Shown here: positions 1-64,000 of the stretch, in pieces | Position numbering within the stretch: the stretch's first letter is position 1 | How the letters are laid out: each line of letters starts with the position of its first letter | Source: Pseudomonas sp. ACM7 | Lineage (GTDB): Bacteria; Pseudomonadota; Gammaproteobacteria; Pseudomonadales; Pseudomonadaceae | DNA length: 64,000 nt | Assembly: GCF_004136015.1 (NCBI RefSeq) | Contig: NZ_CP024866.1 | Location: 1,305,336 to 1,369,335 of the forward strand | Reading direction: 5' to 3' | The notes under the pieces: generated by a model | What the model saw: only the letters and a program-made list of their open reading frames with translations | The model's database searches: none | What the model was told of the DNA's origin: nothing | Position numbers and translations under genes: made by a program

Positions 1-282
1 GCTTATGCCTGTCGGATCTACGTCGCAGCGTCCCGTGCAAGTATTGGGCTTTAGGGAAACACGCCCCTTTACCCCGCTGCGCCGCCTCTATCCGCTTGCT
101 GTTCGTCAAGCCAGCATTTTGCCTCGGGCTTCCTTCAGATTCGCGGTCACCCGCGACACCCTTGCCTCTGGCTAACACTTCCCCTTGCCGGGTGTGTAGA
201 GGACTTTCACCTCCAAGTCACCAGCGAGGCCACCACAGCCAAGCTGGTTGCGCTTGCGCGCAACGCGCCATGCCTGGCGCAC
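1..282 (-). mobile_element. Group II intron, 5' end (domain I), truncated by window start
   Basis: Read on the minus strand from 282 leftwards, the sequence opens with GTGCGCC, the conserved 5' end of bacterial group II introns. It continues with domain I hallmarks: a GGAGGTGAAAGTCCTC segment, GAAGGAAGCCCGAGGCAAA and TTGACGAACAGCAAGCGG. No protein fits this stretch. The rest of the intron, including any reverse transcriptase/maturase, would lie left of position 1. The 5' exon is a Rho-independent terminator hairpin followed by TTTTTTATTC, so the intron sits immediately downstream of a terminator. That placement is typical of class C introns, although the GTGCGCC start is more usual in other classes. 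Class is uncertain; the group II assignment rests on motif recognition. Confidence 0.75.
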
Positions 283-318
283 GAATAAAAAAGGCCTCGC
301 ATTAGCGAGGCCTTTTAT
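283..318 (-). terminator. Rho-independent terminator of the inaA operon
   Basis: On the minus strand an 8-bp stem GGCCTCGC/GCGAGGCC with a TAAT loop is followed by TTTTTT. It lies 17-50 bases beyond the stop of the small gene at 335-562 and is the natural end of the warA-inaA transcript. The intron begins at the base after the T tract. Confidence 0.85.
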
Positions 319-334
319 TTGGGCTTCAATCTGT

Positions 335-562
335 TCAACTTTGTGGCCTCAATCCTTGAGAAAGTCCGAACATGAACAGCAATAAATCATGATCGGGTTG
401 GGATGCCCCGGATGCCTTCGCAACGCGTGGCAATGGACAGTGTGCGTCGCCGTTCACTGAACTGAGGACTTGCGTGCGGGGCTGCTCCCAAGCCGCCACC
501 GCCAGTGAAGCAACTGCCAAGGCTCCTATTAAAAATATACCTCGTGCAATTTCGAGTTTCAT
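335..562 (-). CDS. Small predicted exported protein
   Basis: A 75-residue protein of unknown function. The N-terminus has the form of a signal peptide: MKLEIARG followed by a hydrophobic stretch (IFLIGALAVASLAVA) with cleavage plausible after AVA or VAA. The mature part is short and has one cysteine near CPLPR. It starts 2 bp after the stop of inaA with AAGGG about 10 bases upstream, and it is followed by a terminator, so it looks like the last gene of the warA-inaA unit. I do not recognise a domain. The signal peptide and operon position support it being real. Confidence 0.6.
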   Translation of the reverse strand: MKLEIARGIFLIGALAVASLAVAAWEQPRTQVLSSVNGDAHCPLPRVAKASGASQPDHDLLLFMFGLSQGLRPQS

Positions 563-564
563 TG

Positions 565-1278
565 CTATAAACCCTTGATAGCGCTGCCAAACGCCGTCTT
601 ATAAAAGTAGACGAGTTTTTGCCAGTCCGTCGTGCTGAACGACGAGTGGCGACGCAGTTGCTTCATGTCATGAGTAGCCGCTTGCCGGGCGGTGAAACGC
701 TGCCGACATTTTTCCAGATCGATCAAAGCCACTTCAACTTTGGCAGCCTCGCCTTCACCGGTGACGCGCACGAATACGTGCTTGGCATAAAGGCAGCTGT
801 GCTGCCAGCGGCCCTTGTGCATACGGGCGAGGTTCTCGGCCAGTTCCTTCAACACTCGATCATGCACAGCCTCACCGTGACGCTCGCGACCACCGCCAGC
901 GTACCAGTGTTCGATTTCCTCGAAGCCGTCCAGCGCCTTGGTGATCAGCAATGCGCGCCATTTATGCACCGGATCGCGCTGTGCACCGCAGAAAACGATT
1001 TCCGGAACGCAAACGTCGAGCAGGTTCAGGCCGATGAGCGCATCGCGCTCGCGCAACACCGTCGGCCGACCGAACGGGTGCAGCAAGCTGCGATGGATAT
1101 GCCCGGATTGACGTTTAACGTACAGCAGCTGTCCATTGCCGCTCACGACGCGCTGCACACCGCTTTCTCCACCGCGACGGGCGTTGGGTTCTTCTACCCA
1201 TTCACCGCGCTGATTCCAGAAATAATCGAAGCGGTCCTGGGGAGCGACCTCCGTTTCTGCTGCACATCGCACTGCCAT
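565..1278 (-). CDS. inaA: InaA-family lipopolysaccharide kinase-like protein
   Basis: A 237-residue protein of the InaA/WaaP-like kinase family, cytoplasmic enzymes thought to phosphorylate LPS core sugars or related envelope substrates. Kinase-like features are the N-lobe segment LYVKRQ (putative ATP-binding lysine), ENLARMHKGRWQHSCLY around the catalytic-loop position, and VALIDLEKCR, which resembles the DFG/metal-binding region. The ATG at 1278 is preferred over the longer frame because AGAGG lies just upstream and the gene then starts 4 bp after the methyltransferase stop. It belongs with warA to the operon beside colRS; in P. putida this gene pair is in the ColR regulon. Exact substrate unknown. 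Confidence 0.85.
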   Translation of the reverse strand: MAVRCAAETEVAPQDRFDYFWNQRGEWVEEPNARRGGESGVQRVVSGNGQLLYVKRQSGHIHRSLLHPFGRPTVLRERDALIGLNLLDVCVPEIVFCGAQRDPVHKWRALLITKALDGFEEIEHWYAGGGRERHGEAVHDRVLKELAENLARMHKGRWQHSCLYAKHVFVRVTGEGEAAKVEVALIDLEKCRQRFTARQAATHDMKQLRRHSSFSTTDWQKLVYFYKTAFGSAIKGL

Positions 1279-1282
1279 TCTG

Positions 1283-1954
1283 TTACCTCTTGCGTAATAC
1301 GTAGACCCGCCACATGGCATAGAGCGGTAAAAAGTCCAGTTGTTCCTGAATAAGAAAACCCGCCTGCTCGAATTCCTTTTCAACCGTAGCAGCCGGTAAC
1401 ACAAATCGATTTTGGTAACCTACATGCCCACGTGTTCTCTCAAGCCGCTTGCGTTTCCACGCTTTGAAATTGCCGTCCACCCACAAAGAGAGGATCACGC
1501 TGTCGCGAGTGACTCGCTCGAACTCGCGCAAAATAGCCAGTCGATGCTCGGCTTCACCGATGTGATGGAGCAAACGCATGCAGAAAATGCTGTCGACGGC
1601 GTTATCAGGCAAGGCAATGTCGAATGCAGAAGTGTGCAAGGGTTGTACCCGTTTCACCACATCGGCAGGTTGCGCCTGCATGGCAATCTTCAGCATGGAT
1701 TCAGAGTTGTCGGCCCCGATGATGGCTCGATTGGTTTTTTCCGCCAGCAATGGCCAAAAGCGCCCCGCACCGCAGGGCAAATCGAGGATCAGCCCCGGCT
1801 CACCGGCCAGTGCCAATGCCTTGCGCGCCAGTTGCTCGTCACGCCAGTGGGACAGGCGGCGGCCAAAGCCATCCTGGTGTTTGCGCAGGTATCGTTGAGC
1901 GTGTTGATCGTCGTATTTTTCGGAAAAATCCAGTTTGATCGGGCCGTCCATCAT
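1283..1954 (-). CDS. warA: SAM-dependent methyltransferase WarA-like
   Basis: A 223-residue class I methyltransferase. Motif I is ILDLPCGAGRF, followed by GADNSESML (acidic SAM-ribose contact) and a motif-IV-like VDSIFCMRLLHHI. The ATG at 1954 has AGGA about 7 bases upstream. An upstream in-frame ATG at 2038 has no Shine-Dalgarno and lies inside a ColR-type operator (2023-2038), so it is rejected. In Pseudomonas the methyltransferase next to colRS is called WarA and is linked to LPS modification and polymyxin/metal response. The adjacent kinase inaA fits that role. Substrate not provable from sequence. Confidence 0.8.
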   Translation of the reverse strand: MMDGPIKLDFSEKYDDQHAQRYLRKHQDGFGRRLSHWRDEQLARKALALAGEPGLILDLPCGAGRFWPLLAEKTNRAIIGADNSESMLKIAMQAQPADVVKRVQPLHTSAFDIALPDNAVDSIFCMRLLHHIGEAEHRLAILREFERVTRDSVILSLWVDGNFKAWKRKRLERTRGHVGYQNRFVLPAATVEKEFEQAGFLIQEQLDFLPLYAMWRVYVLRKR

Positions 1955-2022
1955 CAAGGTTTCCTGAGCTGCTGATGGCTCCCACAATAGGTCGCTCCGT
2001 GTCAGCGTCAGGTCATGCCGCT

Positions 2023-2038
2023 GTGAAAAAAATGTCAT
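2023..2038 (-). promoter_or_regulatory. Candidate ColR binding box upstream of warA
   Basis: The minus strand reads ATGACATTTTTTTCAC. This fits the ColR consensus as I recall it, (T/C)(T/C)NA(C/G)NN(T/C)TTTTTCAC, at all positions but the first. It lies about 70 bp upstream of the chosen warA start, inside a stretch that a longer warA frame would otherwise claim as coding. Confidence 0.65.
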
Positions 2039-2112
2039 GTAAAACCCGAATTATTTCGAGGATTCACAGGACGAAAACGATTGTACCGGGTTAATGCGTT
2101 TCAATAAGGCGA

Positions 2113-3390
2113 TCAGTTACTCGTTGACAACTCCACCTGAAAACGACAGCCGTTGGGTTCCATGTTCGTCAGACTGACGCTCCAACCCTGGTTTTCACAG
2201 ATCCGTTGCACCAGCGACAGCCCCAGCCCCAGGCCTTCGCCGCGTTTCTCGTTGCCCCGCACGAACGGCTCGAACATCGCCTCGCGTTTTTCCTCGGGAA
2301 TACCCACGCCACTGTCCTCGACCATGAAACCCGTGGCCGTCAGCGTCAGGCGAATAAACCCGCGCTCGGTGTAATGCAGCGCATTACGCAGCAGGTTGCC
2401 CATGACCGCGTGCAGAAGGGTTGCGTTGTAGCAGGTGTTTGCCGGATTGCCCGGCTCAAAGATCAGCGTCAGTCCCTTGGACTCGATCGGCTCGCGCCAC
2501 AGATTGAGCAGTCCATCGGCGACCTGGTTCAGGTTCTGCTGGGGCGACATGCTGGCATCTTCACGTTGTGCGCGGGCCAACATCAGAAAGGTTTGCACCA
2601 GCTCGCGCATCTCTTCACAGGCGCGGGCGATTCGCTCGACCTGAGCACGTCCACGCTGATCGATGCCGGGGTTTTCCAGCAGCAGCTCGCAGGAACTGGC
2701 CAGCACCATCAATGGCGTGCGCAGTTCGTGGCTGACGTCACTGGTGAACAACCGTTCGCGGGTCAACGCCTGGCGCAAGCGCCCGAGGGTAGCGTCGAAG
2801 GCCACGGCCAACTCGCCCACCTCATCAGCGGCGTAATCCGGCGCCAGCGGTGGCGCCAGACCTAACAATTGGTCACGGTGACGGACCTGACGGGCCAGTC
2901 GTACCACGGGCGCCATCACTTTGCGCGCCAGTACCCAGCCAAGAAACACCGCCAATGCCAGACTCAGAACGAAGCCCACCATTACCACGGCAAACAGCAC
3001 CCGTTCACGCTCTTCGAAATCGCTCTGATCCTGTAACAGCACATAACGCCGGCCGTCGACGACTTCGACCATCGCGTGATACGACAGCTGTTCGCGAAAT
3101 ACTTCGTGAAAGCCCGGTTCCAGATGGCGTAAATCCTTGGGCAACTGAAAATCGCCCAGCCCGCCGCTGAAATAGAACAGCTGGTCCGGTTCGGGGCGAT
3201 GGCTCCAGTCCGTGACACTGTCCATCAGCAACAGCCGTTGTAAATCGCCCCCCAGACCTGCCGAAATCAGTTTTTCTTCCACCAGGTGCACGGTCGCCAC
3301 AATGCCCATGGCAAAGGCTCCCGCGACCAGTGCGCTCATCAGCGCAAAGGCGATGATGATCCGTTGAGCAAGGCTCTGTTTAAACTCCAT
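2113..3390 (-). CDS. colS: Sensor histidine kinase ColS
   Basis: A 425-residue membrane sensor kinase. TM1 (about residues 11-34), a periplasmic loop (35-130), TM2 (about 131-153), HAMP, HisKA with phospho-acceptor H221 in SHELRTP, and HATPase_c with GLGLGLSLVQRI. With the ATG at 3390 the loop places H35, E38, H95, H105 and an E126-x-x-E129 pair at the positions known for metal sensing in P. putida ColS, and the kinase histidine at 221, which fixes the start. It overlaps the end of colR by 11 bp. Known role: sensing excess Zn2+/Fe3+ and envelope stress, then phosphorylating ColR. Confidence 0.93.
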   Translation of the reverse strand: MEFKQSLAQRIIIAFALMSALVAGAFAMGIVATVHLVEEKLISAGLGGDLQRLLLMDSVTDWSHRPEPDQLFYFSGGLGDFQLPKDLRHLEPGFHEVFREQLSYHAMVEVVDGRRYVLLQDQSDFEERERVLFAVVMVGFVLSLALAVFLGWVLARKVMAPVVRLARQVRHRDQLLGLAPPLAPDYAADEVGELAVAFDATLGRLRQALTRERLFTSDVSHELRTPLMVLASSCELLLENPGIDQRGRAQVERIARACEEMRELVQTFLMLARAQREDASMSPQQNLNQVADGLLNLWREPIESKGLTLIFEPGNPANTCYNATLLHAVMGNLLRNALHYTERGFIRLTLTATGFMVEDSGVGIPEEKREAMFEPFVRGNEKRGEGLGLGLSLVQRICENQGWSVSLTNMEPNGCRFQVELSTSN

Positions 3391-4063
3391 CACGGCCCTC
3401 GGCCAAGCGATAACCCACACCGTGCACGGTTTGCAGCAACGGTTTGGCGAACGGCTTGTCGATCACTTGGCGCAATTGATGGACGTGGCTGCGCAGGCTG
3501 TCGCTGTCCGGGCAGTCATCCCCCCACAGCGCCTCTTCGAGAATTTCCCGGCGCAGCACATGAGGGCTTTTCTGCATCAGCACCGCCAGCAACTTCAGGC
3601 CCACCGGGTTGAGTTTGAGCAGACGACCTTCGCGGGTCACTTCCAGGGTGTCGAGGTCGTAGTTCAGATCGCCGACCTGCAAAGTACGGCGACCGCCACC
3701 CTGGGTGCGACGCATGACCGCCTCGATGCGCGCCGCCAATTCAGACAGGGCAAAGGGTTTGATCAGGTAATCATCGGCGCCGGATTTGAAACCTTGCAGC
3801 CGGTCGTCCAATTGATCGCGGGCGGTGAGCATGATCACCGGCGTGTCGCGGCGCGCGTCTTCGCGCAGGCGTTTGCACAGGGTGTAACCGTCGATGCCTG
3901 GCAACATGATGTCGAGCACGATCAAGTCGTAATGCTCGGTGGCCGCCAGGTGCAAGCCTGACAAACCGTCCTGCGCGCAATCCACGGTGTAACCCTTGAG
4001 CCCCAGGTAATCGGCCAGATTGGCCAGGATATCGCGGTTGTCTTCAACCAATAGAATTCGCAT
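3380..4063 (-). CDS. colR: Response regulator ColR (OmpR family)
   Basis: A 227-residue OmpR/PhoB-type regulator. The receiver domain has E7-D8, phospho-acceptor D51 (VLDIMLPG), a TA pair and a conserved Lys in IKPF; the C-terminal winged helix ends VHGVGYRLAE. AGGAG lies 7 bases before the ATG. It is co-transcribed with colS, which overlaps it. ColR activates LPS-modifying and membrane-maintenance genes. Two boxes resembling its reported site lie at 2023-2038 and 4180-4195, upstream of warA and of the divergent sulfatase gene, so the whole 0.3-7 kb block probably responds to it. Confidence 0.93.
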   Translation of the reverse strand: MRILLVEDNRDILANLADYLGLKGYTVDCAQDGLSGLHLAATEHYDLIVLDIMLPGIDGYTLCKRLREDARRDTPVIMLTARDQLDDRLQGFKSGADDYLIKPFALSELAARIEAVMRRTQGGGRRTLQVGDLNYDLDTLEVTREGRLLKLNPVGLKLLAVLMQKSPHVLRREILEEALWGDDCPDSDSLRSHVHQLRQVIDKPFAKPLLQTVHGVGYRLAEGRDGV

Positions 4064-4179
4064 GGGTATCTCCTGCGTACACAGTAACGGCCGTCGTGGC
4101 CCGCGCAGCTTAAGGCCAAGCGTGGCTCAGGGCTAGGGTTACGGTGGCTGGAATCAATCCGCTCAACCAAATGATAGAG

Positions 4180-4195
4180 TTAACACGTTTTTCAC
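4180..4195 (+). promoter_or_regulatory. Candidate ColR binding box in the colR/sulfatase intergenic region
   Basis: TTAACACGTTTTTCAC matches the recalled ColR consensus at every defined position except one (G for T/C just before the TTTTTCAC core). It lies 73 bp upstream of the ATG of the LTA-synthase-like gene and 117 bp from the divergent colR start, so it could serve either promoter. Confidence 0.6.
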
Positions 4196-4267
4196 TATCG
4201 ATTCACAAGCCGACTACAGTGGAGGCGCGAGAATCCCACGCAATTGTTGTTAAGGAATGCACACACA

Positions 4268-6217
4268 ATGGACCTCTTCAAGACCGCGCCAATGCGCTTT
4301 CTCCTGCTCGTCACCGGCACATGGCTGGTCATTTTCTTGCTGACCCGCACGGTTTTGCTGCTAACCCATCTGGATGAGGCCGGTAGCGGATTTCTGTCGG
4401 TGTTTGGCATTGGCCTGCTCTACGACCTGGGCTTCATTGCCTATGCAGCGCTGCCGATGGGTCTCTACTTGCTGCTCTGCCCACCGGCCTTATGGCGCCG
4501 CCGCGGCCACCGCTGGTTCCTTCAGGGACTGCTGACCGTCAGCCTGTTCGCCATCTTGTTCACCGCGGTAGCCGAGTGGCTGTTCTGGGATGAGTTCGGT
4601 GTTCGCTTCAACTTTATCGCCGTCGATTATCTGGTGTACTCCGACGAAGTGCTGAACAACCTTCTTGAGTCCTACCCGATCGGCACGCTGCTGAGCATCC
4701 TCGCCGTGCTGGCCGTGGCCCTGAGTTTCGCGCTGCGCAAACCCTTCAATGCCGCACTGGACTCACCCTTGCCCGCGCTGCGCGGGCGCCTGCTGAATGC
4801 GCTGGGCCTGTTGATCGTCGCCGGTCTGAGCCTGCAATTGCTCAGCCAGGATTCACCGCGCGCACAGGGCGGCAATGCCTATCAGAATGAACTGGCGAGC
4901 AATGGCCCGTATCAGTTCTTCGCCGCCTTCCGTAACAATGAACTGGATTACCCGCAGTTCTACAGCAGCCTGCCGCCGGAAGTGGTTGCGCAACAGATTC
5001 GTGCCGAACTGAGCGAACCCAATGCGCGTTTCATCGGCGAGGATCCGCAGGACATTCGCCGGATGATCGACAACCCGGGCACTGTGCGCAAACCCAACAT
5101 TGTGCTGGTGACGATTGAAAGCTTCAGCGCCAAGTACATGGGCAGTAACGGCGACGAGCGCAACCTGACACCCAACCTCGATGCCTTGCGCAAGCAGAGC
5201 CTGTACTTCAACAACTTCTATGCCACCGGCACCCGCACCGATCGCGGCCTTGAGGCCATTACCCTGGCGATCCCGCCAACCCCGGGGCGTTCGATCGTCA
5301 AGCGTGTGGGGCGTGAAAGCGGTTTCGCCAGCCTCGGCCAGCAACTCAGCGCCGTGGGTTACGACAGCGTGTTCGTCTATGGCGGACGCGGTTACTTCGA
5401 CAATATGAACGCGTTCTTCAGTGGCAACGGTTACCGTGTGGTGGACCAGAGCAGCGTCGATGAATCAGAGATCCACTTTAAAAATGCCTGGGGCATGGCT
5501 GACGAAGATCTCTACAACCAGACCCTCAAACTGGCCGACGCTGACTACGCGAAACAGCAGCCGTTTCTGCTGCAACTGATGACCACCTCCAACCATCGCC
5601 CTTACACCTACCCGGACAACCGGATCGACATCAAATCCGGCAACGGTCGCGACGGTGCGGTGAAGTACACCGACTATGCCATTGGTCAGTTCCTCGATCA
5701 GGCGCGCCAAAAGCCGTGGTTTGACAATACAATCTTCGTCTTCGTCGCCGACCACACGGCCGGCAGCGCCGGCATGGAAGACTTGCCGATCAAAAACTAT
5801 CAGATTCCGTTGTTCATCTATGCACCGAAGCTGATCGATGCACGGGAAACCGCGCAGCTGGCCAGCCAGATCGACCTGGCGCCGACCTTGCTGGGTTTGC
5901 TGAACCTGGATTATCAATCGACCTTCTTCGGCCGCAACCTGCTGCAGGACAATCCACTGCCGCCCCGCGTGGTCGTTGGCAATTACCAGCATTTGGGCTT
6001 GTTCGACGGCAAGGATTTGGCGATCCTGAGCCCTCGCCAAGGTCTGCGCCGCCATGATGCAGCACTGACTGAGAGCCGCGAGTCCCGAGCCACCGCCAGC
6101 GACCCGTTGATTGCCCGTGCTATCACCTATTACCAAACCGCCAGTTATGGCTTCAAGCAACAGCTGCTTGGCTGGAGGGCGCCCATGGAGGGCACCGACC
6201 AAGTCAGCGCACATTAA
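4268..6217 (+). CDS. LTA-synthase/MdoB-like sulfatase-superfamily membrane protein
   Basis: A 649-residue protein with about five N-terminal membrane helices (residues 10-200) followed by a large periplasmic alkaline-phosphatase-fold domain. Catalytic features are LVTIESFSAKY (metal-binding Glu), TGTRTDRGLEA with the nucleophilic Thr region, and VFVADHTAGSAG (Asp/His metal ligands). Such enzymes transfer phosphoglycerol or phosphoethanolamine groups to envelope glycans or lipids. The ATG at 4268 has AAGGA upstream; a longer TTG frame at 4244 overlaps that site. A ColR-like box lies 73 bp upstream, suggesting envelope remodelling under ColRS. Donor and acceptor cannot be assigned. Confidence 0.88.
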   Translation: MDLFKTAPMRFLLLVTGTWLVIFLLTRTVLLLTHLDEAGSGFLSVFGIGLLYDLGFIAYAALPMGLYLLLCPPALWRRRGHRWFLQGLLTVSLFAILFTAVAEWLFWDEFGVRFNFIAVDYLVYSDEVLNNLLESYPIGTLLSILAVLAVALSFALRKPFNAALDSPLPALRGRLLNALGLLIVAGLSLQLLSQDSPRAQGGNAYQNELASNGPYQFFAAFRNNELDYPQFYSSLPPEVVAQQIRAELSEPNARFIGEDPQDIRRMIDNPGTVRKPNIVLVTIESFSAKYMGSNGDERNLTPNLDALRKQSLYFNNFYATGTRTDRGLEAITLAIPPTPGRSIVKRVGRESGFASLGQQLSAVGYDSVFVYGGRGYFDNMNAFFSGNGYRVVDQSSVDESEIHFKNAWGMADEDLYNQTLKLADADYAKQQPFLLQLMTTSNHRPYTYPDNRIDIKSGNGRDGAVKYTDYAIGQFLDQARQKPWFDNTIFVFVADHTAGSAGMEDLPIKNYQIPLFIYAPKLIDARETAQLASQIDLAPTLLGLLNLDYQSTFFGRNLLQDNPLPPRVVVGNYQHLGLFDGKDLAILSPRQGLRRHDAALTESRESRATASDPLIARAITYYQTASYGFKQQLLGWRAPMEGTDQVSAH

Positions 6218-6224
6218 TCGAATC

Positions 6225-6252
6225 GCCCCGGGCTGATGCCCCGGGGCTTTTT
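6225..6252 (+). terminator. Terminator-like hairpin between the sulfatase and PAP2 genes
   Basis: The stem GCCCCGGG/CCCGGGGC with a 7-nt loop is followed by TTTTT. It ends 19 bases before the PAP2 start codon, so it is either a partial terminator or an attenuating hairpin inside the two-gene unit. Confidence 0.75.
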
Positions 6253-6271
6253 CCTTTGTTCAGGATCCACC

Positions 6272-7015
6272 ATGCCATCAACTGCTGTCCGTCCCGCCTC
6301 CCGCCCGCTGAATTTCTGGGTGTGCCTGGGCGTTCCCGCCATCGCGGCGATCATTCTGATGCTGCTCGAACTGACGTCCCTGGACATGGATCTTGCCAAG
6401 CTGTTCTATGACCCGGTTGCGGGTGATTTTATCGGACGGCACAGTTCCTTCCTGGAAGACATCCTGCATGACCGCGCCAAGCAGGTGGTCATCGCCTTCT
6501 CGGTGTTGGCCATCTTCGGCTTCATCGCCTCCTTTTTCATGGACCGGCTCAAACCGATCAAACGGGAATTGGGTTGCCTGGTACTGTCTCTGGCGCTGGC
6601 AACCTCCTTTGTCACGCCAGTCAAAGCGGTGACGGCCGTGCAATGCCCGTGGAGCCTTGAGCAATTCGGCGGTCACGAAACCTACAGCGAACTGCTCAGC
6701 CCTCGCCCGCACACCGATAAACCGGGTCGTTGCTGGCCCGGCGGTCATGCGGCGACCGGTTTCACACTGTTTGCGCTGTTCTTCGTCCTGCGGGACCGTC
6801 GTCCGCGTCTGGCGCGCCAGGCGCTTGTGTTCGCTTTCGCGTTGGGCTCGGTGTTTTCGATCGGCCGGATGATGCAGGGCGCGCACTTCTTTTCGCACAA
6901 TGTGTGGACGGCGATTTTCTGCTGGCTGATTTGTCTGGGGTCGTATTACTACATCCTTTATCGCCCGGTTTCCAAGGCCGATCGAATGGCTAAAGCATCA
7001 CCAGTCAACGCCTGA
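6272..7015 (+). CDS. PAP2-family membrane phosphatase
   Basis: A 247-residue polytopic PAP2 protein. The signature is split as usual: HTDKPGRCWPGGHAATGF (central motif, PSGH-like with catalytic His) and RMMQGAHFFSHNVWTA (C-terminal motif with the nucleophilic His). About five or six hydrophobic segments surround these, placing the active site at the periplasmic face. Family members dephosphorylate lipid A, undecaprenyl pyrophosphate or phosphatidate. The ATG at 6272 has AGGA 7 bases upstream. It follows the sulfatase gene by 54 bp, with a terminator-like hairpin between, and probably shares its envelope role. Confidence 0.88.
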   Translation: MPSTAVRPASRPLNFWVCLGVPAIAAIILMLLELTSLDMDLAKLFYDPVAGDFIGRHSSFLEDILHDRAKQVVIAFSVLAIFGFIASFFMDRLKPIKRELGCLVLSLALATSFVTPVKAVTAVQCPWSLEQFGGHETYSELLSPRPHTDKPGRCWPGGHAATGFTLFALFFVLRDRRPRLARQALVFAFALGSVFSIGRMMQGAHFFSHNVWTAIFCWLICLGSYYYILYRPVSKADRMAKASPVNA

Positions 7016-7028
7016 AATACAAAATCAA

Positions 7029-7120
7029 TGTGGGAGCGAGCTTGCTCGCGATGAGGCCATAACCTTCACTATTGATGGTGACTGTTATGCCGCTATCACG
7101 AGCAAGCTCGCTCCCACAGT
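7029..7120. repeat. REP doublet (REPIN), family 1
   Basis: Two inverted copies of TGTGGGAGCGAGCTTGCTCG face each other across about 40 bp of variable sequence. The same core recurs at 11675, 33794, 51941 and, interrupted, at 63673. It lies between the convergent PAP2 and groEL genes. Confidence 0.93.
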
Positions 7121-7161
7121 GGTCCGGTGCAATTTCAAGATCCAGGTAAATCGAAGGCAAT

Positions 7162-7199
7162 AAAAAGCCCCGCCTGCTGATCGCAGGCGGGGCTTTTTA
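7162..7199. terminator. Bidirectional Rho-independent terminator after groEL
   Basis: AAAAAGCCCCGCCTG / CAGGCGGGGCTTTTT forms a perfect stem with a short TGATCG loop and A/T tracts on both sides. It serves groEL on the minus strand and may stop the PAP2 transcript on the plus strand. Confidence 0.93.
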
Positions 7200-7215
7200 T
7201 AGGGGTAAGGCTGGC

Positions 7216-8871
<1,656 letters not shown>

Positions 8872-8908
8872 TTAAATACTTTGTAGTAGCGGGAAAATGA
8901 GCGGGGAA

Positions 8909-9202
8909 TCAGCCTTCGACAACGGCGAGGATTTCGCTCTCGCCAATTACCAGCAGGTCTTCGCCGTCGACTTTCACGGTGTTGCTGCCGGAGTAAGGGC
9001 CGAACACAACCTTGTCACCCACTTTCACGGACAGTGCACGCACTTCACCGTTGTCCAGCACTTTGCCTGGGCCTACAGCGAGGACTTCACCCTGGTTTGG
9101 CTTTTCAGCAGCCGAACCTGGCAGGACGATGCCGCCAGCGGTTTTCTTTTCTTCTTCGCTGCGACGGACGACGACGCGGTCATGCAGAGGACGAAGCTTC
9201 AT
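8909..9202 (-). CDS. groS: Co-chaperonin GroES (Hsp10)
   Basis: A 97-residue protein beginning [18 protein letters not shown] with the mobile loop [19 protein letters not shown] and the roof hairpin. The heptameric lid caps GroEL and triggers substrate encapsulation. AGGAGAG lies upstream of the ATG. It is the first gene of groESL. A sigma-32-like element lies about 145-170 bp upstream; no CIRCE inverted repeat is seen, consistent with sigma-32 rather than HrcA control. Confidence 0.99.
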
Positions 9203-9344
9203 TGTCGATCTCTCCTAATTGTGGTTTTCATCGGCCGGTGTATTCCCGGCGGGTTTAACAAATCCGGCGGTGCCGGGTGCGGCTCGACAAGCGAGACGCG
9301 GAAGTCTGTCTGGCGTAATCGCCAGAAACCTTGCGGTGACCGTT

Positions 9345-9372
9345 ACATAAGGGCGCATAAGCTTATTACAAG
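9345..9372 (-). promoter_or_regulatory. Candidate sigma-32 promoter of groESL
   Basis: On the minus strand CCTTGTAA is followed after 12 bases by CCCTTATGT, resembling the heat-shock pattern CTTGAA / CCCCATNT with a slightly short spacer. It lies about 145 bp upstream of the groES start. Imperfect match, so tentative. Confidence 0.4.
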
Positions 9373-9404
9373 GGCGAGGAAGCAAATTTTTTCAGGTTGC
9401 TACC

Positions 9405-9437
9405 CCACAAACGAACACGGCACCCGAAGGTGCCGTG
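9405..9437 (-). terminator. Terminator hairpin after fxsA
   Basis: CACGGCACC/GGTGCCGTG with a 4-nt loop lies 14 bp beyond the fxsA stop. On the minus strand it is followed by TTCGTTTGT, a weak U tract, so termination may be partial. Confidence 0.65.
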
Positions 9438-9450
9438 CCGGTATTGCGGA

Positions 9451-9930
9451 TTACTTGGTATCGCGGTGTTCGAATTCGCCTTCGATCACGTTGGGCTCTC
9501 GGCCCAGCGGCTCGCGGGTCGCAGGGCCGCCGCCACGTGGCTGAAGGTCGTCGGCGAACGCACGCTGACGGATTGCCGCCTCTTCGGCACGCTGGCGCAT
9601 TTTATTGGCCAACAGTCGACGAGAGAACGGCAGCAACATGATCAGACCCAGCGCGTCAGTGACGAAGCCCGGCAGGATCAACAGACCACCCGCCAGCGCC
9701 AGCATCAAACCTTCGAGCATGGTCTGGGCCGGCAACTCGCCGCGGTTCAGGCTTTCACGAGCACGCAATGCGGTTGCCAGACCAGCGATACGCAGCACGA
9801 ACACGCCGAGCATCGAGCCGAGAATGACCAGCAGCAGGGCCGGGAAAAACCCGATCGCCCCGCTGACCTTGACGAATACGAACAGATCCAACACCGGAAA
9901 CAGTACAAAGAGCAATAAAAAAGGGCGCAT
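9451..9930 (-). CDS. fxsA: FxsA family membrane protein
   Basis: A 159-residue inner-membrane protein with four hydrophobic stretches: LLLFVLFPVLDLFVFVKV, FFPALLLVILGSMLGVFVLR, a third around AGGLLILPGFVTDALGLIMLLP, and a polar tail rich in Arg and Pro. The conserved PGFVTDALG motif identifies FxsA, named for suppressing F-plasmid exclusion of phage T7 in E. coli; its physiological role is unclear. The ATG at 9930 is chosen because GAGGA lies 8 bases upstream. It lies directly upstream of groESL, an arrangement common in pseudomonads, but a hairpin separates the transcripts. Confidence 0.93.
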   Translation of the reverse strand: MRPFLLLFVLFPVLDLFVFVKVSGAIGFFPALLLVILGSMLGVFVLRIAGLATALRARESLNRGELPAQTMLEGLMLALAGGLLILPGFVTDALGLIMLLPFSRRLLANKMRQRAEEAAIRQRAFADDLQPRGGGPATREPLGREPNVIEGEFEHRDTK

Positions 9931-9996
9931 CAAATGGTTCCTCAACGCAAGAATGCCTTGCCAGTCTTCCCTAGATGACGTCGCCGATTCGTGAAT

Positions 9997-10728
9997 TCAA
10001 GCGTCGGCCACTTCATTTTTAGGCCAATGTTCGGCGTGAGCCAGGAAAACCAAGGCTTCGCGCACTTGTGTCGGCGTATTACACGGCGCTTGAAACGGCA
10101 ACCAATAGAGCCCCTGACCAATGCGCAGGTGCATGCCTTCGGTGTCGATACCCGCCAGTTGCGCCGGCTCGGTTTTCGGCAGGCCCGCCAGTTCGACGTA
10201 GTGGGCGATGGCTTTGGCGTGATCGGCATTCATGTGCTCGACCATGCTCGCTTCGGCTTTTCCGGCGAACGGGTTGGCCAGCGTTAACTGATCGACCCAG
10301 TGAATCGCGCCGAAGCCGCCGATGTAACGGTGACGTACCGGTTTGAGCACCCAGAAATCGAAATCGTGGGCCTTGTGGTAGCTCTGCGAATCCGGGAAAT
10401 AGCGGTAGTAACGCTCAGCCGCCGCTTCGATGGCGGCCTCGTCCTTGAGCTTTTCTGCTTCGGCGAGGTAGGTCAGGCGACCAACGGCTTGCACATCTTC
10501 AGCCCCGCGCTCGCCCACAAACAGTGAGCATTTTGGATCTTTCTGCAGGTTGTGGGTGTGCTGGGCGATACGGCTGATAAGGATCAGCGGCCAGCCCTGT
10601 TCGTCCAGACAGTACGGAACCACGGAGCCAAACGGGAAACCGGGCATCGCCTTGGAGTGCGTCGAGAGCACTCCACGGTATTCCTTGAGAAGCAATTCTC
10701 GGGCATTCTTGGCCGCTTCAACGCTCAA
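9997..10728 (-). CDS. HugZ/HutZ-like haem-utilisation protein (PNPOx fold)
   Basis: A 243-residue protein with an N-terminal split-barrel, pyridoxamine-phosphate-oxidase-like domain (LSTHSKAMPGFPFGSVVPY, then LFVGERGAEDVQAVGRLTY) and a C-terminal DUF2470-type domain containing the MVEHMNADHAKA signature. Family members include haem-degrading HugZ/HutZ and FMN/haem-binding proteins; without an iron-uptake neighbour the exact activity is unsure. Translation appears to start at TTG (10728) with AAGGAG 7 bases upstream; there is no better ATG nearby. It sits alone between fxsA and an SDR gene transcribed the other way. Confidence 0.85.
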   Translation of the reverse strand: MSVEAAKNARELLLKEYRGVLSTHSKAMPGFPFGSVVPYCLDEQGWPLILISRIAQHTHNLQKDPKCSLFVGERGAEDVQAVGRLTYLAEAEKLKDEAAIEAAAERYYRYFPDSQSYHKAHDFDFWVLKPVRHRYIGGFGAIHWVDQLTLANPFAGKAEASMVEHMNADHAKAIAHYVELAGLPKTEPAQLAGIDTEGMHLRIGQGLYWLPFQAPCNTPTQVREALVFLAHAEHWPKNEVADA

Positions 10729-10892
10729 TTTATGACTCCTTATATAGAATCCGTCAAAAAAACGGACAGGCGCCTGGGGATAAGTTCCAGCACGCCATCG
10801 GGGCAGTTCTCATGTGCAGCCAAGCTGTATCAGGTGCAGATTGAGAGGCTACTCTCTAAAAGGAAACCACTCCTCTGACCTGCTATTGGGGC

Positions 10893-11657
10893 ATGCGAAT
10901 GCAACTCACTGACAAAGTAATCATTATCACGGGCGGTTGCCAGGGTTTAGGCCGTTCCATGGCCGAGTATTTCGCCGGTAAAGGCGCAAAGCTGGCGCTG
11001 GTGGACTTGAACCAGGAAAAGCTCGACGACACCGTCGCCGCTTGCAAAGATAAAGGCGTCGAGGCTCGCGCTTATCTGTGCAATGTCGCCAATGAAGAGC
11101 AAGTGACCCATATGGTCGCCCAGGTTGCCGAGGACTTCGGCGCGATCCATGGCCTGATCAACAACGCCGGGATCCTGCGCGATGGCCTGCTCATCAAGGT
11201 CAAGGACGGCGAGATGACCAAGATGAGCCTGGCCCAGTGGCAGACGGTCATCGACGTCAATCTGACCGGCGTATTCCTGTGCACCCGTGAAGTCGCGGCC
11301 AAAATGATCGAGCTGAACAACAGCGGCGCGATCATTAATATCTCGTCGATCTCCCGTGCTGGCAACGCCGGCCAGACCAACTACTCCGCCGCTAAGGCCG
11401 GTGTCGCCGCGGCGACCGTGACCTGGGCGAAGGAATTGGCACGCTACGGTATTCGTGTGGCAGCCATTGCCCCGGGCTTTATCGAAACCGAAATGACGCT
11501 GAGCATGAAACCTGAGGCGCTGGAGAAGATAACGTCCGCGATTCCGCTCAAGCGCATGGGCAAGCCTGAAGAGATCGCCCATTCGGCGGCGTACATTTTC
11601 GAGAACGACTACTACACCGGTCGGATTATGGAGTTGGATGGCGGGTTGCGGATCTAA
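10893..11657 (+). CDS. SDR-family oxidoreductase, FabG-like
   Basis: A 254-residue short-chain dehydrogenase/reductase. It has the cofactor motif TGGCQGLG (residues about 12-19), an acidic residue after strand 2 (LVDLN, suggesting NAD preference, though FabG-like proteins vary), NNAG, and the catalytic Ser (SSISR), Tyr-Lys (YSAAK). The overall pattern, [11 protein letters not shown] and DGGLRI, is that of 3-oxoacyl-ACP reductases, but this is a stand-alone copy outside a fab cluster, so the true substrate is unknown. Start at 10893; an ATG two codons later is an alternative. Confidence 0.85.
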
Positions 11658-11674
11658 AGCCACTGCAAAACAAA

Positions 11675-11766
11675 TGTGGGAGCGGGCTTGCTCGCGAATG
11701 CGGTGTGTCATTCAACAGATAAGTTGACTGATCTACCGCCTTCGCGAGCAAGCCCGCTCCCACATT
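11675..11766. repeat. REP doublet (REPIN), family 1
   Basis: Inverted copies of TGTGGGAGCGGGCTTGCTCG flank about 45 bp of unique sequence. It lies between the convergent SDR and mrp genes, as at the other family 1 loci. Confidence 0.93.
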
Positions 11767-11787
11767 GGATTGCATTTCTTCAGTGAA

Positions 11788-12882
11788 TTAATCGTCGCTG
11801 ATGGTGATGTTCGGCATCGCAGGCGATACCGCTTCCTGCAACACGATCCGCGCGCCGACATGGCGGGCCAGTTCCTGGTAAACCATCGCAATCGGGCTGT
11901 CAGGCTCGGCGATCACCGTTGGCTTGCCGCCGTCGGCCTGTTCGCGGATGGCCATCGCCAGCGGCAACGACGCCAGCAGCTCGACGCCGTACTGGTTGGC
12001 CAGCTTCACACCACCACCCTCACCGAACAGATGCTCGGCATGCCCGCAGTTGGAGCAGATGTGCACGGCCATGTTTTCCACCACGCCCAGCACCGGAATG
12101 TTGACCTTGCGGAACATCTCCACGCCCTTGCGTGCGTCCAGCAATGCCAGATCTTGCGGCGTTGTAACGATCACCGCGCCGGCCACCGGGACTTTCTGCG
12201 CCAGAGTCAGCTGGATGTCGCCGGTGCCTGGTGGCATGTCGATGACCAGGTAATCCAGATCGCCCCAGGCTGTCTGAGTGACGAGTTGCAACAAGGCGCC
12301 GGAAACCATCGGCCCGCGCCAGACCATCGGCGTGTTGTCGTCGGTCAGGAACGCCATGGACATGACTTCGACACCGTGGGACTCGATCGGAATAAACCAC
12401 TTCTGATCCTTGACCTTGGGTCGGGTGCCTTCAGGGATGCCGAACATGATGCCTTGGCTCGGTCCGTAAATGTCCGCGTCGAGAATCCCGACCTTGGCGC
12501 CTTCGCGGGCCAGGGCCAGGGCCAGGTTGGCGGCGGTGGTCGATTTGCCCACACCGCCCTTGCCGGACGCCACGGCCACCACGTTCTTGACGTTGGCCAG
12601 ACCCGGGATCTGCGCTTGAGCCTTGTGCGCGGCAATGACACTGGTGATCTCGACGCGCGCGATGGTCACGCCGTCCAGCCCTTCAATGGCCATTTGCAGC
12701 AACTGCGCCCAGCCACTCTTGAACAGGCCGGCGGCGTAACCCAGCTCCAGCTGGACGCTGACGCGATCACCCTGAATGTCGATGCCGCGTACGCACCCGG
12801 CGCTGACCGGGTCCTGGTTCAGATAAGGGTCGGTGTATTGGCGAAGGACGGCTTCCACCGCTGCGCGATTGACGGCGCTCAT
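11788..12882 (-). CDS. apbC: Iron-sulfur cluster carrier ATPase Mrp/ApbC
   Basis: A 364-residue ParA/MinD-type P-loop ATPase. The N-terminal MIP18/DUF59 domain (about 1-90) is followed by the deviant Walker A GKGGVGKSTTA, DADIYGPSQG, and the CSNCG CxxC pair near residue 285 that binds the transferable [4Fe-4S] cluster. ApbC/Mrp proteins deliver clusters to apo-enzymes in the cytoplasm. The ATG at 12882 has GGAG upstream; the longer frame to 12900 adds six residues without a ribosome site. It is divergent from metG, a common arrangement in gamma-proteobacteria. Confidence 0.95.
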   Translation of the reverse strand: MSAVNRAAVEAVLRQYTDPYLNQDPVSAGCVRGIDIQGDRVSVQLELGYAAGLFKSGWAQLLQMAIEGLDGVTIARVEITSVIAAHKAQAQIPGLANVKNVVAVASGKGGVGKSTTAANLALALAREGAKVGILDADIYGPSQGIMFGIPEGTRPKVKDQKWFIPIESHGVEVMSMAFLTDDNTPMVWRGPMVSGALLQLVTQTAWGDLDYLVIDMPPGTGDIQLTLAQKVPVAGAVIVTTPQDLALLDARKGVEMFRKVNIPVLGVVENMAVHICSNCGHAEHLFGEGGGVKLANQYGVELLASLPLAMAIREQADGGKPTVIAEPDSPIAMVYQELARHVGARIVLQEAVSPAMPNITISDD

Positions 12883-12992
12883 GGGCAACTCCGATAGCAA
12901 GACTGGAAAATCAGGCGGGTATCGTACCTGTTCTATAGTCCGGACGGCATGCTTTCAGAATGTGACAAATAACCCATGGTCGAATGCTGCCA

Positions 12993-13122
12993 TAGCAGCT
13001 GGCGAAGCCTGCGTTCGGCTGCGCAGCAGTCGTAAAACCAGACACCGCGGTGTTTCAGGTAGTCCGAGTTGCCCGGATTCACGACTGCTGCGCAGCCGAA
13101 CGCAGGCTTCGCCAGCTGCTAC
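12993..13122. repeat. Long inverted repeat, REP-like family 3
   Basis: Arms of about 44 bp beginning TAGCAGCTGGCGAAGCCTGC and ending with its reverse complement enclose about 40 bp. A related pair lies at 51031-51176 (TGTAGCAGCTGCCGAGCCTG). It occupies most of the 329-bp mrp/metG intergenic region. The remaining sequence between it and metG has a TATAGT -10-like element near 13172. Confidence 0.85.
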
Positions 13123-13211
13123 ATGGACCGTGGATACGGGTCGCGGGGGTGAAAAATATGCGCCGGCGCTTTATAGTGGCCGACCTCCGTTTCATCAAGT
13201 AGCCGAGCCCC

Positions 13212-15263
13212 ATGTCCGAGCCACGCAAGATCCTCGTCACCAGCGCCCTGCCCTATGCCAATGGTTCGATCCATCTTGGCCACATGCTGGAATACATCCA
13301 GACCGATATGTGGGTGCGCTTCCAGAAGCACCGCGGCAATCAATGCATTTATGTCTGCGCCGACGACGCCCACGGTTCGGCCATCATGCTGCGCGCGGAA
13401 AAGGAAGGCATCACCCCGGAACAACTGATCGCCAACGTCCAGGCTGAACACAGCGCCGACTTTGCCGAGTTCCTGGTGGACTTCGACAACTTCCACTCCA
13501 CTCACGCCGAAGAAAACCGTGAGCTGTCGAGCCAGATCTACCTGAAGCTGCGCGACGCCGGGCACATCGCCCAGCGTTCGATCACTCAGTACTTCGACCC
13601 GGAAAAGAAAATGTTCCTGGCCGACCGCTTCATCAAGGGCACCTGCCCGAAATGCGGCACTGAAGACCAGTACGGCGACAACTGCGAAAAATGCGGTGCG
13701 ACCTACGCGCCGACCGACCTGAAGGATCCGAAGTCGGCGATCTCTGGCGCCACCCCGGTGCTCAAGGATTCCCAGCACTTCTTCTTCAAGCTGCCGGACT
13801 TCCAGGAAATGCTGCAAGCCTGGACCCGCAGCGGCACCCTGCAAGAAGCCGTGGCGAACAAAATCGCCGAATGGCTGGACGCCGGCCTGCAACAGTGGGA
13901 CATCTCCCGCGATGCGCCGTACTTCGGTTTCGAAATCCCGGACGAGCCAGGCAAATACTTCTATGTATGGCTGGACGCGCCGATCGGCTACATGGCCAGC
14001 TTCAAGAACCTCTGCGACCGCACGCCTACACTTGATTTCGACGCGTTCTGGGGCAAGGACTCCACCGCTGAGCTGTACCATTTCATCGGCAAGGACATCG
14101 TCAACTTCCACGCCCTGTTCTGGCCAGCCATGCTCGAAGGCGCCGGTTTCCGTAAACCGACCGGCATCAACGTACACGGCTACCTGACCGTCAACGGTCA
14201 GAAAATGTCCAAATCCCGCGGCACCTTCATCAAGGCCCGGACCTATCTGGACCATCTGTCGCCGGAATACCTGCGCTACTACTACGCGGCGAAGCTGAGC
14301 CGTGGCGTCGACGACCTCGACCTGAACCTCGAAGACTTCGTGCAGAAGGTCAACTCCGACCTGGTCGGCAAAGTCGTCAACATCGCCAGCCGTTGCGCCG
14401 GTTTCATCCACAAAGGCAACGCCGGTGTACTGGTGGCGGGCAATGCCGCGCCGGAACTGACCGAAGCGTTCCTCGCCGCAGCGCCGAGCATCGCCGAAGC
14501 CTACGAGGCGCGCGACTTCGCCCGTGCCATGCGCGAGATCATGGGCCTGGCCGACCGCGCCAACGCCTGGATCGCCGACAAGGCGCCGTGGTCGCTGAAC
14601 AAACAGGAAGGCAAGCAAGACGAAGTCCAGGCCATCTGCGCCTTGGGCGTCAACCTGTTCCGCCAGTTGGTGATCTTCCTCAAACCGGTGCTGCCGCTGC
14701 TGGCCGCCGACGCCGAGGCGTTCCTGAACGTCGCGCCGCTGACCTGGAACGACCACGCTACTTTGCTCAGCAACCATCAGCTGAACGAGTTCAAACCGTT
14801 GATGACCCGTATCGACCCGGTAAAAGTGCAAGCCATGAGCGACGCCTCGAAAGAAGACCTGACCGCCAGCGCTACCGACACCGGCGACGCTGCACCTGCC
14901 GGCAATGGCGAACTGGCCAAGGATCCGCTGTCACCGGAAATCGAGTTCGATGCCTTTGCCGCTGTCGACCTGCGCGTCGCCCTGATTCTCAAGGCCGAAC
15001 ACGTGGAAGGTGCCGACAAACTGCTGCGCCTGACCCTGGACATCGGTGACGAGCAACGCAACGTGTTCTCCGGGATCAAGAGCGCTTATCCGGACCCGTC
15101 CAAGCTCAATGGTCGTCTGACCATGATGATCGCCAACCTCAAGCCACGGAAAATGAAGTTCGGTATCTCCGAAGGCATGGTGATGGCGGCCGGCCCTGGC
15201 GGTGAAGAAATCTACCTGCTCAGCCCTGACAGCGGCGCCAAGCCAGGTCAGCGCATCAAGTAA
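13212..15263 (+). CDS. metG: Methionyl-tRNA synthetase
   Basis: A 683-residue class I synthetase, charging tRNA-Met in the cytoplasm. The HIGH variant is SIHLGHML (about residue 20), the zinc knuckle is CPKCG...CEKCG (about 144-160), and GQKMSKSRG carries the KMSKS loop (about 330). The C-terminal third ends with the OB-fold tRNA-binding extension ([23 protein letters not shown] onward) that dimerises the enzyme. It is monocistronic, divergent from mrp, and followed by a hairpin terminator. The Shine-Dalgarno is weak. Confidence 0.98.
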
Positions 15264-15280
15264 GGCTCTGCTGTAAACCG

Positions 15281-15318
15281 ATCCCACAGTCGTGCCAGGC
15301 GCGACTGTGGGATTTTCA
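15281..15318 (+). terminator. Terminator after metG
   Basis: ATCCCACAGTCG/CGACTGTGGGAT forms a 12-bp stem with a 9-nt loop followed by TTTTC. It begins 17 bp after the metG stop. Confidence 0.8.
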
Positions 15319-15405
15319 TGTCTGGCCCACCCTCCGTCCTTGCCGGATAATGCCTAAGCTTTTTAGACCGCTCCGTTAAAAAGCCCCGTTCTTGCCGGCA
15401 CGATC

Positions 15406-15975
15406 ATGACCGAAATTGTTCTTACGCTTATCAGCACTGCCCTGATCAACAACCTCGTGTTGCACTGGCCGCTGGGCGTCGATCCGCTGCTGGGCAACGA
15501 GCATCGACAGGTCCATGCGTTGGGCCTTGCGACGACGTGTTTGATGCTGATCGTCGGCACGCTGGGTTACTCGGCCTACCGTTGGTTGCTGGTCCCGCTG
15601 GAGCTGACGTCGCTGCGCCTTTTCGTCTTCCTTCCATTAAGCGTTCTGCTGATTGGCCCGCTGCTGAAAGTGCTTTCCCGGTTACTTCCAAAGCTTGCGT
15701 TCGATGGCCTCTGGCCCCTGCTGCTGGGCAATGCTGGCGTACTCGGCCTGACGCTGCTCAATGCTCAGGACGACAAAGGCTTCTTCCACGCCATGGCCCT
15801 GAGCCTGGGTGCCGGCCTGGGCTTCTGGCTGGTACTGAGCCTGTTCAGCGACTTGCGCCAACGCACAATCGAAAATGATATCCCCCTGCCCTTTCGCGGC
15901 CTGCCCATCGACCTGATCGGCGCCGGATTGATTGCAGTGGCCTTTCTCGGATTCAGCGGACTGATCAAAACATGA
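15406..15975 (+). CDS. rnfA: RnfA/RsxA-like membrane subunit (Fe-S cysteines lost)
   Basis: A 189-residue polytopic protein (RnfA is usually about 193) with six hydrophobic segments. It aligns without gaps to E. coli RsxA at the start ([15 protein letters not shown]) and end ([19 protein letters not shown]). The two cysteines that in RnfA ligate an intramembrane [2Fe-2S] cluster are absent: the LGLCP cysteine is D26 (LGVDP) and the NCAVLG cysteine is A110 (NAGVLG). It is first in an A-B-D-G-E operon and overlaps rnfB by 4 bp. Likely an electron-transfer membrane complex relative with altered chemistry. Confidence 0.85.
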
Positions 15976-16982
15976 GTCTGATTCAACGCATCGACGCCCT
16001 CTTGCCGCAGACCCAATGCGGCAAGTGCGGCCACCCCGGATGCAAACCGTACGCCGAAGGCATTGCCAGCGGCGAACCGATCAACAAATGTCCGCCGGGC
16101 GGCAGCGAAACCATCGCGGCCCTGGCCGAGCTGTTGAAAGTGCCGGTGCTGGAACTGGACGTCAGTCGCGGTTCGGCCCCGGCGCAGATCGCCTTTATTC
16201 GTGAAGCGGAGTGTATTGGTTGCACCAAGTGCATCCAGGCCTGCCCGGTGGATGCCATTGTCGGCGCGGCGAAATTGATGCACACGGTGATCGTCGATGA
16301 ATGCACCGGTTGCGACCTGTGCGTAGCGCCCTGCCCGGTGGATTGCATCGAGATGCGGCCGTTGCCGCTGGACACGGTGCTGCCGATTGTCGGCGGCCTG
16401 GCGTTGAGCCTTGAGGAACAACGCGCCCGAGCGGCCAAGCGCAATCACGCGCGACGCCGATTTGAACAGCGCAACGCTCGCCTGCATCGCGAAGAAGAAC
16501 AGAAAATCGCCGAACGTCGGGCCCGAGCCCAGCGCGCCGTCCAGCCCAGTGAGGTGGCGACACTCGACCCGGTTCAGGCCGCTCTTGAGCGAGTCCGTGC
16601 ACAGAAGGCAGCGAATGCGGATGTGGCGCTGAAAAAGGCCAAGATCGATCTGGCGATGAGTCGGGCGCAACTGAACAAGTCACTCAAGGCGTTCGGGCAT
16701 CCGCCGACCTTCGAACAGCAGTCGCAGCTGATCGTGCTGCAACAGCAATTCGAGGTTGCCGAACAGGCGTTGGCAAAACTGGAAAGCTCTGCACCGCCAG
16801 CCGCGGCCCCCGTAGTTCCGGCGAAAAATGCGCAGCTGAATCGGGCAAAGATCCAGTTGGCCATGCGCCGTGCCGAACTCAAGAAAGCCCAATCCAGCGA
16901 AGCGCCGGCAGAGCAGATCGAAGCCCTGGAACTCGCGGTGAATGAAGCCGAGCGTCAGGTGGATGCCTATGCCGCCCCTTGA
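15972..16982 (+). CDS. rnfB: RnfB/RsxB-like ferredoxin subunit with C-terminal extension
   Basis: A 336-residue protein, longer than typical RnfB (about 190). It starts directly at the Fe-S domain and lacks the N-terminal membrane anchor. The first cluster motif is CGKCGHPGC...KC (residues 16-38). Two ferredoxin clusters follow: [12 protein letters not shown] and [12 protein letters not shown]. After about residue 150 comes a charged, Ala/Lys/Arg-rich helical region with two related repeats ([17 protein letters not shown] and [17 protein letters not shown]), like the tail of RnfC proteins. No rnfC is present, so this tail may be its remnant or substitute. It overlaps both neighbours. Confidence 0.85.
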
Positions 16983-17961
16983 ATCGGTCGACGAACGCCT
17001 CCAGCAAGCCATGAAACTGGTATTGCTGGCCACCGTGCCGGGGATGCTGGTGTTTTTCTGGCTGTATGGCTGGGGCGTGTTGATCAACCTGATTCTGACG
17101 GGTATTACCGCACTGGCCGTTGAAGCGACCGTGTTGCGCTTGCGCAAGCTTGCGCTCAAGCCGAGCTTGAGCGACGGCAGTGCGCTGGTCAGCGCGACGC
17201 TGTTGGCTCTGGCCTTGCCGCCTTATTGCCCGTGGTGGCTGACGGTCTGTGCCGCGGCGTTCGCGATGGTGTTCGGCAAACACCTGTATGGCGGCGTTGG
17301 CAAGAACCCGTTCAACCCGGCAATGCTGGGCTTCGCCCTGGTGCTGGTGACCTTTCCCCAACAGATGACCCACTGGCCGTCATCCCATGGGCTGGACCTG
17401 ATCGGCGGCTTGCAGCAGGTGTTCGGGTTCAGCCTCGGGCAGACGCCAGACGCCTGGGTCCAGGCCACGGCGCTGGACAGCCTGCGGATCAACAAAAGCC
17501 TGACCATGGACGAACTGTTTGCAGCCAACCCGGCGTTCGGTCATTTCGGCGGCCGAGGCATGGAATGGGTCAACCTGGCCTTTCTGGCAGGTGGCGCGTT
17601 TCTGCTGCAACGACGGGTGTTCAGCTGGCATGCGCCGGTCGGCATGCTCGCCAGCCTGTTCATCGTCAGCCTGCTGTGCTGGAACGGCTCGGGCTCCGAC
17701 TCCCATGGCTCGCCGCTGTTTCATCTGCTCACTGGCGCGAGCATGCTGGGTGCATTCTTCATCGTCACGGAACCGGTGTCCGGCGCAAAAAGCCCCGGCG
17801 CGCGACTGCTGTTCGGCGCGGGCGTAGGGCTGCTGACGTACCTGATTCGTACCTGGGGTGGTTATCCGGACGGCGTAGCCTTTGCCGTGCTGTTGATGAA
17901 CCTCTGTGTGCCGGCGCTGGAGCGGTTTGCCACCTCCAGACTGGAACGAGGTGCGCCATGA
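16969..17961 (+). CDS. rnfD: RnfD/RsxD-like membrane subunit
   Basis: A 330-residue polytopic NqrB/RnfD protein. Conserved segments include [21 protein letters not shown] and [15 protein letters not shown] near the C-terminus. RnfD normally carries FMN esterified to the Thr of an SGAT motif; the equivalent here is TGAS (Ser at about residue 258, in [12 protein letters not shown]), so the usual flavinylation residue is changed to Ser. Start: ATG 16969 has AGGTGG 6 bases upstream; ATG 16963 is an alternative. It overlaps rnfB by 14 bp and rnfG by 4 bp. Confidence 0.85.
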
Positions 17962-18569
17962 GCCGATCGTCGAGCGTTGTGATCCTGGTGTTGCTGGCAG
18001 GCCTGGGGATTGGCGCGACTTACCTCGTGCAACACACCAGCGCGCCGCGCATTGCGGCCGAACAGCGCCTGATCGACAGTCGTAACCTGCTGGACCTGCT
18101 CCCGGCTGAAAGCTACGACAATCAGCCGCTGGAACAGCCGCTCGCCCTCGAAAGCACTGGATTGGCCAACAGCACGCTGCTAGGTGGCTACCTGGCGACC
18201 AAGACTGGCCAACCCAGCGCCGTGTTGCTGCGCAGCCAGACCCTGGGTTACGAGGGTTCCATCGAATTGCTGATCGCCATCGGCGCAAACGGCAAGGTGC
18301 TGGGCGTCAAAACGCTCAAGCAATCGGAAACACCTGGGCTGGGCGGTCGACTCGCTGACTGGCCCAATGCCTGGCTTCAGGCTTTTTCCGGAAAGTCCCG
18401 AACAGAACCTGCCGACAATGGCTGGGCCTTGAAAAAGGATCAGGGGCAATTCGATAAAATGGCGGGCGCGACCATTACTTCGAGAGCGGTCATCAACGCC
18501 ATCCATGACGCGTTGCGCTACTTCGACGAACATCAGCAACAGTTGATCGGGAGCAGCGCTCATGAATAA
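17958..18569 (+). CDS. rnfG: RnfG/RsxG-like FMN-binding subunit
   Basis: A 203-residue periplasmic protein with one N-terminal membrane segment (about residues 6-25) and an FMN-binding domain. GYEGSIELLIAIGANGKVLGV and ETPGLGGRL are conserved family blocks. The flavinylation motif is kept as AGATITSRAV, so FMN can still be attached to its Thr, unlike in the neighbouring RnfD. It starts in an ATGA overlap with rnfD. A longer frame in the same register (from 17226) is only open reading inside rnfD and is not used. Confidence 0.88.
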   Translation: MSRSSSVVILVLLAGLGIGATYLVQHTSAPRIAAEQRLIDSRNLLDLLPAESYDNQPLEQPLALESTGLANSTLLGGYLATKTGQPSAVLLRSQTLGYEGSIELLIAIGANGKVLGVKTLKQSETPGLGGRLADWPNAWLQAFSGKSRTEPADNGWALKKDQGQFDKMAGATITSRAVINAIHDALRYFDEHQQQLIGSSAHE

Positions 18570-19149
18570 GTCATCGACGCTGCAGAATTCACTGATGCTT
18601 GCACCGCTGATCGGTGCCACGGATTCATTGGTGTCCGCTCTGGGCTTGTGGCTGATGTTCATCGTGGTGATCAGCGCCTTTGGAGTGAGCATGGGCGCGT
18701 TGCGATCCCGACTTGTCCCGGCGACACGTTTGCTTGCCAGCGTCCTGTTGGCGGCCACGCTGACCAGTTGCGCGGAGCTCGCCGTGCAAGTCTGGTCGCT
18801 GCAATGGCACCAACATGTAGGGTTCTATGCAGGATTGATTGCCTTGCAATGCGTTGTGCTGGAACACACCGGTTTTTTCCAGAGCGCCTGGCGTGATCGC
18901 CTGCGCCTGTGTGGCCTGTTCGGCGCGTTGATGGCAGGCCTTGGCTTGCTGCGCGAACTCATCGGCAGCGGGACACTCGGCAGCCATCTGCCATGGCTGG
19001 CGGGCACTGCGCAAGCGGACTGGCAAGGCTGGGTGCTGACTGCCGACGGTGGCTTGCGCCTGGCCACCCTGGCCCCTGGCGGATTCATTCTGCTGGGACT
19101 GCTGTTCGCCGCACGTCAGGCCTGGACCCGCTCGACGCCCCCACACTGA
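18562..19149 (+). CDS. rnfE: RnfE/RsxE-like membrane subunit
   Basis: A 195-residue polytopic protein, shorter than E. coli RsxE (about 230). It keeps LLRELIGSGTLG and LAPGGFILLGLLFA. Of the two cysteines expected to bind the intramembrane [2Fe-2S] cluster, the first is replaced (APLIGAT where RsxE has CPLLAVT) and the second is kept (LIALQCVVLEH). With RnfA, three of the four ligands are missing. It overlaps rnfG by 8 bp and lies 25 bp before nth, the same order as rsxE-nth in E. coli. Confidence 0.82.
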   Translation: MNKSSTLQNSLMLAPLIGATDSLVSALGLWLMFIVVISAFGVSMGALRSRLVPATRLLASVLLAATLTSCAELAVQVWSLQWHQHVGFYAGLIALQCVVLEHTGFFQSAWRDRLRLCGLFGALMAGLGLLRELIGSGTLGSHLPWLAGTAQADWQGWVLTADGGLRLATLAPGGFILLGLLFAARQAWTRSTPPH

Positions 19150-19174
19150 CCGCCTTCGAGGAAACGCACTGCCC

Positions 19175-19813
19175 ATGAATGCCGCAAAACGTCTGGAAAT
19201 TTTTCGCCGATTTCACGAAGACAACCCGGAACCGAAGACCGAACTGGCCTACTCCTCGCCGTTCGAATTACTGATCTCCGTGATTCTCTCCGCGCAGTCG
19301 ACCGATGTCGGCGTCAACAAGGCCACCGCCAAGCTCTACCCGGTGGCCAATACACCAGCGGCGATTTATGCCCTGGGTGTCGAAGGTTTGTCGGAATACA
19401 TCAAGACCATCGGCTTGTTCAACAGCAAAGCGAAAAACGTGATCGAGACCTGTCGATTACTGGTGGAACGTCATGGAGGTGAAGTGCCGCAAACCCGTGA
19501 AGAGCTGGAAGCGTTACCCGGCGTCGGCCGCAAGACCGCCAACGTAGTGCTCAACACCGCGTTCCGTCAGCTGACCATGGCCGTGGACACGCATATTTTC
19601 CGGGTCAGCAACCGTACCGGCATTGCTCCAGGCAAAAATGTGGTCGAGGTTGAGCAAAAACTCATGAAGTTCGTGCCGAAGGAATATCTGCTCGACTCCC
19701 ATCACTGGCTGATCCTCCACGGACGCTACGTTTGCCTGGCCCGCAAGCCTCGTTGCGGCAGTTGTCGGATCGAAGACTTGTGCGAATACAAGCAAAAGAC
19801 GTCGGACGATTGA
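19175..19813 (+). CDS. nth: Endonuclease III
   Basis: A 212-residue DNA glycosylase/AP lyase of base excision repair, removing oxidised pyrimidines. The helix-hairpin-helix is LPGVGRKTANVVL with the catalytic Lys, AVDTHIFR holds the catalytic Asp, and the C-terminal [4Fe-4S] loop has Cys spacing 6-2-5 (CLARKPRCGSCRIEDLC). The ATG at 19175 gives the normal length; the longer open frame into rnfE has no family similarity. Co-transcription with the Rnf-like genes is likely. Confidence 0.97.
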   Translation: MNAAKRLEIFRRFHEDNPEPKTELAYSSPFELLISVILSAQSTDVGVNKATAKLYPVANTPAAIYALGVEGLSEYIKTIGLFNSKAKNVIETCRLLVERHGGEVPQTREELEALPGVGRKTANVVLNTAFRQLTMAVDTHIFRVSNRTGIAPGKNVVEVEQKLMKFVPKEYLLDSHHWLILHGRYVCLARKPRCGSCRIEDLCEYKQKTSDD

Positions 19814-19919
19814 GGCGCTATTAGGTTTTTCGATTTATCGATTGAAAAAATCTTTTTTACCCGCCGGGAGATTATCGATATAAGGGGCGCCAAAGGCAGC
19901 CTTAGCCTGGAGTAACACT

Positions 19920-20099
19920 ATGAGCACTGGCAAAGAGCAATTGGACGTAGAAGACGACTTCACCCCTGTTGAGGCTGATGATGCTGAACCGGTGGTTGAA
20001 GTGGCGAAGACCAACCTGAGCAAACGCCGTACCATCGACAATCTGTTGGAGGAGCGCCGACTGCAAAAGCAATTGGCCGATTACGATTTTGATCTATGA
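19920..20099 (+). CDS. PA3496-family small acidic protein
   Basis: A 59-residue protein, MSTGKEQLDVEDDFTPVEAD to LADYDFDL, with an acidic first half and a charged, probably helical second half (SKRRTIDNLLEERRLQKQLAD). It has GGAG 7 bases before the ATG and is followed by a strong terminator. It matches the family named after P. aeruginosa PA3496, annotated as putative envelope integrity proteins, and the position after nth is the same as in P. aeruginosa (nth is PA3495). No signal peptide is seen. Function unproven. Confidence 0.85.
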   Translation: MSTGKEQLDVEDDFTPVEADDAEPVVEVAKTNLSKRRTIDNLLEERRLQKQLADYDFDL

Positions 20100-20103
20100 C
20101 ACC

Positions 20104-20132
20104 TAAAAGCCTCCCGAAACGGAGGCTTTTTA
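20104..20132 (+). terminator. Terminator after the PA3496-family gene
   Basis: AAAAGCCTCC/GGAGGCTTTTT with a short CGAAAC loop; five bases after the stop codon. Confidence 0.92.
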
Positions 20133-20186
20133 CTAAGTACCGCCTGATGCCCCCCGCTCATCACGCCTCGTCAAACGCTGGGGCAG

Positions 20187-20813
20187 TCACACCAGACCAT
20201 TGCGTTGAGCCAATTCGATCAGATCGACCAGGGAACGTGCATTGAGTTTCAATAACAGACGAGTCTTATAAGTACTGACAGTCTTATTGCTGAGGAACAT
20301 TCCATCGGCAATCTCCTTGTTGGTCTTGCCTCGGGCCAATTGTTGCAAGACCATCATTTCCCGTCCCGACAGACGATCCACCATATCGGCTTCACTGGCG
20401 TTCCCCAAACTGGAACGTACGGTATGCAAGGCTTGATTCGGAAAGTAACTGTAGCCTGACAATACTGCCTTTATTGCACTGAGCAATTCAGTGAGATCCT
20501 GTTGTTTACAGACATACCCTGCAGCACCCGATTGCATGCAACGCATAGAGAAATGCCCGGGTGCCTGGGAAGTTAGTATCAGTACTTTCATGGGCATTGC
20601 TGTCGATGTCAGACGCGCAATGACTTCCAGCCCATCAAGTTTTGGTATTCCAATATCAAGGATGACAATATCCGGCATATGCTCACGGGCAAGTTGCAAC
20701 GCATCCACGCCATTATCTGTCTCTGCAATAACTTCGTAGCCGTGACGCTCCATTAGCATACGTACCGCAAGACGAATGACGGGGTGATCATCCACGATCA
20801 GCACTTTATTCAT
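20187..20813 (-). CDS. Orphan NarL/FixJ-type response regulator
   Basis: A 208-residue regulator with a receiver domain (D8-D9, phospho-acceptor D53 in VILDIGIP, TSQAP, Lys in CKQQ) and a C-terminal LuxR-type helix-turn-helix (LSGREMMVLQQLARGKTNKEIADGMFLSNKTVSTYKTRL). It resembles BvgA/EvgA-like regulators of Pseudomonas. The ATG at 20813 is preferred to a TTG four codons upstream because it begins the receiver fold (MNKVLIVDD); neither has a strong ribosome site. No sensor kinase is adjacent, so its partner is elsewhere. Confidence 0.88.
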   Translation of the reverse strand: MNKVLIVDDHPVIRLAVRMLMERHGYEVIAETDNGVDALQLAREHMPDIVILDIGIPKLDGLEVIARLTSTAMPMKVLILTSQAPGHFSMRCMQSGAAGYVCKQQDLTELLSAIKAVLSGYSYFPNQALHTVRSSLGNASEADMVDRLSGREMMVLQQLARGKTNKEIADGMFLSNKTVSTYKTRLLLKLNARSLVDLIELAQRNGLV

Positions 20814-21308
20814 GGGCAAGTCCAATTTTCGCTGTTCGAATTTTTAGAGCCCGCACGATAGCCTAGTCGTTTCACCCATGGCATGCCGCCCCCCTCGGCC
20901 ACCCACACCTAGAGACATTCCCTACAAACAACACGGATTATTCTTACAAAAATTCTGCAAATACAATGCTTCAGAAAATTTATCAGTCTTACGACATTCT
21001 ATTTATTAAAATTTTTTTGTATCAATTTACAACCCAAAGAACAGAACAACAATACTGAGCACCGGCAATCTCACAGTCGATGCCTAATGAGCTATCCTGA
21101 AAAGTAACTGATATTTTCGGACCCGGAATTCTTACAAAAAACAACGCGCGCCCAACATCAATTTATTCTTACAGAAAAACCAGCAAACGTTTTATTGCAA
21201 GAAAGACAGATATACCCGAAGCACTAACAATGCAGTTAACATGACAAAGAATCACTAACCATAGCCCACAACCCACCGAGAAAATATAAACCTAAATGAG
21301 TAGAAAAC
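20814..21308. other. AT-rich 495-bp intergenic region
   Basis: Markedly richer in A and T than the flanks from about 20930 to 21300, with runs such as TTTATTAAAATTTTTTTG. It separates the divergent regulator and membrane-protein genes and presumably holds both promoters. No open frame of convincing quality and no clear RNA gene was found. A repeated TTCTTACA(A/G)AAA motif occurs near 20941, 21131 and 21166. Confidence 0.6.
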
Positions 21309-22013
21309 ATGAACAAACTCAAACAAAGAATCTCCAACCCCATGACACTTATTGCGATATTCGCAACTCTGTCTGAAACATCAGCAGCCGTCTCTCTGCC
21401 CTTTCTCGGAGAGGATGAAAAAGAGATATACGTTTGGTTCCTGATCAGCTTTCCTTTTTATTTGCTCTTTCTTTTCTTTGCCACTTTAAACTTCAACTAT
21501 CGGTCGCTTTATGCACCCTCCGATTTTGAAAAGAGCAAGCATTTCATAAAAGCCATGGACAACACCGAGCCTTCGGAAAAGAACGACACCCGGTTGACGC
21601 CCGAAAGTTCTGCACCGAGTACGTCGCCGATGGATCGCAGATCCACTCATCCGCCTTGTAATGCGCAGGATCCACCCGAAACCGATTTGCAGACAATCCT
21701 CCCCGCTGAGCACTACATCCGACTGCCCGAGCGCCTCAAGGACCTGTACATCGTTGATGCACGCGGTATGAGCCAAAAGATCGAACTGGGTGCCTCGCTG
21801 GAGAAAATTCAGAAAGAACAGGGAAAACCTGCGCATGTAATCGTCTTCATCACCTGTGCCGAATCGGAGAGATTGCTGAAGGAAAGCGCACTCAAACACT
21901 CAAAAAACGCAAAGAAACACAGCGGTGTACCGTTCTGTGTTGCTTACAATTTGAATTCAAATGGCGTTACGGTCATTGATCAAACGTACCCACTGGCCAC
22001 CAGTGGCGTTTGA
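21309..22013 (+). CDS. Unknown protein with two N-terminal membrane helices
   Basis: A 234-residue protein with no family recognised. Two hydrophobic segments (about residues 12-32 and 42-62) form a membrane anchor. A polar, Ser/Pro-rich linker (90-130) and a soluble C-terminal domain (about 135-230; LPERLKDLYIVDAR, HVIVFITCAESERLL, GVTVIDQTYPL) follow. The N-terminal part is AT-rich like the upstream region, while the C-terminal part returns to typical composition. The ribosome site (GAG before ATG) is weak. A similar gene occupies this slot next to argG in P. putida as far as I recall, but function is unknown. Confidence 0.65.
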   Translation: MNKLKQRISNPMTLIAIFATLSETSAAVSLPFLGEDEKEIYVWFLISFPFYLLFLFFATLNFNYRSLYAPSDFEKSKHFIKAMDNTEPSEKNDTRLTPESSAPSTSPMDRRSTHPPCNAQDPPETDLQTILPAEHYIRLPERLKDLYIVDARGMSQKIELGASLEKIQKEQGKPAHVIVFITCAESERLLKESALKHSKNAKKHSGVPFCVAYNLNSNGVTVIDQTYPLATSGV

Positions 22014-22106
22014 AGCCCGGTCTAAAAAAAAGCAGGAAGGAAGGTGTTAAAAACACAGGAAGGATGCCGCGATGCAAAGTCAGGTAGATCATCCCCTTTT
22101 CAGAAC

Positions 22107-22133
22107 GATGGCCTTGTCTATGACAAGGCCATC
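22107..22133. terminator. Perfect hairpin between convergent genes
   Basis: GATGGCCTTGTC/GACAAGGCCATC with a 3-nt TAT loop. There is no proper U tract on either strand, so termination may be weak. It lies 37 bp beyond the argG stop and 94 bp after the unknown membrane-protein gene. Confidence 0.5.
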
Positions 22134-22169
22134 CTTCCATTACGGTCGCTGCACTACAGTCTCAAGGTC

Positions 22170-23387
22170 TCAGAAAAGCTTCCGGCCTTTGTTCGCCGCA
22201 ATACGCATGCGCAAGGCGTTGAGCTTGATGAAGCCCGCCGCGTCGGCCTGGTTGTAGGCGCCGCCATCTTCTTCGAAGGTCGCGATGTTGGCATCGAACA
22301 ACGATTCGTCGGACTTGCGACCGGTGACGATCACGTTGCCCTTGTACAGCTTCAGGCGCACAACGCCGTTCACGTGGGCCTGGGATGCATCGATCATCTG
22401 TTGCAACATCAGACGCTCAGGGCTCCACCAGTAACCGGTGTAGATCAGGCTGGCGTATTTAGGCATCAGCTCGTCTTTGAGGTGAGCCACTTCGCGGTCC
22501 AGGGTGATCGATTCGATCGCACGGTGGGCGCGCAGCATGATGGTGCCGCCTGGGGTTTCGTAGCAGCCACGGGATTTCATGCCCACGTAACGGTTCTCGA
22601 CGATGTCGAGACGGCCGATACCGTGTTCGCCGCCGATACGGTTCAGGGTCGCCAGCACGGTAGCCGGGGTCATTTCGACGCCGTCCAGTGCGACGATGTC
22701 GCCATTGCGGTAGGTCAGTTCCAGGTATTGCGCTTTATCTGGAGCCTTCTCCGGGGAGACGGTCCATTTCCACATGTCTTCTTCGTGCTCGGTCCAGGTG
22801 TCTTCCAGCACGCCGCCTTCATAGGAGATGTGCAGCAGGTTGGCATCCATCGAGTACGGGGATTTTTTCTTGCCGTGACGCTCGATCGGGATGTTGTGCT
22901 TTTCAGCATAATCCATCAGCTTTTCACGGGAGAGCAGGTCCCATTCGCGCCACGGAGCAATCACTTTCACGCCTGGCTTCAAGGCGTAGGCGCCCAGTTC
23001 GAAACGAACCTGGTCGTTGCCCTTGCCGGTAGCGCCGTGGGAAATGGCGTCAGCACCGGTTTCGTTGGCGATTTCGATCAGGCGTTTGGCGATCAACGGA
23101 CGAGCGATGGAAGTACCCAACAGGTACTCGCCTTCGTAAACGGTGTTGGCGCGGAACATCGGGAAAACGAAATCGCGCACGAATTCTTCGCGCAAGTCGT
23201 CGATGTAGATCTCTTTCACGCCCATGGCCTGTGCCTTGGCGCGTGCAGGTTCGACCTCTTCGCCCTGACCCAGGTCAGCGGTGAAGGTCACGACTTCACA
23301 GTTATAAGTATCCTGCAGCCACTTGAGGATCACCGAAGTGTCCAGGCCGCCGGAATACGCCAGAACGACCTTGTTTACGTCCGCCAT
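22170..23387 (-). CDS. argG: Argininosuccinate synthase
   Basis: A 405-residue enzyme condensing citrulline and aspartate with ATP in arginine synthesis. The N-type ATP pyrophosphatase loop is [12 protein letters not shown] (about residue 9-20). [11 protein letters not shown] and [17 protein letters not shown] are strongly conserved family blocks. The ATG at 23387 has GGAG 8 bases upstream; twelve further codons of open frame lack support. Together with argF near 31.8 kb the window carries two consecutive arginine-pathway steps, on separate transcripts. Confidence 0.98.
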
Positions 23388-23516
23388 GCCATCACTCCAC
23401 GGGGTTCTACGGAAAGCCGTCAAGTCTACCGCTCATGCAGGATAATTTACAGAGGCGCGACAGCTTATGACGACGAAGCGACAGATTATGTCGAGTGAGC
23501 GACGATTACAGCGGGT

Positions 23517-24425
23517 TCAGGAGGTCGACGCGGCGCTCGCCGATGCAGTGGCCTGAGGGGCCGGCGTTTCAGTGGGCGCAACGCGCGCGAGGTGCACATT
23601 GACCCGACGGTTCTTCGCCCGGTTGGCGGAATTGGTATTGGGCGCCAATGGATAACGCTCGCCGTGAAAGCGCACGGTGATCTGCGATTCCTGAATGCCG
23701 TTGGCCTTGAAGAACTCCATGACTGCCAGGGCCCGACGCCGCGACAGGTCACGGTTGGTCAGGCGGTTGCCGCTGTTGTCGGAGTGGCCATCGAGTTCGA
23801 TGTGGTTGACCGTCGGGTCGGCCTTCATGAACGCCAGCATCACTTGCAATTGAGCCTTGGCTTGCGCGTCGAGATCGATGCCTTCGCCGGGGAAGCCGAT
23901 CTGCGATTGTTTAACCTGCTCGAAATTCTTCGGCAGCAGTTTTGCCACACAGCTCTGGTAGTCGTTGAAGGCCTTGCTGAACTTGACCGGCAGCAGGCGC
24001 ACTTCCGACACCCGGCCATCGCCCGAGTAATGTCGAACGACCGGACTGCGGCCATCCATCAGGCCACTGATCAAGCGGCCGGCCTGAACTTGCGAACTGT
24101 TGAACAGCACGTTGCCGCTGCCGATCCGCACAGAACCGAGGTTGATGTCGCCACGCCCCGGCTGCCAGGGTGCAGCCGCCGCCAGCAAGGTAGCCGAACC
24201 GCCGCCGATCATCGCGTTGTAGGACTTCAGACGAAACGTCGCTTGCTCGCCAGCGCGGTGCACGAACTCACCCGAACCAAAATCGGTGATCGGTTGACTC
24301 AGGCGGCACTCGAACTTGTCTCCTTCGACCGTCCACTCGATGCTCTCCAGACGGGTCTGGAAAGTGAGCGCCATCGCTGGAAGGCTGGCAAACACGCTGA
24401 GCAAGGCTAAATAACGCTGGCGCAC
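23517..24425 (-). CDS. motY: Flagellar stator protein MotY
   Basis: A 302-residue exported protein with a signal peptide (RQRYLALLSVFASLPAMA), a MotY-type N-terminal domain (LTFQTRLESIEWTVEGDKFECRL) and a C-terminal OmpA-like peptidoglycan-binding domain (IELDGHSDNSGNRLTNRDLSRRRA..., NRRVNVHLAR). MotY anchors stators around the polar flagellum motor in the periplasm. A GTG start at 24425 has GGAG upstream at good spacing and gives a clean signal peptide; GTG 24437 is an alternative. The argG-motY-pyrC-rnt order equals PA3525-PA3528 in P. aeruginosa. It lies apart from other flagellar genes. Confidence 0.9.
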   Translation of the reverse strand: MRQRYLALLSVFASLPAMALTFQTRLESIEWTVEGDKFECRLSQPITDFGSGEFVHRAGEQATFRLKSYNAMIGGGSATLLAAAAPWQPGRGDINLGSVRIGSGNVLFNSSQVQAGRLISGLMDGRSPVVRHYSGDGRVSEVRLLPVKFSKAFNDYQSCVAKLLPKNFEQVKQSQIGFPGEGIDLDAQAKAQLQVMLAFMKADPTVNHIELDGHSDNSGNRLTNRDLSRRRALAVMEFFKANGIQESQITVRFHGERYPLAPNTNSANRAKNRRVNVHLARVAPTETPAPQATASASAASTS

Positions 24426-24584
24426 GGGAGGCTCCACTGGCTTCTACAACAAAAAGACCGACACACAGATGTTTACGGCATACCTGTTGGATATCGGAAG
24501 CTTCCAGCAAAACTTGATAGCGAGTGCCTGGAAGAGTCTTTTCCGGTAGCATTCCCCTCAGTTTGACCCGCCTGGAATCCCCTC

Positions 24585-25631
24585 ATGTCCGACCGCCTGA
24601 CCCTGCTGCGTCCCGACGACTGGCATATTCATCTTCGCGATGGTGCTGTGTTGCCCAATACAGTCGCGGATGTCGCGCGCACCTTTGGTCGCGCCATCAT
24701 CATGCCCAACCTGGTACCTCCGGTGCGTAACACCGCTGAAGCCGACGGCTATCGCCAGCGGATTCTCGCTGCACGCCCGGCTGGCAGCCGCTTCGAACCG
24801 TTGATGGTGCTGTACCTGACCGACCGCACCCAGCCCGAAGAAATTCGCGAGGCCAAGGCCAGCGGCTTCATTCACGCCGCCAAGCTGTATCCGGCCGGCG
24901 CGACCACCAACTCGGACTCCGGTGTCACCAGCATCGACAAGATTTTCCCTGCACTTGAGGCCATGGCCGAAGTCGGGATGCCCTTGTTGGTTCACGGTGA
25001 AGTCACCCGTGGCGATGTCGACGTGTTCGATCGCGAAAAATTCTTTATCGATGAGCACATGCGTCGTGTGGTCGAGCGCTTCCCGAGCCTCAAAGTGGTG
25101 TTCGAACACATCACCACGGCTGACGCCGTGCAGTTCGTCAACGAGGCTTCGGCCAATGTTGGCGCGACCATCACCGCGCATCACCTGCTGTACAACCGCA
25201 ACCACATGCTGGTGGGCGGGATTCGGCCGCACTTCTATTGCCTGCCGATCCTCAAGCGCAACACCCATCAGGAAGCCCTGCTCGACGCCGCCACCAGCGG
25301 CAGCGACAAGTTCTTCCTCGGCACCGACTCGGCGCCCCATGCCCAGCACGCCAAAGAAGCCGCTTGCGGCTGTGCCGGTTGCTACACCGCTTATGCCGCG
25401 ATCGAGATGTATGCCGAAGCCTTCGAACAGCGCAACGCGCTGGACAAACTCGAAGCCTTTGCCAGCCTGAACGGCCCGCGTTTCTACGGCCTGCCGGTGA
25501 ACACCGATCGCATCACCCTGGTCCGCGATGAGTGGACCGCCCCAACCAGCCTGCCATTTGGCGAGCTGACCGTAATCCCGCTGCGCGCCGGTGAAAAACT
25601 GCGCTGGCGCCTGCTGGAGGAACACGCGTGA
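24585..25631 (+). CDS. pyrC: Dihydroorotase (class II)
   Basis: A 348-residue zinc amidohydrolase, cyclising carbamoyl-aspartate to dihydroorotate in pyrimidine synthesis. Metal ligands are H14 and H16 ([10 protein letters not shown]), the carbamylated Lys in [10 protein letters not shown] (about 98), His in HGEVTR and HITT, and Asp in LGTDSAPH. Length is that of the E. coli-type enzyme. The start at 24585 precedes the conserved [12 protein letters not shown]. It overlaps rnt by 4 bp, suggesting translational coupling. Confidence 0.97.
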
Positions 25632-26305
25632 GTGAAGACCATTTCGATGACGAACAGGACGGTCAAGGCGGCGGAGGTGGTTCGCGCCACCCGATGGCTG
25701 AGCGCTTCCGTGGATACCTGCCAGTCGTTGTCGACGTTGAAACCGGTGGTTTCAACTCTGCCACTGACGCCTTGCTGGAAATTGCCGCAACCACCATTGG
25801 CATGGACGAAAAAGGGTTTGTGTACCCCGACCACACCTACTTCTTTCGCGTAGAGCCTTTTGAAGGCGCGAACATCGAAGCGGCCGCTCTGGAATTTACC
25901 GGGATCAAACTCGATCACCCGCTGCGCATGGCAGTGAGTGAAGAAGCAGCGCTGACCGACATCTTCCGCGGCATCCGCAAGGCACTGAAAGCCAATGGCT
26001 GCAAACGGGCGATTCTGGTCGGGCACAACAGCAGCTTCGATCTGGGTTTCCTCAACGCCGCTGTCGCGCGCCTGGACATGAAGCGTAACCCGTTTCATCC
26101 GTTCTCGAGCTTCGATACTGCAACCCTGGCCGGTCTGGCTTACGGCCAAACGGTACTGGCCAAGGCCTGTTCAGCAGCCGACATCGACTTCGACGGTCGT
26201 GAGGCCCACTCGGCTCGCTACGACACCGAGAAGACGGCAGAGCTGTTCTGCGGCATCGTCAATCGCTGGAAACAAATGGGCGGTTGGGAAGACTTCAACG
26301 ACTGA
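25628..26305 (+). CDS. rnt: Ribonuclease T
   Basis: A 225-residue DEDD-family 3'-5' exoribonuclease that trims tRNA and other stable-RNA 3' ends. ExoI is VVVDVETGG (D36, E38), with later Asp/His in [12 protein letters not shown] and [15 protein letters not shown]. Residues 1-25 are a Gly-rich, acidic leader. It begins with GTG in a GTGA overlap with pyrC, with GGAGG upstream. A bidirectional terminator follows. Confidence 0.96.
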
Positions 26306-26333
26306 TCCCGGTCACCGGGTTTATCCCGCCCAT

Positions 26334-26365
26334 AAAAAAACCGGCCTCAACGGCCGGTTTTTTTT
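26334..26365. terminator. Bidirectional terminator between rnt and the peroxiredoxin gene
   Basis: AAAAAAACCGGCC/GGCCGGTTTTTTTT with a 4-nt TCAA loop; A and T tracts on both sides serve both convergent genes. Confidence 0.95.
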
Positions 26366-26381
26366 ATGCCTCAAACGTGCC

Positions 26382-26984
26382 TTACAGCGCGGCAGCGTTC
26401 TCGGTCAGGTAAGCCGCGACGCCTTCGGTCGAAGCGGTCATGCCTTTGTCGCCTTTTTTCCAGTTGGCAGGGCAAACTTCGCCGTGCTCTTCGTGGAATT
26501 GCAGAGCGTCGACCAGACGGATCAGCTCTTCAATGTTACGGCCCAGCGGCAGGTCGTTGATGATCTGCGAACGGACAACGCCTTTGTCGTCGATCAGGAA
26601 CGCGCCACGGAAAGCCACGCCGCCTTCGGACTCAACGTCGTAGGCCTTGGCGATTTCGTGCTTCAGGTCGGCAGCCATGGTGTAGCGAACTTCGCCGATA
26701 CCACCATTGTTGACCGGGGTGTTGCGCCAGGCGTTGTGGGTGAAGTGCGAGTCGATCGAAACGGCGATCACTTCAACGTTACGTGCCTTGAAGTCAGACA
26801 TGCGGTTGTCCAGAGCGATCAGCTCGGACGGGCAAACGAAGGTGAAGTCCAGTGGGTAGAAGAACACCAGGCCGTATTTGCCTTTGATGGCCGACGACAG
26901 GGTGAAGCTGTCTACGATTTCGCCATTGCCGAGTACGGCCGGTACGGTGAAGTCTGGGGCTTGTTTGCCTACGAGTACGCTCAT
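26382..26984 (-). CDS. Typical 2-Cys peroxiredoxin (AhpC/Tsa family)
   Basis: A 200-residue thiol peroxidase reducing H2O2 and organic peroxides. Peroxidatic C51 is in DFTFVCPSE and resolving C171 in GEVCPANW, with a C-terminal helix (TEGVAAYL) typical of sensitive 2-Cys enzymes. The ATG at 26984 has AGGAG upstream. It is monocistronic, upstream of and divergent from the bfd iron gene. The order rnt-peroxiredoxin-bfd-bfr matches P. aeruginosa PA3528-PA3531. Reductant (thioredoxin or AhpF-like) not shown. Confidence 0.95.
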   Translation of the reverse strand: MSVLVGKQAPDFTVPAVLGNGEIVDSFTLSSAIKGKYGLVFFYPLDFTFVCPSELIALDNRMSDFKARNVEVIAVSIDSHFTHNAWRNTPVNNGGIGEVRYTMAADLKHEIAKAYDVESEGGVAFRGAFLIDDKGVVRSQIINDLPLGRNIEELIRLVDALQFHEEHGEVCPANWKKGDKGMTASTEGVAAYLTENAAAL

Positions 26985-27218
26985 TGGATATCTCCTGGTG
27001 TAAAAACGTGAAGTTCCGGGTTTGCGCCAGCCTGCCACCTTCAGGCGACAGCCCTGTGACACGAACCCGCTTCATAAGGACCGGCCATCATACACTGCGT
27101 TTTTGCCCTGTCCTTAACGGTTTTTTTGTCAGGGGAAATGCAGTCGACAGGTTTTCCTCGTGATCGATCCCTAGAGGAAACCGTTCGTCAGCCCTGATCA
27201 AAGCTTTCAGAAACCACT

Positions 27219-27247
27219 TTGACAATCATTCTCGTTAACATTAAGAT
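27219..27247 (+). promoter_or_regulatory. bfd promoter with overlapping Fur-like box
   Basis: TTGACA (27219-27224), a 17-bp spacer and TAAGAT (27242-27247) form a good sigma-70 promoter. GACAATCATTCTCGTTAAC (27221-27239) lies across the spacer and matches the 19-bp Fur consensus at about 13 positions, so Fur with iron would block it. Confidence 0.75.
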
Positions 27248-27286
27248 CCATCGCAATTGAGTCACAACCAGCGACGGTTTTCACTT

Positions 27287-27505
27287 ATGTATGTTTGCCT
27301 CTGCACTGGCGTCACCGACGGTCAAATCCGCGAAGCGATCTATGAAGGTTGCTGCAGCTATAAGGAAGTCCGTCAGGCCACCGGCGTAGCCAGCCAATGC
27401 GGCAAATGTGCCTGCCTTGCCAAGGAAGTGGTCCGCGAAACCCTGACCAAATTGCAATCGGCCCAGGCTGCAATTCCCTATCCTGTAGAATTTACTGCCG
27501 CGTAA
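27287..27505 (+). CDS. bfd: Bacterioferritin-associated ferredoxin
   Basis: A 72-residue [2Fe-2S] protein. Cluster ligands C4, C6, C38 and C41 are all present (MYVCLCTG, ASQCGKC). Bfd docks on bacterioferritin and passes electrons through its haem so that stored Fe3+ can be released. The ATG at 27287 places the cysteines at family positions; the longer frame upstream crosses the promoter. A Fur-box promoter lies 40-68 bp upstream and a terminator follows, so low iron would induce mobilisation. Confidence 0.97.
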   Translation: MYVCLCTGVTDGQIREAIYEGCCSYKEVRQATGVASQCGKCACLAKEVVRETLTKLQSAQAAIPYPVEFTAA

Positions 27506-27521
27506 CTACCGTATTTCAAAG

Positions 27522-27547
27522 AACCGGACTTGATGTCCGGTTTTTTT
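27522..27547 (+). terminator. Terminator after bfd
   Basis: AACCGGAC/GTCCGGTT with a TTGAT loop, followed by a T tract. It separates bfd from bfr, giving each its own transcript. Confidence 0.9.
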
Positions 27548-27703
27548 ATGTCTGAAAATCAACCGCTTACGCTCCAGACGCGGAACACAAACATTCTTAT
27601 TCAGATTAATTTTCACTTAAGTTTCAATAACTTAGGTTTGACACTCTTAATTACGCGGCTCAAACTCTGCCTTATAGACAGCTACTTAGGGCAGGACCCC
27701 ATC

Positions 27704-28177
27704 ATGAAAGGCGACGTTACAGTCATCCAGCATCTCAACAAGATCCTTGCCAATGAGCTGGTCGCGATCAATCAATACTTCCTGCATGCACGCATGTACG
27801 AAGATTGGGGCCTGAACAAGCTCGGCAAGCACGAGTACCACGAATCCATCGACGAGATGAAGCACGCGGACAAGCTGATCAAGCGCATCCTGTTCCTTGA
27901 AGGCCTGCCGAACGTCCAGGACCTGGGCAAGCTGCAGATCGGCGAACACACCAAGGAAATGCTTGAGTGCGACCTGCGTATCGAACGCACCGGTCATGCG
28001 GATCTCAAAGTGGCTATCGCTCATTGCGAAACCGTTGGCGACTTTGGTAGCCGTGAACTGCTTGAAGATATTCTTGAATCCGAAGAAGAACATATCGACT
28101 GGCTGGAAACCCAACTGGGTCTGATCGATAAAGTCGGTCTTGAGAACTATCTGCAATCGCAGATGGGCGAAGAGTAG
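27704..28177 (+). CDS. bfr: Bacterioferritin
   Basis: A 157-residue subunit of the 24-mer haem-containing ferritin. Ferroxidase ligands E18, E51, H54, E94, E127 and H130 are at the standard places, and M52 is the haem ligand, so this is the Bfd-served, haem-binding type (like P. aeruginosa BfrB). The ATG at 27704 has AGGA upstream. A TTGACA at 27638 may be its -35 region, but the -10 is unclear; the leader is AT-rich. Confidence 0.96.
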
Positions 28178-28185
28178 GAGCTGTG

Positions 28186-28351
28186 TAGGAGCTGTCGAGT
28201 GCAACGAGGCTGCGATCTTGGCGATGGCAGCGGCGACATCGACATAACTTATCAAGCGCAATAAAAAGCCCCACCTCTCTTTCGAGAGGCGGGGCTTTTT
28301 AGTTGCTGAGATCAAAAGATCGCAGCCTCGTTTCACTCGACAGCTCCTACA
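28186..28351. repeat. Inverted repeat pair, REP-like family 2, enclosing a terminator
   Basis: Arms of the TGTAGGAGCTGTCGAGTGCA type (28189-28223) and its inverse (about 28313-28351, ending CAGCTCCTACA) face each other. Related pairs lie at 47288-47392 and 61891-61981, and a single copy lies at 38978. Unlike the others this pair encloses a Rho-independent terminator. Confidence 0.88.
28263..28300. terminator. Bidirectional terminator between bfr and grxD
   Basis: AAAAAGCCCC(A)CCTCTC/GAGAGG(C)GGGGCTTTTT with a TTTC loop, usable from both sides. It lies centrally within a family 2 inverted repeat. Confidence 0.92.
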
Positions 28352-28366
28352 GGGGAGCCAATCGTC

Positions 28367-28708
28367 TTAGGCTTCGGTCTTGTTGGCAGCAGCAGCTTCG
28401 ACAGCAGCCTTGATGGTGGTTTGCAGCGAACCGTCTGCAGCCATTTCAGTCATGATGTCGCTACCGCCGACCAGCTCACCGCCAACCCACAGTTGCGGGA
28501 AGGTTGGCCAGTTGGCGTATTTTGGCAGGTTGGCGCGGATTTCCGGGTTCTGCAGGATGTCCACGTACGCAAACTTTTCACCACACGCCATCACGGCCTG
28601 CGCGGCTTTCGCGGAGAAGCCACACTGCGGGGCATTCGGCGAACCTTTCATGTAAAGCAGAATGGTGTTGTTAGCAATCTGCTCTTTAATCGTTTCGATG
28701 ATATCCAT
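28367..28708 (-). CDS. grxD: Monothiol glutaredoxin GrxD
   Basis: A 113-residue CGFS-type glutaredoxin. The active site is PQCGFSAKA with C29, and WPTFPQLWVGGELVGGSDI is the glutathione-binding segment. Grx4-type proteins carry a [2Fe-2S] cluster shared through glutathione, and function in Fe-S trafficking rather than disulfide reduction. GAGG lies before the ATG. It lies next to bfr and bfd, consistent with an iron/Fe-S block. Confidence 0.96.
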   Translation of the reverse strand: MDIIETIKEQIANNTILLYMKGSPNAPQCGFSAKAAQAVMACGEKFAYVDILQNPEIRANLPKYANWPTFPQLWVGGELVGGSDIMTEMAADGSLQTTIKAAVEAAAANKTEA

Positions 28709-28805
28709 GGAGCACCTCGGCTGAACTTTCCGACTCAGGGGTCGGCACGGTGGCGCATTGTAACGGAAACCCGAGCACCCTGCTCGGTCTCCCCGACAGA
28801 CTTGA

Positions 28806-30911
28806 TCAAGCCGCCGCCACAGTCACTGGCACACCGTTCAACGCGGCATTGCCCGACAACTCATCGAGCTGACACTCGTCGGTCAAGTCATTGGCGCTGG
28901 AGCCCGGCTGACCACTGGCAATGGTCATCTGCACGCCTGGCCGCGCATGGCCCCAACCGTGCGGAAGGCTGACCACGCCTTTCATCATATCCAGACTGCC
29001 GAGCACTTCAACTTCAATCACACCGACCCGCGAACTGACCCGCACTCGCTGCCCGTCGTTGAGCCCACGGCTGGCCAGGTCATCCGGGTGCATCAGCAAT
29101 TGATGGCGCGGCTTGCCTTTCACCAGGCGATGATAGTTGTGCATCCACGAGTTGTTGCTGCGCACATGACGGCGGCCAATCATCAGCAACTCATCAACGG
29201 CCGGTGCTTGCAACGCCGCAAAGCGGGCGAGGTCAGCCAGGATCACGGCAGGCGCTGCCTGGACTCGCTGACTAGCCGTTTTCAGACGTGGAGCCAGGTT
29301 GGATTTCAATGCCCCAAGATCGACACCGTGAGGGTGATCAAACAACGTCGCCAGCGATAGCTTGTGCTCCGAAGCGTCGCCATACAGCCCCATCCGCAAG
29401 CCATGATCGATCATCTGCGCCGGAGCGACAGTGGGTTTCAATGCTTTGCCAGTCTTCGCAGCAAAGGCCTTGGCCAGCCCCACGAAAATCTCCCAGTCAT
29501 GCAACGCACCTTCAGGTTTGGCCAGGATCGCGCGATTGAACCGACTGACGTTACGCACCGCAAACATATTGAAAGTCGTGTCGTAATGATCGTTTTCCAG
29601 GGCCGATGTGGACGGCAGGATCAGGTCGGCATAACGCGTGGTTTCATTGATGTACAGGTCGATGCTGACCATGAACTCCAAACCGTCCAGAGCCTGTTCC
29701 AGTTGTCGGCCATTGGGCGTCGACAGCACCGGATTACCCGCCACGGTAATCAGCGCGCGGACCTGCCCTTCCCCTTCGGTAAGCATCTCTTCGGCCAGCG
29801 CCGAGACCGGCAGTTCTCCACCATATTCCGGACGCCCGGAGACCCGGCTCTGCCACAGATTGAAATGCCCACCCGAGGTGGACGCCACCAAATCCACCGC
29901 CGGTTCGGTGCACAACGCACCTCCCACACGATCAAGATTACCGGTGACCAGATTGATCAGTTGCACAACCCAATGACACAAGGTGCCGAACGCCTGGGTC
30001 GAGACACCCATGCGGCCGTAACAGACCGCTGTCGGCGCCGCCGCAAAGTCCCGCGCCAGTTGGCGGATCTGTTCGGCGGGCACCGCGCATAGTGGGCTCA
30101 TGGCCTCGGCGGTGAAATTCGCGACCGCCTCCCGCACCTCTTTTAGACCGTCCACCGGCAAATGGCTGTTGCGGGTCAGACCTTCAGCGAACAAGGTGTT
30201 GAGCAGTCCGAACAACAACGCCGCATCGCCACCGGGACGCACGAACAGATGCTGGTCGGCAATCGCCGCGGTTTCGCTGCGGCGCGGATCGACCACCACC
30301 ACTTTGCCGCCGCGGGCCTGAATGGCCTTCAAGCGCTTCTCCACATCCGGCACGGTCATGATGCTGCCGTTGGAGGCCAGCGGATTGCCGCCGAGGATCA
30401 GCATGAAATCGGTGTGATCGATGTCCGGGATCGGCAACAGCAAACCGTGGCCGTACATTAAATGGCTGGTCAGGTGATGGGGCAACTGATCGACCGAGGT
30501 CGCGGAAAACCGGTTGCGGGTTTTCAACAGGCCGAGAAAGTAATTGCTGTGGGTCATCAGCCCATAGTTGTGCACGCTGGGGTTGCCTTGATAGACCGCC
30601 ACCGCGTTTTGCCCATGACGCTCCTGAATCGCCGCCAGCCGTTCGGCTACAAGGCTGAAGGCATCCTCCCACTCGATGGGTTGCCATTCGCTGCCGACCC
30701 GCAGCATCGGCTGACGCAAACGATCCGGATCGTTCTGAATATCTTGTAAGGCGACGGCCTTGGGGCAGATGTGCCCGCGGCTGAATGTATCCTGAGCGTC
30801 ACCCTTGATCGAAGTGATCTGCACCGCGCCTTCGACCTCGGTGGTTTCGATGGTCAGGCCGCAGATGGCTTCACACAAGTGGCACGCACGGTGATGGAGA
30901 GTCTTGGTCAT
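28806..30911 (-). CDS. Molybdopterin oxidoreductase of the formate dehydrogenase/nitrate reductase superfamily
   Basis: A 701-residue cytoplasmic molybdenum or tungsten enzyme. The N-terminal [4Fe-4S] motif is CHLCEAICG...GHICPKA. Next come the MGD-binding blocks (PLASNGSIMTVPDVEKRLKAIQARGGKVVVVDPR; GNPVLSTPNG) and the C-terminal molydopterin-dinucleotide domain (HPDDLASRGLNDGQRVRVSSRVG). No twin-arginine signal is present, and no FdhD, electron-transfer subunit or cofactor gene is adjacent, so substrate and acceptor are unknown. The equivalent gene lies beside grxD in P. aeruginosa as well. Confidence 0.88.
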   Translation of the reverse strand: MTKTLHHRACHLCEAICGLTIETTEVEGAVQITSIKGDAQDTFSRGHICPKAVALQDIQNDPDRLRQPMLRVGSEWQPIEWEDAFSLVAERLAAIQERHGQNAVAVYQGNPSVHNYGLMTHSNYFLGLLKTRNRFSATSVDQLPHHLTSHLMYGHGLLLPIPDIDHTDFMLILGGNPLASNGSIMTVPDVEKRLKAIQARGGKVVVVDPRRSETAAIADQHLFVRPGGDAALLFGLLNTLFAEGLTRNSHLPVDGLKEVREAVANFTAEAMSPLCAVPAEQIRQLARDFAAAPTAVCYGRMGVSTQAFGTLCHWVVQLINLVTGNLDRVGGALCTEPAVDLVASTSGGHFNLWQSRVSGRPEYGGELPVSALAEEMLTEGEGQVRALITVAGNPVLSTPNGRQLEQALDGLEFMVSIDLYINETTRYADLILPSTSALENDHYDTTFNMFAVRNVSRFNRAILAKPEGALHDWEIFVGLAKAFAAKTGKALKPTVAPAQMIDHGLRMGLYGDASEHKLSLATLFDHPHGVDLGALKSNLAPRLKTASQRVQAAPAVILADLARFAALQAPAVDELLMIGRRHVRSNNSWMHNYHRLVKGKPRHQLLMHPDDLASRGLNDGQRVRVSSRVGVIEVEVLGSLDMMKGVVSLPHGWGHARPGVQMTIASGQPGSSANDLTDECQLDELSGNAALNGVPVTVAAA

Positions 30912-31045
30912 GGCCAGTCTCTGTCTTGTTCTGGGCGGGTAATATCGGCCGCGGGAACAAAACTATGGCGCCTGATCCACTGCTGCGCCAGCGACGTTCG
31001 TCTTGTGAATCGGCGGCCATCAGGCCAGCCGATGACCGTTGGGGA

Positions 31046-31336
31046 TCAGTTCGGCGGCAGCCTCGGCGGCGCCTGCAACTGGATCTCCTGGATGGTTTCG
31101 ATCTGCTCTTGAGCGAGATGAACACCGGTGAGTTCGCCGATCAGCCGCCAGTGCTCGTCCAGCCCGGTGCTGATGGTTGCCATGCGGTCGATCATCCGCC
31201 GGCCGGCGGCCTTGGTCACTTCGTCTTCACTGCGCATCAACTCGAAGGACATCGAGGTCATGGACGCGGTGAGGTGGGTGAGCGAGCGGGCGGTGAGGCC
31301 AAGTAATTCCATTAACTGTCGTTCTTTCGATTCCAT
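31046..31336 (-). CDS. Conserved helical protein of unknown function
   Basis: A 96-residue protein that looks entirely helical (MESKERQLMELLGLTARSLT, then SFELMRSEDEVTKAAGRRMID) with a Pro-rich end. No membrane segment or known motif is seen. AGGA lies 10 bases before the ATG. A small gene of unknown function also sits between the molybdopterin oxidoreductase and argF in P. aeruginosa, so it is likely a real, conserved gene. It is 134 bp upstream of, and on the same strand as, the oxidoreductase. Confidence 0.65.
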   Translation of the reverse strand: MESKERQLMELLGLTARSLTHLTASMTSMSFELMRSEDEVTKAAGRRMIDRMATISTGLDEHWRLIGELTGVHLAQEQIETIQEIQLQAPPRLPPN

Positions 31337-31750
31337 TCCGAAGGCTTCCTGCGTCGTTCGTGCGTTAGTTATAACCCGCCACTTTGCTTTAGCAAATGTT
31401 TCAGACCAGACACATCCTCCAATCCTGAGTATAAATGTTTCGAATGACAGGTCAGAAACCGACCGTTGCTACGCCTTTCCCGCCCCGTTTGATTGCAAAG
31501 CCCCGCGACCCCGGTGTACAAATGACGGGCTGCTGTCAGGAAACAGGCTTCAAAAGCGCTACTGCGGTCATCCCGTAGCCCCTCTGAAATCCCCAAAAAA
31601 CCGTAGCCCTATTGGTAAGACGCGACATTTAATTATAAGATCGCGCCTTCCCCTATTTCGTCGCCCCGTGCGGCTTACGCCGCAGGTCTCGCCCGTTTTT
31701 CAGTTAAACAAGGCTTTGAGTATCTGCGGTCTGTTGCAAAAAGGTAGTCA
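31337..31750. other. argF upstream region (414 bp)
   Basis: Non-coding leader between the divergent unknown gene and argF. Open frames here (for example 31128-31754) have no recognisable similarity. It holds an AT-rich patch (about 31628-31642, TTTAATTATAAGAT) that may contain the argF -10 region beside the ArgR-like site at 31612-31627. Confidence 0.6.
31612..31627 (-). promoter_or_regulatory. Candidate ArgR half-site upstream of argF
   Basis: On the minus strand TGTCGC-N8-AA matches the Pseudomonas ArgR half-site pattern exactly. It lies about 125 bp upstream of argF next to an AT-rich -10-like patch, where ArgR could repress the gene in response to arginine. Confidence 0.5.
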
Positions 31751-32674
31751 ATGATGAGCGCAAGGCACTTTCTCTCCCTGATGGATTGCACGCCCGAAGA
31801 GCTGGTCAGCGTGATCCGTCGAGGCGTTGAGCTCAAAGACCTGCGTAACCGCGGCGTACTGTTCGAGCCTCTGAAAAACCGCGTGCTCGGGATGATTTTC
31901 GAGAAGTCCTCGACCCGCACCCGTATTTCATTCGAAGCCGGCATGATCCAGCTCGGTGGCCAGGCGATCTTCCTGTCGCCGCGCGACACCCAACTGGGCC
32001 GTGGCGAGCCGATCGGCGATGCCGCCATTGTCATGTCGAGCATGCTCGATGCGGTGATGATCCGCACGTTTTCCCACAGCACACTGACCGAATTCGCCGC
32101 CAATTCGCGCGTCCCGCTGATCAACGGCCTGTCCGATGACCTGCACCCGTGCCAGTTGCTAGCCGACATGCAGACGTTCCTCGAACACCGCGGTTCGATC
32201 CAGGGCAAAACCGTGGCTTGGATCGGCGACGGCAACAACATGTGCAACAGCTATATAGAAGCGGCGATCCAGTTCGACTTCCAGTTGCGCATCGCGTGCC
32301 CGGAAGGCTTTGAACCCAACCCTGAATTCGTGGCGAAGGCCGGTGACCGGGTCACCATCGTCCGCGATCCGAAGGATGCCGTACGCGGCGCCCACCTGGT
32401 CAGCACCGACGTCTGGACCTCCATGGGCCAGGAAGAGGAAACCGCCAAACGCCTTAAGCTGTTCGCGCCGTTTCAGGTCAACCGCGCCCTGCTCGACCTG
32501 GCCGCACCGGACGTGCTGTTCATGCACTGCCTGCCGGCCCACCGTGGCGAGGAAATCAGCGTCGACCTGCTCGATGACAAGCGCTCCGTCGCGTGGGATC
32601 AAGCCGAAAACCGTCTTCACGCACAAAAGGCCCTGCTCGAATTTCTCGTCGAACCGGCGTACCACCACGCATGA
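31751..32674 (+). CDS. argF: Ornithine carbamoyltransferase (anabolic)
   Basis: A 307-residue enzyme making citrulline from ornithine and carbamoyl phosphate. Signatures are [10 protein letters not shown] (carbamoyl-phosphate loop), HPCQLLAD and the ornithine-binding [12 protein letters not shown]. Either of two consecutive ATGs (31751, 31754) could start it. It overlaps the following ABC ATPase by 4 bp. An ArgR-like site upstream fits biosynthetic control. Confidence 0.97.
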
Positions 32675-33780
32675 GCCATCCATTACTGCTGAACCTGCGC
32701 AACCTCGCCTGCGGCTACCAAGACCAGCGCGTCGTGCAGAACCTCAACCTGCATTTGAATGCCGGCGACATCGGCTGCCTGTTGGGCTCTTCGGGTTGCG
32801 GCAAAACCACCACGCTAAGGGCGATTGCCGGTTTCGAACCGGTACACGAAGGTGAAATCCAGTTGGCGGGCGAGACAATCTCCCGCGCCGGTTTCACCCT
32901 TGCCCCGGAGAAACGCCGGATCGGCATGGTGTTCCAGGATTACGCACTGTTTCCGCATTTGAGCGTGGCCGAGAACATCGCCTTCGGGATCCGCAAGCAT
33001 CCGCAAAAGGATCGCGTCACCGAAGAGTTGCTGGAACTGGTCAACCTGAAAAACCTCGGCAAGCGCTTCCCGCATGAGCTGTCCGGTGGTCAACAGCAGC
33101 GCGTCGCACTGGCCCGTGCCTTGGCGCCGGAACCGCAACTGCTGCTGCTCGACGAACCCTTCTCCAACCTTGATGGCGAGCTTCGACGCAAGCTCAGCCA
33201 TGAGGTGCGCGATATCCTCAAGGCTCGTGGCACCAGCGCGATTCTGGTGACCCACGACCAGGAAGAAGCCTTCGCGGTGAGTGATCATGTGGGGGTTTTC
33301 AAGGAGGGTCGCCTGGAGCAGTGGGATACGCCCTACAACCTGTATCACGAACCGCTGACGCCCTATGTGGCCAGTTTCATCGGCCAGGGTTATTTCATTC
33401 GCGGTCAGCTGAGCAGCCCCGAGTCGGTGCAGACCGAACTGGGTGAGTTACGCGGTAATCGTGCCTACACCTGGCCGGTTGGCGGTGCGGTGGATGTGTT
33501 GCTGCGTCCGGACGATATCGTTTATGCACCGGACAGCACGCTGAAGGCGCGGATTGTCGGCAAGTCTTTCCAGGGTGCGTCCACCTTGTATCGCTTGCAG
33601 TTGCCGACCGGCGCGCAGCTGGAGTCGATTTTCCCGAGTCATGCCGATCATCAGGTGGGTTCAGAAGTCGGCATTCGTGTCGCGGCTGAACACCTGGTGC
33701 TGTTTCAGGCGTCGGGCAGTACGGCGGCGCAGATTCCGGTCGTCGAGTCCGGTGTACGCCGCTACAGCAGCGCCCACTGA
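32671..33780 (+). CDS. ABC transporter ATPase, Fe3+/putrescine/sulfate importer type (orphan)
   Basis: A 369-residue importer ATPase. Walker A is [11 protein letters not shown]-loop region [13 protein letters not shown], signature [15 protein letters not shown] and Walker [15 protein letters not shown]-terminal TOBE-like regulatory domain (about 245-360) follows, as in FbpC/AfuC and PotA. It starts in an ATGA overlap with argF. No permease or binding protein is encoded nearby, so it must pair with distant subunits or act otherwise. The argF-ATPase pairing is also found in P. aeruginosa (PA3537-PA3538). Confidence 0.9.
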
Positions 33781-33793
33781 CAAACACAACTCC

Positions 33794-33884
33794 TGTGGGA
33801 GCGAGCTTGCTCGCGATAGCGGACTGTCAGTCAATGATGATGTCGACTGACAGTCCGCAATCGCGAGCAAGCTCGCTCCCACAT
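33794..33884. repeat. REP doublet (REPIN), family 1
   Basis: Two inverted TGTGGGAGCGAGCTTGCTCG cores lie between the convergent ATPase and PhzF genes. The right half (GCGAGCAAGCTCGCTCCCAC) is an intact example of the target interrupted at 63771. Confidence 0.93.
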
Positions 33885-33895
33885 TGGGTGTTCGT

Positions 33896-34678
33896 TTAAC
33901 TCAGCATCAGCGTTCCGCTTGCAACGAGCGTCGCATTCCCGCCGATTTTCACCCGATCCCCTTCCAGCCGACAGAACAACTCCCCGCCTCGAGCCGAGCG
34001 CTGACAAGCCGTCAGGCTCGACTTGCCCAAACGTTTCGACCAGTACGGAATCAGGCTGCAATGGGTGGAACCCGTCACCGGGTCTTCGTTGATGCCGATC
34101 GCCGGCGCGAAGTAGCGGGAAACAAAATCATGCTGGCTGCCCCTGGCCGTGACAATTGCTCCTGGCCACGGCAGTTTCGCCAGTGCCGCCATGTCCGGCT
34201 GACATTCGAGCACCGCCTGTTCGGATTCCAGCACCACGAACAACTCGTTCGACCCCAGCACATCAACCGCTTCCACACCCAGCGCGCGCTCGACATCCAG
34301 GGTCACGCCCACTTCCGATGGCATGATCGCCGGGAAATCCAGCCACAAGCGCTCACCCTCACGGCTCACACTCAGCGGGCCAGACTTGCAGACGAAGTCC
34401 AGGCGCTCGACCGGCTCTTTATAGATTTCAAACAGAACATAAGCGCTGGCCAGGGTCGCATGACCGCACAACGGCACTTCGGTGGTCGGGGTAAACCAGC
34501 GGATGTGCCAGCCCTGCCCTTCGCGAACCACGAAAGCGGTTTCGGCGAGGTTGTGCTCGGCGGCGATCTTCTGCATCAACTCATCGGCAAGCCAGGCATC
34601 GAGACGATAGACCATCGCCGGGTTGCCACTGAACGGCCGATCACTGAACGCATCGACCTGATGAAACTCAAGCTGCAT
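33896..34678 (-). CDS. PhzF-family isomerase-like protein
   Basis: A 260-residue protein with the two-fold diaminopimelate-epimerase-like PhzF fold. It starts with the family pattern FHQVDAFSDRPFSGNPAMVY. The putative catalytic Glu is in HNLAETAFV, followed by RWFTPTTEVPLCGHATLA and, in the second half, EDPVTGSTHCSLIPYW. PhzF itself isomerises DHHA in phenazine synthesis, but most homologues, including this one without phz neighbours, have unknown substrates. GGGAGAAGG precedes the ATG. Confidence 0.9.
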   Translation of the reverse strand: MQLEFHQVDAFSDRPFSGNPAMVYRLDAWLADELMQKIAAEHNLAETAFVVREGQGWHIRWFTPTTEVPLCGHATLASAYVLFEIYKEPVERLDFVCKSGPLSVSREGERLWLDFPAIMPSEVGVTLDVERALGVEAVDVLGSNELFVVLESEQAVLECQPDMAALAKLPWPGAIVTARGSQHDFVSRYFAPAIGINEDPVTGSTHCSLIPYWSKRLGKSSLTACQRSARGGELFCRLEGDRVKIGGNATLVASGTLMLS

Positions 34679-34784
34679 AACCTTCTCCCTTTGTCAGGCC
34701 AAGGAGCATGAAGCTGCCGACAACCCGGCACCAGTGACAGAGCCAGTAAATTTGCACCATACAGCGCCGGGCCGGAAGCCCTCG

Positions 34785-35255
34785 TCAGGCGCGGCCGATA
34801 TCGGCGAACTTCGCCTGGGTATGTTCGGCCAGCACCGCGGGTGCCAATTCGACTTCCAGCCCACGTCGCCCCGCGCTGACAAAAATGCTGGCGAAGGGCT
34901 GCGCCGAATTATCGATAAAGGTACGCAAGCGCTTTTTCTGTCCCAGCGGACTGATGCCGCCCAAGAGGTAACCGGTGGATCGTTGCGCAGCGGCAGGATC
35001 GGCCATTTCGACTTTTTTCACGCCCGCAGCATGCGCCAGGCCCTTTAAGTCCAGACTTCCGACGACCGGCACCACGGCCACCAACAATTCACCTTTCTCG
35101 CTCGCCGCCAGCAAGGTCTTGAACACCTGCGCCGGATCCAGCCCCAGCTTCTCCGCGGCCTCCAGCCCGTAGGACGCTGCCTTCGGATCATGTTCGTAAC
35201 TGTGCACGCGATGTTCGGCACGAACTTTTTTCAACAAATCCAATGCGGGGGTCAT
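34785..35255 (-). CDS. ybaK: Cys-tRNA(Pro)/Cys-tRNA(Cys) deacylase YbaK
   Basis: A 156-residue editing protein of the YbaK/ProX family that hydrolyses mischarged Cys-tRNA(Pro). Family features are [20 protein letters not shown], the substrate-proximal Lys in VFKTLLAAS, and the [12 protein letters not shown] motif containing the conserved Gly-Ile-Ser-Pro. It is a stand-alone gene between the PhzF protein and the glp promoter region, as in P. putida. Confidence 0.93.
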
Positions 35256-35625
35256 GACAGCTCCAGACTGGGCGGCAGAAGAAAAATACTGCGCTGGATT
35301 CTAGGGCATTGATCGACAAATGGCTCTATTGCGGCGCTATTTCAAAGGCTTGGCGGCGCCTTATGCCGTTCGTCCACCTTCAGCCTGCCGCGTGAACGAT
35401 GCGGTCATTCATGTGACTAATAGTTCGATTGTGACTGACGGTTCACTTTCGACCTTTGACAGCAGCGTTTCTTGTCTATATTTTTTCGAATCTGAATACT
35501 GTACGAATGTTCCTATCGCAGCACCCAGCAGTAGGCCGAGAACAGGATGGGGATCCTGTCTCGGTGAAAATCGCGCTTTGTCCCTTAGGAAAAAGCGCCA
35601 GACAACAACAAAAATGAGGTTTTCA
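35256..35625 (+). promoter_or_regulatory. glpF upstream region with promoter and GlpR-like site
   Basis: The 370-bp gap holds a TTGACA (35456-35461), 17-bp spacer, TATTTT (35479-35484) promoter. Overlapping and following it are TTTTTTCGAATCTGAATACT and ACGAATGTTCC, which resemble GlpR half-sites (ATGTTCG). An open frame through this region has no similarity to GlpF proteins and is not used. Confidence 0.55.
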
Positions 35626-36477
35626 ATGACAACTGCTTTACAACAACCGTCGCTCTCAAGCCAATGCATGGCCGAATTCCTGGGCACTGCGCTACTGATA
35701 TTTTTTGGTACAGGTTGTGTTGCCGCGCTCAAGGTCGCGGGTGCCAGCTTCGGCCTTTGGGAAATCAGCATCATCTGGGGGATCGGCGTGAGCATGGCGA
35801 TCTACCTGACCGCAGGCGTTTCCGGGGCTCATCTCAATCCCGCCGTCAGCATTGCCCTGAGCATTTTCGCTGACTTCGAAAAGCGCAAACTGCCTTTTTA
35901 TATTCTCGCCCAGATCGCTGGTGCCTTCTGTGGAGCGTTGTTGGTTTACACGCTGTACAGCAATTTATTCTTCGATTACGAACAAACTCACCATATGGTT
36001 CGTGGTACTCAGGCCAGCCTCGAATTGGCGTCAGTGTTCTCCACCTTCCCCAACCCGGCCTTGACCACGGCACAAGCCTTCTTGGTTGAGGTGATCATCA
36101 CTGCCATCCTGATGGGCGTGATCATGTCCCTGACCGACGACAACAATGGCTTGCCAAAGGGTCCGCTCGCTCCGCTGCTGATCGGCCTGCTGATTGCCGT
36201 GATTGGTAGTTCGATGGGGCCGCTGACCGGTTTTGCGATGAACCCGGCGCGCGACTTCGGTCCTAAACTGATGACTTTCTTCGCTGGCTGGGGTGAAATT
36301 TCCTTCACCGGCGGGCGCGACATCCCGTATTTCCTGATTCCGATTTTTGCACCGATTGTCGGTGCCTGCCTCGGTGCTGCAGCTTATCGCGGGCTGATTG
36401 CCCGTCATCTGCCCAGCGCCCTACCTGCTACAAAGGACGCAGCACCGGCCATTGACGGCAAACCAAGAACTTCTTGA
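35626..36477 (+). CDS. glpF: Glycerol uptake facilitator (aquaglyceroporin)
   Basis: A 283-residue MIP-family channel for glycerol entry across the inner membrane. The two half-helix motifs are GAHLNPAVS and GFAMNPARDFGPK, with the Asp after NPAR typical of glycerol facilitators. Six membrane spans are visible. The ATG at 35626 has GAGG 8 bases upstream, giving MTTALQQP. It is first in the glpFKRD set and is followed 75 bp later by glpK. Confidence 0.97.
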   Translation: MTTALQQPSLSSQCMAEFLGTALLIFFGTGCVAALKVAGASFGLWEISIIWGIGVSMAIYLTAGVSGAHLNPAVSIALSIFADFEKRKLPFYILAQIAGAFCGALLVYTLYSNLFFDYEQTHHMVRGTQASLELASVFSTFPNPALTTAQAFLVEVIITAILMGVIMSLTDDNNGLPKGPLAPLLIGLLIAVIGSSMGPLTGFAMNPARDFGPKLMTFFAGWGEISFTGGRDIPYFLIPIFAPIVGACLGAAAYRGLIARHLPSALPATKDAAPAIDGKPRTS

Positions 36478-38058
<1,581 letters not shown>

Positions 38059-38153
38059 GCCAAGCTGAGTACTCGTATCTGTATGTAACTGGTAGGGAGC
38101 AGATTCCTGCGTCATCATGGGCAAATTTTGCACGGCAGCCCAAAGGAAGCCCC

Positions 38154-38909
38154 ATGAATCTGCCTCCCCGTCAGCAGCAAATCCTCGAACTGGTCCGCGA
38201 ACGCGGCTATGTCAGCATCGAGGAAATGGCTACGCTGTTCGTCGTTACACCGCAAACCATCCGCCGCGATATCAATCAGCTCGCGGAAGCTAATTTGTTG
38301 CGTCGCTACCACGGCGGCGCAGCCTACGATTCCAGCGTCGAAAACACCGCCTATGCCATGCGTGCCGATCAGATGCGCGATGAAAAGCAGCGTATCGGTG
38401 AAGCCATTGCGGCTCAAATCCCGGATCACGCCTCGCTGTTCATCAATATCGGTACCACCACCGAATCCATCGCCCGGGCGTTGCTCAATCACAATCACCT
38501 GAAGATCATCACCAATAACCTGCATGTAGCCTCGATGCTCAGCGCCAAGGACGACTTCGATGTCCTGCTGACTGGCGGCAACGTGCGGCGTGACGGTGGC
38601 GTGGTCGGTCAGGCCAGTGTCGACTTCATTAACCAGTTCAAGGTTGATTTCGCCCTGGTCGGCATCAGCGGTATCGATGAAGACGGCAGTCTGTTGGACT
38701 TCGACTATCAGGAAGTTCGGGTGTCCCAGGCGATCATCGCCAATGCCCGACAGGTCATCCTCGCGGCTGACTCCAGCAAATTCGGGCGCAACGCCATGAT
38801 TCGTCTGGGGCCGATCAGCTTGATTGATTGCCTGGTCACCGATCAGCAACCTGTGCCGGCGTTGGCGCAGTTGTTGAGTCAGCACAAGATTCGACTCGAA
38901 GTCGTTTAA
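38154..38909 (+). CDS. glpR: Glycerol-3-phosphate regulon repressor GlpR (DeoR family)
   Basis: A 251-residue DeoR-type repressor. The N-terminal winged helix has [24 protein letters not shown] and [22 protein letters not shown]; the C-terminal sugar-phosphate domain has [13 protein letters not shown] and [16 protein letters not shown]. It should release its operators on binding glycerol-3-phosphate. AAAGGA precedes the ATG. Likely targets are the operator-like sites ahead of glpF (about 35480-35515) and glpD (39098-39130). Confidence 0.96.
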
Positions 38910-38977
38910 GGCTTTCAGCCTCTAAAGATCGTCCGAACGCGGCCCGAACCTTCGGCAGCTCCAGGTTCACTCGCCCC

Positions 38978-39006
38978 TGTAGGAGCTGCCAAAGGCTGCG
39001 ATTTTT
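38978..39006. repeat. Single REP-like family 2 element
   Basis: TGTAGGAGCTGCCAAAGGCT followed by GCGATTTTT; an unpaired copy of the element found inverted at 28186, 47288 and 61891. It lies downstream of glpR and may form part of its 3' end. Confidence 0.75.
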
Positions 39007-39014
39007 TGCTTTAA

Positions 39015-39134
39015 ATGTTCGAAAATTTTCCTTTCACGGCCCTTCGATCAGTATTTTCAATCGAAGTTAACTGGCTGCGGGCGACTTTATGGGCTACCAT
39101 TTTCGCAAATGAACATTAATGTTCGAATTCCAAT
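39015..39134 (+). promoter_or_regulatory. glpD control region with GlpR-like operators
   Basis: Three elements resemble the GlpR operator WATGTTCGWTAWCGAACATW. These are ATGTTCGAAAATTTTC (39015-39030), ATTTTCGCAAATGAACAT (39099-39116, both half-sites recognisable), and an ATGTTCGAATTCC half-site (39119-39131). They lie within 152 bp of the glpD start. Confidence 0.6.
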
Positions 39135-39165
39135 ACCGAAAATCATAAAAGCCCGAGGCTAGCCG

Positions 39166-40704
39166 ATGCCCACTTCTACCTTGCCTACGCCCCCTCTTGC
39201 TGAGATCTACGATATCGCCGTCATCGGTGGCGGGATCAATGGCGTGGGGATCGCAGCGGATGCCGCCGGTCGCGGTCTTTCGGTGTTTCTTTGCGAAAAG
39301 GACGACCTGGCCAGCCACACCTCTTCAGCGAGCAGCAAGCTGATCCACGGTGGCCTGCGCTACCTTGAACATTACGAATTCCGTCTGGTGCGCGAAGCCC
39401 TGGCCGAACGCGAAGTGCTGCTGGCCAAGGCCCCGCACATCGTCAAGCAGATGCGCTTCGTGCTGCCGCACCGCCCACACCTGCGTCCGGCCTGGATGAT
39501 CCGCGCCGGCCTGTTCCTTTATGACCACCTCGGCAAGCGGGAAAAACTCGAAGGCTCGAAAAGCCTGAAGTTCGGCCCGGACAGCCCGCTGAAAAGCGAA
39601 ATCACCAAAGGCTTCGAATACTCCGATTGCTGGGTCGACGATGCTCGTCTGGTGGTACTGAACGCCATGGCCGCCCGTGAAAAAGGCGCCCACGTTCACA
39701 CCCAGACCCGTTGCGTCAGCGCTCGTCGCACCAAGGGAATGTGGCACCTGCATCTGGAACGCGCCGATGGCAGTCTGTTTTCGATCCGCGCCAAGGCACT
39801 GGTAAACGCCGCCGGCCCTTGGGTCGCCAAGTTCATTCGTGACGACCTGAAGATGGAATCGCCGTACGGCATCCGCCTGATTCAGGGCAGCCATCTGATC
39901 GTGCCGAAGCTGTACGAAGGCGAACACGCGCACATTCTGCAAAACGAAGATCAGCGCATCGTGTTCACCATTCCGTACCTGAACCACTTCACCCTGATCG
40001 GCACCACCGACCGCGAGTACACCGGCGATCCGGCTGCAGTTGCGATCACCGAAGGCGAAACCGATTACCTGTTGAAAGTGGTCAACTCCCATTTCAAGAA
40101 ACGCATCAGCCGCGACGATATCCTGCACAGCTATTCCGGTGTTCGCCCACTGTGCAACGACGAATCCGACAACCCGTCGGCCGTTACCCGCGACTACACC
40201 TTGGCGCTGTCGGGCACCGGCGAAGAAGCGCCGCTGTTGTCGGTGTTCGGCGGCAAGCTGACCACCTACCGCAAGCTGGCCGAGTCGGCGCTGGCGCAAC
40301 TGGCTCCGTACTTCAAGGACATCAAGCCGAGCTGGACCGCCAGCGCTACCCTGCCGGGCGGTGAAGACATGACCACCCCGCAAGCCTTGTGCGCCTTGAT
40401 CCGTGACAAGTTCGACTGGGTGCCGACCGAAATCGCCCGCCGCTGGGCCACCACCTACGGCAGCCGCACCTGGCGCATGCTGGAAGGCGTGCAGAATCTC
40501 GGCGATATGGGCGAACACATCGGCGGCGGGCTCTACACCCGTGAAGTCGATTACCTGTGCAGCGAAGAATGGGCAACCACCGCGCATGACATTCTGTGGC
40601 GCCGCAGCAAGCTGGGGCTGTTCACCACCCCGGCGGAACAGGAAAAGCTCAAGGATTATCTGAGCAAGGTCGAGCAGAACCGCAGCAAGATCGAAGCGGC
40701 CTGA
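39166..40704 (+). CDS. glpD: Aerobic glycerol-3-phosphate dehydrogenase
   Basis: A 512-residue FAD enzyme at the inner membrane, oxidising glycerol-3-phosphate to dihydroxyacetone phosphate and feeding quinone. The FAD-binding motif is DIAVIGGGINGVGIAADAAGRG (residues about 13-34 region), with SSASSKLIHGGLRYLEHYEF following. The C-terminal DAO_C domain holds RRWATTYGSR. GAGG lies before the ATG. Own operator region upstream and strong terminator downstream. Confidence 0.98.
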   Translation: MPTSTLPTPPLAEIYDIAVIGGGINGVGIAADAAGRGLSVFLCEKDDLASHTSSASSKLIHGGLRYLEHYEFRLVREALAEREVLLAKAPHIVKQMRFVLPHRPHLRPAWMIRAGLFLYDHLGKREKLEGSKSLKFGPDSPLKSEITKGFEYSDCWVDDARLVVLNAMAAREKGAHVHTQTRCVSARRTKGMWHLHLERADGSLFSIRAKALVNAAGPWVAKFIRDDLKMESPYGIRLIQGSHLIVPKLYEGEHAHILQNEDQRIVFTIPYLNHFTLIGTTDREYTGDPAAVAITEGETDYLLKVVNSHFKKRISRDDILHSYSGVRPLCNDESDNPSAVTRDYTLALSGTGEEAPLLSVFGGKLTTYRKLAESALAQLAPYFKDIKPSWTASATLPGGEDMTTPQALCALIRDKFDWVPTEIARRWATTYGSRTWRMLEGVQNLGDMGEHIGGGLYTREVDYLCSEEWATTAHDILWRRSKLGLFTTPAEQEKLKDYLSKVEQNRSKIEAA

Positions 40705-40724
40705 TCGGCAATCCGGTTAAAGCA

Positions 40725-40757
40725 AAGCCCCTGAATCTCAAGATTCAGGGGCTTTTT
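40725..40757 (+). terminator. Terminator after glpD
   Basis: AAGCCCCTGAATCT/AGATTCAGGGGCTTTTTT with a 2-nt loop; it also overlaps the end region of the convergent lysR gene. Confidence 0.93.
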
Positions 40758-40766
40758 TGTAGGTGC

Positions 40767-41654
40767 TTACTGCGCCAGATGCAGCAACAGGAAATCGATG
40801 AAGGCCCTCGATTTGTGGGGCAAATGCGGGCTGTTGGGAAACACCACGTTGACGGACTGCGAGGGCAGCGAATAGTCGGGCAACAGCCGGATCAGCCGCT
40901 CGCTGGCGATGTCGTCCTTGACCACCCAGGCGGGCAGCACCGAGACGCCTAGCGACGACAACGTCATGGAGCGGATGGCCGTGGAAGAATTGGATTCAAA
41001 CTGATTGATCCCGTTGATCTCGACAGCCCCCAATTGCGGATGGCGCAACGACCACTGGGTCGGTGCCTGCAGGTTGCTGTTGGCGATCCACGGCACCGAA
41101 TTCAGGTCCTGAGGATTCTGCACCGGGTGACGTGCAAGAAACGTCTCGGTAGCCACCAGGACAATTTCATAATCCGCCAGTTTACGGCTCTTGAAAGCAG
41201 AGTCCGCCAAGTTACCTAAACGGATAACCAGGTCTAACTTTTCCGCCACCAGATCATTGAGTGACGAGTTGAAGTTATAACAGAGTTTTATTTCCGGATA
41301 ACGCTCTATAAATTGCGGTATCAACGGAAGAATATAGGCCTCGCCGTATTCACTGGTGGAACTGAAGCGCAACTTGCCGGACACCCGATTATGCCCTTTT
41401 AATACATTATCGAAGGCGTTATCGATGTCCGCGACAATACCTTTGAACTCTTCATAAAAGTCCTGACCGATTTCGGTGAGGGATATATTTCGGGTATTTC
41501 GAATCAACAACGTCGCTGACAGCACGTCCTCCAGCGCCTTGACATGCAGGCTGGCCATGGCTTTGCTGATGCTCAGGTAATTGGCAGCCTTGGTGTAAGA
41601 ACCAAAATCGACCACGGCCAGGAATGTCTGGACCCGATTAAGATGAGTGTGCAT
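40767..41654 (-). CDS. LysR-family transcriptional regulator
   Basis: A 295-residue LysR regulator with an N-terminal winged helix (NRVQTFLAVVDFGSYTKAANYLSISKAMASLHVKALEDVL) and a periplasmic-binding-like effector domain. It belongs to the AaeR/CrgA-like branch where an FxxxxDxGS pattern opens the domain. The ATG at 41654 is chosen; a GTG five codons upstream is possible. It is divergent from an MFS exporter 105 bp away, so it most likely controls that transporter in response to the exported compound. Confidence 0.9.
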   Translation of the reverse strand: MHTHLNRVQTFLAVVDFGSYTKAANYLSISKAMASLHVKALEDVLSATLLIRNTRNISLTEIGQDFYEEFKGIVADIDNAFDNVLKGHNRVSGKLRFSSTSEYGEAYILPLIPQFIERYPEIKLCYNFNSSLNDLVAEKLDLVIRLGNLADSAFKSRKLADYEIVLVATETFLARHPVQNPQDLNSVPWIANSNLQAPTQWSLRHPQLGAVEINGINQFESNSSTAIRSMTLSSLGVSVLPAWVVKDDIASERLIRLLPDYSLPSQSVNVVFPNSPHLPHKSRAFIDFLLLHLAQ

Positions 41655-41759
41655 AGCAATATGGCTCACTGTTAAATCCCGTCAAACATTGTTTCAAGAA
41701 TAGTCGTATCGACAGTTCAAGTCCACCGCCCCTATGCTTTGCGGCAAAGGGAAAACAAC

Positions 41760-43127
41760 ATGACCTATCGCTACAAAGTTGCACTGATATTTCTGATCGG
41801 CTTTTTTATAGACTGCATTAACATCTTTATGTCGGCGGTCGCATTACCGAGTATATCGGCGGCGCTGCACGTTAGTACTTCAGACGTTGCCTGGGTGGCT
41901 AACGCTTATATTCTGGGGCTGACTCTGATCATCCCGGTCAGCACCTGGTTGGCCGGTCGTTTTGGCAGCCGGGAAATCCTCACCGCCTCGATGATCGTAT
42001 TCACCGCTTCCGTGTGGATGTGTGGGCTGGCCAATAGCTTCAACGAACTGGTGATCTGGCGCTTCGTCCAGGGAATTGGTGGCGGCCTGTTGATTCCTGT
42101 CGGCCAGGCGCTGACGTTCAACCTGTTCAAGGGCGAGCAGCGGGCGAAAATATCCACATGGGTCATGGCCGTTGCCCTGATAGCGCCCGCCATTTCACCG
42201 ACCATCGGCGGTGTCATCGTCGACAGCAGTTCCTGGCGCTGGGTGTTCTACAGCAACATCCCGTTCTCGCTGATCGCGGCGCTGCTGTCCTGGTTCTGGA
42301 TCAACGAAGCGCGGCCGACGAGTTTGCCCCGACCCGACATCAAGGGCTTGCTGCTGGTCAGCGCGGCACTCGGCAGCCTGCTGATGGGCATGTCGTTGTA
42401 TGGCGGCGACGCTCCGGCATGGGTGGCCGCCCTCTTCGTCATGGCCGGCGTTGCTTTCGTCGTGCTGTACGGGCTGCACTACCGCACCTGCAAAAACCCG
42501 ATCATTGAACTGAGCCTGCTCAAAAGCAAAAAACTCAGCACCTCCATCTTTATCTATTACGCGATTCCCGGTGTGTTCACGGGGGTCAACTTGATGAGCA
42601 TCTTTTTCCTGCAAAACACCCTGCACTTCAGCGCCCGACTGACAGGGATGTTCATGATCCTGTACGCCATCGGCGCGTTCATCGCAATGCTGATCTGTGG
42701 CCGAGTCTATAACCGGATGGGCGCGAAGCGGCTGTTTGCCCTCGGCATGCTCTTGCACAGCGCCGGCATCGCCACCCTGTTACTGGTGAACGATCCCTCA
42801 GATTTTCTGGTGATTGTCATCGCCTACAGCTTGATGGGGATCGGCGGCGGCATCGGCGCCAACACAGCACAAACCACGTCGCTGATGGACTTCGAGGGCA
42901 ATGACACTCACAAGGCCAGTGTCATCTGGAACATCAACCGACAGATGTCATTCAGCATCGGCGCTGCCCTCTTCCTGATGGTTTTCAACCTGCTCTTGAA
43001 GCATTTCGATACCACCCAGGCCTACCACGTGACCTTCGCCATCGCCGCACTGGCAGGCTTGTTTCCACTCTTTCAACTGAGTCAGTTGAACACTCAAAAG
43101 GACTGTCATGCACAACAAAATAGTTGA
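41760..43127 (+). CDS. MFS drug-exporter-like transporter (DHA2/EmrB type)
   Basis: A 455-residue polytopic transporter with 12-14 membrane spans. Motif A-like GRFGSREILTAS, motif B RFVQGIGGGLLIP, and motif C-like APAISPTIGGVIVDSSSWRWVFYSNIP identify a proton-driven drug antiporter of the DHA2 group. No EmrA-type membrane-fusion partner is adjacent. The ATG at 41760 has AAAGGG upstream. The divergent LysR gene and the overlapping NTF2-like gene form one unit with it. Substrate unknown. Confidence 0.9.
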   Translation: MTYRYKVALIFLIGFFIDCINIFMSAVALPSISAALHVSTSDVAWVANAYILGLTLIIPVSTWLAGRFGSREILTASMIVFTASVWMCGLANSFNELVIWRFVQGIGGGLLIPVGQALTFNLFKGEQRAKISTWVMAVALIAPAISPTIGGVIVDSSSWRWVFYSNIPFSLIAALLSWFWINEARPTSLPRPDIKGLLLVSAALGSLLMGMSLYGGDAPAWVAALFVMAGVAFVVLYGLHYRTCKNPIIELSLLKSKKLSTSIFIYYAIPGVFTGVNLMSIFFLQNTLHFSARLTGMFMILYAIGAFIAMLICGRVYNRMGAKRLFALGMLLHSAGIATLLLVNDPSDFLVIVIAYSLMGIGGGIGANTAQTTSLMDFEGNDTHKASVIWNINRQMSFSIGAALFLMVFNLLLKHFDTTQAYHVTFAIAALAGLFPLFQLSQLNTQKDCHAQQNS

Positions 43128-43518
43128 ACAGGCGCAACACAGCATTCATCACGTGCACGAGTTGATCCACACCCTGTTCACCGACGCAAACGGTAAGGGG
43201 CAGACCGCTTTCGAGCCGCTGATGTCGGCATTCGCCGAGCACTTCACCATGGTCACCACTTCGGCTGCCATCGTCAGCCGGGCGATGGTCGAACAGATGT
43301 TCAAGGGTGCGGTCGGCGCCAAACCGGGCCTGGAGATCGTCATCAGCGACCTGCAGACGGTCTGGCAGGAAGGCAACAGCGTGGCGATTCGCTACAAGGA
43401 AACCCATCGCCTCAACCAGCGCGAAAGCTCACGGGTTTCGGTGGCGATCATTGGCATGCATCACCACAACGCCCAGTGGATTTACCTGCATGAAACGCCG
43501 CTAAGCCAGGGAGGCTGA
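43108..43518 (+). CDS. NTF2-like/DUF4440-type small protein
   Basis: A 136-residue protein with the alternating helix-strand pattern of NTF2/SnoaL-like folds: an N-terminal helix with HELIHTLFTDANGKGQTAFEPLMSAFAEHFTMVTT, then strands LEIVISDLQTVWQEGNSVAIRYKETHR and SRVSVAIIGMHHHNAQWIYLHETPL. The His-rich stretch near residue 118 is notable. It overlaps the MFS gene by 20 bp, so it is translated with it; a role in binding or altering the exported molecule is an inference. Confidence 0.75.
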   Translation: MHNKIVEQAQHSIHHVHELIHTLFTDANGKGQTAFEPLMSAFAEHFTMVTTSAAIVSRAMVEQMFKGAVGAKPGLEIVISDLQTVWQEGNSVAIRYKETHRLNQRESSRVSVAIIGMHHHNAQWIYLHETPLSQGG

Positions 43519-43591
43519 TTGTCATATGAACGGCATGATCACTGGCTCTTCTATTATCTGGCCGAAAGGACGTTAGCGGCCCCGAACACCA

Positions 43592-43636
43592 TTCGGTTTT
43601 CCGAACGCGACCTGTCAGTCGATTCGGTTAACCGGA
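43592..43636 (+). promoter_or_regulatory. AauR upstream activator sites
   Basis: TTCGGTTTTCCGAA (43592-43605) is an exact match to the TTCGGNNNNCCGAA motif reported, as I recall, for AauR in P. putida. A second site, TTCGGTTAACCGGA (43623-43636), has one mismatch. Their starts are 31 bp apart, about three helical turns, and they lie 76-120 bp upstream of the sigma-54 promoter. Confidence 0.8.
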
Positions 43637-43711
43637 TCCCCCTGCATCAAAACTCTCGCCATAAATATTTAATAACCTTATAAATCAATAAGTTGATCTA
43701 TTCAGCCTAGC

Positions 43712-43728
43712 CTGGCACGAGTCATGCT
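43712..43728 (+). promoter_or_regulatory. Sigma-54 promoter of aatJQMP
   Basis: CTGGCACGAGTCATGCT has the -24 GG and -12 GC with the obligatory 10-base spacing and the TGGCACG consensus. It lies 116 bp upstream of aatJ, downstream of the AauR sites. Confidence 0.88.
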
Positions 43729-43843
43729 CTACACTCTTGGACGAATGTCCGCTGAGCCAACCCTTCAGGAGCCGGCAAGCATTCAAAGCACAAAAAGGGC
43801 CGATGAACTGGCTCCATATAAAAACAATGTCGAGGAAAATTTG

Positions 43844-44770
43844 ATGCGCATCGTTCCCCATCTCCTGGGCGCAGCCATTGCTGCCGCTCTGATCAGCACT
43901 CCAGTTTTCGCCGCCGAACTCACCGGCACCTTGAAGAAGATCAAAGAGTCCGGCGTTATCACCCTCGGGCATCGTGACGCTTCCATTCCGTTTTCCTACA
44001 TCGCGGACGCTTCCGGCAAACCGATGGGCTACTCCCACGATATCCAGCTGAAAATCGTCGAAGCCATCAAGAAAGACCTCGACCTGCCGAACCTTCAGGT
44101 CAAATACAACCTGGTCACCTCGCAAACCCGTATCCCGCTGGTGCAGAACGGCACCGTGGACGTCGAGTGCGGCTCCACCACCAACAATGTCGAGCGTCAG
44201 CAGCAAGTTGACTTCTCCGTTGGCATCTTCGAAATCGGTACCCGCCTGCTGTCCAAGAAAGATTCCGCGTACAAGGATTTCGACGACCTCAAAGGCAAGA
44301 ACGTCGTGACCACCGCCGGCACCACGTCCGAGCGCATCCTCAAGTCGATGAACGCCGACAAGCAAATGGGCATGAACGTCATCTCCGCCAAAGACCACGG
44401 CGAGTCCTTCCAGATGCTGGAATCGGGCCGTGCCGTTGCGTTCATGATGGACGACGCCTTGCTGGCCGGTGAAGCCGCCAAAGCCAAGAAGGCGGATGAC
44501 TGGGCCGTGACCGGCACTCCACAGTCCTACGAAATCTACGGTTGCATGGTCCGCAAGGGCGACGAGCCGTTCAAGAAAGTCGTGGATGACGCCATCGTTG
44601 CAACCTACAAGTCCGGCGAGATCAACAAGATCTACGAAAAATGGTTCATGCAGCCAATTCCGCCAAAAGGCCTGAACCTGAGCTTCCCGATGAGCAACGA
44701 GCTCAAGGCCCTGATCGCCAATCCGACCGATAAAGCGGCTGACGACAAGCCTGTAGAAAAAAAGTCCTGA
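43844..44770 (+). CDS. aatJ: Glutamate/aspartate ABC transporter binding protein
   Basis: A 308-residue periplasmic binding protein of the amino-acid (GltI/BztA) family. The signal peptide is MRIVPHLLGAAIAAALISTPVFA with cleavage before AELTG. Ligand-site features include LGHRDASIPFSY, the NGTVDVECGSTTNN block and AGTTSERIL. A cysteine pair (VECG, YGCMV) may form the typical disulfide. CGAGGA precedes the ATG at 43844; the upstream open frame runs through the promoter. Sigma-54 and AauR sites upstream show control by AauSR, encoded four genes on. Confidence 0.95.
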   Translation: MRIVPHLLGAAIAAALISTPVFAAELTGTLKKIKESGVITLGHRDASIPFSYIADASGKPMGYSHDIQLKIVEAIKKDLDLPNLQVKYNLVTSQTRIPLVQNGTVDVECGSTTNNVERQQQVDFSVGIFEIGTRLLSKKDSAYKDFDDLKGKNVVTTAGTTSERILKSMNADKQMGMNVISAKDHGESFQMLESGRAVAFMMDDALLAGEAAKAKKADDWAVTGTPQSYEIYGCMVRKGDEPFKKVVDDAIVATYKSGEINKIYEKWFMQPIPPKGLNLSFPMSNELKALIANPTDKAADDKPVEKKS

Positions 44771-44784
44771 ATTCTAACTAACCT

Positions 44785-44819
44785 TATCTCCTGACAGGGC
44801 TCTGCCCTTTCAGGGGATA
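44785..44819 (+). repeat. Hairpin directly after aatJ
   Basis: TATCTCCTGACAGGGC pairs with GCCCTTTCAGGGGATA at 14 of 16 positions around a 3-nt loop. There is no U tract, so it probably protects the aatJ mRNA 3' end rather than ending transcription. Confidence 0.65.
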
Positions 44820-44892
44820 GTCACTCCCTGCTGGCATTTCTGGAAACACTCGAACCGGTGGCTGTCGAGCCGCTCGTGTGTGCCTGACCGTA

Positions 44893-45050
44893 GTGGCCTG
44901 TACGGTCAGTTCGTTAGCTCAAATTCGGTGCCGGAAGTTCATATCCAAGGCGCTGTGACGAGTCATAGCCCGCTATGGCGAGGAACAGCAACGCAGGAGA
45001 TGGACTTCCGGGGCCGGAGTTGAGCTGACAGAACTGACCACACAGGCCAC
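44893..45050 (+). repeat. Long imperfect inverted repeat between aatJ and aatQ
   Basis: Arms of about 52 bp begin GTGGCCTGTACGGTCAGTTC and end with the partner GAACTGACCACACAGGCCAC. A smaller hairpin (CATAGC/GCTATG) lies at the tip. Most of the 350-bp gap to aatQ is taken up by this and the hairpin at 44785. As RNA it would form a very long stem separating the binding-protein message from the permease genes. Confidence 0.8.
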
Positions 45051-45120
45051 CTAGGTCGGGCGGGAACGGAGCTTCCCCAGGCGGGCACTTGTACATCGAT
45101 CGATCTGAGGGGAGACCCTA

Positions 45121-45867
45121 ATGAATTACAACTGGGACTGGGGCGTGTTCTTCAAGTCCACCGGCGTGGGCAGCGAGACATATCTCGACTGGTACGTCGC
45201 CGGTTTGGGCTGGACCATCGCCATCGCCGTCGTGGCCTGGATCATTGCCCTGCTGCTGGGCTCGATTCTGGGCGTCATGCGCACCGTGCCGAACCGTATC
45301 GTATCGGGCATCGCGACCTGTTACGTCGAACTCTTCCGTAACGTGCCGCTGCTGGTTCAACTGTTCATCTGGTACTTCCTGGTGCCCGACCTGCTGCCTC
45401 AGAACCTGCAAGATTGGTACAAGCAGGATCTCAATCCGACCACCTCGGCGTACCTGAGCGTTGTCGTGTGCCTGGGCCTGTTTACCGCCGCTCGCGTTTG
45501 CGAACAAGTGCGTACCGGCATCCAGGCGCTACCGCGTGGTCAGGAATCCGCCGCTCGCGCCATGGGCTTCAAGCTGCCACAAATCTACTGGAACGTGCTA
45601 CTGCCCCAAGCCTATCGGATCATCATTCCGCCGCTCACCTCGGAATTCCTGAACGTGTTCAAGAACTCTTCCGTCGCGTCGCTGATCGGCCTGATGGAGT
45701 TGCTCGCGCAGACCAAACAGACCGCCGAGTTTTCCGCCAACCTGTTCGAAGCCTTCACCCTGGCAACGCTGATCTACTTCACGCTGAACATGGGCCTGAT
45801 GCTGCTGATGCGCATGGTCGAGAAGAAAGTGGCCGTACCGGGCCTGATCTCCGTAGGGGGTAAATGA
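45121..45867 (+). CDS. aatQ: Glutamate/aspartate ABC transporter permease
   Basis: A 248-residue inner-membrane permease of the HisM/GltJ family with about five spans. The cytoplasmic EAA-type loop EQVRTGIQALPRGQESAARAMGFKLPQIYWNVLLPQAYRIIIPP contacts the ATPase. GGGGAGA lies before the ATG. It pairs with AatM and AatP for uptake of acidic amino acids and amides. Expression relative to aatJ is probably reduced by the structured intercistronic RNA. Confidence 0.95.
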   Translation: MNYNWDWGVFFKSTGVGSETYLDWYVAGLGWTIAIAVVAWIIALLLGSILGVMRTVPNRIVSGIATCYVELFRNVPLLVQLFIWYFLVPDLLPQNLQDWYKQDLNPTTSAYLSVVVCLGLFTAARVCEQVRTGIQALPRGQESAARAMGFKLPQIYWNVLLPQAYRIIIPPLTSEFLNVFKNSSVASLIGLMELLAQTKQTAEFSANLFEAFTLATLIYFTLNMGLMLLMRMVEKKVAVPGLISVGGK

Positions 45868-46538
45868 TGGAATTCGACTTCTCGGGCATCATCCCGTCCC
45901 TGCCGGGCCTGTGGAACGGCATGGTCATGACCCTGCAACTGATGGCGCTGGGCGTATCCGGCGGGATCATCCTCGGCACGATCCTGGCGCTGATGCGCCT
46001 GTCCCACAGCAAACTGCTGTCGAACATTGCCGGCGCCTACGTTAACTACTTCCGCTCGATTCCGCTGCTGCTGGTCATCACCTGGTTCTACCTGGCGGTG
46101 CCGTTCGTACTGCGCTGGATCACCGGCGAAGACACCCCGATCGGCGCGTTTGCCTCGTGCATCGTGGCGTTCATGATGTTCGAAGCGGCGTACTTCTGCG
46201 AAATCGTCCGGGCCGGCGTCCAGTCGATTTCCAAGGGTCAGATGGGTGCAGCCCAAGCCCTGGGCATGACGTATGGTCAGATGATGCGGTTGATCATCCT
46301 GCCGCAAGCATTCCGCAAGATGACCCCGCTGCTGCTGCAACAGAGCATCATCCTGTTTCAGGACACCTCGCTGGTCTACGCGGTCGGTCTGGTGGACTTC
46401 CTCAATGCCTCGCGTGCCAGTGGCGACATCATCGGTCGCTCCAACGAGTTCCTGATCTTTGCAGGTCTCACGTACTTCACAATCAGCTTTGCCGCCTCGC
46501 TGCTGGTCAAGCGTCTGCAAAAAAGGTTTGCCGTATGA
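45867..46538 (+). CDS. aatM: Glutamate/aspartate ABC transporter permease
   Basis: A 223-residue permease, the second membrane subunit (GltK/HisQ-like). The EAA loop reads [45 protein letters not shown]. Two adjacent ATGs exist; the second (45867) has a GGGGG ribosome site at 6 bases, the first only 3. The start overlaps the stop of aatQ by one base, and its own stop overlaps aatP by 4 bp. Confidence 0.95.
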
Positions 46539-47269
46539 TCTCTATCAAGAATGTCAACAAGTGGTATGGCGACTTCCAGGTACTGACTGACTGCAGCACC
46601 GAGGTCAAAAAAGGCGAAGTGATTGTGGTGTGCGGGCCGTCCGGTTCCGGCAAATCCACCCTGATCAAATGCGTCAATGCCCTGGAACCGTTCCAGAAAG
46701 GCGACGTGGTGGTCGATGGCACGTCCATCGCCGACCCGAAGACCAACCTGCCGAAACTGCGTTCGCGCGTTGGCATGGTGTTCCAGCATTTCGAATTGTT
46801 CCCGCACCTGACCATCACCGAAAACCTGACCATCGCGCAGATCAAGGTGTTGGGCCGCAGCAAGGAAGAAGCCACCAAGAAAGGCCTGCAACTGCTTGAG
46901 CGCGTCGGGCTGTCTGCCCATGCGCATAAGCATCCGGGCCAGCTCTCCGGTGGTCAGCAACAGCGTGTGGCGATTGCCCGTGCACTGGCGATGGACCCGA
47001 TCGTCATGCTGTTCGACGAACCGACTTCGGCGCTGGACCCTGAAATGGTCAACGAAGTACTCGACGTGATGGTGCAACTGGCCCACGAAGGCATGACCAT
47101 GATGTGCGTGACCCACGAAATGGGCTTCGCCCGCAAAGTGGCGGACCGGGTGATTTTCATGGACCAGGGCAAGATCATCGAAGACTGCATGAAAGAGGAG
47201 TTCTTCGGCGACATCAACGCTCGCGCCGAGCGAACGCAGCATTTCCTCGCCAAGATTCTGCAGCACTAA
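46535..47269 (+). CDS. aatP: Glutamate/aspartate ABC transporter ATPase
   Basis: A 244-residue polar-amino-acid importer ATPase (GltL-like). Walker [14 protein letters not shown]-loop [11 protein letters not shown], signature [15 protein letters not shown], Walker [16 protein letters not shown] and switch His VTHEM are intact. It begins in an ATGA overlap with aatM and ends the operon, 169 bp before the regulator genes, with a family 2 repeat pair between. Confidence 0.96.
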
Positions 47270-47287
47270 AACCTACACGGCCGCCCC

Positions 47288-47392
47288 TGTAGGAGCTGCC
47301 GCAGGCTGCGATCTTTTGATGTTGGCGCCAGCTCAGGCAACAAGTTGCCTGCTGAGCAGATCAAAAGATCGCAGCCTGCGGCAGCTCCTACA
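47288..47392. repeat. Inverted repeat pair, REP-like family 2
   Basis: TGTAGGAGCTGCCGCAGGCT plus GCGATCTTTTGAT pairs with its inverse ATCAAAAGATCGC plus AGCCTGCGGCAGCTCCTACA. It separates aatP from aauS and may act as a 3' end structure for the transporter message. Confidence 0.9.
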
Positions 47393-47438
47393 CGGGATCT
47401 TCGGGGCTTGTAGTTGTGGTTGACCCAAGGCATCTGTG

Positions 47439-49336
47439 ATGAAATGCGACTCCACTCTCTATCGCGCCGCGCCGCCATCACTCGCCGTGAAACCCCGTCT
47501 GATTCGCCATCTGTTCCTGCCGCCGCTGGTCATCGCCCTGATGATCGGATTGGGTTACCTCGGCTTCTGGGTCAGTGAACACTACGGGATCCGCAGCCTC
47601 AGCGAGAACGGCCAGCGTCAGCTGGAACTGCACGCCCGCGCCGTCGAGAGCGAGATCAGCAAGTACACCTACCTGCCCAGCCTGCTGGAACTCGAATCCA
47701 GCGTTTCGAAGCTGTTGGCCGACCCGTCACCGGAACACCGGCAGACGGTCAATGAATACCTCGAAGGCCTGAACCGGCGCAGCCGCAGTCGGGCTATCTA
47801 TGTGATGGATACCACCGGCCGTGTCATGGCCACCAGTAACTGGCGCGATGTCGACAGTTACCTGGGCGAAGACCTGTCCTTCCGCGCCTATTTCCAGAAT
47901 GCCGTGCGCGGCCAGCCGGGGCGCTTCTATGGCATCGGCAGCACCAACGGCGAGCCCGGTTATTACCTGGCTCATGGCCTGGAAGAACACGGCAAGATTA
48001 TTGGCGTCGCAGTGGTCAAGGTCCGCCTCGAAGCCATGGAAGAACGCTGGCAGCGCGCACGGCTGGAAGCTTTCGTCAGCGACGAGAACGGCATCATCAT
48101 TCTTTCCAGCGATCCGGCACGGCGCCTGAAATCGGTTGTGCCGCTGAGCGACGAGACCAAGGAAAAACTGGCCCGCAGCCTTCAGTACTACTGGTTCCCA
48201 CTGAATGAACTGCAACCGCTGGCCCGTGAACGACTGGCCGAAGGCGAGGAAAAACTCACCTTCCCCGCCAACAGCGAAGTGGAATCAGATGAAGAGGACA
48301 TCAGCTACCTCTCGCAAACCCGGCCATTGAGCGATACCCCGTGGAATTTCACCCTGCTCACCCCCCTGCAGGATTTGCGGCGCGAAGCGATCAATCAGGG
48401 GATTCTGGTGGCGGTGGCGTTTGCCCTGGTGGCGTTCCTGCTGATCGCCTGGAACGAGCGGCGCAAGGTCATTGCCACGCGCCTGGCCGCCCGGGAAGCC
48501 TTGCAGGAAGCCAACAATCAACTGGAGCGTCGGATTACCGAACGCACCACTGATCTGCGCGCCAGCAACGAACAGCTCAAGGGTCAGATCCGCGAACGGC
48601 GTCTGGCCGAAGAGACGCTACGCCGCGCCCAGGATGAACTGGTGCAGGCGGGTAAACTTGCGGCCATCGGCCAGATGTCCACCAGCATCGCCCACGAATT
48701 GAACCAGCCACTGGCGGCGCTGCGGACCTTGTCCGGCAACACCGTGCGTTTTCTGGAACGCGGTCAACTGGACGTTGCCTGCACCAACCTCAAGACCATC
48801 AACGAATTGATCGACCGCATGGGCCGGATCACCGCCAGCCTGCGTTCGTTCGCTCGCCGCGGTGACGACAAAGGTCAGGCCAGCCTCGGCAAAGCGGTGG
48901 ATGCAGCCTTGCAGCTGCTCGGTGGTCGCGTGGAAAGCGCGCATCTGCAACTGCACCGAGACTTCGCCGATCTGCAGGTACAGATCGACCAGACCCGTCT
49001 GGAGCAGATTCTGGTCAACCTGATCGGCAACGCCCTAGACGCCATGCAGGCACAGCCGCTGCCAGAACTGTGGCTCGAAGGCGAAGAGTTCGATGGCAAA
49101 TATCGCCTTCGTGTACGCGACAACGGCCACGGCATCGACGCCGAAGCGCGCAAGCATTTGTTCGAACCGTTCTTCACCACCAAACCCGGCGAACAGGGCC
49201 TGGGCCTCGGCCTGACCCTTTCTGCCAGCCTGGCCGCCGCCACCGGCGGGCACTTGGGTGTCGAGCACCCGGCCAGCGGTGGTACCACCTTCGTCCTCAG
49301 TTTACCGTTGGTAAGCCCCACTCACGCCGAGCCAAT

Positions 49337-49340
<4 letters not shown>
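47439..49340 (+). CDS. aauS: Sensor histidine kinase AauS (DctB type)
   Basis: A 633-residue membrane kinase. TM1 (about residues 28-48), a large periplasmic double-PAS sensor region (50-310, with YVMDTTGRVMATSNW and RFYGIGSTNGEPGYYLAHGL), TM2 (about 315-335), a coiled coil (EALQEANNQLERRITERT), H419 in SIAHELNQPLAALR, and an ATPase domain (DNGHGI, GLGLGL). This is the DctB layout for dicarboxylate or acidic amino-acid sensing. The ATG at 47439 has AAGG 8 bases upstream. It overlaps aauR by 4 bp. Confidence 0.93.
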
Positions 49341-50664
<1,324 letters not shown>

Positions 50665-50665
<1 letters not shown>

Positions 50666-51003
50666 TGGACCTGATTCTCAAAGCAACCTTGGGCGCGGCC
50701 GTGGTGGTGATCCTCGCCGCGCTGGCCAAGACCAAAAACTATTACATCGCCGGATTGGTGCCGCTGTTTCCGACCTTTGCGTTGATTGCTCATTACATCG
50801 TCGGCAAGGGCCGTTCGCTGGAGGATTTGAAGACCACCATCGTGTTTGGGATGTGGTCGATCATTCCTTACTTCATCTACCTGGCGACGTTGTATGTGAT
50901 GGTGGACCGGATGCGGCTGGAGGCTTCGCTCGCTGTAGCGGCGGTGGCTTGGTTGATGGCGGCGACGGTGCTGGTCAGCGTTTGGGTGCGCCTTCACGGC
51001 TGA
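50665..51003 (+). CDS. glpM: GlpM family membrane protein
   Basis: A 112-residue protein with four hydrophobic helices (ILKATLGAAVVVILAALA; YYIAGLVPLFPTFALIAHYI; MWSIIPYFIYLATLYVMV; LEASLAVAAVAWLMAATVLV). It matches GlpM, named in P. aeruginosa from its place after glpD and its effect on alginate. Here it lies 10 kb from glpD, sharing one base with the aauR stop, so it is now attached to a different operon. Molecular role unknown. Confidence 0.85.
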
Positions 51004-51030
51004 GATTTTTGATCCTGCCCGAAACCCGCC

Positions 51031-51176
51031 TGTAGCAGCTGCCGAGCCTGCGAGGCTGCGTTCGGCTGCGTAGCAGTCGTAATCCGATCAATGCCGTTTT
51101 CCTGAAAGAACACGGTGGCAAGTTTTGCGACTGCTTCGCAGCCGAACGCAGCCTCGCAGGCTCGGCAACTGCTACA
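51031..51176. repeat. Long inverted repeat, REP-like family 3
   Basis: Arms beginning TGTAGCAGCTGCCGAGCCTG and running on through CGAGGCTGCGTTCGGCTGCG pair with their inverse ending in GGCTCGGCAACTGCTACA. Same family as 12993-13122. It lies between the convergent glpM and DsbA-like genes. Confidence 0.85.
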
Positions 51177-51189
51177 AGTTTTGTGGGAA

Positions 51190-51855
51190 TCAGCTGACCG
51201 TCCCGCCCTTCGCTTCACTCATGATCTGCCGAATCGCCCCGACAAACGTCTCCACTGGCTGACCGCCAGTGACGGCGTACTGCCCGTTGAAAACAACGGT
51301 CGGCACCGAACTCACCCCGCGCGATAGCCACAGCTGCTCTTCCTCGCGAACTTCTTTGGCGAATTCATCCGACGCCAGTATCGCCTCGGCCCGCTGCCGA
51401 TCCAGGCCAACGCTTTGAGCGATCTGCGCCAATTGCCCATGGTCGGACGGATTGCCGCCCTCGGTGAAATACAACTTGAACAGCGCCTCTTTCAGATTGA
51501 ACTGCAACCCCTCCAGTCCCGCCCAGAACAGCAAGCGGTGGGCGTCGAAGGTGTTGTAGATGCGACTGTTGCCGTCCGTGCGAAACGCAAACCCGACCTC
51601 GGCGCCACGCGCGCGGATCATCTCGCGATTCTTCTGGGATTGCTCGGGCGTCGAGCCGTACTTCTCGGTGATGTGTTCGGTGATGTTCTGCCCTTCCGGG
51701 CCCATCTTCGGGTTCAATTCGAACGGCTGGAAACGGATCTCGGCCTGCACCTCGTCGCCCAGCAAATCCAGGGCTCGGGTCAGGCCGTAAAGGCCGACGA
51801 CGCACCAGGGGCAGGACACGTCGCTGACGAAATCGATTTTCAGGGGGGCACTCAT
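51190..51855 (-). CDS. DsbA-family oxidoreductase, FrnE-like
   Basis: A 221-residue thioredoxin-fold protein with the active site SCPWC (C15, C18), a helical insert and cis-Pro region [19 protein letters not shown]. It has no signal peptide, so it is the cytoplasmic FrnE/2-hydroxychromene-isomerase-like branch, linked in some bacteria to oxidative-stress tolerance. The ATG at 51855 has GAGG upstream; the upstream open frame runs through a REP element and is not coding. Confidence 0.93.
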
Positions 51856-51940
51856 CACACACCTCGCAGACTGGAACGCGCCGGAAAGTTCGAACGATAC
51901 ACCCGACGAGACCGAGGTGGCAGCCGTTCCACTAATCCCT

Positions 51941-52030
51941 TGTGGGAGCGGGCTTGCTCGCGAAGGCATCGTGTCAGTCGCCATCTGCTTGACTGATACA
52001 CCGCTTTCGCGAGCAAGCCCGCTCCCACAT
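51941..52030. repeat. REP doublet (REPIN), family 1
   Basis: Inverted TGTGGGAGCGGGCTTGCTCG cores. Unusually it lies upstream of the DsbA-like gene (86 bp) and directly after the hydrolase gene on the same strand. Confidence 0.92.
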
Positions 52031-52042
52031 CTGGATTGGGGA

Positions 52043-53062
52043 TTACAGGAGATTCGGGGTTGCCACCGGATCAATCTGCGCCCAATGCGAGGTGTCTTCG
52101 CGGTGGGCCTGCAAGTACGGCAACACCGCCGCCAGCAACGGCGCCTTGAACGCCTCCTGGAAACGATGCGCCAACCCCGGAATCAACTTCAGCTGACTGC
52201 CGCGGATATGCGCCGCCAGGTGCACACCGTGCATGACCGGCAGCAACGGATCAGCAGTGCCGTGAACCACCAGCGTCGGAACGCGCAGTTGATTGAGCAG
52301 CGCCACACGACTGCGCTCGGCGAGGATCGCCATGATCTGGCGCTTCACGCCTTCGGGGTTGAACGCACGGTCATAAGAGAGCGCCGCCTGATGCAGCAGC
52401 CCCTGTCGATCATCGCTCACCGTCGGGCTGCCTAGCGCCGCCAGCAAATCGGCTTGCTGCTCCAGCGCCACTTCGCGATTGGGCGCCCCACGACGCGACA
52501 ACAGTTGCACCAACGCCGTACTCGGCGCCGGCAAGCCTTCGGCTCCGGAACTGGTCATGATCAGGGTCAGGCTCTCGACCCGTTGCGGCGCCATCGCTGC
52601 CATGTGCTGGGCAATCATCCCGCCCATGCTCGCGCCCAACACGTGGAATTGCTCGACATGCAACGCATCCATCAAGCCAAAAGCATCGTCAGCCATATCG
52701 GTCAGGGTGTATGGCGCCGACACCGGCAAACCCAGTTTGAAGCGCAGCACTTCGAAGGTCAGGTTCGCGTCGACGGGCGTTTGCCGCCAGGTCGAGAGAC
52801 CGACATCGCGATTGTCATAGCGAATGACCCGAAAACCCTGCTGACACAGCGCGACCACCACCTCATCCGGCCAGTGAATCAACTGCCCACCCAGGCCCAT
52901 CACCAGCAACAACGCAGGGTCCGACGCACGGCCGATACTCTGGTACGCCAGGCTCACCTGTGCCAGATCGACCCGCTCGGTCGGAACATTGATATCGCAA
53001 CGAGACGCCGCCAAGGACGGCAGGCCGAACAACAGCGCGGCCAGGAAAAAGAAAACACGCAT
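52043..53062 (-). CDS. Exported alpha/beta hydrolase
   Basis: A 339-residue alpha/beta-hydrolase with a signal peptide ([19 protein letters not shown]). The nucleophile elbow is GASMGG, with the oxyanion segment [13 protein letters not shown]; the acid is probably in [10 protein letters not shown] and the catalytic His in PGLAHRF. Two early cysteines may form a disulfide. The ATG at 53062 is preferred because it opens the signal peptide; a longer frame to 53131 exists. Similar to esterase/haloperoxidase-like proteins; substrate unknown. Divergent from the giant gene next door. Confidence 0.88.
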
Positions 53063-53267
53063 GAAAAACACCGAAACGCAGAACTCCAGTAGAGCGCGAT
53101 TCTGATGAAGTTTGATCAAGCGCGCTGCCACAGTTGCGTGACAGTTTCATGAATATCGCCCAATGGTCGACGCGATAACTATGTAGTGCCATGGACGGTC
53201 GCGGATTTCTTTTAATGGCGCTCTTCAAGAGCGGATACACCGCTCCCCTGCACAGAGACACGTTGCC

Positions 53268-56200
53268 ATGAATGAAAGTGCGTTCAGCCCCCTGCCCGTC
53301 TCCCCGCCGGTCGTGATACCGGCCCATCCGCCCCTGAAAGATAACTCCGATGAAAGCCTGTTGCTGAGTGCCTCGGCGCGCTGGCGCGACAGCAGCCAGG
53401 GTTTGCAAGCGTTGTTCGCCGCCGCACCGTTGAGAAGCCACCGCACTGAACCATCGCTCAACGAACGCTGGAATGCCTATTGGGACGCCCGAGCACCCGG
53501 TACGCCGGTGGCGCGGCGCGAGCGGGCGGGTCAGTTGTACCGCAGTCATTTTGAGGCCGCCGCACAAGTGGCGTTCGCTCGCAGAACCCTCAGCGCCGAG
53601 CAGTTGAAGCCGCTGTTGTTGATCATGGACCCTCCCGCCTCGGGCCTGATCCTGGACAATCGGCCTATCCAGACAGAGCAGTTGACCCTGGTGTTGAGCG
53701 ACAGCGGTACCCTGAAACTCCCCGCCGCCTGGGTCATCAGCGTGGGTGATCGGCAACCCACCATGCAGTTGCTGTATCTACCTTGCCGGCCTGTTCCCAT
53801 TCAGGTCTTCACTCAGCGCAGCGACATGGAAGACTGGCTGTCGCGACAATCTCTCATCCCCCAAGGCCTGCCCGACGATAAAATCCGCTTTGAATACACG
53901 GCCAACACTCAACCGCTGAAGGCGGGCATCAGCGCTCTGCTTTTAAACCCACCGCATTCGAGCGCAACCTTTTTCGCCGTGCCACCCGGTCTTGATAACC
54001 CGATATCAATCGAAAGCATTGTCGATGAAGACGAACCACCGCCGTTCGGCAGCCTGTATGCCGATATTCCGTGGTCGCAGCGGCAGGTCTCGCTGAACAG
54101 GCAGCGCGATGCACTCGAAACGCTATTGGGGGATGAATTCGAAAGCGACCGTCAACAGCCATTCAAAGCGGCACTGAAGGCGCTGGAGACGGCAGAGCAA
54201 GTCGCCGACAAGGCCGCAACCGCCCTGCTTTACAGGTCGCGTATCTTCGACTTTACGACTATCAACCGTGAGTTCAGCGCGCTGTATCTGGCGCACATGG
54301 ATGGTCTGCGCGCCGAGGCCCAGCTCCAATTGGCCCTGAAACAGATCAGCAGCGACGAATTCAGCTTGCTTAAAGCAGTATTGGACACACCGCGTGCGGC
54401 CGATCGTGATGCCACTATCACCGCTGCCAGCCTGACACTGTCAATGACCGAGCATACCGGCAAAGTCACGACCCAGGCGCTCAACGGCCCTTTCGTCATC
54501 ACCCGGGCGCTGCTCGACGCCGCATCGCCACACAGCCTTTTGCTGTACTGGCCCGGCGCTGGCGGCGGCTTGCAACGGTTCGCCAACCGCACAGAGCTGG
54601 AGCGACAGATGTTCAAGATCCAGGACCGGGACAACGTTCTGGCCTTGCAGCTAAAAAAAATAAGTACCGACCCCCTGCTCTATAGTCTCAACAAACAGAC
54701 CACCGACTTTGAAGAGAAGGCAGGGGAAATACGTCAGCGCCAGACCGATACGACCAATCAACTGGAAGCACTGCGCAAGCACGCCCTCGCCGGTTTACAG
54801 GTCCCGGGGCATGCAGCCAGAAGCCTGGCGTTCTCGCACCTGTTGGAGCAAAACCGCAGTGCCACGCTGTACACCCGCAAGCCCGAATGGCTCACCCAAT
54901 TGTCTGTGGCCGACCGCGTTGAACTCAAGGCCCTGATCGAGTCGTACATTGTGGCGATGCGTCGCAGCCACACACAGCTGGAACTCGCCCTGACGCCTCG
55001 CGATGACTTCACCCGGCAACACTTACAGGCCCGCCTGCGAAAGGACTTTTCGATCCAGGGTCATTTTGACGTGCAACTTGACCTGCCGGATTCCGTCACT
55101 CTGCAAAAGCAACTGACCGACGGTGCCGCCCCGGGAACCCCGCAGAAACTCGTCGCGGTACCCAGCAAGGCACGCAGCAAGATGTCACTCGAAGAACTGG
55201 CCCAAACCAATATCGACAACACCCCGTCGATGCAGCTCGAGCCCCTGTCACTGCGACTGGACGCCATGCGCGTCGAAGTCACCGCAGCAGACACTGCCGA
55301 GCGTCAGGCGCTTGCCAACGGCATCACACTGCGCTACCTGCGCAAGACCCTGCCCGAGCTTGACCTGCCCAAAGCCTATGAACAGTTGATCCGCGACGCA
55401 TTCACCGGCTCGGCAACCGAATCTGCCTTCGCGAGGGAACACCTGCGCGAATGCCTGATCGAGCCCTGGCGCTTGATGCTCAAGTTGCAGGGGGAATCCG
55501 CGCGACTGCAGAAACAAATCAGCCACGACGAATTGCAGGTGTTGCTCATCGCCATCGACGCCAACACCCAGGAAGCCTGGCGCGCTGATCGCAAGCGCAT
55601 CGCGATTCTGCCGGCCTACCTGAGTGCCGGCGGAAAAGACACCCACAATCAAGGCCCCACCACGTTGTCCGGGGTGACCTTCATTGAAGAGCAAATCAGC
55701 GGGATGACGTTGCTCTATCTGCCCGACAGTCCCGACGGCCAGTTCCTGCGGAGCTACACCACCCTGGAATCGGCGCGCAAGGCGTTGTTCAACCTGTGTC
55801 TGCGTAGCGAAATGGTCAGTTACCTGGCGGGCCGGGCCTTGCAGGGTAATGTGCAGGCCCATACCAGTCGCATCGATCAGGCCGTGCTCAAACATTTCGA
55901 CGCCATGATCGGGGTGGGGCTGCCCTGGCCGAAAACAACGTCACTGGCGGAGCACCTGCTCAATGCCCATATGGGACGCCTGATCGAAGCGCATCGCGGA
56001 ACCTCCCGTTCCAACGATGCCTTGTACCTGGAGCGCTACGCGCTCAGTGGTCCGAGGGCGTTCAATTACATGAAGATGGCGTTGGGCGTGGTGCCCTTTG
56101 TCGGCACGGCCATCGCTTTATACGATGCCTGGACCAGTGCCAACCGGGCAGTCGCGGCACTATTGCGCGGTGAAGTCGGCGATGGGTTGGCGGAGATTGA

Positions 56201-58481
56201 ATCGGTACTGCTGTCATTGATCGATGCCGCCATGGACATTCTTCCAGGCGTTGCCGCAGGCTCCGGTTCAGCCAAGGGTGCTCGCTCACTGACACGGCTT
56301 CGTCAAACGGCAGCAATGGGCAAAAGCACGGGAGCGTTGCAAGGGCGCACAAAACGTCAAGCACAGCACGGTTTCCAGCGCTTCGCCGGTTACGATTACG
56401 AAAAGCCGATCTCCCTGACAGGCCTGCAACCAGCCACCCATGGCATTTACCGCAATATCTACCGTCACGCCGACGGCGACTTTATCGTTCGCCAGGGACG
56501 CATCTTTCAGGTTGAACGCAGCACGGATTCACGAAACTGGCGACTGAGCGGCACTCGTCAAAAAACCTATAAACAACCCATCGGCCTTGATGAAGCAGGG
56601 CGTTGGGACACTTACTTCGGTGTCTACGGGGTGACCTTCGAGGGCGGCGGGCTCGGCGGCGGCGGTGCGCTCGGGCATCTGGCGGATACCCTTGATCCGC
56701 TCTGGCCTGCCGCCATTCGCCAACGCCTGCCGCGATGGTGGGCCGATCAGGCTTTTCGCCGAAATCACGCACTGACCGAAGCGGCCGACGACTTTGCCCC
56801 GCAACTCGATACCCGGATTGCGCGTACCAACGCCGCCATTGAACAGTACAATGCCAGCGCCGTAGAGCACCGTCCGACACTGATACCGGCTACCGAAGCT
56901 GCGTGTATCGGCGACATTGAACTGGCCAGCAGACACTACCAGACACTGGTTGATCTGTTACCCCTGACCCATGGCAACAAAAGGCGCGTGCTCAGGGAAA
57001 TGCAGAGCCATGACGCCCTGCTGATCACTGATCGGTACAAGCAACGGGTGTTCTTGGCCAATCATCGGGCCGATCAGATGCTCGACAGGATCGACGATTT
57101 CATCGACCGTCTGGACGCACTGCCGGACACTGCGCTCAGCGAGCGCTTCCGTATTCTGCAAGACGTCAGAAAGGTGCGTGTGGATTTCATGCACGAGCTG
57201 GATCAAATCGAGGCCGCGATGCGCGATCTCAACCTGTGGTACGAGCGCATAACAGTCAGCACCCAAAAGGCACAACTGAGCTCCGAAGTCATGATGTTGA
57301 ACGGGCGGCTCAGCGAGACCAATCTGCTCTACTTGAGAACCGGCCACCGGCTGGAAATCGTCAAACGCTTTGACACAACCCAAGATATCTCCTGGTTCTA
57401 TCTGCAAGGACAGGCAGAGAATCTGCGGGCCAAAGTCGATCGCTCCTTGTTCACTCAATACAGCTTGCCGGAAGTCACCGCCACCAGAGCCCAGCGCAAT
57501 CAGATATTGCAGGAGTGCCTCGATCTTTACGGGCAGTTTCGCCGCAATATGAATGTCTGGACCACCAGCTACCCACAGCACTTCCATCTGCACACCGTGC
57601 CGCCCCTGCTGGAGGGTATCGAAAAAATGGCCGAACGGGCGCGCAAGGCCATCGATCAGCCGGCTCCCGCTTCCCCTGCCGGGCAACGCAGCAAAAAGGT
57701 GTTCACCACCGAAGACGATCAATTGCTGATTGGGGTGGAACGCTGGGAACCGACGACCCAAAAACGGCAATACTCCCTGACAGGACAGGGCGGATTCGAG
57801 GAGGTTTGGGAACAAGGTTCAAACGGCAAATTTCGCCTGCTGAACCCGCCGCAAAAGGCAACTCGCCCTGTTCAAAGGGACCTTGGCTCCCTGGTCGAAG
57901 ATGCCCGCAGCCGACTGCAATCGCAGCAGACGTACGAGGCCAAGGTTCAAGCCTATGCGGGTCAAGGCATGCTCCCGGTCGATCTGGAGCACATGATGGT
58001 CAGTGAGGCCAGCGAGTTGACCCGGCGCGCCCTTCCCATCGAGGAAATTGCTCCACAGCACACCATCATCCAGCAACTGCGCGACAAGGCCGCCGAACTC
58101 ACCACCCGCGGACGTGAAATGCGTACTCGGCAGTCGTTGAGTACCAAAAAACCTACCGATGGAATGCTCGACGACCTGGTCGGCCAACACGTCTTGGAGA
58201 TACGCAAAACGAGCCCAATGAAAAACCTGGGTAAACGCCCTGACGGTCGAATCGATTACCTGCAGGAGTACGAAGTATGGGATCTGACTGCAACACCTCC
58301 CAAGGTGCTGTGGTATGCCCATTTCCACTATGCCAAGGCAGCACCTGCATTCGGTGCATTCGAGAAGGCTCATCTAAAACTGCCGGAACACCGATTTCTG
58401 ACCCACGCCGACAACGCCGCGCTTCCCTATGCCGATATCGGCAAACAATCAGCAGCACTCAAACATTTCGATCAGGTTTAG
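53268..58481 (+). CDS. Giant dermonecrotic-toxin-domain-like (DUF6543-type) protein
   Basis: A 1737-residue protein in one intact frame. No signal peptide is seen. Three copies of an LLYLP-type motif followed by an F-rich helical segment (about residues 168, 425 and 815) mark repeated DUF6543-like modules. A central hydrophobic pair (about 932-955, YMKMALGVVPFVGTAIALYDAW, and about 975-1000) resembles the membrane-insertion region of large pore-forming or Mcf-like toxins. The C-terminal 450 residues are helical with a final domain (YLQEYEVWDLT...HFHYAKAAPAFGAF...HLKLPEHRF). No secretion, activator or immunity gene is adjacent. A role as toxin or effector is inferred from family naming. Confidence 0.75.
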   Translation: MNESAFSPLPVSPPVVIPAHPPLKDNSDESLLLSASARWRDSSQGLQALFAAAPLRSHRTEPSLNERWNAYWDARAPGTPVARRERAGQLYRSHFEAAAQVAFARRTLSAEQLKPLLLIMDPPASGLILDNRPIQTEQLTLVLSDSGTLKLPAAWVISVGDRQPTMQLLYLPCRPVPIQVFTQRSDMEDWLSRQSLIPQGLPDDKIRFEYTANTQPLKAGISALLLNPPHSSATFFAVPPGLDNPISIESIVDEDEPPPFGSLYADIPWSQRQVSLNRQRDALETLLGDEFESDRQQPFKAALKALETAEQVADKAATALLYRSRIFDFTTINREFSALYLAHMDGLRAEAQLQLALKQISSDEFSLLKAVLDTPRAADRDATITAASLTLSMTEHTGKVTTQALNGPFVITRALLDAASPHSLLLYWPGAGGGLQRFANRTELERQMFKIQDRDNVLALQLKKISTDPLLYSLNKQTTDFEEKAGEIRQRQTDTTNQLEALRKHALAGLQVPGHAARSLAFSHLLEQNRSATLYTRKPEWLTQLSVADRVELKALIESYIVAMRRSHTQLELALTPRDDFTRQHLQARLRKDFSIQGHFDVQLDLPDSVTLQKQLTDGAAPGTPQKLVAVPSKARSKMSLEELAQTNIDNTPSMQLEPLSLRLDAMRVEVTAADTAERQALANGITLRYLRKTLPELDLPKAYEQLIRDAFTGSATESAFAREHLRECLIEPWRLMLKLQGESARLQKQISHDELQVLLIAIDANTQEAWRADRKRIAILPAYLSAGGKDTHNQGPTTLSGVTFIEEQISGMTLLYLPDSPDGQFLRSYTTLESARKALFNLCLRSEMVSYLAGRALQGNVQAHTSRIDQAVLKHFDAMIGVGLPWPKTTSLAEHLLNAHMGRLIEAHRGTSRSNDALYLERYALSGPRAFNYMKMALGVVPFVGTAIALYDAWTSANRAVAALLRGEVGDGLAEIESVLLSLIDAAMDILPGVAAGSGSAKGARSLTRLRQTAAMGKSTGALQGRTKRQAQHGFQRFAGYDYEKPISLTGLQPATHGIYRNIYRHADGDFIVRQGRIFQVERSTDSRNWRLSGTRQKTYKQPIGLDEAGRWDTYFGVYGVTFEGGGLGGGGALGHLADTLDPLWPAAIRQRLPRWWADQAFRRNHALTEAADDFAPQLDTRIARTNAAIEQYNASAVEHRPTLIPATEAACIGDIELASRHYQTLVDLLPLTHGNKRRVLREMQSHDALLITDRYKQRVFLANHRADQMLDRIDDFIDRLDALPDTALSERFRILQDVRKVRVDFMHELDQIEAAMRDLNLWYERITVSTQKAQLSSEVMMLNGRLSETNLLYLRTGHRLEIVKRFDTTQDISWFYLQGQAENLRAKVDRSLFTQYSLPEVTATRAQRNQILQECLDLYGQFRRNMNVWTTSYPQHFHLHTVPPLLEGIEKMAERARKAIDQPAPASPAGQRSKKVFTTEDDQLLIGVERWEPTTQKRQYSLTGQGGFEEVWEQGSNGKFRLLNPPQKATRPVQRDLGSLVEDARSRLQSQQTYEAKVQAYAGQGMLPVDLEHMMVSEASELTRRALPIEEIAPQHTIIQQLRDKAAELTTRGREMRTRQSLSTKKPTDGMLDDLVGQHVLEIRKTSPMKNLGKRPDGRIDYLQEYEVWDLTATPPKVLWYAHFHYAKAAPAFGAFEKAHLKLPEHRFLTHADNAALPYADIGKQSAALKHFDQV

Positions 58482-58486
58482 AACGT

Positions 58487-58517
58487 AAAACGGGAGCGGT
58501 TTGTCCGCTCCCGTTTT
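58487..58517. terminator. Bidirectional terminator between the giant gene and metE
   Basis: AAAACGGGAGCGG/CCGCTCCCGTTTT with a 5-nt loop, 6 bp after the giant gene's stop and 8 bp beyond the metE stop. Confidence 0.93.
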
Positions 58518-58524
58518 GGTTACT

Positions 58525-60837
58525 TTATGCCAACTGACTTCGCAGTTGCCGCGCCGCCGCCACCATGTTCACCAGCGCTGCCTCGGTTTCCGGCCACGCC
58601 CGAGTCTTCAACCCACAATCCGGGTTCACCCACAACCGCTCCGCCGGAATGCGCTTCACGGCTTTGCTCATCAATTTCACCATCTCGGCCGTGTCCGGCA
58701 CCCGTGGCGAGTGGATGTCATACACGCCCGGACCGATGTCATTCGGGTAGTCGAACGCTTCAAAAGCCTCCAGCAATTCCATGTCTGAACGCGAGGTTTC
58801 GATGGTGATCACATCGGCGTCCATCGCCGCGATGGACTGGATCACATCGTTGAATTCGCTGTAGCACATGTGGGTGTGGATCTGGGTTTCGTCACGCACA
58901 CCGGATGCGCTCAAGCGGAAGGCTTCCACCGCCCAATCGAGGTATTCCTGCCATTGCGCCCGGCGCAGTGGCAAGCCTTCGCGGAAGGCGGCTTCGTCGA
59001 TCTGCACGATCTTGATGCCGGCGGTTTCCAGGTCGACCACTTCATCACGCAGGGCCAGGGCCAACTGCTGCGCCTGGATTTTGCGCGAGACGTCTTCACG
59101 CGGGAACGACCACATCAGCATGGTCACGGGACCGGTGAGCATGCCTTTCATGACCTTGTCGGTCAGGCTCTGGGCATAGGTGATCCAGTCGACGGTCATG
59201 GCGTTCGGGCGGCTCAGGTCGCCGTAGATGATCGCCGGTTTCACACAGCGCGAACCGTAGCTCTGCACCCAACCGAACCGGGTGAACAGGTAGCCGTCCA
59301 GTTGCTCGGCGAAGTACTCGACCATGTCGTTGCGTTCGGCTTCACCGTGTACCAGCACGTCCAGACCCAAGCGTTCCTGAACTTGCACGGCATGGCGGAT
59401 TTCGCTGTGCATGGCGTCGGTGTAATCGTTGGCCGACAGCTTGCCTTGCTTGAAGGCCTGGCGTGCCAGACGGATCGAACCGGTCTGCGGGAACGAGCCG
59501 ATGGTGGTGGTCGGGAATGCCGGCAGTTTCAGCCGCGCACGTTGTTGCTCGATGCGTTTGGCGAACGGCGAGTGACGTTGGCTGTCCGTTGCGCCGATGG
59601 CAGCGATACGCGCCTGAACTTCGGCTTTGTGAATACGCGGCGACTCGGCACGGCTGGCTTGAATGGCACGGCTTTCGGCCAGGGCGGCTTGCACCTTGGA
59701 TGATTGCGGGTCGTTCAAGGCATCACGCAGCACGGCGATTTCGCCACACTTCTGCACGGCAAACGCCAGCCAGCTTTTCAGTTCCGGGTCGAGTTTGTCT
59801 TCGCGATCCAGATCCACCGGGCTGTGCAGCAGTGAGCAGGAACTGCTGACCCACAGGTTGTCGCCAAAGCGTTCCTGGGCCGGTTGCAGTTGAGCGAGCA
59901 CTTGCTCCAGTTCGCAGCGCCAGACGTTGCGACCATTCACCAGCCCCACCGAGAGAATCTTGTAGGTCGGCAGACGGTCCAGCACCTGGCCGAGTTGATC
60001 CGGGGCGCGCACGGCATCGATGTGCAGGCCTTGTACCGGCAGGCTGACCGCCAGGCCGAGGTTGTCTTCAAGACCACTGAAGTAGGTCGCCACCAGTTTT
60101 TTCAGCGGCGAGTATTGAAGGATGTGATAAGCGCGCTCGAAAGCGTTTTTCCAGGCCTGAGGCAGGTCGAGGGTCAGGATCGGCTCGTCGATCTGCACCC
60201 ACTCCACGCCTTGAGCAGCGAGGCGACCGAGGATTTCGCCGTAGATCGGCAGCAGGCGTTCCAGCAGGTCGAGCTTGTCGAAGTCGTTGCCTTTGGCCTT
60301 GCCCAGCCACAGGTAAGTCAGTGGACCGATGATTACCGGTTTAACCTTGTGGCCCAGCGCCTTGGCTTCGTCGACTTCGTCGAACAGCTGTTCCCAGCTC
60401 AGTTTGAACTGCTGATCAGCGGTGAATTCCGGGACCAGATAGTGGTAGTTGGTGTCGAACCACTTGGTCAGTTCCTGGGCGTATTGCGCTTTGCTGTGTT
60501 CGCCGCCGCAGCAGGCAGCCGTGGCGCCACGGGCCATGGCGAACAGGGTGTCGAGGGTCGGCAGGCCGCGTGAGTTCTTGGCGCTGTCGAAACGCTCGGG
60601 AATCACACCGAAGGTCAAGGAATGGGTCAGGACCTGGTCGTACCAGGCGAAGTCGCCCACGGGCAGCAGGTCGATGCCGGCGTCTTTCTGCAATTGCCAA
60701 TGGGTGGCGCGCAATTGGCGGCCGACGCTTTTCAGCGCGTCCTGATCCAGATCGCCCTTCCAGTAGGATTCGAGGGCTTTTTTCAGTTCGCGGTCAGCGC
60801 CGATGCGCGGGAAACCAAGTGTGTGTGCCAAGGCCAT
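58525..60837 (-). CDS. metE: Cobalamin-independent methionine synthase
   Basis: A 770-residue zinc enzyme transferring the methyl group of 5-methyl-THF-triglutamate to homocysteine. It has the conserved start [27 protein letters not shown] in the second barrel, and the zinc ligands in HTHMCYSEF (His, Cys), a Glu in ITIETSR and Cys in [10 protein letters not shown]. The ATG at 60837 has GGGAG upstream; 32 further in-frame codons cross the promoter. It is divergent from metR with a shared 119-bp control region. Confidence 0.98.
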
Positions 60838-60901
60838 GTGAAATTGCTCCCTATAAAAGATGCTGTAAAACATGGCGCTATTGTCGACACCCAACCCAAC
60901 A

Positions 60902-60914
60902 TGAGACAAACTCA
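60902..60914. promoter_or_regulatory. Candidate MetR site in the metE/metR region
   Basis: TGAGACAAACTCA is a perfect palindrome of the form TGAG-N5-CTCA, close to the MetR consensus TGAA-N5-TTCA. It lies 43 bp before metR and 65 bp before metE. Confidence 0.5.
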
Positions 60915-60956
60915 ACCTTTTCGTGTTGATCACAAGTTTTCCTCATGGAGCCCCCG

Positions 60957-61874
60957 GTGCTTGAAATCCGTCACCTGAAGACCCTGCACGCCTTGCGCGA
61001 AGCCGATAGCCTGGTCGATGCGGCCGACCGCCTGCACCTGACGCAGTCGGCCCTGTCCCACCAGTTCAAGGAACTGGAGGAGCGCATGGGCATGCCGCTG
61101 TTCGTGCGCAAGACCAAACCGGTGCGTTTCACCAGTGCCGGTTTGCGCCTGCTGCAACTGGCTGACGCGACCCTGCCATTGCTGCGCGGCGCCGAGCGCG
61201 ATATCGCGCGGCTGGCCGGGGGCACTGCCGGGCGCTTGCACATGGCGATCGAGTGCCACAGTTGCTTCCAGTGGCTGATGCCGACCATCGACCAGTTCCG
61301 CGATGCCTGGCCGGAAGTCGAACTGGACCTGGCCTCAGGATTTTCTTTCGCCCCACTGCCGGCATTGGCCCGTGGCGATCTGGATTTGGTGGTGACGTCC
61401 GACCCGCTGGAACTGGCCGGGATCACTTACGTGCCGTTGTTCACCTATGAAGCGATGCTCGCGGTGGCCAACCAGCACCGTTTGGCGAGCAAGGCCTACA
61501 TCGTCCCGGAAGATTTGCTCACGGAAACGCTGATCACCTACCCGGTGGAGCGTGATCGGCTGGACATCTTCACCCGTTTCCTGGAACCGGCCGATATCGA
61601 ACCGGCGCAGGTCCGCACGTCGGAACTGACGGTGATGATGATGCAATTGGTGGCGAGCGGTCGCGGCGTGTGCGGCATGCCCCATTGGGCGCTGCATGAA
61701 TACAGCTCACGGGGATATGTGAAGGCCAAGCGGCTGGGCGAGAAAGGTTTGTTTGCGACGCTGTACGCGGGGATTCGCGCCGACATGCTGGATGCGCCGT
61801 ACATGCGCGACTTCCTGCTGACGGCCAAGGACACGTCGTTCTCGACACTCGACGGCGTCAGCGCAGTTCGCTGA
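60957..61874 (+). CDS. metR: LysR-family activator MetR
   Basis: A 305-residue LysR regulator aligning with E. coli MetR: IRHLKTLHALREADSLVDAADRLHLTQSALSHQFKELEERMG, then IECHSCFQWLMPTIDQF and VERDRLDIFTRFL. MetR uses homocysteine as co-effector to activate metE. A GTG start at 60957 aligns with the E. coli start and has GGAG 5 bases upstream; the ATG at 60945 is an alternative without a clear site. Divergent from metE, as is standard. Confidence 0.95.
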   Translation: MLEIRHLKTLHALREADSLVDAADRLHLTQSALSHQFKELEERMGMPLFVRKTKPVRFTSAGLRLLQLADATLPLLRGAERDIARLAGGTAGRLHMAIECHSCFQWLMPTIDQFRDAWPEVELDLASGFSFAPLPALARGDLDLVVTSDPLELAGITYVPLFTYEAMLAVANQHRLASKAYIVPEDLLTETLITYPVERDRLDIFTRFLEPADIEPAQVRTSELTVMMMQLVASGRGVCGMPHWALHEYSSRGYVKAKRLGEKGLFATLYAGIRADMLDAPYMRDFLLTAKDTSFSTLDGVSAVR

Positions 61875-61890
61875 CTAAATAGTGGTAATA

Positions 61891-61981
61891 AAAAGATCGC
61901 AGCCTCGTTTCACTCGACAGCTCCTACAGGAGTTCGCCAAACCCTGTAGGAGCTGTCGAGTGAAACGAGGCTGCGATCTTT
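61891..61981. repeat. Inverted repeat pair, REP-like family 2
   Basis: AAAGATCGCAGCCTCGTTTC plus ACTCGACAGCTCCTACA and its exact inverse flank 15 bp. The right arm abuts the stop codon of the acetyltransferase gene at 61980, so it could end both convergent transcripts. Confidence 0.92.
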
Positions 61982-62477
61982 AGAGCTCTCGCCACATATG
62001 GATTTTGTCGAAGTAGACCTCGCCCACCCGTACCGCCAAAGGTTCGAGACCGAACTGGATGAAGCCGCAACGCTGGTACAGGTTGAACGCGGCGTCATTG
62101 CCGGCGGTGACGGTCAGCTGGATCAGCTTCAGACCTTTATGGTCCTGCGCTTCAGCCAGGGCGGCCTGCACCAGGTGATAACCGACCCCGCGTTGCCGGA
62201 CTTTGCCCGACACGTACATGCCAAACAATGTCGCCTTGTGCCGGGCCTTTTCCCGGGGTTCGAAGGCCAGGCCGACGATGCCCGCCAACTCACCGTTTTC
62301 GAACGCGCCGAACACCACGTCCAGCTTGCTGGTCAGGCGTGATTCCCACCAGCTCAATGGCATCACGGCGCGTTCGCGCACGCTGGAGGTAAACGCCTGG
62401 GGATGCAGGTCATAGGCTTCGAGCATCAGCGCCCGATAGTCCAGGGCATGACTGGCATCAAGCCGTTCAATCCACAT
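61980..62477 (-). CDS. GNAT-family N-acetyltransferase
   Basis: A 165-residue GNAT protein. The acetyl-CoA pyrophosphate-binding motif is VRQRGVGYHLVQAAL (Q/RxxGxG/A form), with beta-strand 4 before it (ATLFGMYVSGKV) and NDAAFNLYQRCGF in motif B. Acceptor unknown. Start at ATG 62477, directly behind the LysE stop; a TTG two codons earlier would overlap it. Translated with the upstream lysE-type gene, as the two are 2 bp apart. Confidence 0.88.
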   Translation of the reverse strand: MWIERLDASHALDYRALMLEAYDLHPQAFTSSVRERAVMPLSWWESRLTSKLDVVFGAFENGELAGIVGLAFEPREKARHKATLFGMYVSGKVRQRGVGYHLVQAALAEAQDHKGLKLIQLTVTAGNDAAFNLYQRCGFIQFGLEPLAVRVGEVYFDKIHMWREL

Positions 62478-62479
62478 GT

Positions 62480-63118
62480 TCAAGCCATCCGTCGTTGTTC
62501 CAGCATCAGTCGCACCGCCAGCGCCGACAGCACGACCCCCATGAAATAGCGCTGCACCGCCAGCCAGGACGGGTTGTTGACGAACCAGGAGGCGATGCCC
62601 GCGGCGAACAGCGCGATCAGCAGATTGACGCTGAAACTGACGCTGATCTGAGTCAGACCCAGCGTGATGCTTTGAGTGAACACCGAGCCATGCTCAGGCG
62701 TGATGAACTGCGGAAACACCGACAAATAAAACACGGCGATCTTCGGGTTCAGCGCGCTCGTGAGAAAACCCATGGTGATCAGTTTGCGCGACGAGTCCGG
62801 CGGCAACTGCTGCGCTTCGAACGGTGAACGCGCACCCGGTTTGACGGCTTGCCAGGCCAACCACATCAGGTACAGCGCGCCAGCCCACTTCAGCACTTCG
62901 TAGGCCATCGGCACCGCCAGAAACACCGCAGTCAAACCGGCAGCGGCCGCGAACAGGTGCACGAAAAACCCCGCGACCACACCGAGCAACGAGGTCACAC
63001 CGGCCTTGCGCCCCTGGCAGATCGAACGGGAGATCAGGTAAATCATGTTCGGCCCCGGCGTCAGCACCATCAGCAATGCGGCAGCGGCAAAGATCAGCAA
63101 GTCTTGAAGCGGGATCAT
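62480..63118 (-). CDS. LysE/RhtB-family amino-acid exporter
   Basis: A 212-residue inner-membrane transporter with about six hydrophobic helices. The family signature LTPGPNMIYLISRSICQGRKAGV lies near the N-terminus, and GFLTSALNPKIAVFYLSVFPQF is the second conserved block. LysE/RhtB proteins export amino acids or related metabolites. AAAGGA lies before the ATG. It is followed without a gap by the acetyltransferase gene and preceded by a Nudix gene 24 bp away, so three genes may form one unit. Confidence 0.92.
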   Translation of the reverse strand: MIPLQDLLIFAAAALLMVLTPGPNMIYLISRSICQGRKAGVTSLLGVVAGFFVHLFAAAAGLTAVFLAVPMAYEVLKWAGALYLMWLAWQAVKPGARSPFEAQQLPPDSSRKLITMGFLTSALNPKIAVFYLSVFPQFITPEHGSVFTQSITLGLTQISVSFSVNLLIALFAAGIASWFVNNPSWLAVQRYFMGVVLSALAVRLMLEQRRMA

Positions 63119-63142
63119 GGGCAGTCCTTTGTCCGAGAATAA

Positions 63143-63577
63143 TCAGGCAGTTTCGGTTAACAAGGCACGATAAAACGGCAGGATCAGGTCCCGTGTCAAT
63201 GGCGCCAGCGTGACATTACCGTCGGTGGCCGGGTCGATCCAGCGCACCTCTTCGATCTCCGCCGCAGGCGATACGTCTGAATCGAAGGTCAGCTGAAAGA
63301 GTTCGGCCTGGACGGTAAAACCCGGCTCGTTGGCGGCCGGTGCCGAGAATTGCCCCAGATAAGTGGCGTGTGCCGGATCGATGACCAGGCCCAATTCTTC
63401 TTCCAGTTCACGGGCCAGCGCGTGGACCGGTTGCTCATGGGCTTCGATCTTGCCCCCCGGCTGCATGAACGCCTCGGTGCCGCGCTTGCGGACCAACAAC
63501 GTGCGACCGTCCGGGCCGATCAACAGGGCGGCGGCGATACGGATGAGACGGGGCGAAGCAGCGGATGACAGCGTCAT
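63143..63577 (-). CDS. Nudix hydrolase
   Basis: A 144-residue Nudix enzyme. The box GGKIEAHEQPVHALARELEEELGL fits GX5EX7REUXEEXGU and provides the Mg2+ ligands. The upstream strand IRIAAALLIGPDGRTLLVRKRGTEAFMQPGGK is typical of (d)NTP or nucleotide-derivative pyrophosphatases. Substrate not predictable. The ATG at 63577 lies about 100 bp before the disrupted REP and the IS element, so the gene's promoter region borders the insertion. Confidence 0.9.
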   Translation of the reverse strand: MTLSSAASPRLIRIAAALLIGPDGRTLLVRKRGTEAFMQPGGKIEAHEQPVHALARELEEELGLVIDPAHATYLGQFSAPAANEPGFTVQAELFQLTFDSDVSPAAEIEEVRWIDPATDGNVTLAPLTRDLILPFYRALLTETA

Positions 63578-63672
63578 GGATCAGGATCGTCCTTGGAAAA
63601 AGGCGCAAGGATCACATGAGAATCGGCGCCTCGTCACGCCGAAAAAATCTCTGCAGACATCCGCAGATCCCC

Positions 63673-63771
63673 TGTGGGAGCGGCGGTGCGGCGATCCGAC
63701 TTGCTCGCGAAGGCGGCGGGTCAGTCAACATCAATGTTGAATGAAAAACCGCTATCGCGAGCAAGCTCGCT
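63673..63771. repeat. REP doublet (family 1) with the right arm interrupted
   Basis: The left arm (TGTGGGAGCGGCGG..., degenerate) and most of the right arm (CGCGAGCAAGCTCGCT) are present, but the expected CCCACA after CTCGCT is missing and is replaced by TGTATGTTTAG. Compare the intact right arm at 33863-33884. The break falls right after CT, where the mobile element begins. Confidence 0.85.
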
Positions 63772-63789
63772 TGTATGTTTAGACTTGAA

Positions 63790-63950
63790 GGGGTGGGCGG
63801 GACTAAAAGCTCGATTCTGACTCTGACCAGTACAGACCGTGGGAGACTTCTCGTCCCGCCCTTTCTACCCAAAGCGCCGATAAGGAATTCATCGGTAAAA
63901 CCGACGATAGAGGCAAGCCAGCGCAACGGTAGACCCCGACAAGCTCTTAA
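63790..63950 (+). ncRNA. Probable bridge RNA of the IS110-like element
   Basis: GGGCGGGAC (63795-63803) pairs with GTCCCGCCC (63853-63861), closing a 49-nt loop. Inside are AAGCTCG (63807-63813), identical to the left target half, and GTGGGAG (63839-63845), complementary to the right target half CTCCCAC. Together they specify AAGCTCG-CTCCCAC, the REP site that was broken. A later ACAAG (63939-63943) could pair with the element's own CTTGT left junction as a donor guide; that part is tentative. Outer boundaries are estimates. Confidence 0.7.
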
Positions 63951-63972
63951 ACCCTAGCTCCGAGGATTCGTC

Positions 63973-64000
63973 ATGACAATCCTTACTTCGCAGACGGTTG
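63973..64000 (+). CDS. IS110-family transposase, first nine codons (partial)
   Basis: ATG at 63973 with GAGG about 7 bases upstream opens MTILTSQTV and runs off the window. The short N-terminus is like that of Pseudomonas IS110 transposases, which continue into a DEDD RuvC-like domain; that part is not visible here, so the identification leans on the upstream structure and the insertion site. Confidence 0.6.

Follow-up and report, generated by a model that had tools for sequence, protein, structure and literature searches.

How does an insertion sequence come to sit at one exact point inside a REP, and what in the element could specify that point? The question is raised at the right-hand edge of the window, by which we mean the whole stretch of 64,000 nucleotides that was analysed (G000:C1:1305336-1369335, from the 6.6 Mb genome of Pseudomonas sp. 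ACM7). There, the left end of an element starts with TGTATG at 63772, directly after ATCGCGAGCAAGCTCGCT (63754-63771). Very probably this is an insertion sequence of the IS110 group that works like IS621 and ISPpu10, with a bridge RNA that matches the REP. The case is built on sequence: the boundaries of the element, the broken REP and its empty counterpart, the agreement between guides and targets over the relatives, and the compensatory changes in the RNA structure. The features concerned are these:

63754-63771, plus strand: left half of the broken REP with the CT core, ATCGCGAGCAAGCTCG-CT (motif positions; intact orthologue in locus L213).
63772-63972, plus strand: non-coding left end of the IS110-group element, the proposed bridge RNA region (covariance model R1 matches 63772-63968, the element's own sequence being part of the model).
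63784-63787, plus strand: 5' side of the outer stem, CTTG, pairing with CAAG at 63940-63943 (all four pairs kept in 37 of 37 sequences).
63795-63803, plus strand: 5' side of the stem that closes the target loop, GGGCGGGAC (motif, folding, alignment).
63807-63813, plus strand: left target guide AAGCTCG, identical in letters to the target's top strand (motif; guide/target comparison).
63814-63815, plus strand: core-facing letters of the left guide, AT (CT in IS621; sequence and comparison across elements).
63816-63836, plus strand: apical hairpin of the target loop, TCTGACT...AGTACAGA (99.6% of cells paired).
63839-63845, plus strand: right target guide GTGGGAG, the reverse complement of CTCCCAC (motif; comparison of right ends).
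63853-63861, plus strand: 3' side of the closing stem, GTCCCGCCC (motif, folding, alignment).
63874-63924, plus strand: donor-type loop, GCGC at 63874-63877 with GCGC at 63921-63924 and an inner hairpin near 63890-63908 (folding, alignment).
63882-63888, plus strand: proposed left donor guide AAGGAAT (the left donor ends ATAGAAT, five of seven letters), read from the sequence, with a donor that varies little.
63913-63917, plus strand: proposed right donor guide GCAAG, complementary to CTTGT over the core and left end with one G-T pair, also read from the sequence.
63973-64000, plus strand: start of the recombinase gene, which continues in locus L031 with its interior behind 100 N (sequence past the window; domain and protein matches).

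Which REP was broken, and where? The original prediction named the REP at 63673, but this is the inverted partner of the pair, and the broken REP is the one at 63754-63771. Other copies had been expected to show REP flanks as well, and the three left ends of the genome (L031-L033) all have ATCGCGAGCAAGCTCGCT, i.e., AAGCTCG|CT, to their left. On the far side, the REP resumes as foreseen, with CTCCCACA after GAAT at all three right ends found in the genome: GCAACATAGAAT, then CTCCCACAGG, in L031; GAAT-CTCCCACATT in L033; and GAAT-CTCCCACAGG in L126, at 6.277 Mb. To find the empty site, 38 genomes were searched for the left flanking gene, and 21 matched, the own genome included; 11 loci of other genomes were compared, and the seven in which the right flanking gene is present were examined. 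Two of these seven have an intact REP pair: in L213 (G005) both flanking genes enclose one that ends TTCGCGAGCAGGCTCGCTCCCACAGGGG, and L217 (G010) is similar. No REP lies between the flanking genes in four of the seven (L214, L215, L219, L221), and L220 has REPs of another type there. There is one core CT in the empty site and there are two around the element, which fits the expectation for recombination at a CT core. That CTCCCAC might be sequence of the element itself was ruled out by its presence in the intact REPs of the genome and in the orthologous empty site. AAGCTCGCTCCCAC occurs 444 times in the genome (225 + 219), and the reversed control pattern does not occur at all.

An IS110-type transposase was expected downstream, and one is there. 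A start codon at 63973 (MTILTSQTVVGIDIAKAEIVIYRS) was read by eye, and the protein match there has no stops; past the window, L031 holds the gene start, exactly 100 N, and then the C-terminus of the recombinase. This readable C-terminal part matches Transposase_20 (E 3.1e-6), the DEDD domain being mostly behind the 100 N. The protein of a relative, P0001, has both the DEDD_Tnp_IS110 and the Transposase_20 domains, scores above the cut-off of the NCBIfam model "IS110 family RNA-guided transposase" and matches IS621 in the PDB (phmmer E 2.5e-18). Among the relatives, L035 has an open recombinase gene. About 29 bases separate the stop codon from the right end, and the guide region lies upstream of tnp, not in the right end, where the IS1111 group has its guide RNA.

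A protein search of the genome gave eight matches, of which three are left parts, three are right parts, and two are other IS110-like genes with 26-30% identity. Runs of exactly 100 N lie within insertion sequences at four places (G000:C1, starts 1369395, 3840930, 6123349 and 6276761). L032 has the left end and, beyond its 100 N, apparently another IS (by eye), while L126 has another IS (by eye) ahead of the 100 N and then the right end of the element. Because the left end and the right end are each joined to another IS, the two halves look swapped in scaffolding, and the scaffold may be misordered there. In the genome's own copies, 100 N mask the recombinase interior, and this, together with the two halves (L032, L126) joined over 100 N to an apparent other IS, would suit an element that is dead in this genome, its copies relics and its programming disused. 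We regard this as unlikely, though by no means negligible: where the ends of the gene can be read, they match relatives and contain no stops, and the identity of the three left ends across 229 bases suggests recent movement. A dead element would also be compatible with the main explanation of how the copies arrived.

What does the long non-coding left end contain? It has a conserved two-loop RNA structure, as is characteristic of the IS110 group, and the own sequence folds as an outer stem with a target arm and a donor arm (MFE -65.3), only moderately better than shuffled sequences (z -1.95, with 7 of 200 as good). The closing stem, 63795-63803 with 63853-63861, pairs as originally proposed, and the positions given for AAGCTCG and GTGGGAG were correct. 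The 49-nt loop has the extent that was claimed, but it is not a plain loop: TCTGACT at 63816-63822 pairs with AGTACAGA at 63829-63836, so that the loop is an internal one with a hairpin, and each of its two sides holds one guide. Both 7-mers in this order were found in none of 200,000 shuffles of the loop (approximate probability 1.5e-6). A second, donor-type loop follows downstream of the target loop; it contains GAAT and CAAG, which are compatible with the circle junction CATAGAAT-CT-TGTATG, the donor being nearly invariant in relatives. A promoter spanning that junction was also considered (weak hexamers at 17-base spacing, with -35 letters that score 2-4 of 6). It was given little weight, because the near-invariant left end dictates the -10 letters and the match at -35 is weak.

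The structure was compared over a MAFFT alignment of 37 non-redundant left ends out of 39 selected, from which L050 (degenerate) and L211 (distant) were dropped. With the structure taken from the own sequence, 88.6% of cells are paired. Helix 2 reaches only 83%, because one subgroup in the alignment pairs the closing stem in another register. Compensatory changes were found in 61 cells altered on both sides, compared to 24.9 after shuffling (0 of 500 as high) and 0-15 in slid versions, a comparison in which any structure derived from one member sequence tends to have an advantage by its origin. Further pair types did not exceed shuffles (333 of 500), and the covariation term of an RNAalifold consensus is small (-1.36), with 4 of 32 pairs altered on both sides. 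A covariance model built from relatives of the element (model R1) finds all ten left ends of distant relatives offered from outside its training set, at E 2.6e-28 to 1.6e-20, and matches neither the left end of IS621 nor the genome's two unrelated IS110-like genes. A scan with Rfam at gathering scores yielded no bridge RNA. Elsewhere in the window, Rfam matches a group II intron (RF02001) at 1-156 on the minus strand, cut by the window edge, and a Pseudomon-groES RNA; there is also a 1737-aa open reading frame at 53268-58481.

If the loop segments are guides, they should follow their targets from one element to another. The left end has matches in 83 of 398 genomes of the genus (E <= 0.001), a count in which at most two places were scored per genome and some matches are just 22-30 bases long, and among the named relatives, those closest to the element are from Pseudomonas. 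A DNA search of E. coli genomes with the left end gave no match at E 1e-5, and in plasmid (2255 records) and phage (22 records) collections the best places for P0001 were all below 60% identity. Relatives were taken from 30 loci of the genus search, 60 stretches and 80 named loci (the best 80 of 328 encoding a relative). With L031-L033, this makes 173 loci, of which 168 gave a left end (all but L050, L163, L204, L209 and L210), corresponding to 156 distinct elements when distinctness is judged by 40 flank bases and 60 left-end bases.

The left guide was compared, over seven letters, with the same number of letters to the left of the CT. Over the 156 elements, the mean agreement is 6.13 of 7, compared to 4.78 when the pairing is shuffled (0 of 10,000 as high), the shuffling treating elements as independent of kinship. 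All seven letters agree in 88 elements, six in 38, five in 14, and four or fewer in 16. Reduced to 54 distinct guide/target pairs, the agreement is 5.28 vs. 3.90 shuffled (0 of 10,000), and a smaller first parse of 76 elements gave 5.80 vs. 4.81. The target core is CT in all 156. The 16 low scorers include L046-L049 and L073-L075 (an extra letter), L095 (a probable tandem copy), L170 (a broken read) and some plain mismatches (e.g., L039 and L190); L205 and L207, which are misanchored and were kept among the 156, score 2 each, and 7 and 6 when read separately. In L046-L049 and L073-L075, the one extra left-guide letter shifts the register relative to the target, and the insertions still lie within REPs. 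As to tandem copies, L095/L200 includes a copy with CTCCCACATTTGGTAG-CT on both flanks, which suggests a tandem array of the element, and L062/L081 (G065:C45, 124208 and 125560) are two copies in the same direction, about 1.35 kb apart, both in AAGCTCG-CT.

The agreement extends to elements in other hosts. Eight elements lie outside the close clade and have a readable left flank (L209 and L210 end at a contig edge), and in these 49 of 56 letters agree, compared to a mean of 26.4 over all permutations. Only 2 of 40,320 permutations are as good, the second being a swap of two elements with the same guide. Guide and target are GAAGCCG/GAAGCCG in Natronospira, and AGCCTGG/AGCCTGG and AGTTGCG/AGTTGCG in Halomonas; the weakest three of the eight score 5. 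Relatives whose guides differ are, for the most part, inserted in different targets that match those guides.

On the right side, GTGGGAG stands opposite CTCCCAC in 116 of the 128 elements with a readable right end, and GTAGGAG stands opposite CTCCTAC in both elements that bear that guide and have a readable right end (L145, L202). Four of the 128 would have a G-T pair (GTGGGAG with CTCCTAC in two, with CTCTCAC in one and with TTCCCAC in one), and six, all from one strain, have an A-C mismatch (right guide GTGAGAG vs. CTCCCAC). These six copies (L121, L178, L187, L192, L196 and L199, from Pseudomonas sp. KNUC1026) are in AAGCCGCC-CT and have a matching left guide. The core-facing letters of the left guide are AT in 113 of the 156 elements, CA in 27, CT in 13, AG in 2 and AA in 1, the two AG counts being misread anchors that give CT when read separately. 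With AT or CA in 140 of 156, one of the two core bases is left unpaired by the left guide. The target guides thus match both targets around the core and covary with them, as in the IS110 group, and the bridge RNA layout that had been proposed is supported by the agreement of both guides with their targets in relatives and by the constant CT core.

Do the guides also choose among the REPs of a single genome? Five REP classes were counted in 34 genomes, targets outside these classes being treated as misses. Out of 66 insertions read, 7 with a shifted guide register were omitted, leaving 59 in 30 genomes. The class that best matches the guide was chosen in 45 of the 59, compared to 33.4 expected from the counts in the same genomes (simulated P 3.5e-5), and in 22 of 30 vs. 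17.0 expected when only one insertion was taken per genome (P 0.013); insertions within one genome, or in related genomes, are incompletely independent. The remaining 14 of 59 lie outside the best-matching class, and no insertion in the best class was seen in G366, G099 or G138 (0 of 2 each). G216 also had 0 of 2, yet the two targets there agree with the guide in 7 and 6 letters. In the own genome, the commonest counted class is AAGCCCG, with 656 sites vs. 444 for AAGCTCG, and all three copies are in AAGCTCG. As to the suggestion that every REP of the targeted family could serve as a target, not all REPs in the genome match the guide exactly, AAGCCCG being the case in point.

Could the recombinase instead recognise REP hairpins without any RNA guide, the guide-like letters being a coincidence or a relic of captured REP DNA? 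As unguided recognition would have it, REPs do hold most of the Pseudomonas copies read, and the right half hardly varies (CTCCCAC in 122 of the 128 elements with a readable right end). However, the guides follow their targets in Halomonas, Stutzerimonas and others, and within genomes the guide-matching class is chosen even where it is rare: in G253 (2 of 2 insertions, with the class making up 3% of counted REPs), G124 (2 of 2, 10%) and G282 (1 of 1, 7%), the cases that argue most strongly for guidance. REP capture in place of guidance was rejected: the right guide runs counter to the REP, being its reverse complement, which is not expected from capture in one orientation, and the guides in distant hosts follow other targets. 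Recognition without a guide is therefore very improbable. Least probable of all is that the left-end structure serves chiefly to regulate the mRNA of the recombinase, whether as a 5' untranslated structure or through an antisense RNA, and not to choose the target: the region does directly precede the gene, and a folded 5' UTR and two sRNAs are reported to control tnp in ISPpu9 (PMC8450116), but regulation alone does not account for two segments of the loop agreeing with the insertion site, and the regulatory and targeting roles do not exclude each other.

For a REP-matching bridge RNA, the series of events would be as follows. The left end would be transcribed into a bridge RNA with a target loop (guides AAGCTCG on the left and GTGGGAG on the right) and a donor loop, which the DEDD recombinase would bind and carry. 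Once a circle had formed, the recombinase would presumably catalyse the joining of the circle junction CATAGAAT-CT-TGTATG with the REP half-sites AAGCTCG-CT-CCCAC, and recombination would leave CT on both sides of the element, which may still be active at present.

Much of this has precedents. IS621 is reported to insert in E. coli REPs through a bridge RNA (PMC11208160, PMC11208158), and it shares with the present element a left end with the two loops of a bridge RNA, the CT core and the REP target (PMC11208160), as well as a homologous recombinase and, in our own reading of L225, a left end that starts TGTAT after CT. On the other hand, the recombinase is distant from that of IS621, as the PDB match indicates, and the left end is without a DNA match in E. 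coli genomes. The pairing rules also differ. The core of IS621 is stated to take part in all four guide pairings (PMC11208160), and its left guide includes CT (ATCGGGCCT), whereas here the core-facing letters are AT and the core dinucleotide is not fully part of the left-guide pairing; the right guide matches seven letters here and four in IS621 (PMC11208160).

The REP of P. putida KT2440 differs in sequence from the one considered here. ISPpu10 and ISPpu9 from that strain are likewise IS110-family elements described as inserting in REPs at one fixed point with a 2-bp repeat (PMC1525189), and a predicted bridge RNA with guides is shown for ISPpu10 in an extended figure (PMC11208160). Insertion in Pseudomonas REPs is reported for ISPpu9, ISPpu10 and ISPa11 (PMC1525189, PMC8450116, PMC11187229). 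In ISPa11, an IS1111-family element of P. aeruginosa, the REP target is likewise described as being chosen by an RNA from a non-coding region, which is placed downstream of tnp (PMC11187229), not upstream as here. Covariation of guide and target over thousands of natural IS110 pairs has also been reported (PMC11208160). Since IS621, ISPpu9, ISPpu10 and ISPa11 are already published, it is well supported that the element is a further example of the known bridge-RNA elements, with IS621 and ISPpu10 as precedents. Two details are less usual: full pairing between the left guide and the CT core is rare, and the guides follow host REP variants. Searches of open-access papers, preprints and most subscription papers apart, brought up no title or abstract that describes guides tracking REP classes inside genomes.

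What does this mean for the family? On an evenly balanced judgement, the bridge RNAs of this clade may have been reprogrammed repeatedly in nature, the left guides tracking host REP variants and choosing among REP classes within a genome, under a relaxed core rule by which the left guide mostly misses one core base and the 7-letter right guide carries the core pairing. The clade offers a natural series of guide/target pairs for RNA-guided recombinases: each genome has hundreds of possible sites, and the choice made among REP classes that are nearly identical can be measured. The tolerance of mismatches and the rule of core pairing can thereby be read from nature, and the clade is a source of recombinases distant from IS621 in Pseudomonas hosts.
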